Source: Dysgonomonas sp. PF1-14 (GTDB taxonomy: Bacteria > Bacteroidota > Bacteroidia > Bacteroidales > Dysgonomonadaceae). Taken from it: a stretch of DNA of 64,000 nt. Both the position numbers and the translations under genes were made by a program. The notes beneath the pieces were generated by a model, which worked only from the letters and a program-made list of their open reading frames with translations, searched no databases and was not told the origin of the DNA. The stretch is taken from contig NZ_JARXWN010000008.1 of the NCBI RefSeq assembly GCF_029892965.1, forward strand, positions 62,001 through 126,000, written 5' to 3'. Below are positions 1 through 64,000 of this stretch, piece by piece (position 1 is the first letter of the stretch; every line of letters begins with the position of its first letter).

Positions 1-1
1 T

Positions 2-496
2 ATGCGCTATGCGGCAGGGATAAGCCTGCACCCTATCGAAAATACTACATTTCGTGTGTATGCAGACATATACAACAAGGACGAAAACCAGTACGATGCC
101 CTGCCCGAAGGTATTACCGAAGCCGGATACAAAGACCAGTACACTCTGTCGGTGTTTGCAGGCTATCAGAATAAGAGGATTTCGCTGGGTGCTGAGTACA
201 ACCGCATCTACAACAAGGGCTTTATAGAGAAGAAAGATTATTTTGGGTATTCGTTCTACACATCGGCAAAGCTGGCTCAGAAGTGGCGCACATTTGCCCG
301 CTACGACCTCACCGATTCGTCTGCTCCGGCCGGTTTCACATCTGCGTGGAACAGTGGCGATGGGCAACTGATGATGCTAGGCGTGGAATTTACTCCGCTA
401 AAACAGCTGAAGATAGCGCCGAACTTCCGCAATATCAATCCCGACAGAGGACGGTCGGAACAGTATTTGTTTGTTAATGTGGAGTTTAACCTGTAG
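2..496 (+). CDS. Outer-membrane porin, C-terminal part (5' truncated by window edge)
   Basis: The reading frame is open from the window edge, so only the last ~164 residues are visible. They show the alternating aromatic/hydrophobic pattern of antiparallel outer-membrane strands separated by charged turns, and the chain ends in a strand finishing N-L, where barrels usually end in an aromatic or hydrophobic residue. The position shortly upstream of a pst operon fits a phosphate-selective (OprP/OprO-type) porin, but the family is inferred from pattern and context and not from a diagnostic motif. A strong hairpin terminator follows within 25 bases. Confidence 0.6.
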   Translation: MRYAAGISLHPIENTTFRVYADIYNKDENQYDALPEGITEAGYKDQYTLSVFAGYQNKRISLGAEYNRIYNKGFIEKKDYFGYSFYTSAKLAQKWRTFARYDLTDSSAPAGFTSAWNSGDGQLMMLGVEFTPLKQLKIAPNFRNINPDRGRSEQYLFVNVEFNL

Positions 497-517
497 AAAA
501 CAACTGCTATATATAGA

Positions 518-556
518 AAGGCTTTAATCCAAAACAATTTGGCTAAAGCCTTTTTC
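518..556 (+). terminator. Intrinsic terminator of the porin gene
   Basis: Arms AGGCTTTA (519-526) and TAAAGCCT (544-551) with an inner CCAAA/TTTGG stem are followed by a T-run. Confidence 0.75.
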
Positions 557-575
557 TTTATTTTCCTTTATCTCC

Positions 576-594
576 CCCCACTTAAAAGTGGAGG
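576..594. repeat. Small palindromic repeat, CCTCCACTT family
   Basis: Near-palindrome with arms CCCCACTT / AAGTGGAGG. The same core recurs at 8250-8269 and 10162-10181, always between genes. Confidence 0.6.
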
Positions 595-625
595 CAACTA
601 AAAGACAGACAATGAATATCCCTTA

Positions 626-1105
626 TCAAAAGAAAGCACCTTGATATACTACATACCACCAATACTTATCTATTTTCTCCTTATGGGGATAATTCGCATA
701 CGAAGCTGGCAGTAAGCCATTATATGAATAAATATAGAGATCTTTATATTCTTTATCTATATGCGAAAAGCATTGAAAATTTACTGTAAACTCTATATAA
801 TTGTCAAAGTAATAAATCCGATGGAATAGCTTCAAATCATCAAACTCCTGTAACTGCAACTTCAAAGCATCTGTAATAGTATCATGTTCTCCCCTATTAG
901 AATACAGTATCGTCATGCTATTTGTCTTTTCAAAACGGTCTTCATTCTTTGTCAGAAAATCAACAAACCGGGCATAGTCCGCCTTATTATCATTATAGAA
1001 ACCAATCCATTTTGTTCGTTCTTCTTCGGGATTGCGTTCGTCCCGACAGGAATAAAAAACTGACAGAAGAGTACAGATTATCAGATATACAATATAAGAT
1101 TTCAT
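626..1105 (-). CDS. Hypothetical lipoprotein
   Basis: 159 residues beginning with a lipoprotein signal peptide: a hydrophobic core and a lipobox-like LSVFYSC, with Cys about residue 20. No family is recognised. It is the last gene of a reverse-strand run of four small secreted-protein genes and lies 6 bases after its neighbour, so it is probably co-transcribed. Confidence 0.65.
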   Translation of the reverse strand: MKSYIVYLIICTLLSVFYSCRDERNPEEERTKWIGFYNDNKADYARFVDFLTKNEDRFEKTNSMTILYSNRGEHDTITDALKLQLQEFDDLKLFHRIYYFDNYIEFTVNFQCFSHIDKEYKDLYIYSYNGLLPASYANYPHKEKIDKYWWYVVYQGAFF

Positions 1106-1111
1106 ACTAAA

Positions 1112-1543
1112 TTATTCTATTATAAGTTTAAAATCACGTTGTACAACATCGTATACAGAATATTTATACCTTCTCAGATAATTATTTCCACCGACATACA
1201 TCTGAAAATCATTAGCAATAAATAACTCTTTATCGAAAATGAATATCAGGATAGTATCTTCGAATTTGAAATCGTGAGGACTGTCTTTCAGTGAAATCTT
1301 GTATTGCATCCCCGATTTAGAGAATGGTACTATTATATTGTTTGCCAATATGGAATCTCTATTCGCTGTGAAAAATAATGTTGTATCCGGATAATTAAAA
1401 CTGGGAACCAGATAAACATCCTTATCCAATCTGTTTTCTACATAGAATCCGGTCCTATTAACCTTCGCAACTCCATCACAGCTTATAGCCAGCGAAACAA
1501 TACCGGAAAGAATAAGCAATAATATAAGAATCCTGTGTTTCAT
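1112..1543 (-). CDS. Hypothetical lipoprotein
   Basis: The frame opens at 1564, but the ATG at 1543 (MKHRILILLL...) gives a proper positively charged n-region and hydrophobic core ending in the lipobox-like AISC, so it is preferred. The mature part (~120 residues) is not recognised. The 1564 start would overlap the end of the upstream TPR gene, and either choice keeps the pair tightly coupled. Confidence 0.6.
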   Translation of the reverse strand: MKHRILILLLILSGIVSLAISCDGVAKVNRTGFYVENRLDKDVYLVPSFNYPDTTLFFTANRDSILANNIIVPFSKSGMQYKISLKDSPHDFKFEDTILIFIFDKELFIANDFQMYVGGNNYLRRYKYSVYDVVQRDFKLIIE

Positions 1544-1556
1544 AATAATAAAACAA

Positions 1557-2357
1557 TTATTCATTAATAATCATCTCTGAATATACATTATTGTAATGAT
1601 GCGTATAAGGATCGAACATTCTTTTGTTCTCGGCAAGCAGTTTCAACGCCTGCTCTTTATATCTTCGGTATTCATCCTTATTATCCGATATCTTGTAAAT
1701 CTTACACTTATAATAAGCATTATCTGCCAGTTCATTTACTTCGCTCTGTTTTTCAAACGCTTTCAACGCATTTTCATAGTCTCCCACTTCGTAATAAGTT
1801 ACCCCCAACTGATAATAGTCATATAATCCTGCCGAATAACCCTTTGCATTCAGTTGATTATTAAACACTTCTATTGCCTTTTGCTTCTGGTTGATTGCAC
1901 TGTAACAGATTCCTCTTGCTATATGCAAATGATAGTGTCCATTAACGGAGCTACCGATATCGTATTTCACTAAGCTTTCGAGTTTTTCAATGTCTTGAAT
2001 TGCACCCTTATAATCACGAAAAAACTGAAATCGACACCATCCCCTGTACCCCAGATTCTCCTCTGCATCGTGCTCCACTGCTTTGTCTATCAACTTCTTC
2101 CATGTTACGAAATCACCGCTCTTGAGATATGCGACCGATTTACTTCTGTACGCATAGGCAAAATGCGGACAGATGTCGATCGCATTGTCGAATATTTCTT
2201 GAAATTCTCGCTGAAACTGATAATATCCATTTGCTTTTTCCGCTTCTATACAGGCTTTGTATTGTAAGGTATCGCCATCGAACAGATAGGCATTACAGTT
2301 TGGCTGTGCAGACAGACAAAACGGGAAAATCAGAAGTATGTATATAATATTTTTCAT
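1557..2357 (-). CDS. Secreted TPR-repeat protein
   Basis: 266 residues. A signal peptide (MKNIIYILLIFPFCLSAQ) is followed by repeated helix pairs with tetratricopeptide spacing, clearest at roughly residues 150-220 (motifs such as YYQLGVTYYEVGDYENALKAFEKQ). TPRs are protein-interaction scaffolds, so a periplasmic or surface role is inferred. It overlaps the preceding gene by ATGA (2354-2357), showing translational coupling with the TonB-domain-like gene. Confidence 0.75.
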   Translation of the reverse strand: MKNIIYILLIFPFCLSAQPNCNAYLFDGDTLQYKACIEAEKANGYYQFQREFQEIFDNAIDICPHFAYAYRSKSVAYLKSGDFVTWKKLIDKAVEHDAEENLGYRGWCRFQFFRDYKGAIQDIEKLESLVKYDIGSSVNGHYHLHIARGICYSAINQKQKAIEVFNNQLNAKGYSAGLYDYYQLGVTYYEVGDYENALKAFEKQSEVNELADNAYYKCKIYKISDNKDEYRRYKEQALKLLAENKRMFDPYTHHYNNVYSEMIINE

Positions 2358-2869
2358 GGCAGTATCTCTATCAGTTGTCCATCCTGTATTTTAAAGATCA
2401 AATATTGATAATAATCTACCTCAGCATCTTTACTTCGTTGTATTTTCCAACCTTTCAGACCTTTTGTTATATCCATAAGCTGAGATGTAACCGACTGTGG
2501 AAAAACTTTTTCGTTATAATTTTCATCCATCGCAATTAAACGAAACCTGTCGGTTTCACCTTTATAGTTTACTACAAAATTGATTCTGATAAGCCCTGTT
2601 TCGTTCTCAATCTTTTCCGGTTTGTATTTAGCTGCAAATTCTTTTTCTATTGCCAGTTTTTCCCCTTCATACTCCAAGCCGTTGTCGAAGTGATTAAAAT
2701 ACTGATAAATGCGTTTCTCCAAGTTGAGTTCAAAATCTTTCCTGTCAGTTTTTTCATCAAATTCGATATCCCCTACATATTTCGGATACTTGGATTGAAT
2801 TTCTTTTCCGTCCTGACCAAACAATGAGTTGAGAGGGATTAACAGTATAAATATTAGCAACTTATACAT
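2354..2869 (-). CDS. Secreted protein with TonB C-terminal-like domain
   Basis: 171 residues with an N-terminal signal peptide (MYKLLIFILLIPLNSLFGQ). The last ~90 residues (GLIRINFVVNYKGETDRFRL... GWKIQRSKDAEV) resemble the TonB C-terminal fold common in small Bacteroidetes secreted proteins. There is no transmembrane anchor or proline-rich linker, so it is unlikely to be a true energy transducer. It is the first gene of the four-gene reverse operon. Confidence 0.55.
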   Translation of the reverse strand: MYKLLIFILLIPLNSLFGQDGKEIQSKYPKYVGDIEFDEKTDRKDFELNLEKRIYQYFNHFDNGLEYEGEKLAIEKEFAAKYKPEKIENETGLIRINFVVNYKGETDRFRLIAMDENYNEKVFPQSVTSQLMDITKGLKGWKIQRSKDAEVDYYQYLIFKIQDGQLIEILP

Positions 2870-3006
2870 CTGATATAGTTTTTAGAGTTTGTTTCTGTAC
2901 AAAGAAAACAATTATCTTTTAATTCTTAACCGTTTCGTAACATATCCTTAGTCTGTTTGTTATAATATCACAATAATATTGCATCAAAATTAAAAAGCAT
3001 AAGGAA

Positions 3007-4047
3007 ATGAAGAAAACAGTATTATTCGCAGCAGCAGCACTTATCGTAGCATTAAGCTCGTGTGGAAAAAAAGAAGCGTCACTTTCGGGAGCAGGAGCCA
3101 CATTCCCCGCACCGTTCTACAATATAGTATTTAAAGAATATGCCAAGACAAACAGCAACGTTACCTACGGAGCCATCGGCAGTGGCGGCGGCATCCGCAG
3201 TCTGAAAGACAAAACGGTAGACTTCGGCGCAACAGATGTATTCCTATCAGACAAAGAATTGCAGGAAATGGGTGCAGATGTAATACACATCCCTACCGCA
3301 CTGGGCGGCGTGGTGCTATCGTACAACCTGACAGGCGTAAACGACCTGAAACTGACCGCCGAACTGATATCGGACATATACAGGGGTAAAATAACCAACT
3401 GGAACGATGCACGCCTGAAAGAACTGAACCCGACAATAACATTCCCCGATAAAAAGATAACTCCAGTCTACCGTTCGGACGGTAGCGGTACTACATCGGT
3501 ATTCTCGGAATACATGTCGAAAGTAAATGAAGTATGGAAAGTGGAAATCGGTGAAGGCAAGTCACTTAAATTCCCTGAGGGAATCGCAGCAAAAGGTAAT
3601 CCGGGAGTAGCAGGCATCATTGCCGAAACAGAAGGTGCAATAGGATACATCGGATCAGAGTACGCCCTTGCTCTGGATATGTCATCGGCACTATTGCAAA
3701 ACAGCGCAGGCAACTTCGTAGCAGCAGACGCCAACAGCATTTCTGCTTCGGCAAATGTAGACATACCAGCTGATACACGCGTGGTAATCACCAATTCGCC
3801 GAACCCCGAAGCTTACCCGATCAGCACATTTACATGGATCATTGCATACAAGGAACAAAATTATAACAACCGTACAGAAGCTCAGGCACAGGCACTGAAA
3901 GGCCTGTTGAACTTCATAATCAGCAATGTAGGACAGGAGACTGCTACCAAGACACATTATGCACCACTTCCTGCCGTTGCTGTAGAAAAAACAAAAGCAA
4001 TCATTGAATCCATGACGTATGACAGTCAAACAATAGTAGCCCCCTAA
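3007..4047 (+). CDS. pstS: Phosphate ABC transporter substrate-binding lipoprotein
   Basis: 346 residues. It has a lipoprotein signal (LSSC, Cys19), then the PstS signature GAGATFPAPFY near residues 27-37 and the phosphate-binding SDGSGTT near 155-162. It binds orthophosphate in the periplasm and delivers it to PstCAB. It starts the pstSCAB-phoU run. The stop codon lies inside a C/G-rich palindromic repeat (4039-4065), so the last residues come from repeat DNA. Confidence 0.95.
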   Translation: MKKTVLFAAAALIVALSSCGKKEASLSGAGATFPAPFYNIVFKEYAKTNSNVTYGAIGSGGGIRSLKDKTVDFGATDVFLSDKELQEMGADVIHIPTALGGVVLSYNLTGVNDLKLTAELISDIYRGKITNWNDARLKELNPTITFPDKKITPVYRSDGSGTTSVFSEYMSKVNEVWKVEIGEGKSLKFPEGIAAKGNPGVAGIIAETEGAIGYIGSEYALALDMSSALLQNSAGNFVAADANSISASANVDIPADTRVVITNSPNPEAYPISTFTWIIAYKEQNYNNRTEAQAQALKGLLNFIISNVGQETATKTHYAPLPAVAVEKTKAIIESMTYDSQTIVAP

Positions 4048-4065
4048 TCCCCCGGAGGGGGACTT
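4039..4065. repeat. C-rich palindromic repeat, copy A1
   Basis: Core CCCCCGGAGGGGG preceded by GCCCCCTAAT. In reverse complement it matches the family seen in copies A2-A5 (GCCTCCCC..GGGGAGG..GGAGGGGC). It supplies the pstS stop codon. Confidence 0.7.
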
Positions 4066-4083
4066 TTGAAGCAAGAAAAACAA

Positions 4084-5061
4084 ATGATAAATACAAAAAC
4101 AGATACTCTTACAAAAGCCTCCCCTCGGGGAGGTTTGGAGGGGCTTCGGGATAAAATATTCAAATCGGTATTATTCATCGCTGCCTGCCTTATCATCCTG
4201 CTCACCGCAGGAATCATATACGGGCTGGTAAGCAAGAGTATCGGGGCATTCTCAGAGTTCGGAATACTGAATTTTATAACATCTACCGAGTGGGATTCGC
4301 GCAACGACGAATACGGAGCATTGCCGTTCATAGCGGGCACAATGCTGACTTCTATACTCGCCCTGCTGTTTTGTATTCCATTCTCATTATCGGTTGCACT
4401 GTTCAACGGTGAATATTTCCGAAACAAGAAAATATCGACCATAGTAAGTTCGGTAGTCGACCTGCTGGCAGGCATACCATCCATAGTTTACGGGTTGTGG
4501 GGGTTTTATACCCTGCGCCCGATTCTTATCGACATGGGTGTCAGCGATCAGGGTTTTGGCGTACTGCTGTCGTCTATCGTATTGGCTATTATGATCATAC
4601 CATACGCATCGTCGCTCAGTACCGAGTTCATCGCTATGGTTCCCAACGACCTCAAGGAAGGAGCATACAGTCTGGGGGCTACCCGGCTGGAAGTAATCAC
4701 CTCCGTAAATCTGCCTGTGGCCGGATCGGGAATATTTGCAGCCTATGTACTTGCATTCGGGCGCGCACTGGGTGAAACTATGGCTGTAACTATGCTGATA
4801 GGAAACACGAATAACATACCGACAAGCCTTGCCGACACAGGAAACTCTATGGCGAGTATCATAGCCAACCAGTTTGGCGAAGCCAGCGGATTGAAGCTAA
4901 GCTCGCTGATGGCTATCGGGTTGCTGTTGTTCCTTATTACAGCGGGGATCAATTTTGTAGCCAAGTACATTATGAAAATGTTCACCTCCCCCACCCCCTC
5001 CAAATGGAGGGGAGTCGGCAAAGCCACAATGACAAAGAGATTATTACTAAACAAAGAATGA
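4084..5061 (+). CDS. pstC: Phosphate ABC transporter permease PstC
   Basis: 325 residues from ATG 4084; the frame is open to a TTG at 4066, but ATG is preferred. Six membrane segments and the permease EAA-type loop (NDLKEGAYSLGATRLEVI) near residue 190 identify PstC. It forms the inner-membrane phosphate channel with PstA. Both termini are odd: residues ~13-20 (SPRGGLEG) and the C-terminal SPTPSKWRGVG are translated from inserted palindromic repeats, which stayed in frame. It overlaps pstA by ATGA at 5058-5061. Confidence 0.93.
   Translation: MINTKTDTLTKASPRGGLEGLRDKIFKSVLFIAACLIILLTAGIIYGLVSKSIGAFSEFGILNFITSTEWDSRNDEYGALPFIAGTMLTSILALLFCIPFSLSVALFNGEYFRNKKISTIVSSVVDLLAGIPSIVYGLWGFYTLRPILIDMGVSDQGFGVLLSSIVLAIMIIPYASSLSTEFIAMVPNDLKEGAYSLGATRLEVITSVNLPVAGSGIFAAYVLAFGRALGETMAVTMLIGNTNNIPTSLADTGNSMASIIANQFGEASGLKLSSLMAIGLLLFLITAGINFVAKYIMKMFTSPTPSKWRGVGKATMTKRLLLNKE
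4117..4145. repeat. Palindromic repeat copy A2, inside pstC
   Basis: CCTCCCCTCGGGGAGG (4118-4133) followed by TTTGGAGGGG. It lies in frame within the pstC N-terminal codons. Confidence 0.75.
4985..5015. repeat. Palindromic repeat copy A3, inside the pstC 3' end
   Basis: CCTCCCCCACCCCCTCC followed by AAATGGAGGGGAG, in reverse orientation relative to A2. It encodes part of the PstC C-terminal tail. Confidence 0.7.
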
Positions 5062-5990
5062 AAATAATTAATAATTCTCCAACTTCTTCCGGCAGGAAGA
5101 ACCCAGTCTCCCCTTTTGGGAGAGGTTCGGAGGGGGTGGCATATCGCCTTGCCAAGAGCAGGATATTCTTCTTCGGAGTATGCGCTTTATCTGCCGTTAC
5201 CATGATACCGCTTTTCCTCATACTGTGGGAACTGGTAAAAAAAGGTTACAAGCAATTCAATCTGAGCCTGTTTACCGAAGTTGCACCTACCTCTATGGAA
5301 GCCATGCTGGCACGCATCAGCGATAGCCCTATACCCGGTGGTATACTCAACGGTATTACGGGAACACTGCTCATACTGGCCATAGCCATCGTTATAGCCA
5401 TACCAGTGGGGATAATGACAGGGATATATCTAGCCGAGAATCCGAAGAAAAAGACAGCAAGCCTTGTACGCAGCCTCAGCGATCTGTTGCAGGGCATACC
5501 GTCCATCGTTATCGGGGTAGTAGTCTACATTTGGGTGGTAATACCCATGTCGGGCTATTCGGCACTGGCAGGTAGTGTGGCATTGGCGATAATGATGCTG
5601 CCGATGATTATACGCTCTACCGAAGAAAGTATAAAGATGCTGCCCGCTTCGCTCAAAGAAGCAGGTCTGGCACTCGGCGGATCATACACTACAGTGGTAT
5701 TGAAAATATTGCTCCCATCGGCTTTCAGCGGATTGTTTACAGGATCGTTGCTCGCCGTATCGCGTGTGATGGGCGAAACAGCCCCGCTACTGGTTACGGC
5801 TCTGGGCGCAGCAACGGTAAACTGGGATGCAACCAACCCTACCAGCGCCATCTCGCTGCTGATATGGGAGTTCTATAACGACCCTAACCTCGCAGATCTG
5901 GTGTGGTCTTCATCACTACTGCTTCTGCTATTCGTATTGGGTATCAATCTTTTCGCAAAAAGTATAGCAAAAAAATGGAAAATACAGTAA
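5058..5990 (+). CDS. pstA: Phosphate ABC transporter permease PstA
   Basis: 310 residues. The start at 5058 is chosen because the ATG overlaps the pstC stop. About six membrane helices, and an EAA-type loop ([22 protein letters not shown]) near residue 205 that docks with PstB. Residues ~17-28 ([12 protein letters not shown]) come from repeat copy A4, giving an unusual cytoplasmic N-terminus. It overlaps pstB by 16 bases. Confidence 0.93.
5107..5141. repeat. Palindromic repeat copy A4, inside the pstA 5' end
   Basis: CTCCCCTTTTGGGAGAGG followed by TTCGGAGGGGGTGG. Same orientation as A2, translated in frame. Confidence 0.7.
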
Positions 5991-6757
5991 ATTTGAACGA
6001 ACAGCATATTCTGGAACTGAAAAACGTTTCGGTATCGTACACTCCGGGTAAAAACGCAGTGAACAACGTTAGCGCGATTATCAATCCCAATACGGTAACT
6101 GCTGTGATGGGACCTTCGGGTTGTGGCAAGAGTACGCTGCTGCGGGCGATCAACCGCATGCACGAACTCTATCCCGACATAGTGACTACAGGCGAAATAC
6201 TGCTGAAAGGGCAGAATATATTCGATATGAACCCAATGAAGGTACGCCGGCTGGCAGGAATGGTATTTCAACGGCCAAACCCCTTCCCTACTATGAGTAT
6301 TTACGACAATGTGATTGCCGGATATAAGCTCAACAATGTGAAGCTGAGCAGGCAGGAAAGGGACGAAATAGTGGAAAACAGCCTCCGTAGCGTTGCCCTG
6401 TGGGATGAGGTAAAAGATTCGATGACAAAGAAAGGTACATTCCTATCGGGAGGACAACAACAACGCCTGTGCATCGCGCGTGCACTGGCACTGAAACCCG
6501 AACTGCTGCTGATGGACGAACCTACTTCGGCACTCGACCCTATATCGACAGGCAGAGTGGAAGAACTGATCTTCGAACTGAAAAAGGATTATACGATAGT
6601 AATCGTTACGCACAATATGTCGCAAGCTGCCCGACTTTCGGACAATTCGATGTTCATGTATCTGGGCGAACTTGTGGAATACGGCACAACGAAACAGATG
6701 TTTACCAAGCCGAAAGATAAGCGTACAGAGGATTATTTGACAGGGGTATTCAGTTAA
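5975..6757 (+). CDS. pstB: Phosphate ABC transporter ATPase
   Basis: 260 residues from ATG 5975. Walker [10 protein letters not shown] (~45-53), signature LSGGQQQRL (~158) and Walker [14 protein letters not shown] (~178) are intact, and NRMHELYPD after Walker A is typical of PstB. It powers phosphate import through PstCA. The start lies within the last codons of pstA. Confidence 0.96.
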
Positions 6758-6810
6758 CGGCCCCTCCAACCTCCCCATAGGGGAGGCTCATTCTCCCTTT
6801 GGGAGACTAA
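6758..6810. repeat. Palindromic repeat copy A5, pstB-phoU spacer
   Basis: Two hairpins: CCTCCCCATAGGGGAGG and CTCCCTTTGGGAG. The reverse complement matches copies A2 and A4. No T-run follows, so it is more likely an mRNA-processing or repeat element than a terminator. Confidence 0.7.
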
Positions 6811-6850
6811 GGACAAACAATTCATAATTCATAATTCATAATTAAAAAAC

Positions 6851-7531
6851 ATGACTTCAAATATAAAAAACAAACAGCTTGAACTTCTGCTTCACGATTT
6901 CGAACTATTGTCGAAAACCGCAATGATACAGATGCAGATAACCACCAAGCTGCTGGACGACAATACAATCGAATCGCTCTACGAAGAGGCCGAATCGAAT
7001 GAGATAATCATGGACAGGCTCGAGATAAAGGTGCGCGAAGAAGTGGTATTCACTATCTTTCAGTTCAATCCCATAGCTGCCGACCTGCGTAAGATCATTA
7101 CCTATCAGGACATTACCACCAATCTGGAGCGTATAGGCGATATGTTGCTCAACATTATCCATTTCCTGAAAAAGACCGATCTGTCTGCACCGCATTTTGA
7201 GACGATAAACAAAATGATACACAAGATGGTACAGTACACGAGTGAAATGCTGCGCAACTGCATTTTCTCATTTTCTAACGAAGACAGCCATACAGCCTAT
7301 CAGGTGATAAAAGAAGATGACAAAGTAGACGAATTATATCATCAAATAAGTTTATCTTTACAGGAGACATTTGCCGATAACAAGTTGAGCAAAACGGAGA
7401 TACAGAACATGATAAATGTAAACTCCATTTCGCACAACCTCGAACGTATTGGCGACAGTGCCACTAACATTGCCGAAGCAGCCATATACCTAACCGAAGG
7501 AAAAGACATAAGACATGGAAACAAACAATAA
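6851..7531 (+). CDS. phoU: Phosphate-signalling regulator PhoU
   Basis: 226 residues, all helical, of the usual PhoU length, with two related halves (PIAADLRKIITYQDITTNLERIGDM and INVNSISHNLERIGDSATNIAE). The ERIGD repeats are the PhoU signature. PhoU links Pst transport status to the sensor kinase. It overlaps the response regulator by 17 bases. Confidence 0.95.
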   Translation: MTSNIKNKQLELLLHDFELLSKTAMIQMQITTKLLDDNTIESLYEEAESNEIIMDRLEIKVREEVVFTIFQFNPIAADLRKIITYQDITTNLERIGDMLLNIIHFLKKTDLSAPHFETINKMIHKMVQYTSEMLRNCIFSFSNEDSHTAYQVIKEDDKVDELYHQISLSLQETFADNKLSKTEIQNMINVNSISHNLERIGDSATNIAEAAIYLTEGKDIRHGNKQ

Positions 7532-8216
7532 AGATGTATCTATACTGATAGTGGACGATGAACCGGATATCCGCGAGATATTACAGTTCAACCTGCAAAA
7601 CGAAGGGTACGAAATAGACCTCGCCGAATCATCGGAACAGGCAGCTAAGATATTGCAGCCGAAGCACAGGCTGATACTGCTGGATGTGATGATGGCAGGT
7701 ATTTCGGGCTTTAAGTTTGCCGATCAGCTAAGGAAAGAGGGCAACAATATCCCTATTATTTTCCTCACAGCCAAAGATACCGAAAACGATATGCTCACAG
7801 GCTTTTCCATAGGTGGTGACGATTATATATCCAAGCCGTTTTCGATAAAGGAAGTAGTAGCACGCGTAAGGAGCATACTCAAACGTACCGGAGGGCAGTC
7901 GAAGACCGCACCGGATAACAAGCTCACAATAAAAGACCTTATTATCGACTTCGATACCAAAACCGTTACGGTAAACGGTAAACCGGTGGAGCTTACCAAA
8001 ACGGAGTTCAACATACTGGTGCTGCTGGTGCAGAACGCAGGACGTATATTTTCGCGCTCCGACATATTGGATAAAGCATGGAAAGACGATGGCATTGTAC
8101 TCGAAAGAACTGTAGATGTGCACATTGCCCGACTAAGGAAAAAGATCGGTGACTATGGCGACTATATTATCAATCGCACCGGATACGGATATACATTTAA
8201 TAGTCCTGCAAACTAA
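7515..8216 (+). CDS. phoB: OmpR/PhoB-family response regulator
   Basis: 233 residues. The receiver domain has the acidic pair (VDDEPD ~10-15), phospho-acceptor Asp in LILLDVMM (~54) and conserved Lys in SKPFS (~105). The C-terminal winged helix (~135-229) is of OmpR type with the recognition-helix region VDVHIARLRKKIG. Its place directly after phoU and before a matching sensor kinase makes a PhoB role likely. No pho box was identified. Confidence 0.88.
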   Translation: METNNKDVSILIVDDEPDIREILQFNLQNEGYEIDLAESSEQAAKILQPKHRLILLDVMMAGISGFKFADQLRKEGNNIPIIFLTAKDTENDMLTGFSIGGDDYISKPFSIKEVVARVRSILKRTGGQSKTAPDNKLTIKDLIIDFDTKTVTVNGKPVELTKTEFNILVLLVQNAGRIFSRSDILDKAWKDDGIVLERTVDVHIARLRKKIGDYGDYIINRTGYGYTFNSPAN

Positions 8217-8249
8217 GTACAGGCTTATCGAGTTTTTCAGTAAAAATTG

Positions 8250-8269
8250 CCTCCACTTTTAAGTGGAGG
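8250..8269. repeat. Palindromic repeat, CCTCCACTT family
   Basis: CCTCCACTT - TT - AAGTGGAGG, a near-perfect palindrome in the spacer between the regulator and kinase genes. Confidence 0.7.
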
Positions 8270-8290
8270 ATACAAGTAACAATATAAGAA

Positions 8291-8331
8291 TGGCTTTAGC
8301 CAAACTCCGCTTTTGACTAAAGTCTTTTTTT
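8291..8331 (+). terminator. Probable terminator after the response-regulator gene
   Basis: Imperfect stem GGCTTTAGCCAAA (8292-8304) with TTTTGACTAAAGTC (8311-8324), then seven T. The sequence resembles the terminator at 518-556. Confidence 0.55.
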
Positions 8332-8343
8332 AGATATTCGTAC

Positions 8344-8363
8344 CCACGCCTTAAAAGGCGTGG
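8344..8363. repeat. Palindromic repeat, CCACGCCTT variant
   Basis: CCACGCCTT - AA - AAGGCGTGG: same architecture as the CCTCCACTT family (9-bp arms, 2-nt loop) with a different arm. Confidence 0.6.
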
Positions 8364-8414
8364 CAATTATAACAATAAAAAAAATAGAGGTTCATCAATC
8401 TAAAATTATATTTT

Positions 8415-10142
8415 ATGAAACTGACCTATAAACAACGGATATTCACATACTTCTTCATCATATTTGCCCTGTTTGCGGTATGTATCATCATATTCGAGCA
8501 GAAAGAAGAAAAGAATCAGCGTACGCTTGCCTTGCAGGACAGGCTCGACAGTTACGCCGAGATGATACATTCCTATGCCGGGCAGAACCATCTGACAGAC
8601 AGCAGCATGTCGCAGATAATGGTGCTTGCCAATGCCATGCCGATGGATATACGCATCACCATGATAGACGAGCAGGGTAAAGTACTGTTCGACAAAGATG
8701 TGGACGACATCAGCAAGCTCGACAACCACCTCGAACGCCCCGAAATACGTAATGCTTCGTTTCAGGGAAAGGGTACGAATATACGTATGTCGGCATCCAC
8801 ACAGCAGGAATACCTTTATTATGCCAAAAACTATAAAGACTACTTTGTACGTGTAGCTCTGCCTTACAACATACAGACAAAGGGTATGATGAAAGCCGAC
8901 AATTTCTTCGTGTACATTGTCATAGCCATGTTTATAGTCGTATTACTATTGCTCAACTATGTAGCGGGACGGTTCGGCAGTTCTATTTCGCAGTTGAAGA
9001 ACCTGACGACAAAGATAAAGGACGATAAGCCGCTGACCGAAAAAATAGATTTCCCCGACGACGAACTGGGCGAGATAGGCAGCCAGCTTGTAGACATACT
9101 GAAACAGAAAGAGAAAAGCAAGCACGAAATAGAAGTGGAACGCGAAAAACTGATACAGCATTTCCACTATTCGCAGGAGGGTATTTGTATTTTCGACAAA
9201 GATATAAGGAAGATTTATGCCAATACCAATTTCTTCCAGTATTTCAACTTCATAGTCGATCAGCCGGTCTTCAACCTCGAGGCTATCATCAAGGAAGAGG
9301 TATTCGATCCGGTGATAGAATTTATCAACCATCGCAAGAGCGGTGAGCATTACCATAATTATCAGATAAAGAAGAACGGTAAAACATTCTCCATACAAAC
9401 TATCGTATTCGAAGACAGCAGTTTTGAAATCACAATAAAAGACATAACCAAAACGGAAAAAACCCGCCTGCTGAAACAGGAAATGACAAACAACATAGCG
9501 CACGAACTGCGCACTCCTGTTACCAGCCTGCGCGGATATCTGGAAACGCTGAACACACAAGAACTACCTGACGACAAGCGGGCACAATTTATCGACAGAG
9601 CGTATCAGCAGACCATCAGACTGTCTACACTGATAGAAGATGTGAGCCTGATAAGCAAAATAGAGGAAGCCCCGTCGCAGTTTACAAAGGAGAGCGTCAA
9701 CCTGTGGCAGCTGATAAACGATGTGAGGATAGACCTGACGGACAAGCTGCAAGAGAATGACATAAAGCTGAATGTGAAAGTGGATGAAGAGCTAACAATA
9801 GACGGAAATTATACGCTGCTATACTCCATCTTCCGCAATATGCTCGATAACTCCATCAGCTACGGGGGGCAACACATCAATGTGAACATTACCAACTATA
9901 TGGAAGATGAGGACTATGTGTACTTCTCGTACTGCGATACCGGAAAAGGGGTGGACGAGCAATACCTGCCACGCCTGTTCGAACGCTTCTACCGAGTGAA
10001 CGAAGGACGCACACGCACCACAGGCGGTTCGGGACTGGGGCTATCCATCGTCAAAAATGCAGTACTGTTCCACAAAGGAGAAATACAGGTAAAAAACCGT
10101 GCCGGTGGCGGATTGGAATTTTTCTTTACATTGAGGAAGTAA
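8415..10142 (+). CDS. PhoR-like sensor histidine kinase
   Basis: 575 residues. TM1 ~10-28, extracytoplasmic sensor ~30-160, TM2 ~163-183, a HAMP-like linker and a PAS-like segment (~245-340). The HisKA motif AHELRTPVTSL carries the phospho-accepting His363. The ATPase domain shows an N box (DNSISYGG) and G boxes (DTGKGVDEQ, GGSGLGLSIVK). It presumably phosphorylates the regulator encoded upstream in response to phosphate. The ~200-bp spacer with repeats and a terminator may lower its expression relative to the regulator. Confidence 0.88.
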   Translation: MKLTYKQRIFTYFFIIFALFAVCIIIFEQKEEKNQRTLALQDRLDSYAEMIHSYAGQNHLTDSSMSQIMVLANAMPMDIRITMIDEQGKVLFDKDVDDISKLDNHLERPEIRNASFQGKGTNIRMSASTQQEYLYYAKNYKDYFVRVALPYNIQTKGMMKADNFFVYIVIAMFIVVLLLLNYVAGRFGSSISQLKNLTTKIKDDKPLTEKIDFPDDELGEIGSQLVDILKQKEKSKHEIEVEREKLIQHFHYSQEGICIFDKDIRKIYANTNFFQYFNFIVDQPVFNLEAIIKEEVFDPVIEFINHRKSGEHYHNYQIKKNGKTFSIQTIVFEDSSFEITIKDITKTEKTRLLKQEMTNNIAHELRTPVTSLRGYLETLNTQELPDDKRAQFIDRAYQQTIRLSTLIEDVSLISKIEEAPSQFTKESVNLWQLINDVRIDLTDKLQENDIKLNVKVDEELTIDGNYTLLYSIFRNMLDNSISYGGQHINVNITNYMEDEDYVYFSYCDTGKGVDEQYLPRLFERFYRVNEGRTRTTGGSGLGLSIVKNAVLFHKGEIQVKNRAGGGLEFFFTLRK

Positions 10143-10161
10143 TAATCTGTATTTGAGTTGT

Positions 10162-10181
10162 CTTCACTTAAAAGTGGAGAA
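10162..10181. repeat. Palindromic repeat, CCTCCACTT family
   Basis: CTTCACTT - AA - AAGTGGAG with outer CTT/AAG pairing, between the kinase gene and the AT-rich gene that follows. Confidence 0.55.
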
Positions 10182-10201
10182 GATAGAAAGACACTATATT
10201 T

Positions 10202-10966
10202 ATGAGCAATAATTGTATTTCCATTTCTAAAATAACGACCTGTATCATATTTATTATATTGATATTAATATGTGACAATGTTAAATCTCAAATATATTAT
10301 AGAAAAGGAGGTAATATAAATATTGCTTTCAATATATTGTATGTCAATGGAAATGATACTACGAGAAGTGAACTGTTCCTTAATAGTTCTGGTAAGCAAT
10401 GGAATATATATACAGGTAATTCAAAGCAAAAGACAATTATTAATGATTCTTGGGCTATTGAATGGAAAAGGGGTGAATACAAAAATAATAATTTAGTTAC
10501 CCAAGAAACAGGTGTAAAGGAAAATTCAGAAAAAATATTTCTACATCCTCCACGTTTTCAAGAATACACAATTTTGGAATTTTGTCCTTTCCCTCTCGTC
10601 GAGTTTCCATTAAAAATAGGAATAGAATGGAGCTGGGAATTAGAAGGAATAGGACAAAATACAAATAATCACTATTACAAAGCAATAAAGAGAAAGCAAA
10701 AATACCCAACTACGGTAAAAAATCATTACCGAGTAACAAGAATTGTAAATTACTATTTACCTCAAGAACAAAAGAATATAGAATGTTTTGAAATAGAGGC
10801 TATTGGAATAACAAAATACGGGAAAACTTATTTGAAAACGTTTTTTTCCCATTTTTATGGATTCGTATATTTAGAATTTAAAACATTAAATAACGAAACA
10901 TTTACTTTCTCTTTAAAAGAATATAATTCCACTCATGTTTTTGAGATACAAAATAAAAACAAATAA
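10202..10966 (+). CDS. Hypothetical exported protein
   Basis: 254 residues with an N-terminal hydrophobic segment (~10-28) that looks like a signal peptide. The remainder is beta-rich with no recognised family. Base composition is clearly more AT-rich than the flanking kinase and transporter genes, and it stands alone between a repeat and a gene-poor spacer, suggesting later acquisition. Confidence 0.6.
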   Translation: MSNNCISISKITTCIIFIILILICDNVKSQIYYRKGGNINIAFNILYVNGNDTTRSELFLNSSGKQWNIYTGNSKQKTIINDSWAIEWKRGEYKNNNLVTQETGVKENSEKIFLHPPRFQEYTILEFCPFPLVEFPLKIGIEWSWELEGIGQNTNNHYYKAIKRKQKYPTTVKNHYRVTRIVNYYLPQEQKNIECFEIEAIGITKYGKTYLKTFFSHFYGFVYLEFKTLNNETFTFSLKEYNSTHVFEIQNKNK

Positions 10967-11077
10967 TATTAATACCTTGCTCCCGCAGACCTCCAGTCTG
11001 TGTGTCGCATAGCAAAAAGACAGATTGTTTTATAAGATGTTCACGCCAGCGAGGGTTACGCTAAGACGCGCATTCTA

Positions 11078-11269
11078 TTAAAATTGTTTTATTATCTCAA
11101 ACTCATATTCATCTGCCCGAACGTACCTTGCTGTTCCATAGTAAATTGTCGTCAACAATAAATCCTTCAATATTAGCCCGAGATTATCGATACTCTCTTT
11201 CGATTCCGTCTGTATAGAGATCATTAATTCTTTTTCAATATATGCCCAAAACAATAATCTATATTCCAT
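11078..11269 (-). CDS. Small hypothetical protein
   Basis: 63-residue frame with an amphipathic, partly charged sequence (KELMISIQTESKESIDNLG). Nothing is recognised. It sits in an otherwise gene-poor 0.57-kb spacer and may be real or chance. Confidence 0.3.
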   Translation of the reverse strand: MEYRLLFWAYIEKELMISIQTESKESIDNLGLILKDLLLTTIYYGTARYVRADEYEFEIIKQF

Positions 11270-11542
11270 AAAGTATGTGTTATATACCTCTCTGTGTATA
11301 TACTATAGCAAATATATATAAAATAATAAGACGTACTTTTTATAAACAGTTTTATCTATACAGCAACCAATAGCGATTGGTGATTGTAATCAACAAAAAA
11401 TAGCGGAAAACAGTGCAAAATGCGTAAGCTTTGTAAGGTTTTAGTTAAAATAACTAAGAGAGCCAAATGATGAAACATATTGATGTGTATTTAGTGTAAT
11501 AATTGTCTTACCTTTGTCCCCCGTTTATAAGGTAAAAGCATT

Positions 11543-13219
11543 ATGGATTGGTTAACGGAAACCATACTCGAACCCTCATCGGTTCAGACGATTATAATTA
11601 TATCCATTGTTTCAGCTATCGGGATACTGCTGGGTAAGCTGAAACTGTTTAACATATCGCTCGGAATCACCTTTGTATTCTTCGTAGGGATTCTCTTCGG
11701 GCACATCAACCTCGATATCAACAGGGACATGCTATCCTTCGCCCAGAACTTCGGGCTGATACTCTTTGTATATGCACTGGGGCTACAGGTAGGGCCGGGC
11801 TTCTTCTCTTCGCTAAAGAAAGGCGGATTGCAACTGAACATGATGGCACTGGGCGTTATCTTTATCGGACTGATACTCACCGTTATACTAAGCTATGCGA
11901 GCAATATATCCCTGCCTAACATGGTCGGTATATTGTGCGGAGCTACAACCAATACACCTGCGCTGGGTGCTGCACAACAGGCTCTGAAACAGATAACGGG
12001 TGGAGACATGAAAGCTGTTGCCGATATGGCGCTTGCCACTGCCGTAGCTTATCCGCTGGGGGTAATAGGCGTTATACTGGCTATCATATTTCTAAGGAAG
12101 TTCTTTGTACCGAAAGACACCCTTACCAAGTCACACGAGAAGAAGGACAACAATATGCATGTGGGCGAGTTCCACATCACCAATCCGGCTGTGGAAGGCA
12201 AAAGCATACGCGACATTATGCAGCTCACATCGAAGCATTTCGTTATCTCTCGCATCTGGCACGACGGGGTAGTGACGATACCCACTTCGGAAAGCATCCT
12301 TCGCCACAACGACCATTTGCTGATCATATCCAAAAAGTCGGATGTAGAGCACATCAAGGTATTGTTCGGCGAGCAGGAAAATGTAGACTGGAACAAGGAA
12401 GACATAGACTGGAACCATATAGATAACAGCCAACTGGTATCGCGCCGCCTGATAGTGACCAACAGTAAGGTAAACGGCGTAAAGCTGGGAACACTGAAGC
12501 TGCGCAATAATTATGGCATAAACATTACGCGTGTAAATCGTGCAGGTATAGACCTGCTGGCATCGCCTGACCTGTCGTTGCAAATAGGCGACCGCCTGAC
12601 CGTTGTGGGCGAAAAGGCGTCGATAGACAACGTAGCGAAGATAATAGGTGATGAGATAAAACGCCTCGACAAACCGAACCTGATAGCCATCTTTCTCGGT
12701 ATCGCTCTGGGGCTGATATTGGGAGCGTTGCCCCTACCCTTTCCTGGAATGACTTTTCCTGTGAAACTAGGTATTGCCGGAGGGCCTATTATTGTGGGAA
12801 TACTGATGGGCGCATTCGGCCCGCGCTTCCACATCACTACATATACTACGCAGAGTGCCAATCTGCTGATGCGCGAGTTTGGCCTTACGGTCTATCTGGC
12901 ATGTCTGGGTATAGGAGCCGGCGAGCATTTCTTCGAAACGGTGTTCCAGACCGAAGGACTTATATGGATAGCTTTCGGCTTTATACTCACCGTAGTGCCT
13001 GTGCTGATCGTAGCGCTGATAGCTATGAAAGTGTTCCATCTGGAATATTCTAAAAATGTGGGTATGCTCTGCGGAAGTATGGCAAACCCTATGGCACTGA
13101 ACTATGTAGATTCTATAATAGACGATGACGAGCCGTCTGTGGCCTATGCGACCGTATATCCGGTGTCGATGTTTACCCGCATCGTATTTACGCAACTACT
13201 GCTAATGCTGTTTATATAA
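11543..13219 (+). CDS. AspT/YidE-family transporter with two TrkA-C domains
   Basis: 558 residues. Two membrane halves (~15-185 and ~380-558) flank two central RCK_C/TrkA-C domains (~205-290 and ~295-375). The halves share the signature CGATTNTPALGAAQQ / CGSMANPMALNYV seen in aspartate:alanine-exchanger-fold proteins. It is probably an inner-membrane anion or amino-acid transporter gated by the cytosolic domains; the substrate cannot be told. A possible -7 element TACCTTTG lies at 11509-11516. Confidence 0.85.
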   Translation: MDWLTETILEPSSVQTIIIISIVSAIGILLGKLKLFNISLGITFVFFVGILFGHINLDINRDMLSFAQNFGLILFVYALGLQVGPGFFSSLKKGGLQLNMMALGVIFIGLILTVILSYASNISLPNMVGILCGATTNTPALGAAQQALKQITGGDMKAVADMALATAVAYPLGVIGVILAIIFLRKFFVPKDTLTKSHEKKDNNMHVGEFHITNPAVEGKSIRDIMQLTSKHFVISRIWHDGVVTIPTSESILRHNDHLLIISKKSDVEHIKVLFGEQENVDWNKEDIDWNHIDNSQLVSRRLIVTNSKVNGVKLGTLKLRNNYGINITRVNRAGIDLLASPDLSLQIGDRLTVVGEKASIDNVAKIIGDEIKRLDKPNLIAIFLGIALGLILGALPLPFPGMTFPVKLGIAGGPIIVGILMGAFGPRFHITTYTTQSANLLMREFGLTVYLACLGIGAGEHFFETVFQTEGLIWIAFGFILTVVPVLIVALIAMKVFHLEYSKNVGMLCGSMANPMALNYVDSIIDDDEPSVAYATVYPVSMFTRIVFTQLLLMLFI

Positions 13220-13222
13220 CAG

Positions 13223-13690
13223 ATGAGGAGGACTAAAATACAGGACACACTTACCGAAGCCATACCTGCATTACTCACCTTGCAGGACGACTTCTTCATT
13301 ATCGGGGCTTCGGCTGCCATCCTGAGTGGAATAGAGATAGGCGACACAGGGGATATAGACATACTGAGCTCAACAGCAGATGCACAAAGACTGAAACAAC
13401 TCTGGGATGAAAAGATGGTAACCAACCCGCAGATGAAAGAGTCGCACCTCTTCAGATCAGACTTTGCCCGCTACAGCTTTTCACTGATGGACATAGAGGT
13501 AATGGGAGACCTTTACCTGTGCAGCGAAGGTGCATGGAAAAAAATAGAAGTACAGGAGTACACCTGTTTCGGCATCGACGGACTACAGATCAAAGTGCCT
13601 ACCATCGCGGAACAGATACGGATACTCGACCTGTTTGGGCGCCCGAAAGACCAGCAAAGAAGAGAGATAATAGTCAATAGTAAGGTCTAA
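13223..13690 (+). CDS. Nucleotidyltransferase-fold protein
   Basis: 155 residues. The pattern IIGASAAILSGIEIGDTGDIDIL (G-[AG]-S then D-x-D) is the core of DNA polymerase-beta-like nucleotidyltransferases of the AbiEii/minimal type, and a later acidic residue (SLMDIEVMGD) could complete the metal site. It starts 3 bases after the transporter stop, so it is co-transcribed. No partner antitoxin is visible. Substrate unknown. Confidence 0.6.
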   Translation: MRRTKIQDTLTEAIPALLTLQDDFFIIGASAAILSGIEIGDTGDIDILSSTADAQRLKQLWDEKMVTNPQMKESHLFRSDFARYSFSLMDIEVMGDLYLCSEGAWKKIEVQEYTCFGIDGLQIKVPTIAEQIRILDLFGRPKDQQRREIIVNSKV

Positions 13691-13695
13691 GACAA

Positions 13696-14721
13696 TTACC
13701 TGCCTCCGGTTACCACTTTGTAAACAGGTGTCAGATAGCGGTTCAGGAATATACCTGTCACAGCACAGATTACGACCGTAATAAGAGGTGTCAGCAGATA
13801 AGAAACCTGTCCGTTGATCACAGCGTATTCAGCCTTGGTAAACAGAGCCATTGTTCTCATTACAGCCTTATTTACATAAAGCATCAACGGCTTGTGCATA
13901 AGATAGATAAAGAATGAATAGGTGATAATGGACGACCGCGCAAACCAGTCGATATATTTATAGAAGCAGTCGTAAAGCAACCACACCGACACCAGCCCGC
14001 AAACAATAGACAGATTCCGTACAACAGACATGGCAAATTCGTGTTCTTCCAATACGATACATGCCACATAGGCAAAAAATACCCACAGAAAGGTGGATGC
14101 GGCAAGTAGAATCCGGTTGCCGTTGTAGTATGGTATACGGATATCATGCATAGCAATAAACGCACCGACAGAGAAGAAGGTAAGACTGATAAGCGGCCAG
14201 TCTATCTTATGGTACAACAGCAACCACGCCAGTAGCAGAACAGCAATATACAGGAATTTCCCGTTCTTTACCAAGTAGCAAACCAATGGCGATAGCAGAC
14301 ACAGCAACATCAGGTAGCGGAGAAACCACAGATGGAACGGAATGGGTTCGGCAAGCCATACCCAAAGTACTTCCCCCGCATTCGAAAATTGAGATATGTT
14401 AAAGGCTGCATAGACCGTTATAACCAAAGCCGATATTAACAAATAAGGGATAAGTAATGTGCGTACCTTTTTCCGCAACATCGTACTATATCCCTGAGGG
14501 TTGAACTCTTCTTTCTTGCGAAAGAAAAAGAACCCCGAAATCATAAAGAACAAGGGATTAGCTACATAACATAATCCTTTGGATATTACGGTTTTCATAA
14601 TATATGGCCATGAGCCATGAGGGGATAATATCCCGAAATAATTATGGATCACGATCACCATAATTATTAACAGAAATGATAACAAGCGCAGCTTGTTGCT
14701 CAGATATTCTGATATAGGCAT
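13696..14721 (-). CDS. Acyltransferase 3 family membrane protein
   Basis: 341 residues with about ten membrane helices. The N-terminal helix (RLLSFLLIIMVIVIHNYFG) carries the conserved His of acyltransferase-3/OafA-type enzymes, followed by NPLFFMISGFFFFRK. Such proteins O-acetylate surface sugars using cytosolic acyl donors. It is convergent with the upstream nucleotidyltransferase gene (6-bp gap). Confidence 0.8.
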   Translation of the reverse strand: MPISEYLSNKLRLLSFLLIIMVIVIHNYFGILSPHGSWPYIMKTVISKGLCYVANPLFFMISGFFFFRKKEEFNPQGYSTMLRKKVRTLLIPYLLISALVITVYAAFNISQFSNAGEVLWVWLAEPIPFHLWFLRYLMLLCLLSPLVCYLVKNGKFLYIAVLLLAWLLLYHKIDWPLISLTFFSVGAFIAMHDIRIPYYNGNRILLAASTFLWVFFAYVACIVLEEHEFAMSVVRNLSIVCGLVSVWLLYDCFYKYIDWFARSSIITYSFFIYLMHKPLMLYVNKAVMRTMALFTKAEYAVINGQVSYLLTPLITVVICAVTGIFLNRYLTPVYKVVTGGR

Positions 14722-14861
14722 AATATAGTCTTTGTAAAGCTGTCTTATCTGTATAACAAATCCTTATCCTGAAAGGGATTACCAATACGCTATGAAATAA
14801 GCGCTACCTTATGTTCCGGGCTCAATAAGGGGTGCTATTATTACAGCTTTAGATTTTTCGT

Positions 14862-14924
14862 TTGTCTTCTGCAGTTTGTCCTATAGTGTCCGCATGTCTT
14901 GTCTTCTACGGTCTTGTCTTCTGC
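14862..14924. repeat. Three short repeats TTGTCTTCT(G/A)C
   Basis: Copies at 14862-14872, 14899-14909 and 14914-14924 in the 281-bp spacer. No coding potential; function unknown. Confidence 0.5.
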
Positions 14925-14932
14925 AAATAATA

Positions 14933-14968
14933 AGGGATAGCCGGTTAGTGTTATGTCTCGGCTATCCC
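14933..14968 (-). terminator. Probable terminator of the aspartate aminotransferase operon
   Basis: 10-bp perfect stem GGGATAGCCG (14934-14943) / CGGCTATCCC (14959-14968). On the reverse strand it lies ~35 bases after the stop codon and is followed by a T-rich stretch. Confidence 0.6.
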
Positions 14969-15002
14969 GCAATATAGCCTGTGTCGGGGAAGATAAAAGT
15001 AT

Positions 15003-16196
15003 TTACTTCAACTTACCCAGTGTTTCTTTTACTCTTCTCATTGCCTCTACTATATTTTCGTCGGAGGTAGCATAAGAAAAGCGAATGTAGTCGGGTGCTT
15101 CAAAAGCCAGACCGCCTACACAGGCAACGTGCCCTTCTTCGAGCAAGAACATTGCCAGGTCGGCCGACGAGTTTATCGTCCTGCCATTGTATGATTTGCC
15201 AAAGTAATAACTGCACTCGGGGAACAGATAAAATGCTCCTTCGGGCTTGTTTACTTTGAATCCTTCTATTTCGGATGCCAATTTCACGATCAGGTCGCGG
15301 CGGCGCTGGAAAGCCTTACGCATATCTTCTATACATTGCTGATCGCCCAGATAGGCGGCTTCGGCAGCTTTCTGTGCTATAGAAGATGCGGCTGAGGTAT
15401 ATTGCCCCTGCAACTTGTTACAGGCCGATGCTATCCACTGCGGTGCAGCCATCCATCCCAAACGCCAACCGGTCATGGCATACGCCTTAGACACGCCGTT
15501 GATGATAACAACGCGGTCGTGTACGTTTGCAAACTGGGCTATACTTTCATGTTTTCCTATATAGTTGATATGCTCGTATATTTCATCGGCTATGATAATG
15601 ATATTAGGATACTTAGCCAATACGTTGGCTATGCCTTCAAGTTCTGCTTTGGAATATACGCTTCCGGTAGGATTGGACGGAGCACAGAGTATAATAGCTC
15701 TGGTTTTAGGTGTAATGACAGCTTCGAGCTGAGCGGGCGTAATCTTAAAGTCCTGCTCGATATCGGTATGTATAACCACACTCCTACCCTCTGCCAGTTT
15801 CACCATTTCTATATAGCTCACCCAGCATGGCGCAGGAATAATGACTTCATCGTCCTTATCGACTACTGCCAACAGTGCATTGCAAACCGATTGCTTGGCT
15901 CCTCCCGAACAGATGATCTGTTCCGGCTTGTAGTCGAGTCCGTTCTCGTTTTTCAGCTTCCTGCTGATAGCCTGACGCAACGACATATAACCCGGCACCG
16001 GGGTATAGAACGAAAAGTTGCTGTCAATGGCCTTTTGTGCAGCGGCTTTTATGTGATCGGGCGTGAAGAAATCGGGTTCTCCTACACTCAGATTGATCAC
16101 ATCAATCCCCTGAGCTTTCAGCTCATTACTCTTTTGCGACATAGCCAGAGTCTCTGATTCCGCAAGACTTGCTATACGTTTTGATACTTGTGACAT
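15003..16196 (-). CDS. aspC: Aspartate aminotransferase (class I PLP enzyme)
   Basis: 397 residues, the full length of the bacterial I-gamma aspartate aminotransferase group. Motifs: INLSVGEPDF near the N-terminus, APSNPTGSVYS, DEIYEHINY, the PLP-lysine motif NGVSKAYAMTGWRLGW and the substrate Arg in YIRFSYATS. It transfers amino groups between aspartate and 2-oxoglutarate in the cytoplasm. It lies 31 bases after ribBA. Confidence 0.93.
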   Translation of the reverse strand: MSQVSKRIASLAESETLAMSQKSNELKAQGIDVINLSVGEPDFFTPDHIKAAAQKAIDSNFSFYTPVPGYMSLRQAISRKLKNENGLDYKPEQIICSGGAKQSVCNALLAVVDKDDEVIIPAPCWVSYIEMVKLAEGRSVVIHTDIEQDFKITPAQLEAVITPKTRAIILCAPSNPTGSVYSKAELEGIANVLAKYPNIIIIADEIYEHINYIGKHESIAQFANVHDRVVIINGVSKAYAMTGWRLGWMAAPQWIASACNKLQGQYTSAASSIAQKAAEAAYLGDQQCIEDMRKAFQRRRDLIVKLASEIEGFKVNKPEGAFYLFPECSYYFGKSYNGRTINSSADLAMFLLEEGHVACVGGLAFEAPDYIRFSYATSDENIVEAMRRVKETLGKLK

Positions 16197-16227
16197 AGTT
16201 CATAGTTATAAGTTAAACATCTGAAGA

Positions 16228-17445
16228 TTAATCCACATTATGCAAATCGTGTCCCATACGCTCTTTCTTGGTGTGCATATAGAACTCGTTATATTTATTA
16301 GGTGTTATTTCGATCGGCACATTATCTACAACAGTCAGTCCGAACGATTCCAGTCCTCTCCGTTTCACCGGATTGTTTGTCAACAGGCGCATTTTAGAGA
16401 CTTGCAGATCGCGCAATATAGCGGCTCCCACTCCATAGTCGCGCTCGTCGGCACGATAGCCCAGATGCAGATTTGCATCTACTGTATCGAATCCTTCTTC
16501 CTGTAGCTTGTAGGCTTCCATTTTAGCCATCAGCCCAATACCGCGTCCTTCCTGATTGAGGTACACGATAACTCCTTTTCCTTCTTTCTGTATCATCTGC
16601 ATCGACTTGTGCAGCTGTTCGCCACACTCGCATCGGTACGACCCGAATATATCACCTGTGACACACGATGAATGCACCCTGACCAATATCGGTTCGTCTT
16701 TTTCCCATGTGCCTTTTATCAGCGCTACATGGTCGAGCCCTGTCGACTTCTGACGAAACGGGATCAGGCGAAAATCGCCGTATGCTGTCGGCATCTTTAC
16801 CTCTGCTCCTTTTTCGATAAGCGATTCACGCTCTAAGCGATAACGGATGAGGTCTGCGACTGAAATCAGTTTCAGATCGAATTTGTCGGCCATCTCTTTG
16901 AGTTCGGGCAGGCGTGCCATTTCTCCGTCTTCTTTCTTTATCTCTATCAGTACTCCTGCCGGATACATTCCTGCCAGACGCGCCAGATCGACGGCGGCTT
17001 CGGTATGCCCTACGCGGCTGAGTACTCCTTTATCTTTTGCCTTTAGCGGGAAGATGTGTCCGGGGCGGCCAAAGTCTTCGGGTTTGGTATCTTTCTTGGT
17101 TAGTGCCAATATGGTTTGCGCACGATCGTATGCCGAGATACCTGTGGTAACTCCGTTCTTCAGCAGGTCGATAGATACTGTAAAGGGCGTGGAATGCGTA
17201 GCGGTATTGTGGGTAACCATCATCGGCAGATCGAGTTCTTCGCATCGTTCGGCCGTAAGCGGTGCACATACCAGTCCTCTGGCATGTGTCTCCATAAAGT
17301 TTATCTTTTCGGGGGTAATGGCTTCTGCTGCAATAATGAGGTCGCCTTCATTTTCGCGGTCTTCGTCGTCTACAACTATTACAAAGTTTCCCTTTCTGAT
17401 TTCCTCTATAGCTTCTTCTACTGAATCGAGCTTTATTTTGTCCAT
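16228..17445 (-). CDS. ribBA: Bifunctional DHBP synthase / GTP cyclohydrolase II
   Basis: 405 residues. The N-terminal half (~1-205) is 3,4-dihydroxy-2-butanone-4-phosphate synthase with [11 protein letters not shown] and the [13 protein letters not shown] motif. The C-terminal half is GTP cyclohydrolase II with the zinc-binding [18 protein letters not shown] and the catalytic region NQEGRGIGL. Together they start riboflavin synthesis from ribulose-5-phosphate and GTP. It begins 18 bases after the LptF/G-like gene. Confidence 0.96.
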
Positions 17446-17463
17446 AATAGATTTCCTTCCTAT

Positions 17464-19515
17464 TTATGAGAATGTTATAATTTCAAGTTCTTTTTTGTCT
17501 TTTGCCATCTCCTTCTTTACAAAGAAGTACACAAGCGGATAGATGGTAAATGATAATATTCCTATAATAATGTGATACCATCTGGATTTGCTCTTTATAT
17601 CTTTATAGAATGTACTGTAATACATCATCGAACGTACGTAGAACGGTATATATATAAGTATGGCGGCTATACCGATCAGCTTGGTTGCAAACAGGATAAT
17701 AAACAGTATGTATGCGGCAATGGTCAGTCGCGAGCTTGCATTGTAGTAAGACTCGGCAGCATCGATATACCGCTTGTCCTGCTTGTCTATTATATCGTTG
17801 ATTTCGGCTCCGCGACTTTTGAGTATGCTCAGTGATGCAAGTTGTATGTCTTTGCCGTAACCATAGTTTGAATAGTTTTGGATTATATCGCGTAGTTTAT
17901 CGCTGTCCATTGCCTGTAATCCGGCCATTGTTTCGGGTTCTATAGCGAATGTGGAAACATCGGGTATCCGGCTGACAATAGCATTACGATCTTCATCGCT
18001 GATCTTCGCCGGCGATTTGATAAACAGTATCTTTCTGAAAAACTTAGAGTATGCCTCCGGATTGAACAGCGTGGAATCGTTCATTGCCTTATAGGTAAGG
18101 AATACGCCCAGCGGGAACAGCACTGCCGAACTGAGCCACATTCCCTGCCATACTTCCCATACTCCGTCGCGTGCCATCTTGTAGCCTATATTGTTTATTA
18201 TATAATATATGATAAACAAACAAACGGATACTACTACGGGCATTCCCAGTCCTCCTTTACGGATAATGGCACCCAAAGGTGCACCTATAAAGAAGAATAT
18301 GAGGCAGGCAAACGACAGTGTGAATTTCTGATGCCGTTCTATCATGTGGAAACGGATATTCTTTTGCAGGTTCTTTTTTTGTGTCCGTTCTATTATGTTA
18401 TACTTACTGTTTTCTGCATCGTTCGAAGCCGAGCTCAGGTATTGCATCATTTCGTCTCTGCTGAATGAGCTTAACAATGAGTCGTAGTCTATCGGGGTTA
18501 CAGATGCTTTTGCTTCTGCTTTCTTTTCTTCTACAGGCGGTGGTGTCTGTCCTCCCGTTGTTGCCGGAATCTGATTTTCCCGAGCAGAACGGTATGTGAG
18601 ATAGGTATGCTTACCTATTATCTGACGGTCTTTGATGTTAATACTGTCGAGACGGTAAGACATAGAGTCTATAGAACGGCTCAGCTGAGCAATATTTTTA
18701 GATATCTGGGTTCCTTCCAGATTCGATTCGTCCATGCGGTCGAAGCCGGTATTGACAGATATGATTACTTCTTTTTCCTTAAAGTTCTCACGACTGTATG
18801 GTACAAACTTGGTATTGTTGCGCGAACGGGTATTGCTCAGGTCAGCCTGACGAAAGTTTGAGAATTGCTGCCCGTTATAGAGATTAAGCAACACGAAGGT
18901 TTTGTCTTCCGACCCCGTCATGGCTGCCGAGTCGCAGACAATAACGGCCATATTGTCGAAGCCTTTGGATGTGTCGTATATCATAACATCCCTGAGCATC
19001 TTGGTCTTTTTATCTTTCTCTTTTACATAGAGGCTATAGTTGGGAATACCGCTATAGAAAGAGCCTTCGGGGATATCGAGTTCTGGGGATTTTTGTTTGA
19101 TAGACAGCAGCAACGATCTGAACTTAACCTGTATACGCGGCATTGCTTCGTTCTGATAGAAGAATCCTCCGATGGCAATACATGCTACAAGTATGATCAG
19201 CGGGCTCATTGCTTTGAGCAACGACACTCCGGCTGCTTTGATAGCAAGCAGCTCCATACGTTCACCCAAGTTACCAAATGCCATAAGGGATGCCAGCAGC
19301 AAGGATAATGGAAGAGCCATCGGCACAAGGGATAGTGCAGCATACAGGAATAATTCTGCTAATACGAGGTTATCCAGTCCTTTTCCTACGAAGTCTTCTA
19401 CATAACGCCATATAAACTGCATGAGTACGATAAATAAACATATCGCAAATGTCATTACGAAGACAGGGAGGAATGTCTGTATAATGAATGTATATAGCCG
19501 TTTTATTCGTAGCAT
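17464..19515 (-). CDS. LptF/LptG-family (YjgP/YjgQ) LPS-export permease
   Basis: 683 residues. An N-terminal trio of membrane helices (~10-125) includes the family's FLPVFVMTFAICLFIVLMQF start and AELFLYAALSLVPMALPLSLLLASLMAFG; three more helices (~390-480) include SFACLIFFFIGAPLGAIIRKGGLG. A large periplasmic loop lies between. The protein is much longer than the ~360-residue E. coli proteins because of a C-terminal extension with further membrane segments. It works in the Lpt bridge that extracts LPS from the inner membrane. First gene of a three-gene reverse operon. Confidence 0.88.
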   Translation of the reverse strand: MLRIKRLYTFIIQTFLPVFVMTFAICLFIVLMQFIWRYVEDFVGKGLDNLVLAELFLYAALSLVPMALPLSLLLASLMAFGNLGERMELLAIKAAGVSLLKAMSPLIILVACIAIGGFFYQNEAMPRIQVKFRSLLLSIKQKSPELDIPEGSFYSGIPNYSLYVKEKDKKTKMLRDVMIYDTSKGFDNMAVIVCDSAAMTGSEDKTFVLLNLYNGQQFSNFRQADLSNTRSRNNTKFVPYSRENFKEKEVIISVNTGFDRMDESNLEGTQISKNIAQLSRSIDSMSYRLDSINIKDRQIIGKHTYLTYRSARENQIPATTGGQTPPPVEEKKAEAKASVTPIDYDSLLSSFSRDEMMQYLSSASNDAENSKYNIIERTQKKNLQKNIRFHMIERHQKFTLSFACLIFFFIGAPLGAIIRKGGLGMPVVVSVCLFIIYYIINNIGYKMARDGVWEVWQGMWLSSAVLFPLGVFLTYKAMNDSTLFNPEAYSKFFRKILFIKSPAKISDEDRNAIVSRIPDVSTFAIEPETMAGLQAMDSDKLRDIIQNYSNYGYGKDIQLASLSILKSRGAEINDIIDKQDKRYIDAAESYYNASSRLTIAAYILFIILFATKLIGIAAILIYIPFYVRSMMYYSTFYKDIKSKSRWYHIIIGILSFTIYPLVYFFVKKEMAKDKKELEIITFS

Positions 19516-19679
19516 CGGTTATTACTGAAATTGAGTACAAAAGTAGTAAAAAGATAAATGTTAAGGGCATTATTATACGGAAAGATGTCAATCTTAAATT
19601 TTATTAGTGATTTTCGGATTGTATATGAGGCTATTCCGCTATTTTGGACAAATATTTTAATTATTTTCGCCGCAGAGGC

Positions 19680-19710
19680 TTGTTTTATAAAAAATAATCT
19701 TCTATTTTTG
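19680..19710 (+). promoter_or_regulatory. Bacteroidetes-type promoter for the tRNA-Met locus
   Basis: TTG (19680-19682), 20 bases, then TATTTTTG (19703-19710), matching the TTG-N19-21-TAnnTTTG consensus, 17 bases before the first tRNA-like copy. Confidence 0.65.
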
Positions 19711-19726
19711 CACTCGCTAAAATGAT

Positions 19727-19765
19727 GGCGGGATAGCTCAGATGGTTAGAGCGCATGATTCATAA
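19727..19765 (+). pseudogene. Half tRNA-Met (5' half through the anticodon loop)
   Basis: 39 bases match the complete tRNA at 19886 with one G/A difference at position 5, then diverge directly after the anticodon loop. No T-arm or 3' acceptor strand follows, so it cannot fold as a tRNA. It looks like an attachment-site half or a recombination scar. Confidence 0.8.
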
Positions 19766-19885
19766 ACGTGAGCTTTGTGCGAAATCCATAGCCATAACGT
19801 TCTTTTATTCAGATTGTTACAATGTGTGAAAATTAGGGAAAATTTACTTGCCCCACAAATTTGCCCCACAAGTCAAAAATACTTT

Positions 19886-19959
19886 GGCGAGATAGCTCAG
19901 ATGGTTAGAGCGCATGATTCATAATCATGAGGTCCCGAGTTCAATTCTCGGTCTCGCTA
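19886..19959 (+). tRNA. tRNA-Met (anticodon CAT)
   Basis: 74 nt. Acceptor strand GGCGAGA pairs with TCTCGCT (one G-U), D-arm GCTC/GAGC, anticodon stem CATGA/TCATG with loop TTCATAA (CAT at 19920-19922), T-arm CCGAG-TTCAATT-CTCGG. No CCA is encoded as such. The TTCATAA loop without an initiator-type GGG/CCC anticodon stem suggests elongator Met. Confidence 0.93.
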
Positions 19960-19965
19960 CCTGGA

Positions 19966-19996
19966 AGTCAGCACTTTACGGTGCTGACTTTTTTCG
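19966..19996 (+). terminator. Terminator of tRNA-Met
   Basis: Perfect 9-bp stem AGTCAGCAC (19966-19974) / GTGCTGACT (19981-19989) followed by T-run. Confidence 0.85.
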
Positions 19997-20149
19997 TTAA
20001 AAAAACACACTTGCACCACAAGTAGACATTTGTTTATCATATAACGCTGTATATTAAATACTTAAGCACATTGCGATTTGCACCACAAATAAGTGATCAT
20101 AAATAGCTACGGCTCTAAAGCTGAACTAACCTATTTCTTTGGCCAACTA

Positions 20150-20185
20150 CGACAAATTACGACAAAACGCGACAATCAACGACAA
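20150..20185. repeat. Four CGACAA iterons on a 10-bp pitch
   Basis: CGACAA begins at 20150, 20160, 20170 and 20180, one per DNA helical turn. It lies ~75 bases upstream of the first excisionase-like gene and is probably a cooperative binding site for one of the small DNA-binding proteins or the integrase. Confidence 0.7.
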
Positions 20186-20260
20186 CTGCTTGGTAATCTA
20201 TTGTTTTCATGAAAATAGTAGATATTTTCGTGATAAATTATAAACTAAAATATCATTATC

Positions 20261-20554
20261 ATGGAAATAATACCCATTGAAAGAAAAACATTCGAAGAGC
20301 TACTAAGCTATATTGAGAGTGTAGTAGACCGGTTTAATTCATTATGCGACCGGTTGGATGATAAAAGCATGAGTCAATGGTTAGATGGGAAGGATGTGTG
20401 CAATATCCTGAACATTCAGCCCAGAACCCTCCAAACTTACCGGGACGAAGGTAAGATTGGCTTCTCGCAGATTAATCATAAGATTTTTTATAAACCCTGT
20501 GATGTGGAAAAGGTTCTAAATGCAGGAAAAATGAACAAAAATAGCAGAAAATGA
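20261..20554 (+). CDS. Excisionase-like helix-turn-helix protein
   Basis: 97 residues. A coiled N-terminal part (~5-35) is followed by a winged MerR/Xis-type helix-turn-helix: LDGKDVCNILNIQPRTLQTYRDEGKIGFSQINHKIFYKPCDVEKVL. This is the usual architecture of small DNA-binding proteins in Bacteroides integrative elements that control excision or transfer. It overlaps the next gene by 4 bases, and the CGACAA iterons are upstream. Confidence 0.75.
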   Translation: MEIIPIERKTFEELLSYIESVVDRFNSLCDRLDDKSMSQWLDGKDVCNILNIQPRTLQTYRDEGKIGFSQINHKIFYKPCDVEKVLNAGKMNKNSRK

Positions 20555-20844
20555 AAATTGTATCTAAAGGTGACAAGAGGATTGCTGATCTGTTTTCTAA
20601 GATAGAAAATGTGAAAGGGAGGGCCGAAAAAGCATTCGAAGGGAACAGACCACTTTTTAAAGGTGAACGATACCTGACAGATGATCAGTTATCTAAAAGA
20701 CTAAATCTCAGCCGTCGGACTTTACACACTTACAGGACTGAAGGTTTATTGCCCTTCATCCAATTTGGCGGCAAGGTTTTATACAAGGAGTCTGACATCG
20801 AAAATCTATTGTCTTCAAATTATGAGAAAGCTTGGAAAGAGTAA
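20551..20844 (+). CDS. Excisionase-like helix-turn-helix protein (second copy)
   Basis: 97 residues, same length and fold as its neighbour: LTDDQLSKRLNLSRRTLHTYRTEGLLPFIQFGGKVLYKESDIENLL. The pair are paralogues in an ATGA-overlapping operon, like paired xis-type genes of CTnDOT-family elements. A terminator follows at 20870. Confidence 0.75.
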   Translation: MKIVSKGDKRIADLFSKIENVKGRAEKAFEGNRPLFKGERYLTDDQLSKRLNLSRRTLHTYRTEGLLPFIQFGGKVLYKESDIENLLSSNYEKAWKE

Positions 20845-20869
20845 ATTGCCATTCTTAAAACTAGAGAAG

Positions 20870-20904
20870 AGAGCTGTATAAATTGTTTATGCAGCTCTTT
20901 TTTG
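20870..20904. terminator. Bidirectional terminator between HTH genes and integrase remnant
   Basis: AGAGCTG (20870-20876) / CAGCTCT (20892-20898) with inner ATAA/TTAT pairs, flanked by A-rich and T-run sides. It can serve both convergent genes. Confidence 0.75.
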
Positions 20905-20905
20905 T

Positions 20906-21505
20906 TTACATAGCTACTTCTTCTGCAGATAGTCCTGTATAGTAGACAATTTGCTCTGTTGAGAAATCATCTTCTCTCATTTTACGGGCTGTATCCAATA
21001 ACTGCATGTAAATGGTATATCCTTTTTTCATACGGTTTGCATGTTTGTTTGAAGTATCCAGACTATTCTCGAAGGCTGTCATCTCTCGGCCTATTTTCTG
21101 TTTAGTAATCTGAGCGTAAATTTGTGTCGTTTTTATATTTGTATGCCCTAAAACTCCCGAAATAGACTCGATGCTCACCCCATGACTCAAGGCTAAAGTG
21201 GCGAACGAATGCCGGGCTGTATGGAATGTTATTCGCTTATTTATATTGCAAATTTCATCGATCTCCTTCAGATATTCATTAGTCTTTTGATTTGTGTGGA
21301 TTGGAAATAGGAATGCATCCTGCCTGTTTTTTTGATACTTCTCAATAAGTTCCAAAGGAATAGGTAAAAGAGGAATATGCGACATTTGCTTCGTTTTTTT
21401 CCTCTTAATAAAAATCCATTTTCTATTATCGAATGTAACCTGAATGTCGTCTTTTCGTAACTGAGTCATTTCCGCATAAGAAAGCCCAGTGTAGCAATAG
21501 AATAT
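20906..21505 (-). pseudogene. Tyrosine recombinase (integrase), C-terminal fragment
   Basis: The frame begins directly after an in-frame stop at 21506-21508 with IFYCYTGLSYAEMTQL, the middle of box I, so the arm-binding and core-binding domains are missing. The rest is intact: HTARHSFATLAL (HxxR), GVLGHTNIKTTQIYAQI (GH and catalytic Tyr). Box I has Ser where most family members have Arg, as in the CTnDOT integrase. Translation from the internal ATG at 21469 would give 187 residues, unlikely to recombine DNA alone. Probably a deletion relic of the element that used the nearby att-like repeats. Confidence 0.8.
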
Positions 21506-21508
21506 TTA

Positions 21509-21941
21509 AAAATTATCCGTTGAATAACAGATAATTAAAGAGAAGAAAACAAACAATGGGTAACGATTTAGAAACGAGCGAAACTCTTTGGTCTGCTTTG
21601 TTTTTCCATTGTATCAAATAACTCTAATACAAACATACATAAAAATGTGTGATATTTTAGTACATTCCATTTTTTTATAGATGGATGTGACTTAAAAGAT
21701 TTACATTTGACCTTTAGAACCGTATTTTAATAATATATATTACTCTCATAGACTGCTATATCTTACTTGTTAATAGACTATTACATCTCAATAATTACTG
21801 CAAAAAAACAATGTATTCATAAATAATATAAAATATTTCACATAAATATATAGTTTATAAAATAAAATATATTATGTTTGTAAATATACAATTTAATTAA
21901 CCTATTAAAAACACAATCTCAAAAGTTATAATTAGCAGAAT
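21509..21941. other. AT-rich non-coding spacer
   Basis: 433 bases, strongly AT-rich, without a convincing gene. It contains the probable deletion boundary of the integrase at its left and the promoter element for the ABC operon at its right. Confidence 0.6.
21883..21890 (+). promoter_or_regulatory. -7 element for the ABC exporter operon
   Basis: TATGTTTG matches TAnnTTTG, 51 bases upstream of the first permease ATG. No clear TTG at -33 was seen. Confidence 0.45.
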
Positions 21942-23186
21942 ATGAACAAAGAATATATTAAATATATTATAAGAAATATAACAAGAAAGAAGAAACAATC
22001 TATTTTTACAATTTTATGTATAGCCATTTCTTCTACAATAATCTTGAGTAATATTTCCATGAATAATGGTTTGCAATCTAAATTAAAAGAAGGCATTAAT
22101 CAGGCGATATCAGGACAATTGACAATTTATAGTGCCAAGGATTCTAAAATAAATATTTTAGAGTCTCAAATGAAAGAGCAAAATCCATTTACATTGTCAG
22201 ATCAAGTCTTGAATAATATAAGAAACAAAGAGAGTCTTGTTCTAAATAAACGTATTCGACTTGGTTCACTTGTATCATATTTCGATGAAACATCATATGT
22301 GAATATCCATGCCCTCGAGGACGATCACTTCAAACGAATCAAAAGTCTTTTGAGACTTAAAGAGGGCACAATGCCTAATAATGGAAAAAGTATATTAATA
22401 AGTGAGACTACATCAGATGAGATAAAATGCAATGTAGGCGATTCTATCTTGTTACTTGCAAATAATATAAATGATTATATGAGTGACGAAATTGCAATTG
22501 TTTCAGGAATATTTGAAGAGAACGGAATTGCTATATTTTTAAACTATAATGCTTTTATTCCATATACATTTGGTAAAGAACTTGTCCAGTTAGAAGATGA
22601 AACTTACCTTGAGCTAATAGTTAATTCTACTGATAATAAAGATATACCAATAGAAACTATTAAAAAAGTAAAAAAAGAAGTAAACGATGTGTCATCAGAA
22701 ATACATGCAGTAAGTTGGGAGCAAACAATACCTTTATTTTATAAAATAGTACAAGTTTGGAAAGGTGGAGGATACTTCACTCAAGTTATATTTATTGTAT
22801 TCAGTTTACTCATTCTTATCAACTTGACTACTCTTATAATAAATTCAAGAAAGAAAGAATTCGGAACACTATTAGCATTTGGATTCACATGGGTACAAAT
22901 TGGTCTTATGATAGCTGCCGAATATGTTTTAATCACTGTCATATCTGTTCTTGTCGGATATAGTTTTATCGAATTTCTGATTGGCAGTATAGCTGATTCA
23001 GGCATATACATTGGCTCTAAAGATATGCAATCTGCACTAATGACAGAATACTTAAAACCAATAATATATATAAAAGACATTATCTATATATTAGTTTTAT
23101 TCGTTATGACGACATTATTTGCTGTTTTTATAAGCATTATTCGTATCCACAAAGTGAATCCTATTTTACTAATTAATAAAAGATAA
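21942..23186 (+). CDS. ABC transporter permease, LolC/E-MacB type (first)
   Basis: 414 residues with the FtsX/MacB layout: an N-terminal membrane helix (~17-40), a periplasmic domain of ~230 residues, then three C-terminal helices (~280-302, ~320-345, ~375-400). RNITRKKKQSIFTIL is the usual cytoplasmic N-terminus. Such permeases move lipoproteins, lipids or peptides from the inner-membrane outer leaflet to periplasmic carriers rather than pumping through the membrane. It lies 5 bases before a second permease, and the cognate ATPase is now 37 kb away beyond a prophage. Confidence 0.85.
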   Translation: MNKEYIKYIIRNITRKKKQSIFTILCIAISSTIILSNISMNNGLQSKLKEGINQAISGQLTIYSAKDSKINILESQMKEQNPFTLSDQVLNNIRNKESLVLNKRIRLGSLVSYFDETSYVNIHALEDDHFKRIKSLLRLKEGTMPNNGKSILISETTSDEIKCNVGDSILLLANNINDYMSDEIAIVSGIFEENGIAIFLNYNAFIPYTFGKELVQLEDETYLELIVNSTDNKDIPIETIKKVKKEVNDVSSEIHAVSWEQTIPLFYKIVQVWKGGGYFTQVIFIVFSLLILINLTTLIINSRKKEFGTLLAFGFTWVQIGLMIAAEYVLITVISVLVGYSFIEFLIGSIADSGIYIGSKDMQSALMTEYLKPIIYIKDIIYILVLFVMTTLFAVFISIIRIHKVNPILLINKR

Positions 23187-23191
23187 CGATT

Positions 23192-24436
23192 ATGGGATTA
23201 TTTATAAAATTAGCTATACGTAATGTAAGTAGAAATATAAAATCAACTTTGCTGAATGGATTAGGAATAACGTTATCCGTTTTTGTACTGTTACTGGTTT
23301 TGTCTGTATCACAGGGAATTGAATCTCAAATTGTTTCACGAAACATTAAGTTTGAAACCGGAGCATTATCTATTGCTATAGATAAAAAAACTGCAAGCTA
23401 TGAAAATGAATCTCAAGGAAACGAACTATTGGTAAATATCTATACAACACTCGATAATAATAATTTTATTGTAAGTTATTTTCCACGCATCTATATTTCA
23501 AACTCAAATATATATTTCAATGATAACTCACAAGCAATACAAATAGTAGGTATGACAGAGGAGGAATTACCTCTCATTGGAGAGATGCTGGAAATAGTTG
23601 AGGGAGAGACTGATATTGTAAACAGTAAAGGTATAATAGTTAGTAATGCTATTGCGAACACTTTAGAAGTTAAGACTGGCGATTTCTGTAATCTAATGGT
23701 TCAAACAATAGATGGATCAATAAATTTGGACGAGTTTATGATTAAAGGAATCTTTCATTATACTTCTCAGCTAAATAAGTTTTCTGTTTATGCAAATTAT
23801 AGTGATGCTGAGTTTCTATATAATTGCAATTTACCTTCAAAAATATTTATTAATGTCAATTCTTTAGATAAAGTAAAAGAGATAAAAGTTGATTTACTAA
23901 ACCAATTGGGCTGTCAAAATTTTGAGATAGATAATGAAGTCGAATATAATGGGATAAAAATTTCTTCTTACTTAGATCATCTGGGAATGGCAAAAGCATT
24001 ATCCACTTTTAACAGATATGGAATGCTGTCAATAGTATTTTTTCTAATATTGATTTCATTTATTGGTATATGGTCAATGCAAACAGAAAATATTAATGAA
24101 CGCTATCGAGAAATTGGATCATTGCTATCTTTTGGTTTTAAAAAGAAATCAGTAAAACAAATATTTTTATATGAATCAATATATATTAGTTGCATATTTT
24201 TTTTCTTGGGGCTTATTATTGTACTACTTGCTGTATTTCTTATAAAACTAAATAAGGGTATTTATTTAGGAGAGTCTGCCTCCTTTGCCTTTGGCTCAAC
24301 AATAGTCAATCCTGAACTAACATTTAAGCATATATATATAGTATTTACAGTAGCTGTAATTTATCCTCTTTTAGCAACGATCCTGTCATTACTTACAATT
24401 AACAAGAAAAAAATAATTGAATTACTTAATAATTAA
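23192..24436 (+). CDS. ABC transporter permease, LolC/E-MacB type (second)
   Basis: 414 residues, the same length and topology as the upstream permease but divergent in sequence, so the two probably form a LolC/LolE-like heterodimer. N-terminal RNVSRNIKSTLLNGLGITLSVFV and C-terminal helices (~285-310, ~325-350, ~380-405) frame the periplasmic domain. RYREIGSLLSFGFKKKSV is the conserved coupling region contacting the ATPase. Confidence 0.85.
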   Translation: MGLFIKLAIRNVSRNIKSTLLNGLGITLSVFVLLLVLSVSQGIESQIVSRNIKFETGALSIAIDKKTASYENESQGNELLVNIYTTLDNNNFIVSYFPRIYISNSNIYFNDNSQAIQIVGMTEEELPLIGEMLEIVEGETDIVNSKGIIVSNAIANTLEVKTGDFCNLMVQTIDGSINLDEFMIKGIFHYTSQLNKFSVYANYSDAEFLYNCNLPSKIFINVNSLDKVKEIKVDLLNQLGCQNFEIDNEVEYNGIKISSYLDHLGMAKALSTFNRYGMLSIVFFLILISFIGIWSMQTENINERYREIGSLLSFGFKKKSVKQIFLYESIYISCIFFFLGLIIVLLAVFLIKLNKGIYLGESASFAFGSTIVNPELTFKHIYIVFTVAVIYPLLATILSLLTINKKKIIELLNN

Positions 24437-24442
24437 AATAAT

Positions 24443-25162
24443 ATGAACACGAAATTTTTAATATTACTCACTGCTTTTCTTTGCTTATTAACTAATCAAA
24501 CGAAAGCAAATATGTTGACTACCGACTATTTGTCAGACTTAGATGAATCAATCTATATGGAATATGCGTCAATGAAGATGGAAATGATTAAAGATAATAG
24601 AGTAATAAGGTACTATGATATGGAATTTTATCGATCTGCTAATAAAATGCGTATGGAGTTTACAGCTCCTGCTTCGGAAAAAGGCAGAAGAATGCTTAAT
24701 GATAATTCTAGCCTTTGGATGTATCTTCCTCGCACAAGTAAAGTAATAAAACTACCGTTTAAACAATCATTTATGGGGAGTGATGCTTCAAATGCCGATT
24801 TAATGCGACTCTGCTTTAAAAATGACTACGAAGTCGTAAATTCTATTGATAAAGAGAATGATATTGTACAACTTGAACTGAAAGCTAAAAATCTTGAGGT
24901 TGCATATAATAAAGTAATATTACAATATGATACAAAAAGAAAAGTTCCAATTAGTCAAGAAATGTATAGTCTTTCAAACAAATTAATAAAAACAATGATA
25001 TATGAGAATATTATAAAGATAGATGGTGCTTACATCCCCTCAACAATCTTAATAAAAGAGGAGCTTCAAAAGAATACTGAAACTAAATTATATTATACTA
25101 ATATAAAAAAAAGAAATGCAAAACCTACTGAATATTTTACACTTGGTTCACTAAGAAGATAG
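24443..25162 (+). CDS. LolA-like outer-membrane lipoprotein-sorting protein
   Basis: 239 residues with a cleavable signal peptide (MNTKFLILLTAFLCLLTNQTKA). The body has the LolA-like half-barrel pattern of COG2834: MEFTAPASEKGRRML, LWMYLPRTSKVIKLP and the hallmark SFMGSDASNADLM. It should be a soluble periplasmic carrier of a lipidic cargo. It starts 6 bases after the second permease and ends 3 bases before the truncated barrel-protein start. Confidence 0.83.
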   Translation: MNTKFLILLTAFLCLLTNQTKANMLTTDYLSDLDESIYMEYASMKMEMIKDNRVIRYYDMEFYRSANKMRMEFTAPASEKGRRMLNDNSSLWMYLPRTSKVIKLPFKQSFMGSDASNADLMRLCFKNDYEVVNSIDKENDIVQLELKAKNLEVAYNKVILQYDTKRKVPISQEMYSLSNKLIKTMIYENIIKIDGAYIPSTILIKEELQKNTETKLYYTNIKKRNAKPTEYFTLGSLRR

Positions 25163-25165
25163 TAA

Positions 25166-25203
25166 ATGAAAATACGTAGTATATATATCATTTTCCTCTC
25201 TAT
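25166..25203 (+). pseudogene. 5' stub of the outer-membrane barrel gene (split by prophage)
   Basis: ATG three bases after the LolA-like stop opens MKIRSIYIIFLS, a typical signal-peptide start, and then runs into prophage sequence and stops. Joining it at the CTAT shared with 59757-59760 continues in frame as ILCNIELLHTQ and then ESIFNYQ, making a complete signal peptide for the barrel protein on the far side. Confidence 0.7.
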
Positions 25204-25210
25204 TAAGGGG

Positions 25211-25225
25211 TATAGTACCAAAGGA
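25211..25225 (+). repeat. Left-end transposase-site-like repeat (L1)
   Basis: TATAGTACCAAAGGA resembles the right-end sites TATAATWCCAAAYGT and points inward like the terminal right-end copy at 59713-59727, which is inverted. Confidence 0.5.
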
Positions 25226-25318
25226 CGGCAAAATATTGTGAGTGGTAACAGCTAACAGACACACTGACAGCGATAAACCTGGAACACGACTATAATCGGC
25301 TCGCAAATTTATTACTGG

Positions 25319-25542
25319 AATGACTGGAGAATGACTCGGAATGACTGGAAAGGATGCGAAATACGCGAAGAACGGCTCGCTGGTAACCTGTAATGACTGA
25401 ATGAATAGAGAACGCATGAGAGAGGCTTGTGAGAACTGGTCTCTCTTTTTGTTGTGAAGTGTTTGCGAATTGTAACCGAATTACTATTAGATGTAACCGC
25501 ATCGGTTACACTTTTTGTAACCAATATTGTAACCGTGGTTAC
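25319..25542. repeat. Phage left-end repeat field (AATGACT and GTAACC motifs)
   Basis: AATGACT occurs at 25319, 25330, 25340 and 25392. GTAACC/GGTTAC occurs seven times (25382, 25472, 25493, 25503, 25517, 25529, 25537), including palindromes 25493-25509 and 25529-25542. An AATGGCGAAA/TTTCGCCATT stem follows at 25559-25586. No gene lies between the phage end and 25649; these are likely transposase or regulator sites. Confidence 0.6.
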
Positions 25543-25648
25543 ATTGTTAAAAATTTCAAATGGCGAAACTTTAACATTTCGCCATTGCTACGGATACCAA
25601 AATCCTATATCGAATACACCGCTGCAAATATAGTGTTAAATCTTTAAT

Positions 25649-25870
25649 TTATTGCTCTTTTTGCATATTTCTTACATCACCAGTGGTTAAAGCTGTTGTT
25701 TTTGATATCACAATTTTGTGATTGACATAATCGAACTGGTCAAACGGGTACTTATCCAGTTTTGATTTACTTACCTCTAGTACATCTTTATTAGCTTCAT
25801 ATAATGCCGTGAGAGAGGTATAAGTTTTTACTTTTAGAGGCTTTTGCTGTATGAGAACAAATACTTTCAT
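25649..25870 (-). CDS. Small phage protein of unknown function
   Basis: 73 residues starting MKVFVLIQQKPLKVKTYTSL. Alternating beta pattern then a charged tail; not recognised. It lies left of the repressor and is read in the same direction, so it may be expressed in the lysogen. Confidence 0.55.
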   Translation of the reverse strand: MKVFVLIQQKPLKVKTYTSLTALYEANKDVLEVSKSKLDKYPFDQFDYVNHKIVISKTTALTTGDVRNMQKEQ

Positions 25871-25933
25871 AATTGCATATTAAAAAATGATTATGCAAAT
25901 ATAATAGCATATATTATCAAAAATGGAAAAAAT

Positions 25934-26752
25934 CTATTTTATTCGCTTTATGTATTCTTTCATATCAGCCATATCATCTTCTAATAACTGCAACCGGCTG
26001 TAATATGTTTCATTGATGTTTTGCATTTTAGCTGAGAAATGCCATTCTGCATGGAATATATTGAATACTTCATCAGTATCTAAGTTGAAATTTGGATAAA
26101 GAGATTTTTCTATGCTATCGGATGTGCAAACAATAAAACCCTTTTCAAATCTATTCTTTACACGTTTTAAATATGCTGTACCCTCCCTGTCCACTACCAA
26201 ATAGACATGCTGATCTGGCATACTTTGCCATTCTGATGGCTCTAGTAACCTTACTATTACATAATCACTATCCTGAATAGTTGGAGCCATAGAAGATCCT
26301 TTAATCCTTACACAATAATTAGTACCCCGCTTTACCATATTGGCAGGAAGTTTAATTACACCAAGCTGCTCTATATGATCGGAGTTTACAGCTCCATGTC
26401 CAGCTGCTGCATATATATCTACAATAGGTATTTCAACTGTATCAATATCCCCAGCAAAGTCAATAGGTATTATATTGCTTTTGCCTTTCTCAGAAATATC
26501 TAATACTTCTCTATTCGATAATCCTCTACATGATGAAATGAATTCATCAACACTAACGCTTTCATCATATAACGCATCTAAAGGAATACTTCTCTTATTC
26601 AAAAATTGAATATAAGCTGTGTGTATAAATTTCTTTTCTCCATTCTCAAGCTGACTTATATCTCTTTGGGATAATCCAGTTGATTCATGGATATCCTTTT
26701 GTGTAAGATTCAATAGCAATCTAGCTTGCTTTAATTTATCGTATAACAACAT
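25934..26752 (-). CDS. Phage repressor (XRE helix-turn-helix + S24 peptidase)
   Basis: 272 residues. N-terminal helix-turn-helix (~5-60: ARLLLNLTQKDIHESTGLSQRDISQLENGEK). The C-terminal LexA/CI-like S24 domain (~110-225) has the catalytic Ser in GSSMAPTIQDSDYV and the Lys in GTAYLKRVKN. It should repress early phage genes and self-cleave on RecA activation after DNA damage. It is divergent from the Cro-like gene, with three matching operators in the 107-bp spacer. Confidence 0.9.
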   Translation of the reverse strand: MLLYDKLKQARLLLNLTQKDIHESTGLSQRDISQLENGEKKFIHTAYIQFLNKRSIPLDALYDESVSVDEFISSCRGLSNREVLDISEKGKSNIIPIDFAGDIDTVEIPIVDIYAAAGHGAVNSDHIEQLGVIKLPANMVKRGTNYCVRIKGSSMAPTIQDSDYVIVRLLEPSEWQSMPDQHVYLVVDREGTAYLKRVKNRFEKGFIVCTSDSIEKSLYPNFNLDTDEVFNIFHAEWHFSAKMQNINETYYSRLQLLEDDMADMKEYIKRIK

Positions 26753-26754
26753 TA

Positions 26755-26818
26755 TTCAATTTTTGAATGTTAATTATTCAAATAATGAATATTTATCTTG
26801 CGATATTCAATTTTTGAA
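26755..26818. promoter_or_regulatory. Three repressor operators TTCAANNNNNGAA
   Basis: TTCAATTTTTGAA at 26755-26767, TTCAAATAATGAA at 26777-26789 and TTCAATTTTTGAA at 26806-26818. Centres are 22 and 29 bp apart. The first touches the repressor start and the third overlaps the early promoter spacer. Confidence 0.8.
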
Positions 26819-26828
26819 TATATATTTG
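26798..26828 (+). promoter_or_regulatory. Phage early promoter
   Basis: TTG (26798-26800), 20-bp spacer, TATATTTG (26821-26828). Operator 3 lies inside the spacer, so repressor binding would block it. Confidence 0.7.
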
Positions 26829-26859
26829 TACCATATCAAGAACAAAAATAGGAATTAAT

Positions 26860-27078
26860 ATGGAAAAAGGAGATTATTCAGACAAAAAACAACATGGAGA
26901 TGCCGGGAGAATCGCCGCGTTAATCAATCCTATACGGGTTGAGAATGGTAAAGAGCCTTATTCTTTAAGAATGATCAATGCTATGCTGGATGGTAAGAGA
27001 ACCATGCCTGAATATGTAAGAGGAATAGTTGATAAATACTATTTACTACAAGACGAACTAAAATCGGTACTGATATGA
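26860..27078 (+). CDS. Cro/Ner-like DNA-binding protein
   Basis: 72 residues. DAGRIAALINPIRVENGKEPYSLRMINAMLDGKRTMPEYVR reads as a lambda-repressor-type helix-turn-helix with an insertion. As the first gene of the early operon, opposite the repressor, it is the likely lytic-switch partner. Confidence 0.65.
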   Translation: MEKGDYSDKKQHGDAGRIAALINPIRVENGKEPYSLRMINAMLDGKRTMPEYVRGIVDKYYLLQDELKSVLI

Positions 27079-27239
27079 AAAATTTTAAATACAAAAATTG
27101 GCTCTGTGAATGGGATGCTGAAAATCAGCAATACAATTTGTACACCCCCTCTGAGCTAGAGCAACCGAAGAGTTTTAGAGATGTAGAAATAGAATGTCAG
27201 ACAATCGAACAGTGTAAAGAATTTATAAAAAACTATTAA
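27075..27239 (+). CDS. Small phage early protein
   Basis: 54 residues (MKNFKYKNWLCEWDAENQQY...), overlapping the previous stop by ATGA. Aromatic-rich; not recognised. Supported by tight packing in the early operon. Confidence 0.6.
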   Translation: MKNFKYKNWLCEWDAENQQYNLYTPSELEQPKSFRDVEIECQTIEQCKEFIKNY

Positions 27240-27243
27240 GGCT

Positions 27244-27438
27244 ATGAATGCAAAAGATTTAAGAATGGAACAGGTGTATCTCTGTTCGGATGGTCAAAAG
27301 ACAGCTCATATGTACTACTATGGAATGAGCGAGGACAAATATATGTTTATCCCATGTCATCCGGTAAAAAAGCATTTCTGTGGAAGCCCTTGCAAGCTGG
27401 AAGAGAAAGAAGTAACCAAATTAATACGAGCAATATAA
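27244..27438 (+). CDS. Small phage early protein
   Basis: 64 residues with Cys and His scattered (CSDGQ, PCHPVKKHFCGSPC), possibly binding a metal. Not recognised. The stop overlaps the next ATG. Confidence 0.55.
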   Translation: MNAKDLRMEQVYLCSDGQKTAHMYYYGMSEDKYMFIPCHPVKKHFCGSPCKLEEKEVTKLIRAI

Positions 27439-27692
27439 TGAGCTACAATAAGAAAGAATTTCTTCTTCCTGATAGTCATAGAAGCATGGCTTGTTATCAT
27501 GCAAAAATAGAAGAAGACAACGCAATGAAGCTTACTATTCATGACTGTAATAAGTCCATCAGGTTACATAATGACCTGAGTAACCCTGAAGAGGTTAAAG
27601 AAGCTTTGGATAAGCTAGGGAGTTTGGCTAAAGGAATTGCACAGCTGAGAGATCATATATTAATAAATTATTACAAGAAAAATAACCAATAA
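27438..27692 (+). CDS. Small phage early protein
   Basis: 84 residues from ATG 27438 (MSYNKKEFLLPDSHRS...). The start is chosen for the ATG overlapping the preceding TAA. The C-terminal half is helical. Function unknown. Confidence 0.6.
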   Translation: MSYNKKEFLLPDSHRSMACYHAKIEEDNAMKLTIHDCNKSIRLHNDLSNPEEVKEALDKLGSLAKGIAQLRDHILINYYKKNNQ

Positions 27693-27705
27693 ATAAAACT
27701 GTATT

Positions 27706-28350
27706 ATGGACAAAGCATTAGATCAATACACAGCAGAGGAGCTTCAGGCTATGCTGTATCACAAACAAAAAGAAGCTAAAGAGCAGGCTCGCAAAGAACG
27801 TGAAGAGTATGAGAAGTATATCAATGATACTACATCGGATATCGTTAAGGACGCTTTAGAATTGAATGGCTTAATGAGAGTGTTTTTTGATAGTACCACA
27901 ACCAAACTATCAAATATGCGAGATAAGCTAAATACTTATGGCGAAATCAAATCTACTTCAAAAGGAGGCTTTCATCGGGTTAGCAAAGATGGTAAACATA
28001 AAATCGTGTACAGATACAGCACTATATGTGCCTGGGACGAACGTGCTGAGAAAGCAGAAGGTTTGCTCCGTGAGTTCCTGACAGATTTTGTCAAAAAAAG
28101 AGATATCAAAATGTATAACGTTGTTTCTGCTCTTCTTGAACGAAACAAAGAAGGTAACCTGGAATATTCTCGCATACAATCGCTATACAGCCAGGAGAAT
28201 GAGTTCGATGATCCACGCTGGAGAGAAGCGATCCGATTATTTAAAGAAAGCTTTCGCCCGGTTGATTCAAAGATGCGTATTGAGGTATATCAACGGAATG
28301 AGACATCCGGCAAATGGGAACCGATATCACTTAACCTCTCAAACTTCTGA
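27706..28350 (+). CDS. DUF3164-like phage protein
   Basis: 214 residues. A charged helical N-terminus (~15-45) is followed by a conserved core (SDIVKDALELNGLMRVFFDSTTTKLSNMRDKL, YGEIKSTSKGGFHRVSKDGKHKIVYR) that resembles DUF3164, a family typical of Mu-like early regions. Its role is not known; the context next to the transposase suggests DNA metabolism. Confidence 0.7.
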   Translation: MDKALDQYTAEELQAMLYHKQKEAKEQARKEREEYEKYINDTTSDIVKDALELNGLMRVFFDSTTTKLSNMRDKLNTYGEIKSTSKGGFHRVSKDGKHKIVYRYSTICAWDERAEKAEGLLREFLTDFVKKRDIKMYNVVSALLERNKEGNLEYSRIQSLYSQENEFDDPRWREAIRLFKESFRPVDSKMRIEVYQRNETSGKWEPISLNLSNF

Positions 28351-28353
28351 TAG

Positions 28354-28632
28354 ATGCAAAGATTCGAATTGACATTCAATGTTGTAGTGGAGACTGAGGT
28401 ACCTATATCCAAAGAGATCAGCCTGGACTTTAACGAATATAGCGAACTGGTAACAAAAGCTACTGAAGTGAACCATGAGGAGCGAACCATCCATGTCGAT
28501 AAGATTGATGAGAATGACAGTGACGAGATCAACGAGATGCTATTTGCCTGTTTGCCTCCTTCAGTGACTAAGAACTGTGTGAGTGTCTCTTACACCAATA
28601 TCAAACTGAAAAGTTTAGACTTAATACCCTAG
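28354..28632 (+). CDS. Phage early protein of unknown function
   Basis: 92 residues, acidic, beta strand at the N-terminus (RFELTFNVVVETEVPI). Not recognised. It lies 3 bases after the DUF3164-like gene and just before a hairpin and the transposase gene. Confidence 0.55.
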   Translation: MQRFELTFNVVVETEVPISKEISLDFNEYSELVTKATEVNHEERTIHVDKIDENDSDEINEMLFACLPPSVTKNCVSVSYTNIKLKSLDLIP

Positions 28633-28641
28633 CATGGAGCA

Positions 28642-28664
28642 TATCGGGGATCGTTACCCCGATA
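28642..28664 (+). promoter_or_regulatory. Hairpin leader of the transposase gene
   Basis: Perfect 8-bp stem TATCGGGG (28642-28649) / CCCCGATA (28657-28664) with an outer ACCCTA/TAGGGT pair (28626-28631, 28663-28668) competing at its base. No T-run, 27 bases before the transposase ATG. Confidence 0.55.
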
Positions 28665-28690
28665 GGGTTCAAAAATAGAAAGATACAATT

Positions 28691-30859
28691 ATGGGAGCAT
28701 TTCAATTACATACATCAGGACGCTTATTAGTCAACAAAGATGCTTTGTTGCTTAATAGGGTTTTTACTGAAGCTTCATATCGAAATCAGAAGAGTAAAGG
28801 ACGGTTTGAAGAATATGATAATGATGGAGCGAAGTGGGTCTATATAGATAGCTTAACAGATGTATCTCGTGAGAAAGTAAAACGAACATTCACCAAACTA
28901 TCAGGAGAATATTCACAACTATTACAGTCGATGGATGATTCCGGGATGGATTGTGTTCCTACTGCAATAGAATTCACAGCAGAAACCCTGCAAATCAATG
29001 AGCCGTTTATCCGATCAGCCATTGAGACCTATATGAATTCCCATTATAGTGTATATACCTGGGCTTATCTCGATGCCGGGTTGCACTCCGATAGTGTGAA
29101 AGGATATAGCAAACAGTGTGCCCTGGTACAATGGATTGCTGATTTTGTGAATAAAATAGAAGCCAGCGAAGCCGATACGAAGCGTTGTGAACGACTGATA
29201 CGAAGCTTTAGGATGAATCTACTGACAGCCATCACAGATATAGAGCTGGAGATAAAGATACCGACATCAGAAACCCGCTTTAATAAGTGGTTTGATGATA
29301 TATTGAAGCAAATGCGATCCGAAATGGAACCGGTCGATATTATTCAGATCAAGCGACAAAATAACAGCAACAGAGCAAAAATAACTCCTGAGCAACAAAA
29401 GATAGCTGAGTTTTTCCAAATCAATGGTACCAATATGAGCGTGGCTCAGGTATATAAGAAATGGATCACATGGGGCAAACGTAACGGCTGGTGGCTGAAT
29501 GAGAACGGAACGTTCGATCCTCCAACAGAAGGAAGGCTCTACCAAATACTCAGACCACTGAAGAACCAGCATAAACAAGCCAAAACCGATGCTATTACTT
29601 ATCGTGCCGAGTCGGTACCAAGTATTTCACGTATGCTACCTGAGAAGAAAAACCATGTATGGGTGATCGATGGTACGGCTCACAATGAGAATGTGAAATA
29701 TGGCAGTAAAGTCAGACAGCATGTATATGCTATAAAAATAGCAGATGTCGGTACGCTTCGCATGGTGGGTGCTACTTCCCTGATCGGAGTTCGTGAGCCC
29801 TTCGTGGCACTTAAAGAAGCGATCCTGATGGGTATTCGTGAAACCGGATATAAACCGGCAATGATACAATGTGACCGGGGACCGGCATGGCAGGAACTGC
29901 AAGCCTGGTGTGGTGAGAATGATATTAAACTATATCCTTCCATCGTGGGTAATGCCCGTGCAAAAACTATTGAGAGCATATTTAATATGTGTGACAATGA
30001 TATTACACGCTTCCTGAAAGGGTTTAGTGGAATGAATCGTACAGCATTGCACCTGAATTCAAGAGCATCGGAAAGAAGAGAGAATCAAGGTAAACAAAAT
30101 GCTCGCAGTGCATCCATTGTTATGGACTGGATAAAGGATAAAGGGCTCAAGCTATGGAATGAACGTGTTATTGAGCAGCTGGAGGGCAAAGAATGCAACA
30201 AAACCCCGTATGAACTATGGGAAGAGAAAGAAAGCTATGTGCCTAAATTGAGCTATATACAGCTTTGCCAGCTATGTGGAACCCTACACAAAAAGAAATT
30301 GACCATTGCCGGCTTGGATATACAGCATAGCAATGAGAGCTATACTTACTTTCCTCCGATTAAAACCAGTGAAGAAAGAGCTGTTGCAGAAAGGATATTC
30401 TCTCATGTTCCCATGGATGCACAAACTACAAACCGCCTGAGCATATATATCCTGAACGGAGGCGAACCGGCACCGGTGTTTGACCATGAAAACAGATATC
30501 TCGGAGTATGGACTTTGAAAGAACGTACAGCTTATATAGCTGAGACCAAAGAAGAAAAAGAATTGCTGGATAACTACATAGCACTCCAATACAGAGTAGA
30601 ACAATCAGCCAAAGATCATAATACCGGCATACTCCAGTATATCGAAAAGCATCCGGACTATGAGGCTATTGTAGAGCTGGGAGAAGAAATGCTAACAGGC
30701 AAACACAGACCATATACAGGTAGATATGACAAATCTGAACTGCTTGAGGAGGAGATATCAGCCAAAGCAAATGATATACCGGCATATCAGGAAGAAATCT
30801 ATAAGGAACTTGTGGATCCTGATACTGGTGAGATAATCAGAATCAAACTAAATCAATAA
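28691..30859 (+). CDS. Mu-type DDE transposase
   Basis: 722 residues, close to MuA size. The RNase-H-fold catalytic core shows Asp in HVWVIDGTAHN (~325), Asp in MIQCDRGPAWQEL (~396) and Glu in NARAKTIESIFN (~430), the DDE triad. The N-terminal ~230 residues would carry end-binding domains, and a beta-barrel/C-terminal region interacts with MuB. It cuts and joins phage ends during replicative transposition. Six bases separate it from the MuB-like gene. Confidence 0.93.
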   Translation: MGAFQLHTSGRLLVNKDALLLNRVFTEASYRNQKSKGRFEEYDNDGAKWVYIDSLTDVSREKVKRTFTKLSGEYSQLLQSMDDSGMDCVPTAIEFTAETLQINEPFIRSAIETYMNSHYSVYTWAYLDAGLHSDSVKGYSKQCALVQWIADFVNKIEASEADTKRCERLIRSFRMNLLTAITDIELEIKIPTSETRFNKWFDDILKQMRSEMEPVDIIQIKRQNNSNRAKITPEQQKIAEFFQINGTNMSVAQVYKKWITWGKRNGWWLNENGTFDPPTEGRLYQILRPLKNQHKQAKTDAITYRAESVPSISRMLPEKKNHVWVIDGTAHNENVKYGSKVRQHVYAIKIADVGTLRMVGATSLIGVREPFVALKEAILMGIRETGYKPAMIQCDRGPAWQELQAWCGENDIKLYPSIVGNARAKTIESIFNMCDNDITRFLKGFSGMNRTALHLNSRASERRENQGKQNARSASIVMDWIKDKGLKLWNERVIEQLEGKECNKTPYELWEEKESYVPKLSYIQLCQLCGTLHKKKLTIAGLDIQHSNESYTYFPPIKTSEERAVAERIFSHVPMDAQTTNRLSIYILNGGEPAPVFDHENRYLGVWTLKERTAYIAETKEEKELLDNYIALQYRVEQSAKDHNTGILQYIEKHPDYEAIVELGEEMLTGKHRPYTGRYDKSELLEEEISAKANDIPAYQEEIYKELVDPDTGEIIRIKLNQ

Positions 30860-30864
30860 ATATT

Positions 30865-31833
30865 ATGGTAAAAGTAACTATTTCAGAAAAGCAATCCGGA
30901 TTGAGAGACCGCCTTAAAACTCTCATGGATAAAAAGAATTTGAAGTCATCGGAGATCGCTCGCATTACTGGGCGTTCTGAAGGAACCATCTCGGAACTAT
31001 TGAGAGATAAGAAAGCATTCAGCGATAAGCTTCTGAATGTGATCTATGATTCGCTAAAGGACTACATGGGTGAAGATAACCTGGTATCTACACGCCAAAA
31101 GAATAAGATATGGAACATTGCTCAAGCCGGTAAAACAATGAGCGATATGCGTTTGATAGTCGGTAACACCGGTGTGGGCAAAAGTACAGTGCTTCGCAAA
31201 TTCGCAGAAGAGAACGAATGCTGCTGGTATATCAAGATTGACCGCAAAGAAATGACATGGAACCGCTTTTTATTCCGTATGGCTACTGAAATGGGCATCA
31301 AACTGGATAAGAACCGCAAACGCTTCTCTACTTCGTTCCTTCTCGATCAGATTATCCTGATGGTAGAAGAAAAAGCAGATATGAACCCTCAAGTGATCAT
31401 CGATGAGAGCGAAGTAGCAAAGAACTCATTTTATAAGGAGTTTAAGAATCTGCGAACCGCTACTGAAGGACTTTTGAGTATCGTTATAGCCGGTATTACT
31501 GATGTGATCAATAAGATAGGTAAAATTGCCGGGCTTGAGTTTAAAACATACCAATCGGCTAGTGGCTATGCTTATCGTTGGTACCCTACCAAAGAGAATA
31601 GTAACCAATACACCACATTTGCTCGCCGTATATCCATTTTCAGAATAGACAATATCAGCACGGAGGATATAGCCAGCTTCTGCGTAGATAGGGGCATTAC
31701 AAACAAAGCTGTTATCAAACTGGCATGTGAACGCTGGTGGAACTACGAAGAGCCGGACAAAGCCTTTAAACGTGCTGAACGCATGGGGATCAATTTATCG
31801 AATATCACAGTTGAAGAATTTGAAGTATTGTAA
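30865..31833 (+). CDS. MuB-like AAA+ target-selection ATPase
   Basis: 322 residues. An N-terminal helix-turn-helix (~10-60: KSSEIARITGRSEGTISELLRDK) is followed by Walker A GNTGVGKST (~95-103) and a Walker B region VIIDESEV (~175). MuB polymerises on target DNA and delivers it to MuA. Placement directly after the transposase is the standard Mu order. Confidence 0.9.
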   Translation: MVKVTISEKQSGLRDRLKTLMDKKNLKSSEIARITGRSEGTISELLRDKKAFSDKLLNVIYDSLKDYMGEDNLVSTRQKNKIWNIAQAGKTMSDMRLIVGNTGVGKSTVLRKFAEENECCWYIKIDRKEMTWNRFLFRMATEMGIKLDKNRKRFSTSFLLDQIILMVEEKADMNPQVIIDESEVAKNSFYKEFKNLRTATEGLLSIVIAGITDVINKIGKIAGLEFKTYQSASGYAYRWYPTKENSNQYTTFARRISIFRIDNISTEDIASFCVDRGITNKAVIKLACERWWNYEEPDKAFKRAERMGINLSNITVEEFEVL

Positions 31834-31835
31834 TT

Positions 31836-32090
31836 ATGGGAGCAACAATAAGTAATGAAAGATCGGCACAACTAAAAAACGAAGCAATGACACGGATGCG
31901 ATGGCGGTTGTGGTTCGCATTCAGAGATAGCAAGTATGATCAGTTTAAGCATGTGTACAAAGGGAAAGTTTATCCCCACTATGCTAAAATAAAGGAGTAC
32001 TGCTTGAGACACTGGGGCAAAGAGATTAAGGATATGGGTTATAACGAGCTATCCAACAGAATCTCAATAGTATTGAAATGGAAAGATTAA
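31836..32090 (+). CDS. Small phage early protein
   Basis: 84 residues, basic and aromatic (TRMRWRLWFAFRDSKYDQFKHVY..AKIKEYCLRHWGKEIKDM). Not recognised; it might correspond to part of a GemA-type regulator, but this is weak. Confidence 0.55.
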   Translation: MGATISNERSAQLKNEAMTRMRWRLWFAFRDSKYDQFKHVYKGKVYPHYAKIKEYCLRHWGKEIKDMGYNELSNRISIVLKWKD

Positions 32091-32107
32091 CATAAAAAGT
32101 AAACCGT

Positions 32108-32347
32108 ATGCCTAAAAAGATTAAAGATGATCGTGTTAGGCAAGGCAAGATAAACCGCAATAATGAGATTCGCAAATACTTCGAGAAACTATATAACGAA
32201 GGTTACCGGTACGAAGTGATTGAAGAAAAAATAATTCTCAAGTGGGGGCTTGGTTCCAGCACGATCAATATGATTATCAATGAAAGCTACGGAAAATATA
32301 CCAAAAAGTCAGATACACCGGATGATAGACAATTAACTCTATTCTGA
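32108..32347 (+). CDS. Small HTH-like phage protein
   Basis: 79 residues. IRKYFEKLYNEGYRYEVIEEKIILKWGLGSSTINMIINES has a helix-turn-helix-like pattern that could fit a middle/late transcription activator (Mor-like). Unconfirmed. Confidence 0.5.
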   Translation: MPKKIKDDRVRQGKINRNNEIRKYFEKLYNEGYRYEVIEEKIILKWGLGSSTINMIINESYGKYTKKSDTPDDRQLTLF

Positions 32348-32349
32348 TA

Positions 32350-32394
32350 TCCTATAATGGTTCACAGCCGGGTTCGATTCCCGGCATAGGAACA
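32350..32394 (+). ncRNA. tRNA-like acceptor/T-arm minihelix
   Basis: TCCTAT (32350-32355) pairs with ATAGGA (32386-32391). The T-arm is canonical: CCGGG-TTCGATT-CCCGG (32368-32384). Only 11 bases (ATGGTTCACAG) replace the whole D and anticodon arms. It sits in the 77-bp spacer between two early genes. It is either a deleted tRNA relic or a functional minihelix; a normal tRNA is excluded. Confidence 0.55.
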
Positions 32395-32424
32395 AAACCA
32401 ACTAAATCAATTAAATATTAATCT

Positions 32425-33057
32425 ATGGCAAAAAAGAGAATTTTCAGTATTGATGCTTTGAAAAAGAAAAAGTATCAGTCTTTGGAGCTGGATCCATACT
32501 ATGCCGAACTGATGGGGATACCTGAGCGGATTCTGATGGTTATCATGTATGGTGAAAGTGGATCCGGGAAGTCAGTGTTTGCTCTCAAGTTTGCGGAATA
32601 TTTTGCTAATGTCTTTGGCAAAGGCTTCTACAACTCCCATGAGGAGGGTGCAAATAAAACTATCCAGGATCGAGTGAATAACTTCGATATTAATGCAAAG
32701 CGTTTGTGGATAGCTGACTGTTATAGCTTTGAGGAGATGTGCGATCATATCCAGCGAACCTACTGCAAACTGATTGTAATCGATTCTGTAAAGTATATGA
32801 GCTTCACTATTGCCCAGCTCAAGGAACTTCGCGAACGCTTCGCAAAAAGACAATTGACCATTGTTATGGTTGATTTTGGATCATCGAAAGGAAGCCCGGC
32901 TAGTGGTAAGGATCTTATTCACGCTTCAGATGTAAAAATGTATTTCAAAGATGGACGTGTACACTCTATCAGTAGATATTTGGATAAACCAGTAGAAAAG
33001 CAACTGTTTACTCCTCAATCGACAAAGAAACAACCAACCTTATTTGACCATGTATAA
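32425..33057 (+). CDS. RecA-fold ATPase
   Basis: 210 residues. Walker A GESGSGKS (~44-51), Walker B KLIVIDSV (~118), and a sensor-like IVMVDFGSSKG. The chain ends in QPTLFDHV. It resembles AAA/RecA-like phage ATPases used in recombination or DNA handling; the specific role is unknown. Confidence 0.75.
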   Translation: MAKKRIFSIDALKKKKYQSLELDPYYAELMGIPERILMVIMYGESGSGKSVFALKFAEYFANVFGKGFYNSHEEGANKTIQDRVNNFDINAKRLWIADCYSFEEMCDHIQRTYCKLIVIDSVKYMSFTIAQLKELRERFAKRQLTIVMVDFGSSKGSPASGKDLIHASDVKMYFKDGRVHSISRYLDKPVEKQLFTPQSTKKQPTLFDHV

Positions 33058-33283
33058 AGTAAAAGTAGTTATCTCATATCCTGGGACAAATAGTAAAGGA
33101 TATATGGAGGGTGTATTTATCCCTAAAGGGGATGATTGTAGCATCGATAAGATAAAAAAACAATGTGATGCTTACATAAGAAAAAATATAAAGGTATCAG
33201 GGCTTGATCGCAAAGATCTTGTATTGAAAATAACCTGTACCAAGTTGACAACCGACTTCGTGGTATGCGAAGATAAAGAATGA
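33050..33283 (+). CDS. Small phage early protein
   Basis: 77 residues from ATG 33050 (the frame is open to a TTG at 33044). It overlaps the ATPase gene by 8 bases. beta-alpha pattern (YKVKVVISYPG...); function unknown. Confidence 0.55.
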   Translation: MYKVKVVISYPGTNSKGYMEGVFIPKGDDCSIDKIKKQCDAYIRKNIKVSGLDRKDLVLKITCTKLTTDFVVCEDKE

Positions 33284-33295
33284 AAGGAGGGTATA

Positions 33296-33724
33296 ATGTT
33301 GCGTGAAGAGGATAAAGCCTTACTATCAATGGCTAAAGAAGAGGCTCGTACAAAAAGTATCGACCAATTGACTGAGCTGTATAATAAATCGAACGAAAAA
33401 GACTTAGATATAACCAAGCTAGAACTTGTTTTGCATAATGCTTTTGAGCATGGTGTATATTGGAGTAATCTAAAACATAAACAAGAACTTGAGTTAGAAA
33501 AAAAGAAGTCTTTAGATAGTGGAGTTTGGCTAGCAATAACAGAATTTGCTTTCTATGGCGAAGCCAAACAATTACTTCCTGGTGTAATTAAAGCAATGGG
33601 GTTTTCTTATGATGAATGTATTGCATTGATGCTTGATTGTGATTGCAATAACGATGTATTGGAGCCTATTATCAATGAGATATTTGGTGTTGATGATTGT
33701 GATACTGATCTAACAGAAGAATAA
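33296..33724 (+). CDS. Phage early protein of unknown function
   Basis: 142 residues, helical, acidic C-terminus. Unusually for this group, a strong Shine-Dalgarno AAAGGAGG (33283-33290) precedes the ATG by 5 bases. Not recognised. Confidence 0.6.
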   Translation: MLREEDKALLSMAKEEARTKSIDQLTELYNKSNEKDLDITKLELVLHNAFEHGVYWSNLKHKQELELEKKKSLDSGVWLAITEFAFYGEAKQLLPGVIKAMGFSYDECIALMLDCDCNNDVLEPIINEIFGVDDCDTDLTEE

Positions 33725-33726
33725 TT

Positions 33727-33927
33727 ATGAATCAAACAGATCAAAAGAAAGTGCTGGATACCGGCTTTACTATTTTTCGCAGGCAAAATGAGCCGAAACC
33801 AATTATTAAGTGCCTGACATTGGAGCATCCTTATGCCTGGCGAAAATTCGAGGAATTTGAAACAAAAGCAGCTCGTGACAGGAGAATGACTGAGTTGCTA
33901 AAGAATAAAAAACATATTGAAGATTAA
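33727..33927 (+). CDS. Small phage early protein
   Basis: 66 residues (MNQTDQKKVLDTGFTIFRRQNEPKP...), 2 bases after the previous stop. Function unknown. Confidence 0.55.
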   Translation: MNQTDQKKVLDTGFTIFRRQNEPKPIIKCLTLEHPYAWRKFEEFETKAARDRRMTELLKNKKHIED

Positions 33928-33932
33928 CCCCT

Positions 33933-34076
33933 ATGAAAGCAAATGAGTCGATTGTCAAATGGGATGTGTTCTTTACTTGGATAGGTATCATTGTCCTTGC
34001 CTTTGGGTTTTGGACTTTGCTGATATATGGGACTCTTCGATTTCTTTCCTGGATAACTAAACTAATTGGACTATGA
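33933..34076 (+). CDS. Small membrane protein
   Basis: 47 residues with one long hydrophobic span (~12-42: FFTWIGIIVLAFGFWTLLIYG) and an amphipathic tail. It could be a small accessory membrane protein. The stop overlaps the next ATG (ATGA at 34073-34076). Confidence 0.6.
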   Translation: MKANESIVKWDVFFTWIGIIVLAFGFWTLLIYGTLRFLSWITKLIGL

Positions 34077-34444
34077 TTATTGCTGTTGATTTTGATGGAA
34101 CCCTCCACACTGGAAAATATCCGAATATTGGAGAAGTCAGACCTGGAGCTGTTGAGTATATGCAAAAACTAAAACAGGAAGGGCATTATTTAATATTATG
34201 GACTTGCAGAGAGGGTGACCATCTGACTGAAGCAATAAACTGGCTAAAAGAATTTGATATTCCTTTCGATAGAGTAAATGACCATGAGCCGAAAAATAAA
34301 GCTCAGTATGGAGGTTCCACACGCAAAGTGTTTGCGGATGTATATATAGATGACAGGCAAATCGGGGGGCTACCCAGCTGGGAGGAAATATATAAATATA
34401 TTCTGCATCTGGTATGGGATGGTGAGACCGGGTTCTGTTGGTAA
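34073..34444 (+). CDS. HAD-superfamily hydrolase
   Basis: 123 residues. Motif I IAVDFDGTLH (DxD) at the N-terminus, a motif II-like LWTCREG (~43-49), and the later acid pair YIDDRQIG (~91-98). It matches short BT0820-type HAD phosphohydrolases; a nucleotide phosphatase role fits the neighbouring MazG-like gene. Confidence 0.75.
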   Translation: MIIAVDFDGTLHTGKYPNIGEVRPGAVEYMQKLKQEGHYLILWTCREGDHLTEAINWLKEFDIPFDRVNDHEPKNKAQYGGSTRKVFADVYIDDRQIGGLPSWEEIYKYILHLVWDGETGFCW

Positions 34445-34462
34445 AAATAAAAGATAAAAATT

Positions 34463-34879
34463 ATGAGAAATTTAGACATACAAGGCTTAATGAATGCTAT
34501 CAGAGAATGGTCTGATAAACAGTTTAGTGATGGCGTATTTGACCATCAGCGGGCTTTACCTATTACTCACCACTTAACAAAGGAAGTCTCAGAACTTATT
34601 GATATTTTAGAAGAGGTAGGCAATGGCGATCCTAGTGATGAAAATTGGGATAAAGTAAGAATGGAGTATGTAGATTGTCTCATGCTTCTACTTGATAGTG
34701 CTTCTCATTTTGGATTGTCAGCCTATGATTTATATCGAGGCTGTTATATAAAACTAGAAATAAATAAAAAGCGTAAATGGGGGTTGCCTGATGAAAATGG
34801 TGTAATTGAGCATATAAGAGATCGGGAACGCCCATTTGCAGTTCCTGAGCATAAAACACTTCGTAAGTTCAAATTATAA
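34463..34879 (+). CDS. MazG-like nucleotide pyrophosphohydrolase (DUF550 type)
   Basis: 138 residues, all alpha. HHLTKEVSELIDILEEV and MEYVDCLMLLLDSASHFG supply the acidic metal-binding helices, and KLEINKKRKWGLPDENGVIEHI is a strong family signature. Expected to hydrolyse (d)NTPs to monophosphates. Last gene of the early operon. Confidence 0.75.
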   Translation: MRNLDIQGLMNAIREWSDKQFSDGVFDHQRALPITHHLTKEVSELIDILEEVGNGDPSDENWDKVRMEYVDCLMLLLDSASHFGLSAYDLYRGCYIKLEINKKRKWGLPDENGVIEHIRDRERPFAVPEHKTLRKFKL

Positions 34880-34885
34880 ACAACA

Positions 34886-35026
34886 TGAGGGTGTGTCAAA
34901 AGTAAGATCTTACCCTCTTTTGTCATGTTGAACGATAATGAAACATCTCTACAAGTATCTGTGAGAGATCCTTCACATCCGTTCAGGATGACAAAGCCCA
35001 CAAGAAAGGACTTTTGACACACCCTC
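34886..35026. repeat. 141-bp inverted-repeat element between convergent operons
   Basis: Perfect 17-bp terminal inverted repeats GAGGGTGTGTCAAAAGT (34886-34902) and its complement (35010-35026). The interior contains TGTTGAACGATAATGAAACATCTC and GAGATCCTTCACATCCG halves that can pair. It resembles a common Bacteroidetes intergenic repeat. It separates the early operon from the reverse head operon and its last base lies in the latter's stop codon. Confidence 0.75.
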
Positions 35027-35526
35027 TATTTTTCTCCAATAATCTGATCCAGCTCATCGGTAAGCATCTCCAGCTCTTTCTCGTCCAGTTCTGCTGAGTG
35101 CCCTATAAATTGTCGTTTTTTCATCTCGAAAGGAGTCTTACCAAAAATATAAGCCGTTCCACCCTCATTATGTACCTGGGCATATTCCTTATCATTGATA
35201 ATTGCTACTTCACCATTGCCACGGGGTTCATAGTCGGTTGCATCTCTCAGCTCATTGGTATCTTTTAGGATAGGATCCTCGGCACGTGTTGATGAGAAAC
35301 GGTCTTTGTTCTGAGGGGCAAAGCCGTACCATGGGCTGTCTTCATCCCGGCGTTTTACATCATCCCAGGGCTGTAAGCCATCATCCACAAAACCCTCCTT
35401 ATCAAAGTTTTCAAGAAAATGATTGACAGCGATATCACCAGCCAGGTAAGGAAAAGTATTGTCGATGAAGTCCTGAATCTCCTGAGCGTTCCGGTTCAAT
35501 AGTTCTGCAAATTCTTCTCCATCCAT
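35026..35526 (-). CDS. Virion morphogenesis protein (Mu gpG-like)
   Basis: 166 residues. EYAQVHNEGGTAYIFGKTPFEMKKRQFIGHSAELDEKELEML follows the Mu G/phage_tail_S pattern (a Y/H-N-x-G-G motif then R-x-F-x-G). Involved in head-tail assembly. Last gene of the reverse-strand head module. Confidence 0.72.
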   Translation of the reverse strand: MDGEEFAELLNRNAQEIQDFIDNTFPYLAGDIAVNHFLENFDKEGFVDDGLQPWDDVKRRDEDSPWYGFAPQNKDRFSSTRAEDPILKDTNELRDATDYEPRGNGEVAIINDKEYAQVHNEGGTAYIFGKTPFEMKKRQFIGHSAELDEKELEMLTDELDQIIGEK

Positions 35527-35614
35527 TTTTAACTCTATTTAGTTTGTAAATCAATCAGAAGGACTTATATTTGTATCAGGTTCTCGGTTGCGTCAGTAAC
35601 ACTTGAACCACCTC

Positions 35615-35648
35615 AAAAGCCTTGTGTTGTTTCAACGCAGGGCTTTTG
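35615..35648 (-). terminator. Hairpin at the end of the F-protein gene
   Basis: AAAAGCC (35615-35621) pairs with GGCTTTT (35641-35647) with inner complementarity (TGTTG/CAACG). A short T-run follows on the reverse strand. It may attenuate transcription into the G gene. Confidence 0.45.
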
Positions 35649-37014
35649 ACTTTTTACCAAAGTCTTTGCCCAGGATATAATCCCTGTCATATTTTACAAC
35701 ATAACCATCCTTTATAACCCACACTTCGCGAATATTCTTCTTAATCTTCACACGCCCACGAATTGCCCGGTTGATAATATTGTCGTCCATATAACCCGAT
35801 ATATTCAACAGTACATGATCAGCCTGAGCTCCGGCACTCCTTAACTCCTGGCTAACGGCATTATAAGTATTCTTGTCGAGCGTTTTAAACTCGAATATTT
35901 TACCTCCGATCATCGCATCCGGATTCTTATTCGGTTTCACGCCATCAGGTATAAGCAGCTCGCGAAGCTTTTTTTGTTTAGGATCCACTTCAGGAATGAG
36001 CCTTACCTTATGTCCTAAATTAGCCAGCGTCTCACCAATGGTTTTATTTACCGGCTTCTTATCAGCCAGTGTATGGATATCCAAATAACCGCCCTGAGCC
36101 CCAACAGACTCCTGGCGAACATACTCCATCGTACTGGTATCATGTTGCTGCACAAAGTTCTGTATCTGATTACGTGTGAGATTGCTTTCAGTAGAATAAG
36201 GATGCTTATCGATAGCAACCGGCTCAGCTGTAACACCCGGATTATTTTGGAATACTTCAGGAGTATCGTCCGACTCATCGAACAAGCCGTCCGGATATTT
36301 TACAGCAGCTCTTGTCTGTCTGATCCAACATTGACAACCCCAGGATATCGGAGGTGTATGAGTTTGCCACCAGGGATGATCCATGGGTAATATGATCCCC
36401 ACCCACTTCATGTGTTCCGGGCGTTTATCCCTGGCACGGCTTTGCATAAATTCGAGATTCGGAAATATATGCTTCCTTTCCTCGAATTTTTTCCAATTGG
36501 TAGCCATGCGAGCCGAACGGACAAAGGTATCGTACTCAGTCTTCAGGTACCGCTGGTTATATTCCCCGATGATGGGTTTTACTGCTTTCCTGAATTGGCT
36601 GAAAGTGCGTTGATTTCCATTCTCATCCAGCATCATCCGAGCGAGCTCTTCACCCTGCTTGTGGGTTTTGAATGCTGCGAATATGGCTGTATTGTGTTTG
36701 AACTGCTCAATAAATACCTTGTTTCGTTTGCCAAATTCAATGCCGGCACTACTGAACGTTTTATCTATACCTTTTTGCAGGGGTGTATTATTCAGTTCAA
36801 ACAAATACGGATCGATATCACCAACGCCTCCACGCTTGTGATATATATTATTGAGAGCTTTCTTTAGTAGCCGGTTAAAATCTATTACCGGTATATCTGC
36901 ATCCCCATCCAGTTTATAAGAGTGATCGAAATCACAGCAACCGGATTGATAATACAGCTTGTGTATCTGTTGATGAAACGGAATAGCCCCGGTATCGATG
37001 CCAGGGCTTAATCG
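35632..37014 (-). CDS. Mu F-like minor head protein with C-terminal nuclease-like domain; translated by -1 frameshift from the portal gene
   Basis: The frame is open from 37065 to 35632 but contains no ATG or GTG; the first TTG (36802) is ~60 codons inside conserved sequence. It begins where the portal frame would slip at T TTT TTC (37014-37020), continuing RLSPGIDTGAIPFHQQ. From that point it has 460 codons. The N-terminal ~255 residues match SPP1 gp7/Mu F head-morphogenesis proteins (HMKWVGIILPMDHPWWQTH, PPISWGCQCWIRQT). The C-terminal ~120 residues (LLIPDG..NPDAMIGGKIFEFKTL) contain a D-x(8)-ExK motif of PD-(D/E)xK nucleases such as CdiA-CT tRNases. Predicted product: fusion with the portal protein. 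Confidence 0.8.
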   Translation of the reverse strand, partial: RLSPGIDTGAIPFHQQIHKLYYQSGCCDFDHSYKLDGDADIPVIDFNRLLKKALNNIYHKRGGVGDIDPYLFELNNTPLQKGIDKTFSSAGIEFGKRNKVFIEQFKHNTAIFAAFKTHKQGEELARMMLDENGNQRTFSQFRKAVKPIIGEYNQRYLKTEYDTFVRSARMATNWKKFEERKHIFPNLEFMQSRARDKRPEHMKWVGIILPMDHPWWQTHTPPISWGCQCWIRQTRAAVKYPDGLFDESDDTPEVFQNNPGVTAEPVAIDKHPYSTESNLTRNQIQNFVQQHDTSTMEYVRQESVGAQGGYLDIHTLADKKPVNKTIGETLANLGHKVRLIPEVDPKQKKLRELLIPDGVKPNKNPDAMIGGKIFEFKTLDKNTYNAVSQELRSAGAQADHVLLNISGYMDDNIINRAIRGRVKIKKNIREVWVIKDGYVVKYDRDYILGKDFGKKSKALR

Positions 37015-37020
37015 AAAAAA
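36985..37020 (-). promoter_or_regulatory. -1 programmed frameshift signal, portal to F
   Basis: On the reverse strand: heptamer T TTT TTC in the portal zero frame (37020-37014), 5-nt spacer GATTA, then hairpin AGCCCTGG / CCGGGGCT (37008-37001 and 36992-36985, one U-G pair) with an 8-nt loop. The portal stop codon is within spacer and stem. This is the textbook layout of bacterial -1 frameshifting. Confidence 0.8.
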
Positions 37021-38297
37021 CTGAGTGACTCGTTTGCCGGATCCTGACGAACTTCGCTCTTTGGATTATCTTCGTCCAGTTCTACATCATATGTATCCTC
37101 AATATATTTTGGTTTGAGATTATATCCGGCACGAAGCAGTTCAGCATCGATCTTAATTTTGTCTTTCGGTTTGATAACTGCCTTTTCCTGAAGCTCCAGA
37201 TAATAACCGTCCGGGATATCATATCCTAGGTTACGCATCACCGGGAGAAAGTCATCGGTCGCCCAGTCCTGAAAGTCCATGATGTCGGCATCCGTTATCT
37301 CCTGGTAGGTTTGCTGGTGTACTTCAGCCTGTGATTGAGAACTACCATCGTCCATCGTCATAGTTTGCCCTACGATACCTTTAGACATTTCCCGGTTGAT
37401 CACATTGATTTTTTGCAGAAAGACATTGAAAGAATCGGACTTCTGATTCTCTTTGATCTCAATATCCACTTGTTTATCAAATATACCATAGCTGGCAGTT
37501 CCCATTGTTTCCAACCAGCTTTGTAATTCATTCTTATGTTTTTCGGAGTTAATCATTGTCCGGGCAATCCGGATCGGCACCCCGAATATTTGTTCAAACT
37601 CATCCCATGAAGCCCATGAATGTCGTTTATATATTGTCATGGGAGCCACACGCTCCAAGATTCCAACCGCTTCAGGGAGAAGCTGAATATATATCAAGAA
37701 ATTAGGAAAAGCAACGTATGGAATAGCTTCTCCTGAAGGGTTGTGAGCCTCTTTGAGAATCAGCCCCTTTTCAGGGATAACATTCTCACGAGGTATATCT
37801 ATTATTTTGTTAATGGATCCGGCTGTGAAATTATTGATAAAGCACATACTATACCCATAGAATTTAGACTCCATGGCTTTACGGGTAACGTGCCTGAACC
37901 AACGTTTCTGAACAAAAAGAGAGCGTTTTGTATCGATTACTCCTTCAGGATCCTTCAATACTGCTTCTTTGTTGGTGACACGTAATATACGGTTCTCTAT
38001 GGCTCCCTGTAAATGATTATCCAGCATCGAATCTTTATATAGTTGCTGGATAGGATATGTAATAGGGTTGAACGGATCGTAACGCATGATCCGGGCTTTT
38101 TGCCAGTCGGTTACTTCCTTTCTATATAAAGACTCATAAAAATGAAAATAATCGATTTCCATCTTAGAAGAGCCCCGTGTATCTACAATATCAGGTTGCT
38201 TGCCGAATCGATTTGATTTTCTCTTATCTCCAGCCAGTACCAGTGATTTTCTTTGAGTAGGTGTATTTGTCCTGTTATAATATTTTCTTCTGCTCAT
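37008..38297 (-). CDS. Portal protein (Mu gp29-like, DUF935)
   Basis: 429 residues. ITDWQKARIMRYDPFNPITYPIQQLYKDSMLDNHLQGAIENR and EIFGVPIRIARTMIN-type segments, with a C-terminal DADIMDFQDWATDDFLPVMRNLGYDIPDGYYLEL, fit Mu-like portal proteins. It forms the dodecameric vertex through which DNA enters the head. The terminal codons SFFD contain the frameshift heptamer, so a fraction of ribosomes should continue into the F frame to give an 888-residue fusion. Confidence 0.83.
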   Translation of the reverse strand: MSRRKYYNRTNTPTQRKSLVLAGDKRKSNRFGKQPDIVDTRGSSKMEIDYFHFYESLYRKEVTDWQKARIMRYDPFNPITYPIQQLYKDSMLDNHLQGAIENRILRVTNKEAVLKDPEGVIDTKRSLFVQKRWFRHVTRKAMESKFYGYSMCFINNFTAGSINKIIDIPRENVIPEKGLILKEAHNPSGEAIPYVAFPNFLIYIQLLPEAVGILERVAPMTIYKRHSWASWDEFEQIFGVPIRIARTMINSEKHKNELQSWLETMGTASYGIFDKQVDIEIKENQKSDSFNVFLQKINVINREMSKGIVGQTMTMDDGSSQSQAEVHQQTYQEITDADIMDFQDWATDDFLPVMRNLGYDIPDGYYLELQEKAVIKPKDKIKIDAELLRAGYNLKPKYIEDTYDVELDEDNPKSEVRQDPANESLSFFD

Positions 38298-38305
38298 ACC
38301 CTTTG

Positions 38306-38740
38306 TTAATAGATGGATCCATACTTTGTTCCTCCTCCATAGCGTGTGTCACCGGTGGTACCGGTATTATTGTTTTCGTCCGGTTCGTCCGGCTTTGTTG
38401 GTAGTGTGCCATCGCCCTGTTCGCCGGTGTTGATTTTCTCCAGCCAGTGCATGGCTATATTATATCTTCGCTCGGCTACAGCATTCGTTTCACGAGTGTG
38501 GCGTTCGTATATCTCATAAATAACGATATCCTTCAGCTTCTTTACAATATGCTTATTTCGCTCAGCTCCTTCAGCCGAAAATATTGCATTGGCATCATAG
38601 AACCGGCTCAGGTAACTTTGCATAACTGCAATACTCTCTTCTATGATCTCATTGACTATTTCATCATCCAGGGCTGTAATTTTATTGACTATGTTGATAT
38701 CGGAAACTGTCTTTAGTTCCTCTTTTGTTAAAAATGCCAT
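38306..38740 (-). CDS. Head-tail connector-like protein (Mu gp36-like, DUF1320)
   Basis: 144 residues from ATG 38740 (MAFLTKEELKTV). The frame is open further upstream, but that part overlaps the terminase and lacks homology. LDDEIVNEIIEESIAVMQSYLSRFYD and VIYEIYERH match the DUF1320 pattern. Gly/Pro-rich C-terminal tail. Confidence 0.72.
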   Translation of the reverse strand: MAFLTKEELKTVSDINIVNKITALDDEIVNEIIEESIAVMQSYLSRFYDANAIFSAEGAERNKHIVKKLKDIVIYEIYERHTRETNAVAERRYNIAMHWLEKINTGEQGDGTLPTKPDEPDENNNTGTTGDTRYGGGTKYGSIY

Positions 38741-38741
38741 T

Positions 38742-40385
38742 TTAATAACCTCCTCTTTTACGTTCACCAAATACTGGAGCTGATGATGTAGAATCATCTT
38801 CTCCACTTTCTCCATTTAAATATTCCTGAGCTTTGAGAATTGCATCAGCCAAAGCATCAGGGAAATCGACCGGATATTTGCCTCCTTTTTCGAAGTTGAG
38901 CATCTGAGCCTTTGCCTCCTCCCAATCCGGATTCTGCTCCAGCTCTTTGCTGAATGTCAATAACCCAGTGATCAATACACTGACCAGTGTCGTATCGATT
39001 TTTATATACTTATCCACGCTGCTCTTTTGAGCCATGGGTACACAAAAAGATTTATACTTTCGTGCAGCCCGGTATAGTACCGGTTCATAGATTGACTCCT
39101 GAGCGACACTGGCATCATAGTAGAACATAGTAGAACTGTTTGTCTTTACTATTTCGTTTGCCCTGGTATAATGATACTCCAGTGCCGTGTCTATATCAGC
39201 CGTTTGCCGGCAAAAGATATCTATACAAGTCATTTGCAAACCATTTACACCCAGTACTGCCATTGCCTTGTAACAGGCAGCATCGGAATAAGCAAAGTCC
39301 CAGTTACCAATAATCACTACATATTTGTCGAACGTTTTAGGCTCGACCATCCGGATCATGTGCTTCTTGATTCGCTTACCGACATTGATGGGAGTATTGT
39401 AGTGTTCACCGCTCAGTGTTTCTTTGTCATGTTCGTATTGCTCCTTTTTTCTCAGGCAATCTTCATGAGTGTATCTTTCTTTCCAGGATGGTTCCCATGT
39501 GTCCGTATTTTTGTCATTGATCTGATCGTAATATTTATCTGTCAGGTTGACCAGGTACAGGGATGTAAATTTATCTTTCCGGATTGTATTTTGTTTGGTA
39601 TCTATCTTTCGCAGATCGATGCCTTTTTTTAATGCCAAACTCTGAATGAAGCCTTTTTCGACCATGTAGTTATTGTTAATGATCGTGCGTTCCGAACGCT
39701 TGGAGAATGCTCCCTGAATATCGCCGGTGACTTTTTCCGTGTATTCCTGAACCAGCCGTGGGTTCATTGCTTTTTTCTTGTCTTCTATATCATCAATAGA
39801 AGCATACTCCAGGCGAACCCCGTTTAAACGCAATCCCCGGAAAGGCTGATCGATACCCAAAGCCATAAATGTACAGCGGTCGGTGGTCTCGAATTGACCA
39901 TCAGCCCAACCTCCATAGCCTTTCTGCATACCAAAATCTTTAACAATAAGATTGTTGCATTCAAATTGTACCTGAAGGTCTTGCAATAACATCGCAGCCC
40001 GGACTTCATTTGCCCCGACTGTTAAGAAGAATTTCGCTATTTCGGATTGCTTCAGGGCAAAAGGATAACCCATATTTGCATGAGTCGATTTTGCTCCTCC
40101 TCTAAAAATGATATTGAACAGCGTAATAAAATCGTTGTGGTATAAATCATTGTAGATAGACTTATGGTACCAGGCACAATCACTATCAGCCATGGGAAGA
40201 GGTGTACCCGTCCCAAAGTAGTGATTGAACATGAGTCCATAGTTCTCAGGTTTAAGAAGCATCTCAATACGCTCTTCCTGCTCTTCAGGCGTTTCTTCAA
40301 TAATGTTATCTATGGTAGCTTTATTGATATACTCTGAGCGAACCTTAAACCTTTCCAACAATTCCTTATACTCTTTCTTTGTCAT
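38742..40385 (-). CDS. Terminase large subunit (Mu gp28-like)
   Basis: 547 residues. The ATPase P-loop region reads NIIFRGGAKSTHAN (~90-103), with a Walker B-like EYASIDDIEDKKKA. The C-terminal nuclease part has NWDFAYSDAACYKAMAVLG and FYYDASVAQE with conserved acids, and DFPDALADAILKAQ near the end. It packages DNA into proheads. It overlaps the upstream 76-residue gene by 4 bases. Confidence 0.88.
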   Translation of the reverse strand: MTKKEYKELLERFKVRSEYINKATIDNIIEETPEEQEERIEMLLKPENYGLMFNHYFGTGTPLPMADSDCAWYHKSIYNDLYHNDFITLFNIIFRGGAKSTHANMGYPFALKQSEIAKFFLTVGANEVRAAMLLQDLQVQFECNNLIVKDFGMQKGYGGWADGQFETTDRCTFMALGIDQPFRGLRLNGVRLEYASIDDIEDKKKAMNPRLVQEYTEKVTGDIQGAFSKRSERTIINNNYMVEKGFIQSLALKKGIDLRKIDTKQNTIRKDKFTSLYLVNLTDKYYDQINDKNTDTWEPSWKERYTHEDCLRKKEQYEHDKETLSGEHYNTPINVGKRIKKHMIRMVEPKTFDKYVVIIGNWDFAYSDAACYKAMAVLGVNGLQMTCIDIFCRQTADIDTALEYHYTRANEIVKTNSSTMFYYDASVAQESIYEPVLYRAARKYKSFCVPMAQKSSVDKYIKIDTTLVSVLITGLLTFSKELEQNPDWEEAKAQMLNFEKGGKYPVDFPDALADAILKAQEYLNGESGEDDSTSSAPVFGERKRGGY

Positions 40386-40612
40386 TTGCCGGTTTGATAA
40401 ATTGCAATCTTTTTTAGCTCAGTGGCTGTGAATGACAATGGGAATACTCCTTTTTGTCTCATCAGAGTAAAGCCATCTTTGCTTAGTATTTCAGGTTTAC
40501 CACGCCACATGATGATAAAGTGTTGAACTTTTGATTTTTTTGCTAGTTTATTGGCTTTGCGTTTCATCAACTGGATCCTGAATACTTGTAAAATTCTTTT
40601 CAGTTTACTCAT
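40382..40612 (-). CDS. Small phage protein in the terminase operon
   Basis: 76 residues, very basic N-terminus (MSKLKRILQVFRIQLMKRKANKLAKKSK). Position between the terminase subunits suggests a packaging accessory role. Not recognised. Confidence 0.55.
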   Translation of the reverse strand: MSKLKRILQVFRIQLMKRKANKLAKKSKVQHFIIMWRGKPEILSKDGFTLMRQKGVFPLSFTATELKKIAIYQTGK

Positions 40613-41090
40613 GCCCTATTACTTCATTAGTTAAGCGAGTTAAAACCTTTTCCATTACTGAGCGTGTAACTCGCAGATTACCCAGTAATGTTTCTTTGTC
40701 TTTTTTCTTTTCTGCTTTCTGAATATCCTTCATATACTCTTCGCAAAGCATCTCATAAGCTTCGTGCATATAGGTAAGGACTTGTTTTTTTGACGAAAAC
40801 TTCTCAAAAGCAGTTGCATACTTTGCAGCCTGATCGGGTGTGATCTTTGGTGTCTGACCATCTAATAAGGCTGCATAACTTTCCAATATGGAACCCCTGA
40901 TTTCAGACAGGGCTATCATCTGACTCTGTTTGCTTTTGTCAAATTCATAGACGCGGATCCACTCATCGATAGTCGATGGTTGTACATCTTCTATGATATC
41001 GGCAATCGTCTGAGAATCGAAACCTTTACAGTACAATTGCTTCGCATGCGAAATTTTACGCTCCCTTATTTCTTTAGTCCATCGTGCCAT
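40605..41090 (-). CDS. Terminase small subunit-like protein (DUF1804 type)
   Basis: 161 residues. The N-terminal helix-turn-helix (KISHAKQLYCKGFDSQTIADIIEDVQPSTIDEWIRVYEFDKSK) matches the Mu gp27/DUF1804 pattern, followed by helical oligomerisation segments. It should recognise the phage packaging site. First gene of the reverse head operon. Confidence 0.7.
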   Translation of the reverse strand: MARWTKEIRERKISHAKQLYCKGFDSQTIADIIEDVQPSTIDEWIRVYEFDKSKQSQMIALSEIRGSILESYAALLDGQTPKITPDQAAKYATAFEKFSSKKQVLTYMHEAYEMLCEEYMKDIQKAEKKKDKETLLGNLRVTRSVMEKVLTRLTNEVIGHE

Positions 41091-41148
41091 ATTTGCTCTT
41101 ATTTATATCTGCAAAGGTTTGAATTGTACACGCCTCAAGCAAATTGTA

Positions 41149-41205
41149 TTTTAATGATTAATAGATATTTATTAATTATTAGTCGGTTTATCCTAATCAT
41201 TAAAA
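41149..41205. promoter_or_regulatory. Inverted-repeat element between divergent late operons
   Basis: Perfect 12-bp arms TTTTAATGATTA (41149-41160) and TAATCATTAAAA (41194-41205), enclosing a second TTAATA/TATTAA repeat (41158-41163, 41170-41175). It is placed between divergent start codons and is a good candidate for a late activator site. Confidence 0.6.
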
Positions 41206-41261
41206 AGTGATTTGATAGACAACTTTCAGCCCCTTTACTTTGCTCAAAAAACAAGTGCGAA

Positions 41262-42323
41262 ATGGCTGAGAATAAAAGGACATTACCTGAAGTTTTAGAG
41301 ATCGACTTTACGATCACCGATGAGTCTGTGAACCGCTATGGCTGGCGTTTGCTTGTAGCCGGTATAGACCTAGCCGGGTTTTTAAAGAATCCTGTGTGTT
41401 GTGTACAGCACTTCACCAGTATGATCCCGGTCGGTAAATGGAAGAACCTTCGTGTTGAAGGTCAAGAGTTAAAGGGTACAGTAGAATTTGACAAAAACGA
41501 TGAAGAGGCTGTAAAACTGTACTGGAAGTATAAGGATGGGTATATGAGTGCTGTGAGCCTCAATGTTATCCCGGTAGAAGAAAGCGATGAGCCTAAATTT
41601 TTATTACCAGGACAAAAATTTTCGACACTTGTAAAAAGTGAATTATTGGAGATCAGCTGTGTTACCATTCCTGGTCAAGCAAACGCCGTGAAGCTTTCCA
41701 CTCCTGAAGGCAAAGAATATAAGTTGAATTTATTAACTCAAAACAGAGAAATGGCAAAAGAAGAAAAAACTGTTGAGCAATTGAACCAGGAACTGGAAGC
41801 TCAACGCAAATTGAATGCTGAAAACCTGGTTACGATCCATAAGAATCGTGGCGTGGTTGCCGATGGTGAAGTCGAGTCTCTCAAAAAACTGGCTTTAGTG
41901 GACTATCAATCTACCAGCGAAATGTTGAATGCCCGTCAGGTTCCCAAAACTGAACCAACCGGTGATAGTGCCGAAACGCTTGCTGAAGCTTTGGTAAAAC
42001 TTCATTTTGACCGTGGTGCAATAACAGAAGGCGAAAAGGTAATTTTCAAGGGTGCTGCAACATCGGATTACGAAGGAACTAAGAAGGTACTCGAAGCAAA
42101 AGCCGGTAAGGATGGACTCCAGACTTTTATGCAGGGACTTACAAACGGAGGTGATCCGGCAAATGCAGGAGCTCAGGGCGAACGTGCCGGCTGGGGATAC
42201 TATGAGTACTTTACCAAAGATCCACAAGCTTTGGCTCTCATGGAAAAGAATGAGCCGGACAAACACAAAAAGCTTGTAGCCGATTTTCAGGCATCATGTA
42301 CACCTGAAGGGACACTCATATAA
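41262..42323 (+). CDS. Prohead protease / scaffold fusion
   Basis: 353 residues. The N-terminal ~155 match the S78-type prohead protease fold: DFTITDESVNRYGWRLL, catalytic His in CCVQHFTSMIP, Ser in LLEISCVTIPGQANA. The C-terminal half is charged and helical (AKEEKTVEQLNQELEAQRKLN...), as expected of an internal scaffold. It processes head proteins during maturation. Equivalent to Mu gpI/Z. Confidence 0.78.
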   Translation: MAENKRTLPEVLEIDFTITDESVNRYGWRLLVAGIDLAGFLKNPVCCVQHFTSMIPVGKWKNLRVEGQELKGTVEFDKNDEEAVKLYWKYKDGYMSAVSLNVIPVEESDEPKFLLPGQKFSTLVKSELLEISCVTIPGQANAVKLSTPEGKEYKLNLLTQNREMAKEEKTVEQLNQELEAQRKLNAENLVTIHKNRGVVADGEVESLKKLALVDYQSTSEMLNARQVPKTEPTGDSAETLAEALVKLHFDRGAITEGEKVIFKGAATSDYEGTKKVLEAKAGKDGLQTFMQGLTNGGDPANAGAQGERAGWGYYEYFTKDPQALALMEKNEPDKHKKLVADFQASCTPEGTLI

Positions 42324-42404
42324 GAAATAAGAAGAAAAACGCTTGCGAAGCCTGCGAATAGCCTTGCGAAGCGATTAAAAAGAATAAAACAAATAAGAAT
42401 TAAA

Positions 42405-43451
42405 ATGAAACAACTATTTAAAATTTTTGCATGCCTGGTGTTTTTGGTGGCATGTGTTGTGGCAATGTTCGGGGAACCTGCTGGAGCTGCTGGTATGTTG
42501 ATAGCTGCACCTCCTGTTGTGCTGGATACTCAGCAAATCGTTTTCCTGCGATCACTCAAGGAAGAGTATCAGGCAATTGATACCTGGCTGAGTGAGGCTG
42601 AAGATTTAAGTTCCTTTGTAGTGGATGGTCAGACGCTGGTATTTCCTGAAGGAGGAGAAGATCCTGCTGTATATAAAAACAGAACGACTGATATCGATAG
42701 TGTTGAACCGAATGAAGATACACATAAGGTTTCTTTGGATGTGTATGACAGCCAGAACTACAAGCTTAGAAATATCTATCTACATGCTTTGCCGTTTGAT
42801 AAAATACAATTCTATACCCGTAAATCAGCGAATTCGATAATAAAACAAGAAATCGCTGATGCTGCCTATGCTTTTTCACCACTCAAGGCTCAGCGTAAAT
42901 GTATAGTAATGGGTACAACAGGAATAACAGCTCCGAGTACAACCGCTGTTGCACGTGATGGCTTTAAAGTCCTGACGCTTGATGATATTGTGGCTTTGGC
43001 TCGTGCCTGTGACAAAGAAGAATTTCCTCAAGATGGTCGTAACCTGGTATTGCCTTCTGATATGTGGTGGGATTTGGTCAACAACAATAAAGTGCTTAGT
43101 GGTCAATTGGAGCGTGTGCCATTGAACGGTGTCATCAAACCTCTTATTGTCGAGTATTACGGATTCAAAATACATAAATCACTGCAAAATCTCGGTATAG
43201 GATACGATTTGGTCGCTAAAGAGAAAGCAGCTCAGGGTACTATTATCACCGATGATGTGGTTCCATGCGGTTTCGTATTTGTCAAAGAAATGGTCTTCCA
43301 TGCCGGTGGTTTGTTTGAAATGTTCAGAAAAGTGAAGAATCAAAATACATCAGGACGTGCTGAAGAATTCGGTTTTCAACATCGATTCAAAGCGGATCAT
43401 CAAATGAAGGATCAACGCTATTCAGCCCTGCTGTATATGAGTAAAGCATAA
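42405..43451 (+). CDS. Major capsid protein (Mu gpT-like) with signal-like N-terminus
   Basis: 348 residues placed after the protease. From ~40 onward it reads as an HK97-fold capsid protein (QQIVFLRSLKEEYQAID, LQVDGQTL-type loops, C-terminal FGFQHRFKADHQMKDQRYSALLYMSKA). The first ~35 residues are odd: a Lys-led hydrophobic stretch (FKIFACLVFLVACVVAMFG) like a signal peptide, followed by AGAAGML. It is probably removed by the prohead protease. ATG 42405 is the only good start. Confidence 0.78.
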   Translation: MKQLFKIFACLVFLVACVVAMFGEPAGAAGMLIAAPPVVLDTQQIVFLRSLKEEYQAIDTWLSEAEDLSSFVVDGQTLVFPEGGEDPAVYKNRTTDIDSVEPNEDTHKVSLDVYDSQNYKLRNIYLHALPFDKIQFYTRKSANSIIKQEIADAAYAFSPLKAQRKCIVMGTTGITAPSTTAVARDGFKVLTLDDIVALARACDKEEFPQDGRNLVLPSDMWWDLVNNNKVLSGQLERVPLNGVIKPLIVEYYGFKIHKSLQNLGIGYDLVAKEKAAQGTIITDDVVPCGFVFVKEMVFHAGGLFEMFRKVKNQNTSGRAEEFGFQHRFKADHQMKDQRYSALLYMSKA

Positions 43452-43519
43452 ATATTGATTTTAGTTTGGTTTTTAGACTGGGGTGAGCCATAGCACCCCG
43501 GTTTATTTAGACAAAGGAA

Positions 43520-44023
43520 ATGAAGCGAAGCAAGATATATAAACCACTGAGAGACCAGGCAATCGTTGGAATGCCTTACCTCCAGTTCCGGGATTTGCAA
43601 AAAGGGCAAATGAGTAAGCCCAGGGAGAACTATCCCATACCCTTGCCGGCTTTATTTATCGAGATTGGAGATGTGCGTTTCAGTAATTTACTGGAGCATC
43701 AGCAAAAAGGAGATGTTATAATCAGCATGTATCTATACATGGATATGGTAACAGACAGCTTCGATACTGCTGAACTGGAAAATGAAACGATTGAACTACT
43801 GGATTACATGGATGATGTATTTCAAACATTCGAAGGGTTCGCGGTTCCCGGTCTCACTCCTTTGGTTCGCCAAACAGAATACCGGCCACAATATGGTGCC
43901 AGGTTTATAATGTTCCGGGTTGACTTTACAACCACACTAGATAGTGGTAAGGTAAATAACAATACGATTATTGATAAGCCAGAACCGGAAATAACAAATA
44001 ATTCAAAAGGATATAAATTTTAA
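43520..44023 (+). CDS. Head-tail completion/tail-terminator-like protein
   Basis: 167 residues with an alpha/beta pattern (PALFIEIGDVRFSNLLEHQQKGDVIISMYLYMD, FIMFRVDFTTTLD) suggestive of tail-terminator or neck proteins in Mu-like phages. Assigned mainly by position. Confidence 0.5.
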   Translation: MKRSKIYKPLRDQAIVGMPYLQFRDLQKGQMSKPRENYPIPLPALFIEIGDVRFSNLLEHQQKGDVIISMYLYMDMVTDSFDTAELENETIELLDYMDDVFQTFEGFAVPGLTPLVRQTEYRPQYGARFIMFRVDFTTTLDSGKVNNNTIIDKPEPEITNNSKGYKF

Positions 44024-44027
44024 CAAC

Positions 44028-44444
44028 ATGTCAAGAGGTTTAAGAAATAACAATCCATTAAACATCAGGATTAATAGCGATAAGTTTCAAGGTGAGATTA
44101 TCCCATCCAGGGATAAAGCTTTTAAACAATTCGAATCCATGGCATATGGATATAGAGCAGCTTTTGTAACGCTGGGTACTTATCTCTCAAAATATGGTAG
44201 AAATACTATAAGAAAGATAATAACAGCCTGGGCTCCTCCTGAAGACAATAACGACACAATTGCATACATCAATGCAGTATCAAAATATTCCGGCATTTCA
44301 CCGGATCATGTATTGACTGCTCAGGATGGTGTTCTATATAAGTTGATTGTTGCTGAGATGTCAAGGGTTGAAAATGGGCAAAGAGCTCAATTTGTAGATG
44401 TTGAAGCCGGATTCAAGCTTCAAAATAAGATAACAGGAAAGTAA
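44028..44444 (+). CDS. Phage lysozyme-like protein (P5/transglycosylase type)
   Basis: 138 residues. RGLRNNNPLNIRINSDKFQGE and RDKAFKQFESMAYGYRAAFVTLGTYL form the signature of structural-protein-P5-like peptidoglycan lyases. As there is no other endolysin and it precedes the spanin-like genes, it is the likely endolysin. Confidence 0.72.
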   Translation: MSRGLRNNNPLNIRINSDKFQGEIIPSRDKAFKQFESMAYGYRAAFVTLGTYLSKYGRNTIRKIITAWAPPEDNNDTIAYINAVSKYSGISPDHVLTAQDGVLYKLIVAEMSRVENGQRAQFVDVEAGFKLQNKITGK

Positions 44445-44873
44445 ATGATCATGGAGCAATACATATCTGAAGCGGTGATGCTTATCCTTGGGGCTTTTTT
44501 AGGGTGGCTTCCTAACCGAAAGAAACAAAAGGTCGATACCAAGCAAATAGAGGTCGATGTACTGGAGAAGTCACTGCAAGTCCTGGATAAAAATGTAGTT
44601 CAGCCATTGCTCAAAAATATGGAATTGCTCCAGGAAGAAAATGCTTCTATTAGTCAACAATTAAAAGTTCTAAAAAATGCAATTAACAAAATGTATAAGT
44701 GTCGTACTCTTGATGCTTGCCCTATTCGGATCGAGTTGCAAAAGTCAGAAGGAGGTGATCGAAAAGGAAACTCTAACCGACCGCCGGCTTACCGACCAAG
44801 AGATTCAACGAATAGAGAAGGAAGTGAAAGTGGTGACGACTCCTCAGACGACAGCGATAGTAACGCTCAGTGA
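44445..44873 (+). CDS. Small membrane lysis protein (i-spanin/holin-like)
   Basis: 142 residues: N-terminal membrane helix (~8-22), then a coiled coil (~35-85), then an acidic, Ser/Asp-rich tail (DDSSDDSDSNAQ). This is an i-spanin-like layout. The last ~65 codons overlap the lipoprotein gene in another frame, so the odd acidic tail is probably a by-product of that overlap. Confidence 0.6.
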   Translation: MIMEQYISEAVMLILGAFLGWLPNRKKQKVDTKQIEVDVLEKSLQVLDKNVVQPLLKNMELLQEENASISQQLKVLKNAINKMYKCRTLDACPIRIELQKSEGGDRKGNSNRPPAYRPRDSTNREGSESGDDSSDDSDSNAQ

Positions 44874-45222
44874 GAAAGAAATAATCGATCTGCCTGTTGG
44901 TGCCAGCTACCAAGCCAAAGATGGAAATGCAACAGGAACCATCAAGAAAACGGATAAAGGAATAGAATTTACTGCGAACTGTGACAGTCTCAATCTCTTG
45001 ATTGAACAATTAACAAAAGAGGTGTATCGCTATAAATCGGATAGCACGGCACTTGTAACAAAACTGAATCAGCAACAAACGATTGAAGTCAACAGGCTCA
45101 CACGTTCGCAGTTGTTTCAAATATGGGGATTTCGCCTCCTGATAGCAATAGCGATAATATTAACATTCAAAAAGTTCAATATATGGCAACTGATAATAAA
45201 AGTAATAAAGAAACTACTGTAA
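44677..45222 (+). CDS. u-spanin-like lipoprotein
   Basis: 181 residues. Lipobox LFGSSC (Cys ~21) at the N-terminus and a membrane helix (~150-167, WGFRLLIAIAIILTF) near the C-terminus, joined by a ~125-residue periplasmic span. One protein tethered to both membranes is the definition of a unimolecular spanin. It starts inside the previous gene (197-bp overlap) in the +1 frame. Confidence 0.65.
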   Translation: MQLTKCISVVLLMLALFGSSCKSQKEVIEKETLTDRRLTDQEIQRIEKEVKVVTTPQTTAIVTLSEKEIIDLPVGASYQAKDGNATGTIKKTDKGIEFTANCDSLNLLIEQLTKEVYRYKSDSTALVTKLNQQQTIEVNRLTRSQLFQIWGFRLLIAIAIILTFKKFNIWQLIIKVIKKLL

Positions 45223-45785
45223 AACCCGGAAAGGATCCAGTAGAGAAAAAGCCTGAGAAAGTAGAAGTAACTCCAGGTGATGGAAAACCGGCTGAAGGTT
45301 CGCAAAGTGGAGCCATTGAAGTTCCAGTGGTTGTAGAGCCCACTGCTGAGCAAAAGGCTGAGATGATTCGTATAACTGAGGTGTTGCGAATTGCCTACGA
45401 AGGCAAAGGATCATTCAAGGATGATATGGATGAAAAAGAAATGTTCGAGCTTCTCGCCGGTAAAACAGATGAGGAGATAGTGGAACTCGTTAAGCCTTAT
45501 TTCATCTTCGCAGATGGTTCGGAGGACAATATAGATTCGGATGATGAAACTCCTGAAGATAAAAACCAAGAGTTGGATCAGGCAAAAAATTTGGTAGATG
45601 CTATCAAAGAAGTAACTGGAGGTGATAAAGCCAAATTCAAAGAAAAGGCTGATGAGCTGATGAAAGCTCAAAGCCTGAAAGAAATCTGGCGATGCCCTGT
45701 TAAGGGTTACTGGTTTAGCCGAAAGGACTATGCTGAAAACTACAAGCGTGAAAATGAGTGTTCCCTGGAGCACTATAAAAAATAA
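45183..45785 (+). CDS. Phage protein of unknown function, acidic
   Basis: 200 residues from ATG 45183, chosen because upstream codons lie wholly in the spanin gene. A low-complexity, Lys/Glu/Pro-rich N-terminus is followed by an acidic middle (DGSEDNIDSDDETPED) and a compact C-terminus WRCPVKGYWFSRKDYAENYKREN. Position before the sheath suggests a structural role. Confidence 0.5.
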   Translation: MATDNKSNKETTVKPGKDPVEKKPEKVEVTPGDGKPAEGSQSGAIEVPVVVEPTAEQKAEMIRITEVLRIAYEGKGSFKDDMDEKEMFELLAGKTDEEIVELVKPYFIFADGSEDNIDSDDETPEDKNQELDQAKNLVDAIKEVTGGDKAKFKEKADELMKAQSLKEIWRCPVKGYWFSRKDYAENYKRENECSLEHYKK

Positions 45786-45876
45786 GGTCTCAGACCTTTC
45801 TATTACCTATCTGAGTATTACTGCAATATATAGTTATGATGATAAAAGATAGTACAAAATTAAACTTTTAGATAAA

Positions 45877-47037
45877 ATGGGATTACCTGATATAGAAATA
45901 GAATTAGTCCGGGACGGTTTAGGACTGGTTGCTGAGACAAACGACAATACATGTGGTATTGTTCTTTCGGGTGCTGCTGTTCAGGATAAACTTGAATTAA
46001 ATAAAGCCTATGCCATATACAGTACGGATGGTGCTAAAAAATATGGCATCGAACCTGAAGGTGATAATGCTGCTGCATACAGGCACATCTCTGAGTTTTA
46101 TGCAGTAGCCGGTACCGGGAAGAAACTTTGGATACTGATGGCTGAACAGGCTGCAAAACTTTCAGACCTGGTTAATACAGACAAACCCATTTGCCCGGCT
46201 AAAGTTCTTTTGAATAAAGCCGGTGGTGAGATTGTCGCCCTGGGGCTGACAACCGGCACCGATGCTGGTGAAGTGTTAGACGGCTTGGATAGCGAGGTGT
46301 ATTTAGCTATGACAAAGGCTCAGGTACTAGCAGATGCCTTTCAAAAAAAGATCATGCCTTTTGTTACAGTTATTGAAGGTCGCAAATTTGAAGGGGATGC
46401 CGATGCCCTGAGAGACCTGAAGACAGAAAGCAAATACCGCAATGCTATTGCCCTATGCTCAACACAAACGGATGGATCGGCATCAGTGGGCTTGGTTCTC
46501 GGTCGTATAGCAGCCATACCGGTGCAACGCAAAATATCCCGTGTCAAAAATGGAGCTCTTCCTATCGACTTCGGATATCTGAGCGATGGCATCCTGGTTG
46601 ATGAAGACCGGGAAGATCTGGGTACGATCCACGACAAACGCTTTATCATCTTCAGGAAGTTTCCGAATAAGTCCGGATTCTTTTTCAATGGGGATTTTAC
46701 AGCAACATCAGCTACTGATGACTTGAATATCATCGCCCGGATCCGAACCATTGACAAAGCTACAAAGATAGCTTACAATACTTATGTAGAGGACTTGGAT
46801 GATGATGTGGAAGTGAACGATGACGGGACACTTCATCCTTCAGTAGCCGCTTATCTCAAGAAAAAAATAGAGGATCAGGTAAACAATGCCATGGACGGCG
46901 AAATATCCAATTTCGTGGCTACTATCGATACCTCTATCGATGTGCTTGCCGGTAATGCACAAAAGATATACCTGGATATTACGCCAAAAGGTTATCTGAG
47001 TGCTATTCGTGTGGTTCTTGGTTTCAAGAATGAGTAA
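45877..47037 (+). CDS. Contractile tail sheath protein (DUF2586-like)
   Basis: 386 residues with sheath-like features: an N-terminal Gly/Leu-rich start (GLPDIEIELVRDGLGLV), a conserved YGIEPEGDNAAAYRHISEFYAVAG, and a C-terminal DITPKGYLSAIRVVLGF strand. It corresponds to Mu gpL. Contraction drives the tube into the host envelope. Confidence 0.75.
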   Translation: MGLPDIEIELVRDGLGLVAETNDNTCGIVLSGAAVQDKLELNKAYAIYSTDGAKKYGIEPEGDNAAAYRHISEFYAVAGTGKKLWILMAEQAAKLSDLVNTDKPICPAKVLLNKAGGEIVALGLTTGTDAGEVLDGLDSEVYLAMTKAQVLADAFQKKIMPFVTVIEGRKFEGDADALRDLKTESKYRNAIALCSTQTDGSASVGLVLGRIAAIPVQRKISRVKNGALPIDFGYLSDGILVDEDREDLGTIHDKRFIIFRKFPNKSGFFFNGDFTATSATDDLNIIARIRTIDKATKIAYNTYVEDLDDDVEVNDDGTLHPSVAAYLKKKIEDQVNNAMDGEISNFVATIDTSIDVLAGNAQKIYLDITPKGYLSAIRVVLGFKNE

Positions 47038-47058
47038 TTAACTATAAAATTAAAACAG

Positions 47059-47481
47059 ATGGCATACAGTTGGTCTGAATACAGATGCTACATGGGTGGT
47101 CGGTTCGTTACCGGGATACGGGGATTCAAATACAAAAAATCCCGTGAGATTGAGGGCATCTATGCTGAAGGGGATGAGTATGTAGATGTCGGTTTTGGGA
47201 ACAAAGCCAATGAAAGTGAAATAACGATGCTTCAGAATGAGCTGGAGGCAATTATTTCATCATCGCCTAAAAAGGATCCGTTCAGGTTACCGCCTATAAC
47301 CATTGTACACTCTTATATCCCTATACATGGAGAAGGACGTATCATCGTAGATGTATGTTCCGGAATCTATTTCAAAGAGATAGAAAAAGCAATGGAGCAG
47401 GGTAAAACCTTTATGGAGATCACAACCCCTCTTTTTGTAAAGAAAATCGAATACGATACAACAAACCCTTTTAATAATTAA
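47059..47481 (+). CDS. Tail tube-like protein
   Basis: 140 residues; beta-rich (YRCYMGGRFVTGIRGFKYKKSREIEGIYAEGDEYVDVGFG). Its place directly after the sheath and before the tail chaperone is that of the tube protein (Mu gpM position). Confidence 0.65.
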   Translation: MAYSWSEYRCYMGGRFVTGIRGFKYKKSREIEGIYAEGDEYVDVGFGNKANESEITMLQNELEAIISSSPKKDPFRLPPITIVHSYIPIHGEGRIIVDVCSGIYFKEIEKAMEQGKTFMEITTPLFVKKIEYDTTNPFNN

Positions 47482-47486
47482 AAGCT

Positions 47487-47867
47487 ATGGCAGAAGAAAA
47501 AGCAAAACTAATCGGAGAAGTCGAACAGGCTCAGATTGATACTTGGAAAAAGGATCCCAAATGTTTGGGAGTAGTAGGAATCATTGTCGGTGGGCATATT
47601 GCCTATGTCAAACGCCCGGATCGCAATGTGGTAAGCTATGCACTTTCTCAGATGTCGTTCTCTATGACTCCTTCCAACGATTCACTGGAGCAGGCTAAAA
47701 TAGAAATGAGCCTGGGCAAAATGTACAAGCAGGGTGAAGCCGTACTGGTTCATTGCTGGCTTGGTGGCTCGGAGGAGATTCGCTCAAACAATAAACTTTG
47801 GACGGGTGCCTGTATGAAAGCCGGTGAGCTGGTAGAGTATGAGGAGGCTGAACTAAAAAACTTCTAA
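47487..47867 (+). CDS. Tail assembly chaperone (zero-frame product)
   Basis: 126 residues (MAEEKAKLIGEVEQAQIDTWKKDPK...). The gene ends in CTA AAA AAC TTC TAA, containing a -1 slippery heptamer three codons before the stop. Directly upstream of the tape-measure gene, as in lambda G/GT and Mu gp41/42. Confidence 0.8.
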   Translation: MAEEKAKLIGEVEQAQIDTWKKDPKCLGVVGIIVGGHIAYVKRPDRNVVSYALSQMSFSMTPSNDSLEQAKIEMSLGKMYKQGEAVLVHCWLGGSEEIRSNNKLWTGACMKAGELVEYEEAELKNF

Positions 47868-48031
47868 GCGAAGCAGAACGAAATGTAGAAAGCAACTGGG
47901 TAGGCTTATTAACCACCCAAATGGAATACTACCTGGGATATTCTGTTTCGCATCTATCAGACAGGGAGTGGGCATATAAAATAAAACAGCTGGAGCACGT
48001 CCGGAAAAAGGAACAAGAAGCAAGTAAGTAA
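47487..48031 (+). CDS. Tail assembly chaperone, -1 frameshift product
   Basis: Slippage at A AAA AAC (47855-47861) shifts into a frame that stays open to a TAA at 48029-48031, adding LLSEAERNVESNWVG and ~40 more residues for a 181-residue product. The extension ends overlapping the tape-measure ATG. A TGGGTAGG/CCACCCA hairpin lies at 47897-47919, farther than the usual spacer. Confidence 0.75.
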
Positions 48032-49818
48032 TGAACAACGTTGTAGAATATTTATTGAGAGCCAGGGATATGCTATCACCCGTTTTTGCTCAGGCGAGCA
48101 GGAACGCTAATACGGTGAACAGGCAGATCCAGCAGATCAATAATACTCAGCAACGCTCAACCGGAACCATCGAACGCATGCAGAACGCTTTGCGATATCT
48201 ACAAGAGCGTAGATCCAGGGCATTCGATGAAAGGCATATCGGTCGGTATAATGTAGCGATCCGGAATATGCAAAGGGAGCTGGAGCGATTGAATAATTTA
48301 CCTCCTGCTACTTTTATGCAACGGATGCAGGAAGCCAATGGCAGTGCAAGTTCCTTGCTGGGGCAATTTAAGGGGATTATTGCCACAGTCGGAGCATTCA
48401 AAGGTGTTCAAACTATTTTGTCACTGGCTACAAGCCTGGAAAAATCAACTATTGCTTTTGAGGTATTGCTTGGAAGTTCGGAGAAAGCAAAGGTTATGCT
48501 CGATGGTATCAATAAGTTCGCTAATGCAACACCTTTCGAATCTGAAGGATTGATAGAGAATGCCAAAATGATGCTTGCTTTTGGTACTTCAGCAGAAAAA
48601 ATATTGCCTCGACTCAAGATGCTGGGTGATGTAGCCATGGGAGACCAAAACAAGATGAATTCACTGGCTTTGGTAATGTCCCAGGTATCCAGCCTCGGAA
48701 AAATGCAAGGGAATGATAAGATCCAGTTTATCAATGCCGGATTTAATCCACTTGCTGAAATGGTGAAAATGACAGGCAAAAGCATGGCATACTTTGAGGA
48801 TCAGCTATCGAAAGGTAACATATCTATCAAGATGGTAGAAGATGCTTTAATACACGCCACTAGCGAGGGCGGACAGTTCTTTGGAATGATGGAAAAGATG
48901 AGCCAGACTACCAGTGGGAAGTTTGCAACACTGACAGGAACCCTGAAGCAAACAGGAGCCGAGATCGGTTTGAAATTATTGCCTTATGCAAATCAGCTGA
49001 TCGACTTCCTGATGCCGATGGTTGACTGGCTTGGTCGCAATGCTGATATGATCCTGCAACTCACAGCTGTTGGATTAGGGGCGGTACTCGCATTCAAGCT
49101 TATTGTCGGTGCGATTAAGTTGTGGACGATTGCCCAGGCGATCTTGAATGGAACTATGGCATTGAATCCTATCGGGTTGGTTATTGCCGGCATAGCTGCT
49201 TTAGTAGCTGCTATTGTGTATTGTTATAATAAGTTCGATTGGTTCAGAGGTATTGTACACGGTGTATGGGAAACTTTCAAAGCGTTGGTTCAGTTTGTGA
49301 AAGAGGGCGTAATGGTCTATATCAACGGACTGACTGAGATGTTTTCCGGTTTGGGTAAAATCATCAAAGCTGTATTTTCTGCTGACTGGGATGGTATCAA
49401 AGAAGGGGCTACACAAACCATCAACGCCTACAAGAATACAGCAACCGGCATGATCGATGTAGCCAAAAACAATGCTCCTAAAGTAGCCGGGGCTTGGAAA
49501 GAAGGTTACGAGAAAGGTCTTAATTCAGGTGGTATCGATGCTGATAGCTTTTTCGGATCGTTAGGATCATCAGGTTCGGGAACGCCCGGACTCGCTGGAG
49601 CCGGTGGCGGTGGTACCACTCCAACAGACACCATAAAGAATATTGCCGGTGGTGGTTCAAGACCTACCAATATCAATGTTCAGGTAAACAAAGAAATGAT
49701 AGGCTCTATAACCATCAATCCGGTAACAATGTCTGAAGGAACAGACGAGATAACAGAAATAGTCATGCAGGCATTGGCTAAAATATTGAATAGTGCAAAC
49801 AGGATAGCTTTAGAATAA
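48031..49818 (+). CDS. Tail tape-measure protein
   Basis: 595 residues. N-terminal helical/coiled part, a conserved TMP-type segment (TSLEKSTIAFEVLLGSSEKA... MLAFGTSAEKILPRL), and three central hydrophobic helices (~330-410). Short for a tape measure, predicting a short tail. Gly-rich linker near 495-530. Confidence 0.88.
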   Translation: MNNVVEYLLRARDMLSPVFAQASRNANTVNRQIQQINNTQQRSTGTIERMQNALRYLQERRSRAFDERHIGRYNVAIRNMQRELERLNNLPPATFMQRMQEANGSASSLLGQFKGIIATVGAFKGVQTILSLATSLEKSTIAFEVLLGSSEKAKVMLDGINKFANATPFESEGLIENAKMMLAFGTSAEKILPRLKMLGDVAMGDQNKMNSLALVMSQVSSLGKMQGNDKIQFINAGFNPLAEMVKMTGKSMAYFEDQLSKGNISIKMVEDALIHATSEGGQFFGMMEKMSQTTSGKFATLTGTLKQTGAEIGLKLLPYANQLIDFLMPMVDWLGRNADMILQLTAVGLGAVLAFKLIVGAIKLWTIAQAILNGTMALNPIGLVIAGIAALVAAIVYCYNKFDWFRGIVHGVWETFKALVQFVKEGVMVYINGLTEMFSGLGKIIKAVFSADWDGIKEGATQTINAYKNTATGMIDVAKNNAPKVAGAWKEGYEKGLNSGGIDADSFFGSLGSSGSGTPGLAGAGGGGTTPTDTIKNIAGGGSRPTNINVQVNKEMIGSITINPVTMSEGTDEITEIVMQALAKILNSANRIALE

Positions 49819-50453
49819 TGGAACAACAGTATCACTTTAGGGAACATGATTTAATGGAGATATTCAAAAGCGTTTTTGGATATACGGCTCCTCCGTTCCT
49901 GTTTTCCTTACAGAATAAGGTTGAGAATGCGTTGTTCAAAAAATCGAAGACATCTGAAGAGTACGAATTCAACACAACCGGGGAACGCCGAGAATATAAC
50001 ATGCACAGCGTTCCCTTCTATGCCAATAATGCAAACGGCAATGAGATGTTCTTGCCTATCTGGTTGATTCGTCCTGATGGAAGCCGGCTCTTACTTCAAA
50101 ATACAGTTTCGTCCATGGTAGGAACTACTATTATCAAAGAAGAGATAATGGTTAACCGCCAGGGAAGTTTCAAAGAAGAGATATCATTGAGCGACTGGGA
50201 TATGAATGTAAAAGGCTTGATTGTTTCCACGGACTTGGATTATCCGGATGAGATGGTGTACGAACTGGGACAACTTCGAAAGATGGGTACTGCTTTGGGT
50301 ATTGAGAATGCCAGGACTTCGCTCCTGATTGAAGATGATGAGAAGGTGGTGATCAAACGCCTTCGATTTACCGAAATCAAAGGAATGAAGCATATACAGG
50401 CTTTTGAAATGGACTTGATTAGCGATAATACATTCTCCTTAATTATTGAGTGA
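49818..50453 (+). CDS. Tail/baseplate protein (DUF6046-like)
   Basis: 211 residues; ATG overlaps the tape-measure stop. The pattern (LIRPDGSRLLLQNTVSSMVGTTIIKEEIMVNRQGSFKEEISL) fits tail-hub-associated proteins of Bacteroidetes phages; the family name is tentative. Confidence 0.5.
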   Translation: MEQQYHFREHDLMEIFKSVFGYTAPPFLFSLQNKVENALFKKSKTSEEYEFNTTGERREYNMHSVPFYANNANGNEMFLPIWLIRPDGSRLLLQNTVSSMVGTTIIKEEIMVNRQGSFKEEISLSDWDMNVKGLIVSTDLDYPDEMVYELGQLRKMGTALGIENARTSLLIEDDEKVVIKRLRFTEIKGMKHIQAFEMDLISDNTFSLIIE

Positions 50454-50454
50454 T

Positions 50455-51447
50455 ATGTATGTACGATTGACAGGACACTTTGAAATTGTGAGGGCTGATG
50501 GTCGAAAGATCACTTTTACAAGTTGGAACTCTGTGGAGATTGAACTGGATATGTTCAAAATAAATTCTTCGTGTGTGATCCGGATCCCGGCTTCAGCTCG
50601 ACTACAAGCCAAAGGGACAAAAAGTGGTGGATCGGTTCAATCCGCAAAGCAGTTCAATAGAGGAGATAAGATTATTGTTAAGCTGGGATATGACAACCGG
50701 TTGGAGACAGAATTCACCGGTTATATATCCCGTGTGAACTTCACAAGCCCCTGCGAAATAGAATGCGAAGGCTTTGAGTTCCTTTTGCGAAGTCCCTGCG
50801 AAACCAAAACCTGGAAGCAAACCAATATGAAGGAAGTGATCCAGTATATTATTAAGGACACGCCCATCGAGCTGAGTGATGAGATTCCGGATGTGAGTTT
50901 CACAAAGTTTGTGATTCCTGCGAATATGACAAAGCTGGAGGCTTTGCAGATGGTTAAGGATAAATACGGAATGACAATCTTTTTTGATGGCTCTTTGCTC
51001 TATGCCGGTTTAGCTTATGTACCTGATAAGGGAACTGTAAAATATAGACTGGGCTGGAATACGATTAAGGATAATGATCTGAAATATCGGAATGCTGAAG
51101 ATGTAAGCCTGAAGATAAAAGCCGTATGGATCAAACCGGATAATACCAAAATAGAAGCTGAAGTGGGTGATCCTAAAGGAAGCCTGAGAACTCTATTCTT
51201 TTACAATGTATCCAGCAAAAGCGAACTGGAGAAACTGGCAAAAGAAGAAATACAAAAGTATAAGTACTCAGGGTATGAAGGCAAAATTACAACATTTTTA
51301 CAACCATTTGTGAAGCCGGGCATGAAAGGAGAATTACAGGATCCACGATACGATGAGCGAAAGGGAACCTATTACATCACAAAGGTCAAAACAAAAGCAG
51401 ATCGCAATGGCGGTCGTAGAACTGTTGATTTCACACTGAAGTTATGA
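50455..51447 (+). CDS. Baseplate hub protein (Mu gp44 / late-control D-like)
   Basis: 330 residues from ATG 50455. TGYISRVNFTSPCEIECEGFEFLLRS, a central MKEVIQYIIKDTPIELS region, and VTFTLKL-type terminal strands follow the gpD/gp27-like hub fold. It overlaps the spike gene by 4 bases. Confidence 0.72.
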   Translation: MYVRLTGHFEIVRADGRKITFTSWNSVEIELDMFKINSSCVIRIPASARLQAKGTKSGGSVQSAKQFNRGDKIIVKLGYDNRLETEFTGYISRVNFTSPCEIECEGFEFLLRSPCETKTWKQTNMKEVIQYIIKDTPIELSDEIPDVSFTKFVIPANMTKLEALQMVKDKYGMTIFFDGSLLYAGLAYVPDKGTVKYRLGWNTIKDNDLKYRNAEDVSLKIKAVWIKPDNTKIEAEVGDPKGSLRTLFFYNVSSKSELEKLAKEEIQKYKYSGYEGKITTFLQPFVKPGMKGELQDPRYDERKGTYYITKVKTKADRNGGRRTVDFTLKL

Positions 51448-51968
51448 GCCAATACGAACAAGATATATTGAATGGCATCCGGGCACTGGGTAAACAAGAT
51501 GACAGTTCTTTCATAGCTGTTGTCGAGAACAACTATCCTGATAAGGATTATGTGGATGTGAAAGATTTAGCCGGTACTCAATATTTGGAGGTTCGCAAAC
51601 GTGCAGCCATTGAGTCCGGAACTGATGGGATTATCATTACACCGGTGACAGGATCCACGGTGATTGTTACTCGGATAGGGAAAAGTGATGAACTGTTTAT
51701 ATCGATGTTTTCAGCAGTGGATCGTGTCGTGATCGATGGGGGCGAATATGGAGGGTTAATTAAGATACAGGAGCAAATAAATAAACTGAATGCCCTGGTT
51801 AAAACAGTAAATACCCTGATTCAGCAATACAACAGCCATACACACCCGGTTGCTACAACAGGATCAGCAGTGGCTCAAACGGGAACGGCATCGGCTACAA
51901 CCATGACAGCCCAGACAGCTCAGGAATTCAAACGTGAAGATTACGAAAACGAAAAAGTAAAACACTGA
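51444..51968 (+). CDS. Baseplate spike protein (Mu gp45/gpV-like)
   Basis: 174 residues. An N-terminal OB-fold-like domain precedes a stretch with an NSHTHPV histidine motif typical of iron-binding spike tips. It should pierce the outer membrane. Confidence 0.75.
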   Translation: MSQYEQDILNGIRALGKQDDSSFIAVVENNYPDKDYVDVKDLAGTQYLEVRKRAAIESGTDGIIITPVTGSTVIVTRIGKSDELFISMFSAVDRVVIDGGEYGGLIKIQEQINKLNALVKTVNTLIQQYNSHTHPVATTGSAVAQTGTASATTMTAQTAQEFKREDYENEKVKH

Positions 51969-52297
51969 TGGCAAATAAGAATAAAGGTATATTGATAGGT
52001 GATGATGGTAATCTGCTCATTGAAGTTACACGGGATGCTCAGGGCAAAATAACTGACGGCTTGGTTATCGGAGATGTGACTTCACAGAATCAGAATACAA
52101 TCCTCCTGGCTGAAAAAGGAGAAATAAAGAACTCGCCTCTTTTGGGTGTTGGAATCGCTTCTTATCTCGATGATGAATCGCCTTCAGAGTTACTTCGTGA
52201 GGTTCGCATTAATCTTCGCATGGATGGGCAAAAAGTTCGTTCATGTGGTTTTGATAACAATGGTAAACTTATAATTCAGGGAGGTTATGAAGACTAA
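51968..52297 (+). CDS. Baseplate wedge protein (gpW/gp25/Mu gp46-like)
   Basis: 109 residues. GEIKNSPLLGVGIASYLDDESPSELLREVRINLRMDGQKV is typical of gp46-like baseplate proteins. The ATG overlaps the spike stop. Confidence 0.7.
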   Translation: MANKNKGILIGDDGNLLIEVTRDAQGKITDGLVIGDVTSQNQNTILLAEKGEIKNSPLLGVGIASYLDDESPSELLREVRINLRMDGQKVRSCGFDNNGKLIIQGGYED

Positions 52298-52571
52298 GGT
52301 AAACGATAATCAATCATTGGCTGATATTGCAGTACAGGTTAGCGGGTCGGTTGAGTCCAGCTTTGATATTGCCGTGAAAAACAATCAGAGTGTAACGGGC
52401 ATATTGACGGCTGGGCAGGAATTAGACAAATCCGGCATAATCAATAATAAGGTTGTGGATCAGCTGGCAGTACAAAAAGCGATACCGGCATCAGCATCTA
52501 AAAAAGTGATCGATGTACAATTGACAGGTATAGGATATATGACAATCGGGCAAAATTTTACAATAAAATGA
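52287..52571 (+). CDS. LysM-like tail protein (gpX-like)
   Basis: 94 residues with the tail-X/LysM pattern (DNQSLADIAVQVSGSVESSFDIAVKN...LTAGQEL). Proposed to bind peptidoglycan in the baseplate. Overlaps neighbours on both sides. Confidence 0.65.
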   Translation: MKTKVNDNQSLADIAVQVSGSVESSFDIAVKNNQSVTGILTAGQELDKSGIINNKVVDQLAVQKAIPASASKKVIDVQLTGIGYMTIGQNFTIK

Positions 52572-53428
52572 CATTGGAAGATATATATAATAAAATAACG
52601 GAACGATTTATTTCCGATCCGGTGGTGATTGCCAAATATGGACTTGAGGAGGGTAAAACCTTCAATGAGCAGTTCTCAGAAGCTTCGCTGGAGCAGATCC
52701 TGTTTTACGACATTGCTTCCAATATGCTTCTGAATATGCAGAATTTCAACCAGCATAAGATCGATGTGGATAAATTGCTGGGAGAAAAGAAAGCCCATAC
52801 TCCTAACTGGTATGCTACTATGGCAGGGCTTTTTCAGTTCGGCTACCAGTTGAACGGAGATAGTGATTCTTATGATAATTCAGGTTTGACTCAGGAAGAA
52901 ATAGAGAAATCCCGAATTGTAAAATTCGCTGCTGCTGTACCGGGAAGAAATAAAAGCATCCTTTACCTGAAGATTGCCACCGGGACAACCGAAAATAAGC
53001 AACCTCTATCTGCTACCCAGCTGGAAGCTTTTACTTTCTACATGACTCAGGTGAGCGATGCCGGCGTAAATCTGATTATCATCAATGATCAGGCGGATGA
53101 GATCGCCATTGAGATGGATGTATATTATGATCCGCTTATCCTTGATAAATATGGTAAACGGCTGGATGGATCCGATGATACTCCAGTCCAGAATGCAACC
53201 AAACATTATATACATAATCTGCAATTCAATGGAATGTATGTCAATGCCAGCCTGATCGATTCGGTGCAAGCTGTCACCGGTGTGAAATTTCCGGAATTGA
53301 AAAGTGCGGCATCACGGTATGGTGTATATACGGACTTCAGGAAGATAGATGGAATGGAAAAGGCTCATGCTGGGTATTACACTATAAAAGATACAAACCT
53401 GAAGCTAAATTTTAAGCCTTATGAATAG
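52568..53428 (+). CDS. Baseplate J-like protein (Mu gp47-like)
   Basis: 286 residues. The block VNLIIINDQADEIAIEMDVYYDPLILD and a long N-terminal helix match gpJ-like wedge proteins. Overlaps the next gene by 8 bases. Confidence 0.72.
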   Translation: MTLEDIYNKITERFISDPVVIAKYGLEEGKTFNEQFSEASLEQILFYDIASNMLLNMQNFNQHKIDVDKLLGEKKAHTPNWYATMAGLFQFGYQLNGDSDSYDNSGLTQEEIEKSRIVKFAAAVPGRNKSILYLKIATGTTENKQPLSATQLEAFTFYMTQVSDAGVNLIIINDQADEIAIEMDVYYDPLILDKYGKRLDGSDDTPVQNATKHYIHNLQFNGMYVNASLIDSVQAVTGVKFPELKSAASRYGVYTDFRKIDGMEKAHAGYYTIKDTNLKLNFKPYE

Positions 53429-53915
53429 TAAATATTATGATGTCAATTATACCCAGTATGCGATGCAGCTACTGACGAATAATTACCGGATAGATATGGT
53501 AATCTCTATCATAAAGGCAATAACAGCTCCACTGAATGAGATCCATGCACAGTTCGACACGCTAAGAACCGGTATCGATTTCAATACTTACTCTCAGGTG
53601 TGTTATATGCAAGGCTTATTGAATGATAACTTCGATCCGTTGGAAAGAAGGATCCGGATCCGGAACGCTGCCATCAATTATGATTATTACTTGCTTCACA
53701 AACGAAATAAAAAGAAACCGGTGCGATTATCAAAGAGAGGCTCTGAGCAATATAAGCCCTATTACTGGAGTGTTCGCGGGTTGTTACGTTCTCATAATAT
53801 AGATTTTGAGGTTATTCTACCAGCGGGATATAATCTATCTGAAGAGGAGGAGAATAAGATGATGAATCTAGTTAATCAAAGTAAATTAGCATCTAAACGA
53901 TATATAATAAAATAA
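53421..53915 (+). CDS. Baseplate/tail protein (gpI/Mu gp48-like)
   Basis: 164 residues with a helical N-terminus (YAMQLLTNNYRIDMVISIIKAITAPLNEIH). Assigned by order after gpJ. Confidence 0.62.
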   Translation: MNSKYYDVNYTQYAMQLLTNNYRIDMVISIIKAITAPLNEIHAQFDTLRTGIDFNTYSQVCYMQGLLNDNFDPLERRIRIRNAAINYDYYLLHKRNKKKPVRLSKRGSEQYKPYYWSVRGLLRSHNIDFEVILPAGYNLSEEEENKMMNLVNQSKLASKRYIIK

Positions 53916-53925
53916 ATTACTACTT

Positions 53926-54795
53926 ATGAATAAGGTAAATATAATAGCGAAGGATGATTTCCCGATGGATTCCGATGGCATGGACTTTATACAGAAAATG
54001 ATACATCAGGTCTACAAGCTCGCCAGACTTGGAGGAGGTGATTATATACTGGAGGGATGCAATGAAGTCGGAGGCGTTGTCTCAGATGGTCAGATGGTCA
54101 TAAGTGGGGAATTAGTAGAATTTAAAGGCGGTCAGAAACAAGATTATATTGTGATTATCGAAACAAGGGAGACGATACATGATGAAGAGGAAACAGGCGA
54201 AATAATAGAATATCCTGAAGCTTATGTCAGTAGATATGCAACCTTTGCGAATGATGGTAAGCTTAAATGGGAAGGTATGAAGAGGATCGTAACCAATCAG
54301 GAGTTAGAAGAAAGACTTGATGCCATAACAGGTGACGCTCCGGGTATGGTAAAAATGTGGGCTGGCAAAGAATCTAAAATACCAGCTGATTATATACTTT
54401 GTGATGGAAGGGTACTTCTAAATAATGAATATCCTGAATTATATGAGGCTTTAGATGGGATATATGGAATTGAAGGTAATACAGGATTCAAGATACCCGA
54501 TATGAGAGATAGATTCGTTGTCGGCCATAACAATCAAAATGAAGATTATAAAAGTATCGGGAATAAAGGTGGTGCCGTTGAAATAACACCATCTGTAGAA
54601 CAATTACCTCCTCATGGGCATAAATTCAGAGGGGCGCGGTATGATGCGAATAACTGGCGGGGAACGGGTGATCCTACAGGCTCATATACGGTATACTATG
54701 ATGATAATTCTATTACAGAACAGACCGGTGAAGGGAAACCTATAGATATTAGACCTCCTTATTTTGTAATAGCATATATAATAAAAGTAAGATAG
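53926..54795 (+). CDS. Tail fibre with phage collar domain
   Basis: 289 residues. The C-terminal half carries the tail-collar signature MVKMWAGKESKIPADYILCDG and PDMRDRFVVG, then LPPHGHKF with metal-type histidines. Likely a fibre or spike base. Confidence 0.8.
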   Translation: MNKVNIIAKDDFPMDSDGMDFIQKMIHQVYKLARLGGGDYILEGCNEVGGVVSDGQMVISGELVEFKGGQKQDYIVIIETRETIHDEEETGEIIEYPEAYVSRYATFANDGKLKWEGMKRIVTNQELEERLDAITGDAPGMVKMWAGKESKIPADYILCDGRVLLNNEYPELYEALDGIYGIEGNTGFKIPDMRDRFVVGHNNQNEDYKSIGNKGGAVEITPSVEQLPPHGHKFRGARYDANNWRGTGDPTGSYTVYYDDNSITEQTGEGKPIDIRPPYFVIAYIIKVR

Positions 54796-54798
54796 ATT

Positions 54799-57303
54799 AT
54801 GATTAGTTTGATAGATATATTAAGAATATTCCGGACGAATTATACTCCCAGTGAGAGAGAGTTTCAGGAAACATGGAAATCCTTCTGGCATAAATCGGAG
54901 CGTTTACCAATACAACAGGTTTTGGGGCTGAATGATGCACTAGATAATAAGGCTAGTAAAGAGGAACTGGCTAATGCTACAACTAATTTTAAAGGCTATC
55001 ATTCAAGCCTTACTGAGTTACTGGCTGCATATCCACAAGTCAAGAACAAAAAAGACTTCTTTGCATGGGTAGGTTCACCATATCCGGGCACCGTATATAA
55101 AGTGTACGCAAATGGCGGGGCATGGATGAATACCGGTGAGATCCCGACACAACAGGAGATAGATTTGGCTGATTATGTAAAAGTTAAGACAATAGTAAAC
55201 GTATCTCAACTTAAAGATGAATACAATTACGAAGATGAACAAGATGCCCGTGATGCTGTGCCGGTTCATTTGCGAGGGTTAGGGCAAAAAGTTATTTATC
55301 AGCTAAAAGACGGCAGAAAAGTAACTGATACATATTTAGGAGTATCATTAGCACAATGGAATGACCCGTTAAAATGGGCTAGAGAAATAACAACAATCGA
55401 TTTAGACTATATAGAAGAAATAGCAGGTGTACCTAGTCCAACCAATCAATTTGATATAGATAATATCACACCTAATAAGGCATTAAGTGGAAGTAGTGGT
55501 TTAGAAGTAACTCTAAATACTACATCAATATCAAATTACATCCCTATTACTAAAGGGGATAAAATATATTTTAACAGTGATCGTGTTATTGCATTTTATG
55601 ACGCTAATAAAAATCTCATAACTTATTTAAAGGCTTTAGATGATACTCCATCACAAGATGATCGCATAATAGATATTACAGGAGATTACAGCTATATGCG
55701 ATTTACTATCATGAATGAGTGGCTTGATTCTACTTATTGCTATCTGAATGAAATAAATAATAATGATGTAGAACCAAGTGGTGAAAATCAATTTAATAAA
55801 AATGGTATAACTCCGAATAAAGCTCTTAATGGAGCAACAGGTTTGGAAGCAGATCACCTGTCTGCTTCAATATCAAATTACATACCAATAGCCAAAGGAG
55901 ATAAAGTCTTTTTTAATAGCGATAGAGTAGTGGCTTTTTATGATAGTAATAAAACACTTATTACTTTTTTGGCGGCATTGGATGACAATCCCTCACAAGA
56001 TAATCGTATAATAGATATTACAGGAGATTACAGCTATATGCGATTTACTGTTATGAATGAGTGGCTTGATACTGCTTATTGTTATATAAATGAGGATATA
56101 GAGGGAAATTCTTACTCAGGTGTTCCCGCATCTAAAATTTTATATAACAGAAAACCTATTAATGACGTATTTATAAATAATGTAAAAAAAGAGGTATTTG
56201 TCGATGCAAAAAAGGTTCTTATAGGAAGTGTAAACTTACCTGATTATTTGATAAATCTATCGTACAACCCTAAAATATATAATTACGAGTTAAGAAAAGA
56301 TATAACTAATGCTGCTATACTGCCTGACAATATGATAATCGCAGCAATAGGTAATAAGATTGTGAAGTACGGACTTGACGGAATAGAAACTATTTTATTA
56401 GAGATTAACTCTGTATCCGACTGGCGTTGTTTATGGTGTCATTCATCAGGATCAGTATTCTTTAGCCCGATGAATAGTTATTCAGAAAATACTGATGCAT
56501 CTAATTACGGTCTGTACAGATATGATGGAACTACTGTGACTAAAGTTATCCAGTTAGCGAGCAGGCAAAGTATATGGGGAATTGATGAAGATAGCAAGGG
56601 TAATATATATGCAGGGGTTTATTCTTTGGGTGTAAATAATACAGACTTATACAAGTCTACCGATGGAGGTAACACATTTACAAAGTTAAGGAGCTGGTCT
56701 CCTTTGAAACATATCCATGCTTTATATGTGGATAAACTGACTGATACTTTATATGTTTCTTTGGGTGATACATATTCAGTCTCGCAAAATTTTAAATCGA
56801 CTGACAGGGGTGCTACTTTTTCACCCTGTATAGATTCTATGCGTAGGCAGATGACAGCAATTATATCATCTGGAAAATATAGATTTTTTGGTACAGATCA
56901 TTCTCCGATCGGTGTAATTTACAGAACTTCTGATGATAATACCCTTGAAGTGTCTCTTAATGTAGGCTATTATTCCAATGTATTCTTCTTGCGCCGTTCA
57001 GATTTGACCGGATGGATATATGCCGGATTCAAGACTGATCCGAGCGCTACATCTAACCTCTATTGCTCTGTATGGGTAACAAAAGATGACGGCGATACTT
57101 GGGAAATAGTAAAAGAAATTAATGTAGTATCTGCGGGCGAGGGCTTTTGGTTTGCTTCCAATTTCAAAGACGGGAATATGATCGTAGGCTATAAGCTAAA
57201 CAATGCGTTCAAAGGTCTTGGCGTCAGTGAGCTTGTGCAGCCTGTATATGCAAGTGATGGCATTACTGGGACTATTATTAAACCTATCACATATAATTAC
57301 TAA
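54799..57303 (+). CDS. Receptor-binding tail protein with tandem repeat and Asp-box propeller
   Basis: 834 residues. An N-terminal fibre-attachment region (~1-210) is followed by two ~100-residue tandem domains (~213-318 and ~330-436) that share ITPNKAL, SNYIPI, KGDK, FNSDRV and DITGDYSYMRFT. The C-terminal ~400 residues show at least three Asp boxes (STDGGNTFTK, STDRGATFSP, TKDDGDTWEI) of sialidase-type beta-propellers. It may bind or cleave a surface glycan. Confidence 0.75.
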   Translation: MISLIDILRIFRTNYTPSEREFQETWKSFWHKSERLPIQQVLGLNDALDNKASKEELANATTNFKGYHSSLTELLAAYPQVKNKKDFFAWVGSPYPGTVYKVYANGGAWMNTGEIPTQQEIDLADYVKVKTIVNVSQLKDEYNYEDEQDARDAVPVHLRGLGQKVIYQLKDGRKVTDTYLGVSLAQWNDPLKWAREITTIDLDYIEEIAGVPSPTNQFDIDNITPNKALSGSSGLEVTLNTTSISNYIPITKGDKIYFNSDRVIAFYDANKNLITYLKALDDTPSQDDRIIDITGDYSYMRFTIMNEWLDSTYCYLNEINNNDVEPSGENQFNKNGITPNKALNGATGLEADHLSASISNYIPIAKGDKVFFNSDRVVAFYDSNKTLITFLAALDDNPSQDNRIIDITGDYSYMRFTVMNEWLDTAYCYINEDIEGNSYSGVPASKILYNRKPINDVFINNVKKEVFVDAKKVLIGSVNLPDYLINLSYNPKIYNYELRKDITNAAILPDNMIIAAIGNKIVKYGLDGIETILLEINSVSDWRCLWCHSSGSVFFSPMNSYSENTDASNYGLYRYDGTTVTKVIQLASRQSIWGIDEDSKGNIYAGVYSLGVNNTDLYKSTDGGNTFTKLRSWSPLKHIHALYVDKLTDTLYVSLGDTYSVSQNFKSTDRGATFSPCIDSMRRQMTAIISSGKYRFFGTDHSPIGVIYRTSDDNTLEVSLNVGYYSNVFFLRRSDLTGWIYAGFKTDPSATSNLYCSVWVTKDDGDTWEIVKEINVVSAGEGFWFASNFKDGNMIVGYKLNNAFKGLGVSELVQPVYASDGITGTIIKPITYNY

Positions 57304-57316
57304 ATATATCTTTTAT

Positions 57317-57324
57317 TATCTTTG
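57317..57324 (+). promoter_or_regulatory. -7 element of the cargo acyltransferase
   Basis: TATCTTTG fits TAnnTTTG and lies 13 bases before the ATG. No clear -33. Suggests the gene is expressed in the lysogen, apart from the tail operon. Confidence 0.4.
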
Positions 57325-57337
57325 TGAAAATTTTACA

Positions 57338-58471
57338 ATGAACAACCCTTTTAAAATAGAAATTAATCAAAGTCGTATATTCGGACTTGATTTGTTAAGG
57401 GCTATGGCAATATTATTTGTTTTAATTTGCCATGCTGAATTACAACTGCCTAAAATATTACAAGACTTAAGCAAATTGTTCTATTTTGATGGCGTACTTA
57501 TCTTTTTTGTTCTTTCAGGTTATCTTATTGGGAATATTTTTATAAAACAGTTTAATAATAATGATTTTTCTAAATCTTTAGTTTTGAATTTTTGGAAAAG
57601 AAGGTGGTTAAGGACTTTACCTGCTTATTTGTTTACTCTGATCTTGTTGATTGTAATATGTAAATTTTCAAATCCCAATTTCCCCATAGAAAAAACTTGG
57701 CGTTATTTTTTCTTTTTGCAAAATATAAATACAAAAGAGCATCTATTCTTTTTTGGCGAATCATGGAGTTTAACGGTTGAAGAATGGTTTTACTTATTAA
57801 TGCCAATTTTAACATTATCAATTCATTTTATATTTCGATTAAATTTTAAAAAATCTATTTTGTTATATATAGGATTGACTATTATAGGAATGTTTGTTAT
57901 CAGGCATATTAAATATATTATATACAATCCACAAGACATAAGGGATTGGGCTGATTATTTTAAAGATTCTGTAAACACAAGGCTCGATAGTATTTCCTTT
58001 GGGGTATTAGGTGCATACTTGAACTATTATTATAAAGATAAATGGTTGAAATTAAATCATTTTAAATATATGATGATAGGGTTAATTTCCTTTTTTGTGA
58101 TTAGGTATTTAGTCTTATTCGGATTTATAGAAAGAGGGAGCTATTTTAATTGCAATATTGCATTTGCTCTAAATTCTTTACTAATATTTATTACACTTCC
58201 TTTTTTCTCAAATATGAAGGAAACAAAGAGTAAATTATTTAATAATGCTATAACAAAAATTAGTCTTATATCATACTCAATGTATTTATTAAATCTCTCT
58301 GTCATCACCTACTCTTTTATAAACAGGTTGAATATAATAAGTTATGTTGGAGATTATAAATTATCGGTTGTGATAAACTATTCGTTATTTTGGATATTGA
58401 CTATACTTTGCTCAATATTGATGTATAAGTATATCGAGATTCCTTTTATGAAATTGAGAGATAGAAAATAA
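57338..58471 (+). CDS. Prophage-borne O-acyltransferase (acyltransferase 3)
   Basis: 377 residues from ATG 57338. RIFGLDLLRAMAILFVLICHAELQL contains the catalytic His; YFDGVLIFFVLSGYLIGNIFIK and WSLTVEEWFYLL are family hallmarks. Ten membrane helices. Typical cargo for serotype conversion: it could acetylate surface sugar and block superinfection. More AT-rich than the tail genes. Confidence 0.85.
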   Translation: MNNPFKIEINQSRIFGLDLLRAMAILFVLICHAELQLPKILQDLSKLFYFDGVLIFFVLSGYLIGNIFIKQFNNNDFSKSLVLNFWKRRWLRTLPAYLFTLILLIVICKFSNPNFPIEKTWRYFFFLQNINTKEHLFFFGESWSLTVEEWFYLLMPILTLSIHFIFRLNFKKSILLYIGLTIIGMFVIRHIKYIIYNPQDIRDWADYFKDSVNTRLDSISFGVLGAYLNYYYKDKWLKLNHFKYMMIGLISFFVIRYLVLFGFIERGSYFNCNIAFALNSLLIFITLPFFSNMKETKSKLFNNAITKISLISYSMYLLNLSVITYSFINRLNIISYVGDYKLSVVINYSLFWILTILCSILMYKYIEIPFMKLRDRK

Positions 58472-58522
58472 TTCCACTATTATCTCTTAAATAAAAAATC
58501 CCCGCCTCCACAAAAGCCAGTT

Positions 58523-58622
58523 TCTCAGGCATGGCTTAAATGATAAAGGTGCATACACACCACGACAGGGACTCACTATGTCCTTGCTCTTGGTGTGCAT
58601 GCACCTCTTTTTATGCCTGAGA
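58523..58622. ncRNA. 100-nt long-hairpin element
   Basis: Nested stems: TCTCAGGCAT/ATGCCTGAGA (58523-58532, 58613-58622), AGGTGCATACACACCA / TGGTGTGCATGCACCT (58547-58562, 58591-58606; one mismatch) and AGGGAC/GTCCTT (58567-58572, 58580-58585). An extended hairpin without coding potential; possibly a structured RNA or terminator. Confidence 0.5.
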
Positions 58623-58662
58623 GCTACAAAAGTAATAATTAAAAGTTTAAAGTGTATTTAAA

Positions 58663-59520
58663 ATGAATTTAAAGAAAATGTTTAAAACCGCCCCTCTTCC
58701 ATTTCAGGGGCAAAAAAGAAGATTTGCAGGCGGTTATGCTTTAGCATTGTCAGAACTGAATGCCAAACAAGAAATAAAAGTAATAGTTGACTTATTTGGT
58801 GGTTCAGGTCTGTTGGCGCATATTGCAAAAAGTGTTGTACCTGAAGCAAAGGTTGTTTATAATGATTACGACAATTACAGCCAGCGATTGCATAATATTG
58901 ATAAAACAAACCGATTACTGGCTGATATTCGTTCTATACTAATTGATGAACCGAAAGATATAAAGGTAGATGGCAATGCAAAATCTAAGATATTAGATCG
59001 TGTGCAGCTTGAGGACAAACAAGGATATGTTGACTATATAACCTTATCCGCCTCTTTGTTATTTTCTGCTAAATATGCACTTACATTGGAGGAGTTCAGC
59101 AAAGAGCATTTTTATAATCGGGTAAAAGCTTCAGCCTATGATTTCGATCCTGATGAGTATTTAGATGGATTGGATGTGGTAAGAATGGACTACAAAGAAC
59201 TTTATAGACAATATAAAGATGTTCCAGGTGTTGTATTTGTTGTGGATCCCCCATATCTTTCCACTGATACTAGTACATACAACTCTGATAAATATTGGAA
59301 ACTTAGAGACTATCTTGATGTACTGAATGTTCTGGTTGATACGAACTATATTTTCTTTACATCTAACAAGAGCTCCCTAGTTGAACTGTGTGAGTGGCTG
59401 GATGATAATAAGAAGTTTTGTAATCCTTTTGCTCGATCGGTTTTGAATACTCAAAATGTGACACTCAATAAGGATGCAAAATATACAGATATGATGTTGT
59501 ATAGATTCCTGAAGGAATGA
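58663..59520 (+). CDS. D12-class DNA adenine-N6 methyltransferase
   Basis: 285 residues. Motif I VIVDLFGGSGLLAHIAK (~44-60) and motif IV VVDPPYLSTD (~190-199), with a Gln-Arg-Phe-Gly AdoMet loop at the N-terminus (FQGQKRRFAGGY). Probably modifies phage DNA against host restriction, the niche Mu fills with mom at its right end. Confidence 0.85.
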   Translation: MNLKKMFKTAPLPFQGQKRRFAGGYALALSELNAKQEIKVIVDLFGGSGLLAHIAKSVVPEAKVVYNDYDNYSQRLHNIDKTNRLLADIRSILIDEPKDIKVDGNAKSKILDRVQLEDKQGYVDYITLSASLLFSAKYALTLEEFSKEHFYNRVKASAYDFDPDEYLDGLDVVRMDYKELYRQYKDVPGVVFVVDPPYLSTDTSTYNSDKYWKLRDYLDVLNVLVDTNYIFFTSNKSSLVELCEWLDDNKKFCNPFARSVLNTQNVTLNKDAKYTDMMLYRFLKE

Positions 59521-59525
59521 AAAAA

Positions 59526-59546
59526 GCCCCTTAACTGGGGCTTTTA
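59526..59546 (+). terminator. Terminator after the methyltransferase
   Basis: GCCCC (59526-59530) / GGGGC (59537-59541) with flanking AAAA/TTTT. It closes phage transcription before the host operon. Confidence 0.75.
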
Positions 59547-59663
59547 CTATACAAAAGACAATACAATATACCCTCTCTACAGTGCAGTAAAAAGTTTAAA
59601 ATATACTCAATTTACCACAAATATATAATATGATTATTGAATTTCACAAGGCGAAAAATTAGT

Positions 59664-59727
59664 TATAATTCCAAACGTAAACTATAATTCCAAATGTTAG
59701 GATAGCTTGTGAACGTTTGGTATTATA
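59664..59727. repeat. Right-end transposase-site-like repeats R1-R3
   Basis: TATAATTCCAAACGT 59664-59678, TATAATTCCAAATGT 59683-59697 (19-bp pitch) and an inverted ACGTTTGGTATTATA 59713-59727 as the outermost copy. Consensus TATAATWCCAAAYGT, related to the left-end site. Confidence 0.65.
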
Positions 59728-59756
59728 AAGATTTACATTTGAAATTTTGGAAAATA

Positions 59757-60862
59757 CTATATTATGTAATATAGAGCTATTACATACTCAAGAATCGATT
59801 TTTAATTATCAAATTATTCTTGAAACAAAAGGAGAGTACAATGCTATTGATAGTAACTCAGAGGTAAACTCTGATAATTGGATGAATTTAGAGGAGTTTT
59901 CTTCTTTATCTCAATTATATCCAATATTAGGATTCAAAAACACATGGGGTAAATTAGATACTAAATTGCAAGTTGAAGCAAATATTAAGAATTACAATTT
60001 TGATAAAGACTCAACAGACTTCTCATTTCAGGAATTGTACACTCAATTTGAACTTGAAGGAAAACATTTTTTCATTTTTGGAAAAAAAAGACTTGATTGG
60101 GGAACAGGAATGATATGGAATCCGACAAACTTTTTTATTCAAAAAGATCCTATTAGAACTCAAAGCCGTTTAGAGGGATTATTTATGCTTAATTATTCAT
60201 ACCTGTTTGGACGGAATACTTTAAGTTTTTATCTTTTTCCGGAGAAAGAAGGGAAGAATTTTAAAGCGGCCTTGCGATATGAGTATTCGAAGGAACGGGT
60301 AGATGCAAGCCTTTCATTTGTAGAATATGGCAAATATCAACAATTTGGTTATGATATATCATATGGAGGAAATCTTTTTACAGCTTATTGTGAAGGGGTT
60401 TTGAGAAACTATACAAAAAGTTTTGCACTTAGTGATATTGGAACACTTATCACTCCTCAAAATAGAAGCAAAAGATTTAGGAGTGAGTTTGTACTGGGCA
60501 CATCAATAATTTTTAATTCGAACCTGTCATTTAGTGGGGAATATCATTTTCGTGAAGATTATTTGAGTAAAAGTGATGTTAAGCTTTATAAAAAACACCT
60601 GCCTTCTAATATAGAACTATTCGACCCTTTAAGCGTGGGTAAACATACTTTGTTTGGGAATGTTGAATATAAAGAAACTTATTCAAGATGGTCAATTAAT
60701 CTAAGATCATTCTACGATATTACTTCAAATCAGTTGGCGATATCCCCTGTGGGAATATTGTCTCTAAATAATTTTCAGTTTGAGCTGACAAGTATGTTTT
60801 ATAATAACTCTTTATCAATACATAATATTCAAACCTCATTACTAGTAAGTTGTTTTTTTTAA
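59757..60862 (+). pseudogene. Outer-membrane barrel protein, prophage-separated main part
   Basis: About 366 codons, open upstream into phage DNA to 59729. Beta-rich with many aromatic strand ends (FQELYTQFELEGKHFFIFGKKRLDWGTGMIWNPTNFF) and no domain linker, like DUF1302/Wzi-type barrels paired with LolA-like carriers. The signal peptide start is 34.5 kb away at 25166, so the protein cannot be exported in this lysogen. A TTG start at 59747 would give a cytoplasmic product. Stop 12 bases before the ATPase ATG. Confidence 0.7.
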
Positions 60863-60873
60863 TTTTTTTTAAC

Positions 60874-61533
60874 ATGGATTCAATTATAAAATTAAATAAC
60901 ATTGAAAAAAGTTATACAAATGGTAAGGTTAAGAATCAGGTGCTAACTGATTTTTCTTGGAACTTTGAAAGGAACTGCTTTACAGTATTAGCCGGTCCAT
61001 CAGGTTCAGGTAAATCTTCTCTTCTGAATATATTAGCTACATTAGACCGGCCAGATAGTGGAATTTATATTTTGGATGGACAAATTATAAACTTTGAAAA
61101 AAAGAAAGAACTAACCAGACTTCGAAAAGAAAATTTTGGTTTTATATTTCAATCTTTTAATCTTATCCCAGTATTAAGTGCTTTAGAAAATGTAGAACTA
61201 CCTCTCACACTTTTTAAATACAGAGAAAAAGAGAGATATACTATGGCAGAGGAGGCTCTTACATTAGTCGGACTAAGAGATAAGATTAATAAGCGGCCTT
61301 ACGAAATGTCAGGAGGGGAACAGCAACGAGTAGCTATTGCTCGTGCAATAGCTCGTCATCCGAAAATTATTTTTGCAGATGAACCAACAGCTAATTTAGA
61401 TAGAAAGAACGCATGGAATATAGTTCATTTGATGAAAGACCTGAATGAGAAAGAAGGCTTAAGCTTTGTTATTGCAAGTCATGATGAGAAAGTTATTCAG
61501 ACAGGAAAAGAAGTGATTCAATTAGGAGAATAG
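60874..61533 (+). CDS. LolD-like ABC transporter ATPase
   Basis: 219 residues from ATG 60874 (MDSIIKLNNIEKSY); the frame also opens at 60850. Walker A GPSGSGKSS (~41-49), signature MSGGEQQRVAIARA (~140-153), Walker B KIIFADEPTANLDR (~161-174). It belongs with the two permeases at 21.9-24.4 kb. Its transcription may now depend on phage or cryptic promoters. Confidence 0.88.
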   Translation: MDSIIKLNNIEKSYTNGKVKNQVLTDFSWNFERNCFTVLAGPSGSGKSSLLNILATLDRPDSGIYILDGQIINFEKKKELTRLRKENFGFIFQSFNLIPVLSALENVELPLTLFKYREKERYTMAEEALTLVGLRDKINKRPYEMSGGEQQRVAIARAIARHPKIIFADEPTANLDRKNAWNIVHLMKDLNEKEGLSFVIASHDEKVIQTGKEVIQLGE

Positions 61534-61574
61534 TTTATATTACATACATGAAAAATATTATAATATAAAATAGT

Positions 61575-61582
61575 TATATTTG
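61575..61582 (+). promoter_or_regulatory. -7 element upstream of the membrane/regulator gene pair
   Basis: TATATTTG, 20 bases before the next ATG at 61602. No -33 was identified. Confidence 0.4.
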
Positions 61583-61601
61583 TAAATCAAATAGAATAAT
61601 T

Positions 61602-62186
61602 ATGGAAGATAAGAAGTTAGATGAAAAGGAGAGCCTTATAATAATTACAGAGATGATAAAGAATGCTCGAACTAATTTGAGGGCGAAAATTAATTGCAAT
61701 ACCTTGTTGATTTGGGGATATACTACTGTAATAATATCTTTTCTTGTTTGGTTTCTAAAAAAAAATAGTTATATCTCTTGGTCTTCCTTATTATGGTTAC
61801 TTATTCCTTTAATCTGTATACCTACAACTTTATATCTTCACTCGAAAGATAAAACTAAAATTACGTCCTATATAGATAAAAGCATTTTCAATATTACAAT
61901 TTTGTTTGCTCTCGTTTGTACTACAACTGCATTATCAACAATAATTGTAGACTTCCCAATTTTATTTATAGAACAGTTACTTATAAGTATGATGATAGTT
62001 ATAGTTGGTGCTCTTATTAACTATAAGCCTATTATATGGGGAGGAATAACAGGAATTATTGCAGCACACATTTTGCTGTTTATTCCTGATATGGTTAGCC
62101 AAATACCGATTTTTGCAGCTACATTTATTCTTTCCATCATCATACCCGGACATATATTTAAAAAGTCTACTTCTTCTCATGTTTAA
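61602..62186 (+). CDS. Hypothetical membrane protein with six helices
   Basis: 194 residues. A charged cytoplasmic N-terminus (~1-30) precedes six probable membrane segments. Not recognised. It overlaps the winged-helix regulator by 8 bases, a gene pair that recurs next to Bacteroidetes ABC exporter operons. Confidence 0.65.
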   Translation: MEDKKLDEKESLIIITEMIKNARTNLRAKINCNTLLIWGYTTVIISFLVWFLKKNSYISWSSLLWLLIPLICIPTTLYLHSKDKTKITSYIDKSIFNITILFALVCTTTALSTIIVDFPILFIEQLLISMMIVIVGALINYKPIIWGGITGIIAAHILLFIPDMVSQIPIFAATFILSIIIPGHIFKKSTSSHV

Positions 62187-62463
62187 AGGACTAAATCCAC
62201 TATTACATTCAGAATTGCGTTTAGCAATTATGTCACTCTTAATTTCTATTCAAGAGGCTGATTTTATGTACATCATGGAACAAACAAAGGCTTCGGGAGG
62301 AAACATGAGTGTACAGGTAGACAAACTTAATAAGGCTGGATATATCAAAGTAACCAAAACTTTTAAAGATAAAAGACCTCGTACAATCTGTAAAATTACA
62401 CAAAAAGGGATAGATGCTTTTGAAGAGTACGTAGAGGCATTAAAGTCCTATATAAACAAGTGA
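62179..62463 (+). CDS. Winged-helix transcriptional regulator
   Basis: 94 residues from ATG 62179. LHSELRLAIMSLLISIQEADFMYIMEQTKASGGNMSVQVDKLNKAGYIKVTKTF is a MarR/ArsR-like winged helix (wHTH_27 type), ending in TQKGIDAFEEYVEALKSY. Likely regulates the adjacent exporter operon or membrane gene. Confidence 0.78.
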   Translation: MFKGLNPLLHSELRLAIMSLLISIQEADFMYIMEQTKASGGNMSVQVDKLNKAGYIKVTKTFKDKRPRTICKITQKGIDAFEEYVEALKSYINK

Positions 62464-62577
62464 TTTGCGAACCTATAACTATTTGTGTTGTAATTAATCA
62501 TAATTTCACATAAAATATTTTATGAGAGATGTAGATTATTCTCTACTATGCATTAATAATTTTAATTCATTATAGTC

Positions 62578-63243
62578 ATGCCAACATGGGAATTAACAGA
62601 AAGGCAAATCTATAAGCTCTTAAAGCATCCTTATCAGATAAACAAGGCTATTGTAGAAGATATGACCTCTGCCTATTTAGAATTTGTAGAAGAACTATTC
62701 ACTTATCTAAATGAGAGTAATGATAACAAGAAAATAATCCGTAAATTAAATACAGCTCAGATAGAATTTGCAACAATCAAGGCTTTTGAAGAATCTCTTC
62801 CAACTGAAAACAATAAACTTAAAATTGTATTCCTTGATAAGTTGATTAGCTTAGTTGAAAAAGAGTTAGAACTACTTTATCGACAAATGGAACACCCAAA
62901 GTTCTTCATCAATATTGAATCTGAATGGAAATCTCCAATTTATGTTAACTCTGAAGAAATAAAACTTATCGACATCATGGAACTAGCTTGCGGATTTTAT
63001 TACCTTATAAATGGACTCCTACGTGTCGATAATAAGGAATTACATTTGATTGATATTACTCGTCTATTTGAAAAAACATTCAATATCACTCTTGGGGATA
63101 TCTATAAGAAAGAAGAAGCTGTTATAAAACGGAAACCTCAAAAAATAACCAATTTTCTAGATCGTCTAAAAATAGCTATCATTCAAAAAAGTATTGAACA
63201 AGGCTACAATTTACAAACTGATTTTTCAAAATTAAACCCTTAA
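62578..63243 (+). CDS. RteC-like conjugative-element regulator
   Basis: 221 residues. The C-terminal ~110 (SEWKSPIYVNSEEIKLIDIMELACGFYYLINGLL..IDITRLFEKTFNITLGDIYKKEE) match the RteC pattern; a shorter N-terminus than CTnDOT RteC. RteC activates excision genes in CTnDOT. Ends in a terminator at 63280-63312. Confidence 0.7.
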   Translation: MPTWELTERQIYKLLKHPYQINKAIVEDMTSAYLEFVEELFTYLNESNDNKKIIRKLNTAQIEFATIKAFEESLPTENNKLKIVFLDKLISLVEKELELLYRQMEHPKFFINIESEWKSPIYVNSEEIKLIDIMELACGFYYLINGLLRVDNKELHLIDITRLFEKTFNITLGDIYKKEEAVIKRKPQKITNFLDRLKIAIIQKSIEQGYNLQTDFSKLNP

Positions 63244-63279
63244 TTTACCCAATGATTATCAGTTTATTATGAGTTATTT

Positions 63280-63312
63280 ATAGGGAAGTAGGTGTGCTAC
63301 TCCCCTATTTTG
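63280..63312 (+). terminator. Terminator of the RteC-like gene
   Basis: ATAGGGAAGTAG (63280-63291) with CTACTCCCCTAT (63297-63308), 11 of 12 paired, then TTTTG. Confidence 0.65.
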
Positions 63313-63391
63313 TTGTCTTTCATTGTCCGACCTTTGTTCTGCCAATCGATTGGAATTAATTAGATTCATTAATTTCAAAAAAGTAAATGTT

Positions 63392-63718
63392 ATGTATTTA
63401 GACAATGAAGACTTTATCAAATGGATGGAAAAACTTAACTCCAAGCTGTCGGAAATCGGGCAGGATGTGAGAACCATGTTGAACACTTCGGATATTTTGG
63501 ATGATAATGAGAAAATATTGGATAATCAAGACTTGTGCTTTCTTTTCAAGGTGTCTAAGCGAACACTTCAACGTTACCGGGACAAAAAGATACTACCCTA
63601 CTTCAAAATAGAGGAACGTGTATACTATAAAGCCGGCGATATCCGTGAGTTTGTCCGGAAATACGGAAACACTTCGTCTGTCCGATGGGACAAGCCCGTA
63701 TCGGAAGATGAAGTATAA
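63392..63718 (+). CDS. Helix-turn-helix DNA-binding protein
   Basis: 108 residues from ATG 63392. LDNQDLCFLFKVSKRTLQRYRDKKILPYFKIEERVYYKAGDIREFVRKYG is the same winged Xis-like fold as the pair at 20.3-20.8 kb. Typical companion of mobilization genes in Bacteroides elements. Confidence 0.78.
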   Translation: MYLDNEDFIKWMEKLNSKLSEIGQDVRTMLNTSDILDDNEKILDNQDLCFLFKVSKRTLQRYRDKKILPYFKIEERVYYKAGDIREFVRKYGNTSSVRWDKPVSEDEV

Positions 63719-63821
63719 GCAACCCCAATCAACAACAAAATTTTTCCCCTTTAACAAATGCCCTTTCACAAAAACCACGAAGGGTTTTGGTAGAGGGGAA
63801 AGATTTTCTTTCAGCAAGAAA

Positions 63822-64000
63822 TTACATTCCTCTTCCTCTTTTCTTATTTTTCTTTTTTCTGATCGAATCCTCCCTTTCTTTTTCACGGACAAAGTTTTCC
63901 GCTTCGTAGTCTGTACCGTGTTGTTCAAACAGGCTGAGGCCTGCATTAAAGCTGTCGCTTTCGGCGGATGACGGAACTCCGGAGGATTCCGACAATCGGC
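63822..64000 (-). CDS. Mobilization (relaxase-like) protein, C-terminal end
   Basis: Reverse-strand frame ending at 63822 and open past the window edge: GLSLFEQHGTDYEAENFVREKER followed by a Lys/Arg-rich tail. This resembles the C-termini of Bacteroides MobB/BmgA-type relaxases, which end in a basic tail. Too short for certainty. Confidence 0.45.
   Translation of the reverse strand, partial: RLSESSGVPSSAESDSFNAGLSLFEQHGTDYEAENFVREKEREDSIRKKKNKKRGRGM

Follow-up and report, generated by a model that had tools for sequence, protein, structure and literature searches.

The window, i.e. the whole 64,000-nt stretch of DNA analysed here, comes from Dysgonomonas sp. PF1-14 (genome size 4.58 Mb) and carries, on the minus strand and in this order, genes for a large terminase (40385-38742), a Gp36-like adaptor (38815-38306), a Mu-like portal (37008..38297), a MuF protein (35632..37014) and a tail completion-like protein (35526-35026). 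The zero-frame portal ORF encodes 429 aa and is matched by the Portal_Mu profile (PF06074, 1e-64) over positions 1-335 of 336, above the cut-off. The closest solved portal by sequence comprises 24 chains in two entries (9khx and 9knu), a number that would fit portal 12-mers. The MuF ORF, which adjoins the portal gene, has 460 codons plus a stop when read in the -1 frame after a slip; it contains a Phage_Mu_F domain (PF04233, 1.9e-8, at 36325..36606, residues 149-242 of the translation P0001), with a score of 35.4 bits for a cut-off of 29.6. In view of the portal and MuF profiles and of the head position, the pair does not qualify as lambda G/GT-type tail chaperones ahead of a tape measure gene.

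Besides the Phage_Mu_F domain, the window MuF has a CdiA_C-like C-terminal domain (PF18451, 1.2e-11, at 35704..35928, residues 375-449 of P0001; 45.1 bits, cut-off 26.6), i.e. the toxin-type domain after MuF that characterizes the MuF polymorphic toxins. This C-terminal end was absent from the earlier note on this DNA. As regards an adjacent immunity gene, the gene that comes after MuF is the tail completion-like one. Across 20 relatives whose C-terminal domains were looked up, the domain varies, like that of MuF polymorphic toxins: three have CdiA_C, two have LPD3 and one has a glutamine amidase match, with none named in the rest; some of the matches fall under the curated cut-off.

The 3' end of the portal gene reads AAC GAG TCA CTC AGT TTT TTC GAT TAA, with the slippery heptamer T TTT TTC (37014..37020), kept in relatives, lying in the portal phase. 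It is followed by a 5-nt spacer (37009..37013; GAT together with the TA of the portal stop TAA, 37008..37010) and by a GC-rich hairpin of 8 bp with an 8-nt loop (36985..37008; arms AGCCCTGG/CCGGGGCT, one G-U pair), the presumed frameshift stimulator, whose place is conserved while its arms vary. The MuF frame is -1 relative to the portal and is open from 55 nt 5' of the portal stop to its own stop (35634-35632). Its start-like codons are a TTG 206 nt past the portal stop (36802..36804), which was called as the start of MuF by the ORF finder and which lies inside the conserved MuF region, and an ATG 374 nt past the portal stop (36636), ahead of which this frame has no GTG; the MuF profile match starts 137 nt past the portal stop, i.e. 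5' of the TTG. The predicted fusion has 428 + 460 = 888 residues, joined at SFF-RLSPG. The earlier note had described a zero-frame heptamer at the portal end, a 5-nt spacer, an 8-bp stem with an 8-nt loop, a MuF frame exactly -1 to the portal and lacking an ATG or GTG start in some 60 conserved upstream codons, and an 888-residue product, all of which agree with the positions given here; the stem, said there to cover the portal stop, does overlap it, with only the final base of the codon being shared, so that this wording was slightly generous.

The hallmarks of a -1 frameshift are found together in the window: an in-phase heptamer, a structure 5 nt downstream and a conserved, start-less, coding -1 ORF. 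An RNA fold, which the earlier note had proposed for positions 37020 to 36985, gives for 76 nt of the junction -16.4 kcal/mol and a z of -1.93, with 8 of 200 shuffles folding equally well, and taken alone this is modest evidence. The junction has no match in Rfam up to E = 1, and querying the phage collection with the window at the nucleotide level returned no hit.

The comparison with relatives is based on 236 loci from IMG/VR, species genomes, other genomes and phage records, in which portal and MuF were located by iterated profiles in six frames. Leaving out 14 loci that end before MuF, one without a portal and one with a short portal match (L149), 220 loci were retained, grouped in 164 clusters at 80% portal identity. 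Sampling was partial: one set consists of the best 80 of 143 relatives, three others of 395, 395 and 393 genomes drawn (six listed weak places being left out), and the phage-collection records used are 9 of 143 matching MuF and 8 of 87 matching the portal. A heptamer was defined as an in-phase X XXY YYZ with Y = A/T, and a hairpin as a perfect stem of at least 6 bp with a spacer of 4-10 nt. Among the 164 clusters, MuF lies in the -1 frame in 96, is fused in one frame with the portal in 24, lies in the +1 frame in 13 and in the 0 frame behind a stop in 6, with no MuF found in 25. The nearest named portal relative in the species genomes is that of Dysgonomonas sp. 520 (74%; L056, in the same cluster as the window), where the heptamer is identical and the letters of the hairpin differ.

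An in-phase heptamer is present in the overlap of 87 of the 96 -1-frame clusters (137 of 146 loci, when counted per locus) and in 6 of 96 equal windows placed 200 nt upstream. When only the final 75 nt of the portal gene are considered, it is found in 89/96 clusters with a -1-frame MuF, vs 1/19 with a +1- or 0-frame MuF and 2/25 where no MuF was found. Synonymous resampling of the same residues is expected to produce a heptamer in 30.4 of 96, about a third. The 3'-most heptamer is T TTT TTC in 38 clusters, A AAA AAG in 19, A AAA AAA in 9, A AAT TTT in 8, T TTT TTT in 5 and G GGA AAG in 4, with four others occurring once each, and in 53 of 87 clusters it begins exactly 10 nt ahead of the portal stop. 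Because long A-runs inflate the wrong-phase controls for all heptamers taken together (39 and 32 of 96), the clean phase test is given by T TTT TTC, for which 39 clusters show the portal phase as compared with 2 and 0 for the remaining phases, and by A AAT TTT, with 10 clusters in phase and none in either of the other phases. The comparison of homologues that the earlier note had put forward comes out in favour of its signal, with the heptamer widely kept and the T-type hairpin keeping its place and not its letters.

Where the MuF frame is +1 or 0, at least 12 of 19 clusters place an ATG no more than 30 nt from the portal stop, and in eight of the nine -1 clusters lacking a heptamer an ATG is located from -49 to +29 nt relative to that stop (the ninth, L191, stands outside these eight). 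Only 4 of the 87 heptamer-bearing -1 clusters have an ATG as close as 60 nt to the heptamer; the median distance from heptamer to first ATG is 237 nt, and two clusters have no ATG in the stretch examined. Counting against this picture, the figure rises to 14/87 when GTG is also admitted and to 36/87 with TTG as well, and four of the 87 have a MuF-frame ATG or GTG 5' of the heptamer. Measured from the heptamer, the MuF profile match precedes the first ATG or GTG in 57 of 87.

The stretch ahead of the first ATG or GTG evolves as protein in the MuF frame. From the heptamer to that codon (at most 60 codons; 29 independent pairs and 1201 codons, identical segments excluded), pN/pS is 0.44 in the MuF frame, with pN below pS in 29/29 pairs, and 0.96 (17/30 pairs) and 1.28 (7/29) in the other two frames; with duplicate pairs kept, the three values become 0.49, 0.93 and 1.23, and since pS is near saturation the ratios are only a guide.

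Downstream of the heptamer, the folding z (45-nt windows) is lowest immediately 3' of the site in the two-frame T6 (-1.78, n=44) and A3T3 (-2.52, n=9) classes, dips weakly at A6 sites (-0.82, n=29) and, counting against the frameshift, shows no dip at G3A3 sites (-0.40, n=4). Hairpins occur at 27/44 two-frame T6 sites (0.8 expected), 2/9 A3T3 sites (0.3), 5/29 A6 sites (0.4) and 0/5 others; that the hairpin rule failed at 17 of the 44 T6 and 7 of the 9 A3T3 sites also counts against it, as does the lack of a hairpin at most A-type sites, two-frame or fused. In fused genes, the z is again lowest just after the heptamer for T6 and A3T3 together (-1.70, n=8) and shows no such dip for A6 (-0.29, n=11), with hairpins at 4/4 T6 (0.2 expected), 2/4 A3T3 (0.2) and 0/11 A6 sites. 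The 31 T6 hairpins (27 two-frame and 4 fused) comprise 27 distinct arm pairs, and their spacer is 6 nt in 20 and 5 or 6 nt in 28; as complementarity was itself the search rule, their weight lies in number and place and not in the types of pairs.

A heptamer is also present where no slip is needed to reach MuF, a case that the earlier note did not contain. Of the 24 fused clusters, 20, with Porphyromonas phages (L232, L227) among them, have an in-phase heptamer in the linker (in one case only CCCTTTG), for 11.0 expected (P about 2e-5), and in the 19 with a non-CCC heptamer a -1 slip would terminate translation within 0-30 codons. An excess of early -1 stops (at most 7 codons) in these fusions, relative to other parts of the same genes, is not significant (12/19 vs 9.5 expected, P 0.17), so that a swapped role for the slip is based on the heptamers and on the T6/A3T3 hairpins. 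The predicted structure of one natural single-frame fusion (L099; mean pLDDT 71.1, pTM 0.44), considered for its linker only, has a low-confidence linker at residues 381-424, which holds the slippery site, between more confident portal and MuF parts. The host's second prophage (L002, L090), which was counted apart, has both heptamer and hairpin in a portal with an in-frame TAA; this TAA places it in the 0-frame class, and it was relabelled as a fusion by hand for the tree only.

On a portal tree of 139 clusters, built quickly under a simple model and unsure in two long branches, two-frame and fused forms alternate among the Bacteroidota relatives: a total of 25 changes is required when the clusters are scored as two-frame slippery (87), fused (25) or separate (27), and 16 for two-frame vs fused alone. 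In the 106 slippery rows, parsimony gives 13 changes between two-frame and fused and at least 16 changes of heptamer class; a heptamer persists through these changes, which indicates that slipperiness is kept even as the letters that provide it are replaced. The earlier note had named homologues with a normal MuF start in place of the heptamer as a refutation of frameshifting; such homologues do exist, in 27 of the 139 clusters and in several parts of the tree, and none is found in the window's own well-supported clade, where 17/17 clusters are two-frame slippery.

Several other explanations of the junction were weighed for the window, and all were weaker than the frameshift. MuF could be made separately, by translational coupling or from an unusual start (the TTG at 36804, or a non-standard codon near the portal stop), as is suggested by Mu-like phages of other hosts (Vibrio phage martha, Mushuvirus), in which the MuF start overlaps the portal end by 8 nt, by the jmh43 record, in which it lies 17 nt past the portal stop, by the near-stop ATG codons of the +1 and 0 frame clusters, and by hankyphage p00 and BX-TP1, which have ATG GTGA at the portal stop; in p00 the heptamer is accompanied by this overlapping ATG, and re-initiation is possible there. 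The scarcity of an ATG near the heptamer in the slippery -1 clusters and the coding stretch that precedes the first ATG or GTG argue against such a start, which would in addition leave the in-phase heptamer and the hairpin unexplained, and we regard it as very unlikely for the window. It is extremely unlikely that the signal is accidental, whether owing to gene decay, to an error in sequencing or to an intrinsic terminator where the portal gene ends: a terminator scan does label the hairpin terminator-like (1 found, 0.3 expected), and the second prophage of the host does have a portal with an in-frame TAA, but Dysgonomonas sp. 520 and another 86 clusters show the same arrangement, the sequence that follows the hairpin (ATTCCGTTTC) lacks a clean run of T, and next on the same strand come the genes for MuF and tail completion.

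A further alternative is slippage of RNA polymerase on a homopolymer run, by which mixed transcripts, and not the ribosomes, would be the source of the fusion; ribosomal and polymerase slippage would give the same two products. A-runs of 9-11 are present in 20 of 29 two-frame A-type clusters and in 11/11 A-type fusions, at sites with little downstream structure, and for these A-type phages specifically we give polymerase slippage somewhat less than an even chance. The T-type sites behave differently, with T-runs of exactly 6 in 39 of 44 two-frame clusters, and A AAT TTT and G GGA AAG sites occur with no long run at all, which favours the ribosome; the near confinement of T TTT TTC to one codon phase and the 5- or 6-nt spacing of the T6 hairpins, where found, argue in the same direction. 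For the window, whose run is T6, polymerase slippage is if anything slightly less probable than a separate MuF start.

From the sequence comparisons, we consider it highly likely that portal and portal-MuF are both produced by way of programmed -1 ribosomal frameshifting. In this mechanism, most ribosomes would stop at the portal TAA and yield free portal, while a fraction would shift back by one base at T TTT TTC, assisted by the hairpin 5 nt downstream, bypass the portal stop and read the MuF frame, yielding the 888-residue fusion. Free portal and fusion subunits would then co-assemble in the portal ring, with the slip rate setting the number of MuF domains inside the head: if a minority of the portal subunits carried MuF at their C-terminus, few MuF copies per ring would follow directly. 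The frameshift probably limits MuF to a few copies, and a rate near 8-17% would correspond to one to two MuF per 12-mer, matching the copy number reported for gp7 of SPP1. With the CdiA-like MuF end found here, a toxin-type cargo would be metered in the same way. In single-frame relatives, slipping may instead end translation early and release free portal, a role to which the heptamers and hairpins of the fused genes lend moderate support. For the Bacteroidota Mu-like phages as a whole, we lean slightly towards the broader reading that selection keeps portal and portal-MuF available from a single gene region through -1 slippage, with the roles of the two frames swapped repeatedly, and that the slip rate acts as a stoichiometry device for the MuF ends (often toxin-type) in each 12-subunit ring.

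If so, a head-assembly pair would join the conserved phage frameshifts, far from the tail chaperone case, in a group that includes hankyphage, a widespread gut phage, and this could explain how a ring of identical subunits acquires a few MuF domains and how phage-borne MuF toxins are tethered and counted. The observation of the earlier note is confirmed as real and extends well beyond the window, and its frameshift interpretation is supported. In line with its suggestion that this may be new, no description of a portal-MuF frameshift was found in the open PubMed Central full texts searched, most subscription literature lying outside this scope. The word "portal" is absent from one recoding survey (PMC3711429), from the first 300,000 of the 475,107 characters of another (PMC5009743) and from the text on PRFect (PMC10885494), which lists among its predictions MuF-like/VIP2 genes, a pair already recognised as one fused gene. 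A portal-MuF fusion made by frameshifting appears to be undescribed, with phage tail frameshifts and single-gene fusions being already known. The annotated GenBank records inspected have separate or fused genes, with no joined feature in the stretches shown; hankyphage p00, for instance, has the frameshift signal and is annotated as two genes (virion mass spectrometry of a hankyphage is reported in PMC12135933). The gap from portal to MuF amounts to 275 nt in the record of Elizabethkingia phage TCUEAP3 and to 98 nt in that of Winogradskyella phage Peternella_1, and the MuF N-termini are probably misplaced in several phage records such as these two.

Among known systems, gp7 of SPP1 is a MuF protein with its own start. 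It is reported to bind the gp6 portal as a separate protein, at one to two copies per portal 12-mer (PMC5576092, PMC6316719), whereas here the MuF is predicted to be part of a fused portal subunit. Single-gene fusions of the same two proteins, which the earlier note had mentioned, are described for Microbacterium phages (EA3, EA5, EA8 and cluster EB; PMC7302621), and in PHROG 35074 (890 positions) the portal likewise matches 26-375 and MuF 442-672; as far as described, one frame encodes both proteins there, and two frames joined by slippage would do so here. The MuF polymorphic toxins, as presented in PMC5576092 and, for Bxa of Bacteroides, in PMC11699363 (the main text of neither paper contains the word "frameshift"), combine a MuF N-terminus with an exchangeable toxin-type C-terminus among the head genes of temperate phages. 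They share the toxin-type end with the window MuF, which would here be tethered to a portal subunit. In dnaX (tau/gamma), a -1 slip ends translation early and gives the shorter product. Its logic resembles the one proposed for the single-frame fusions, but a phage head protein is concerned here and the excess of early -1 stops is not significant. A further likeness is to lambda gpG/gpGT and to SPP1 17.5/17.5*, a tail gene frameshift with a putative UUUUUUC site (PMC6316719) identical to the heptamer of the window: in all of them, a -1 shift late in a gene for a phage structural protein gives, or here would give, a minor, C-terminally extended form. Unlike in these tail chaperone cases, the pair concerned here is the portal/MuF pair of the head, and the extension, 460 residues long, is a protein that elsewhere has its own gene.

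The host genome carries a second Mu-like prophage on another contig (G000:C17, about 81.3-85.2 kb; portal/MuF loci L002 and L090), in which the portal and the Mu F-like head protein (MuF) lie in a single frame, with one TAA breaking the portal part. The T TTT TTC heptamer is kept there, together with a GCCCCG/CGGGGC hairpin. The same heptamer is also found in the record of Elizabethkingia phage TCUEAP3 (locus L225), where the annotated MuF starts 275 nt after the portal and the -1 frame is already open from a T TTT TTC onward; the MuF start given in this record is likely to be wrong. A -1 MuF, following runs of A, is also seen in a distant branch of the portal tree (loci L147, L151, L204 and L213-L215, of which five belong to a different family within the phylum and one to the same order), and this arrangement is possibly of separate origin.

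The MuF of the window has a CdiA_C-like C-terminal domain (35704-35928, minus strand), which is a toxin-type end. The structural genes of the prophage are located on both strands, switching over near 40.4-41.3 kb of the window, and a tail sheath-like gene (45877-47037, plus strand; phrog_907 match) leads us to expect a contractile tail. In the ORF preceding the tape measure gene (47487-47867, plus strand), an A AAA AAC heptamer is present at 47855, in phase and 10 nt upstream of the stop, and the -1 frame stays open for 56 codons further. This site is likely a tail assembly chaperone frameshift, which is a known kind, and the window prophage would therefore carry two -1 sites.
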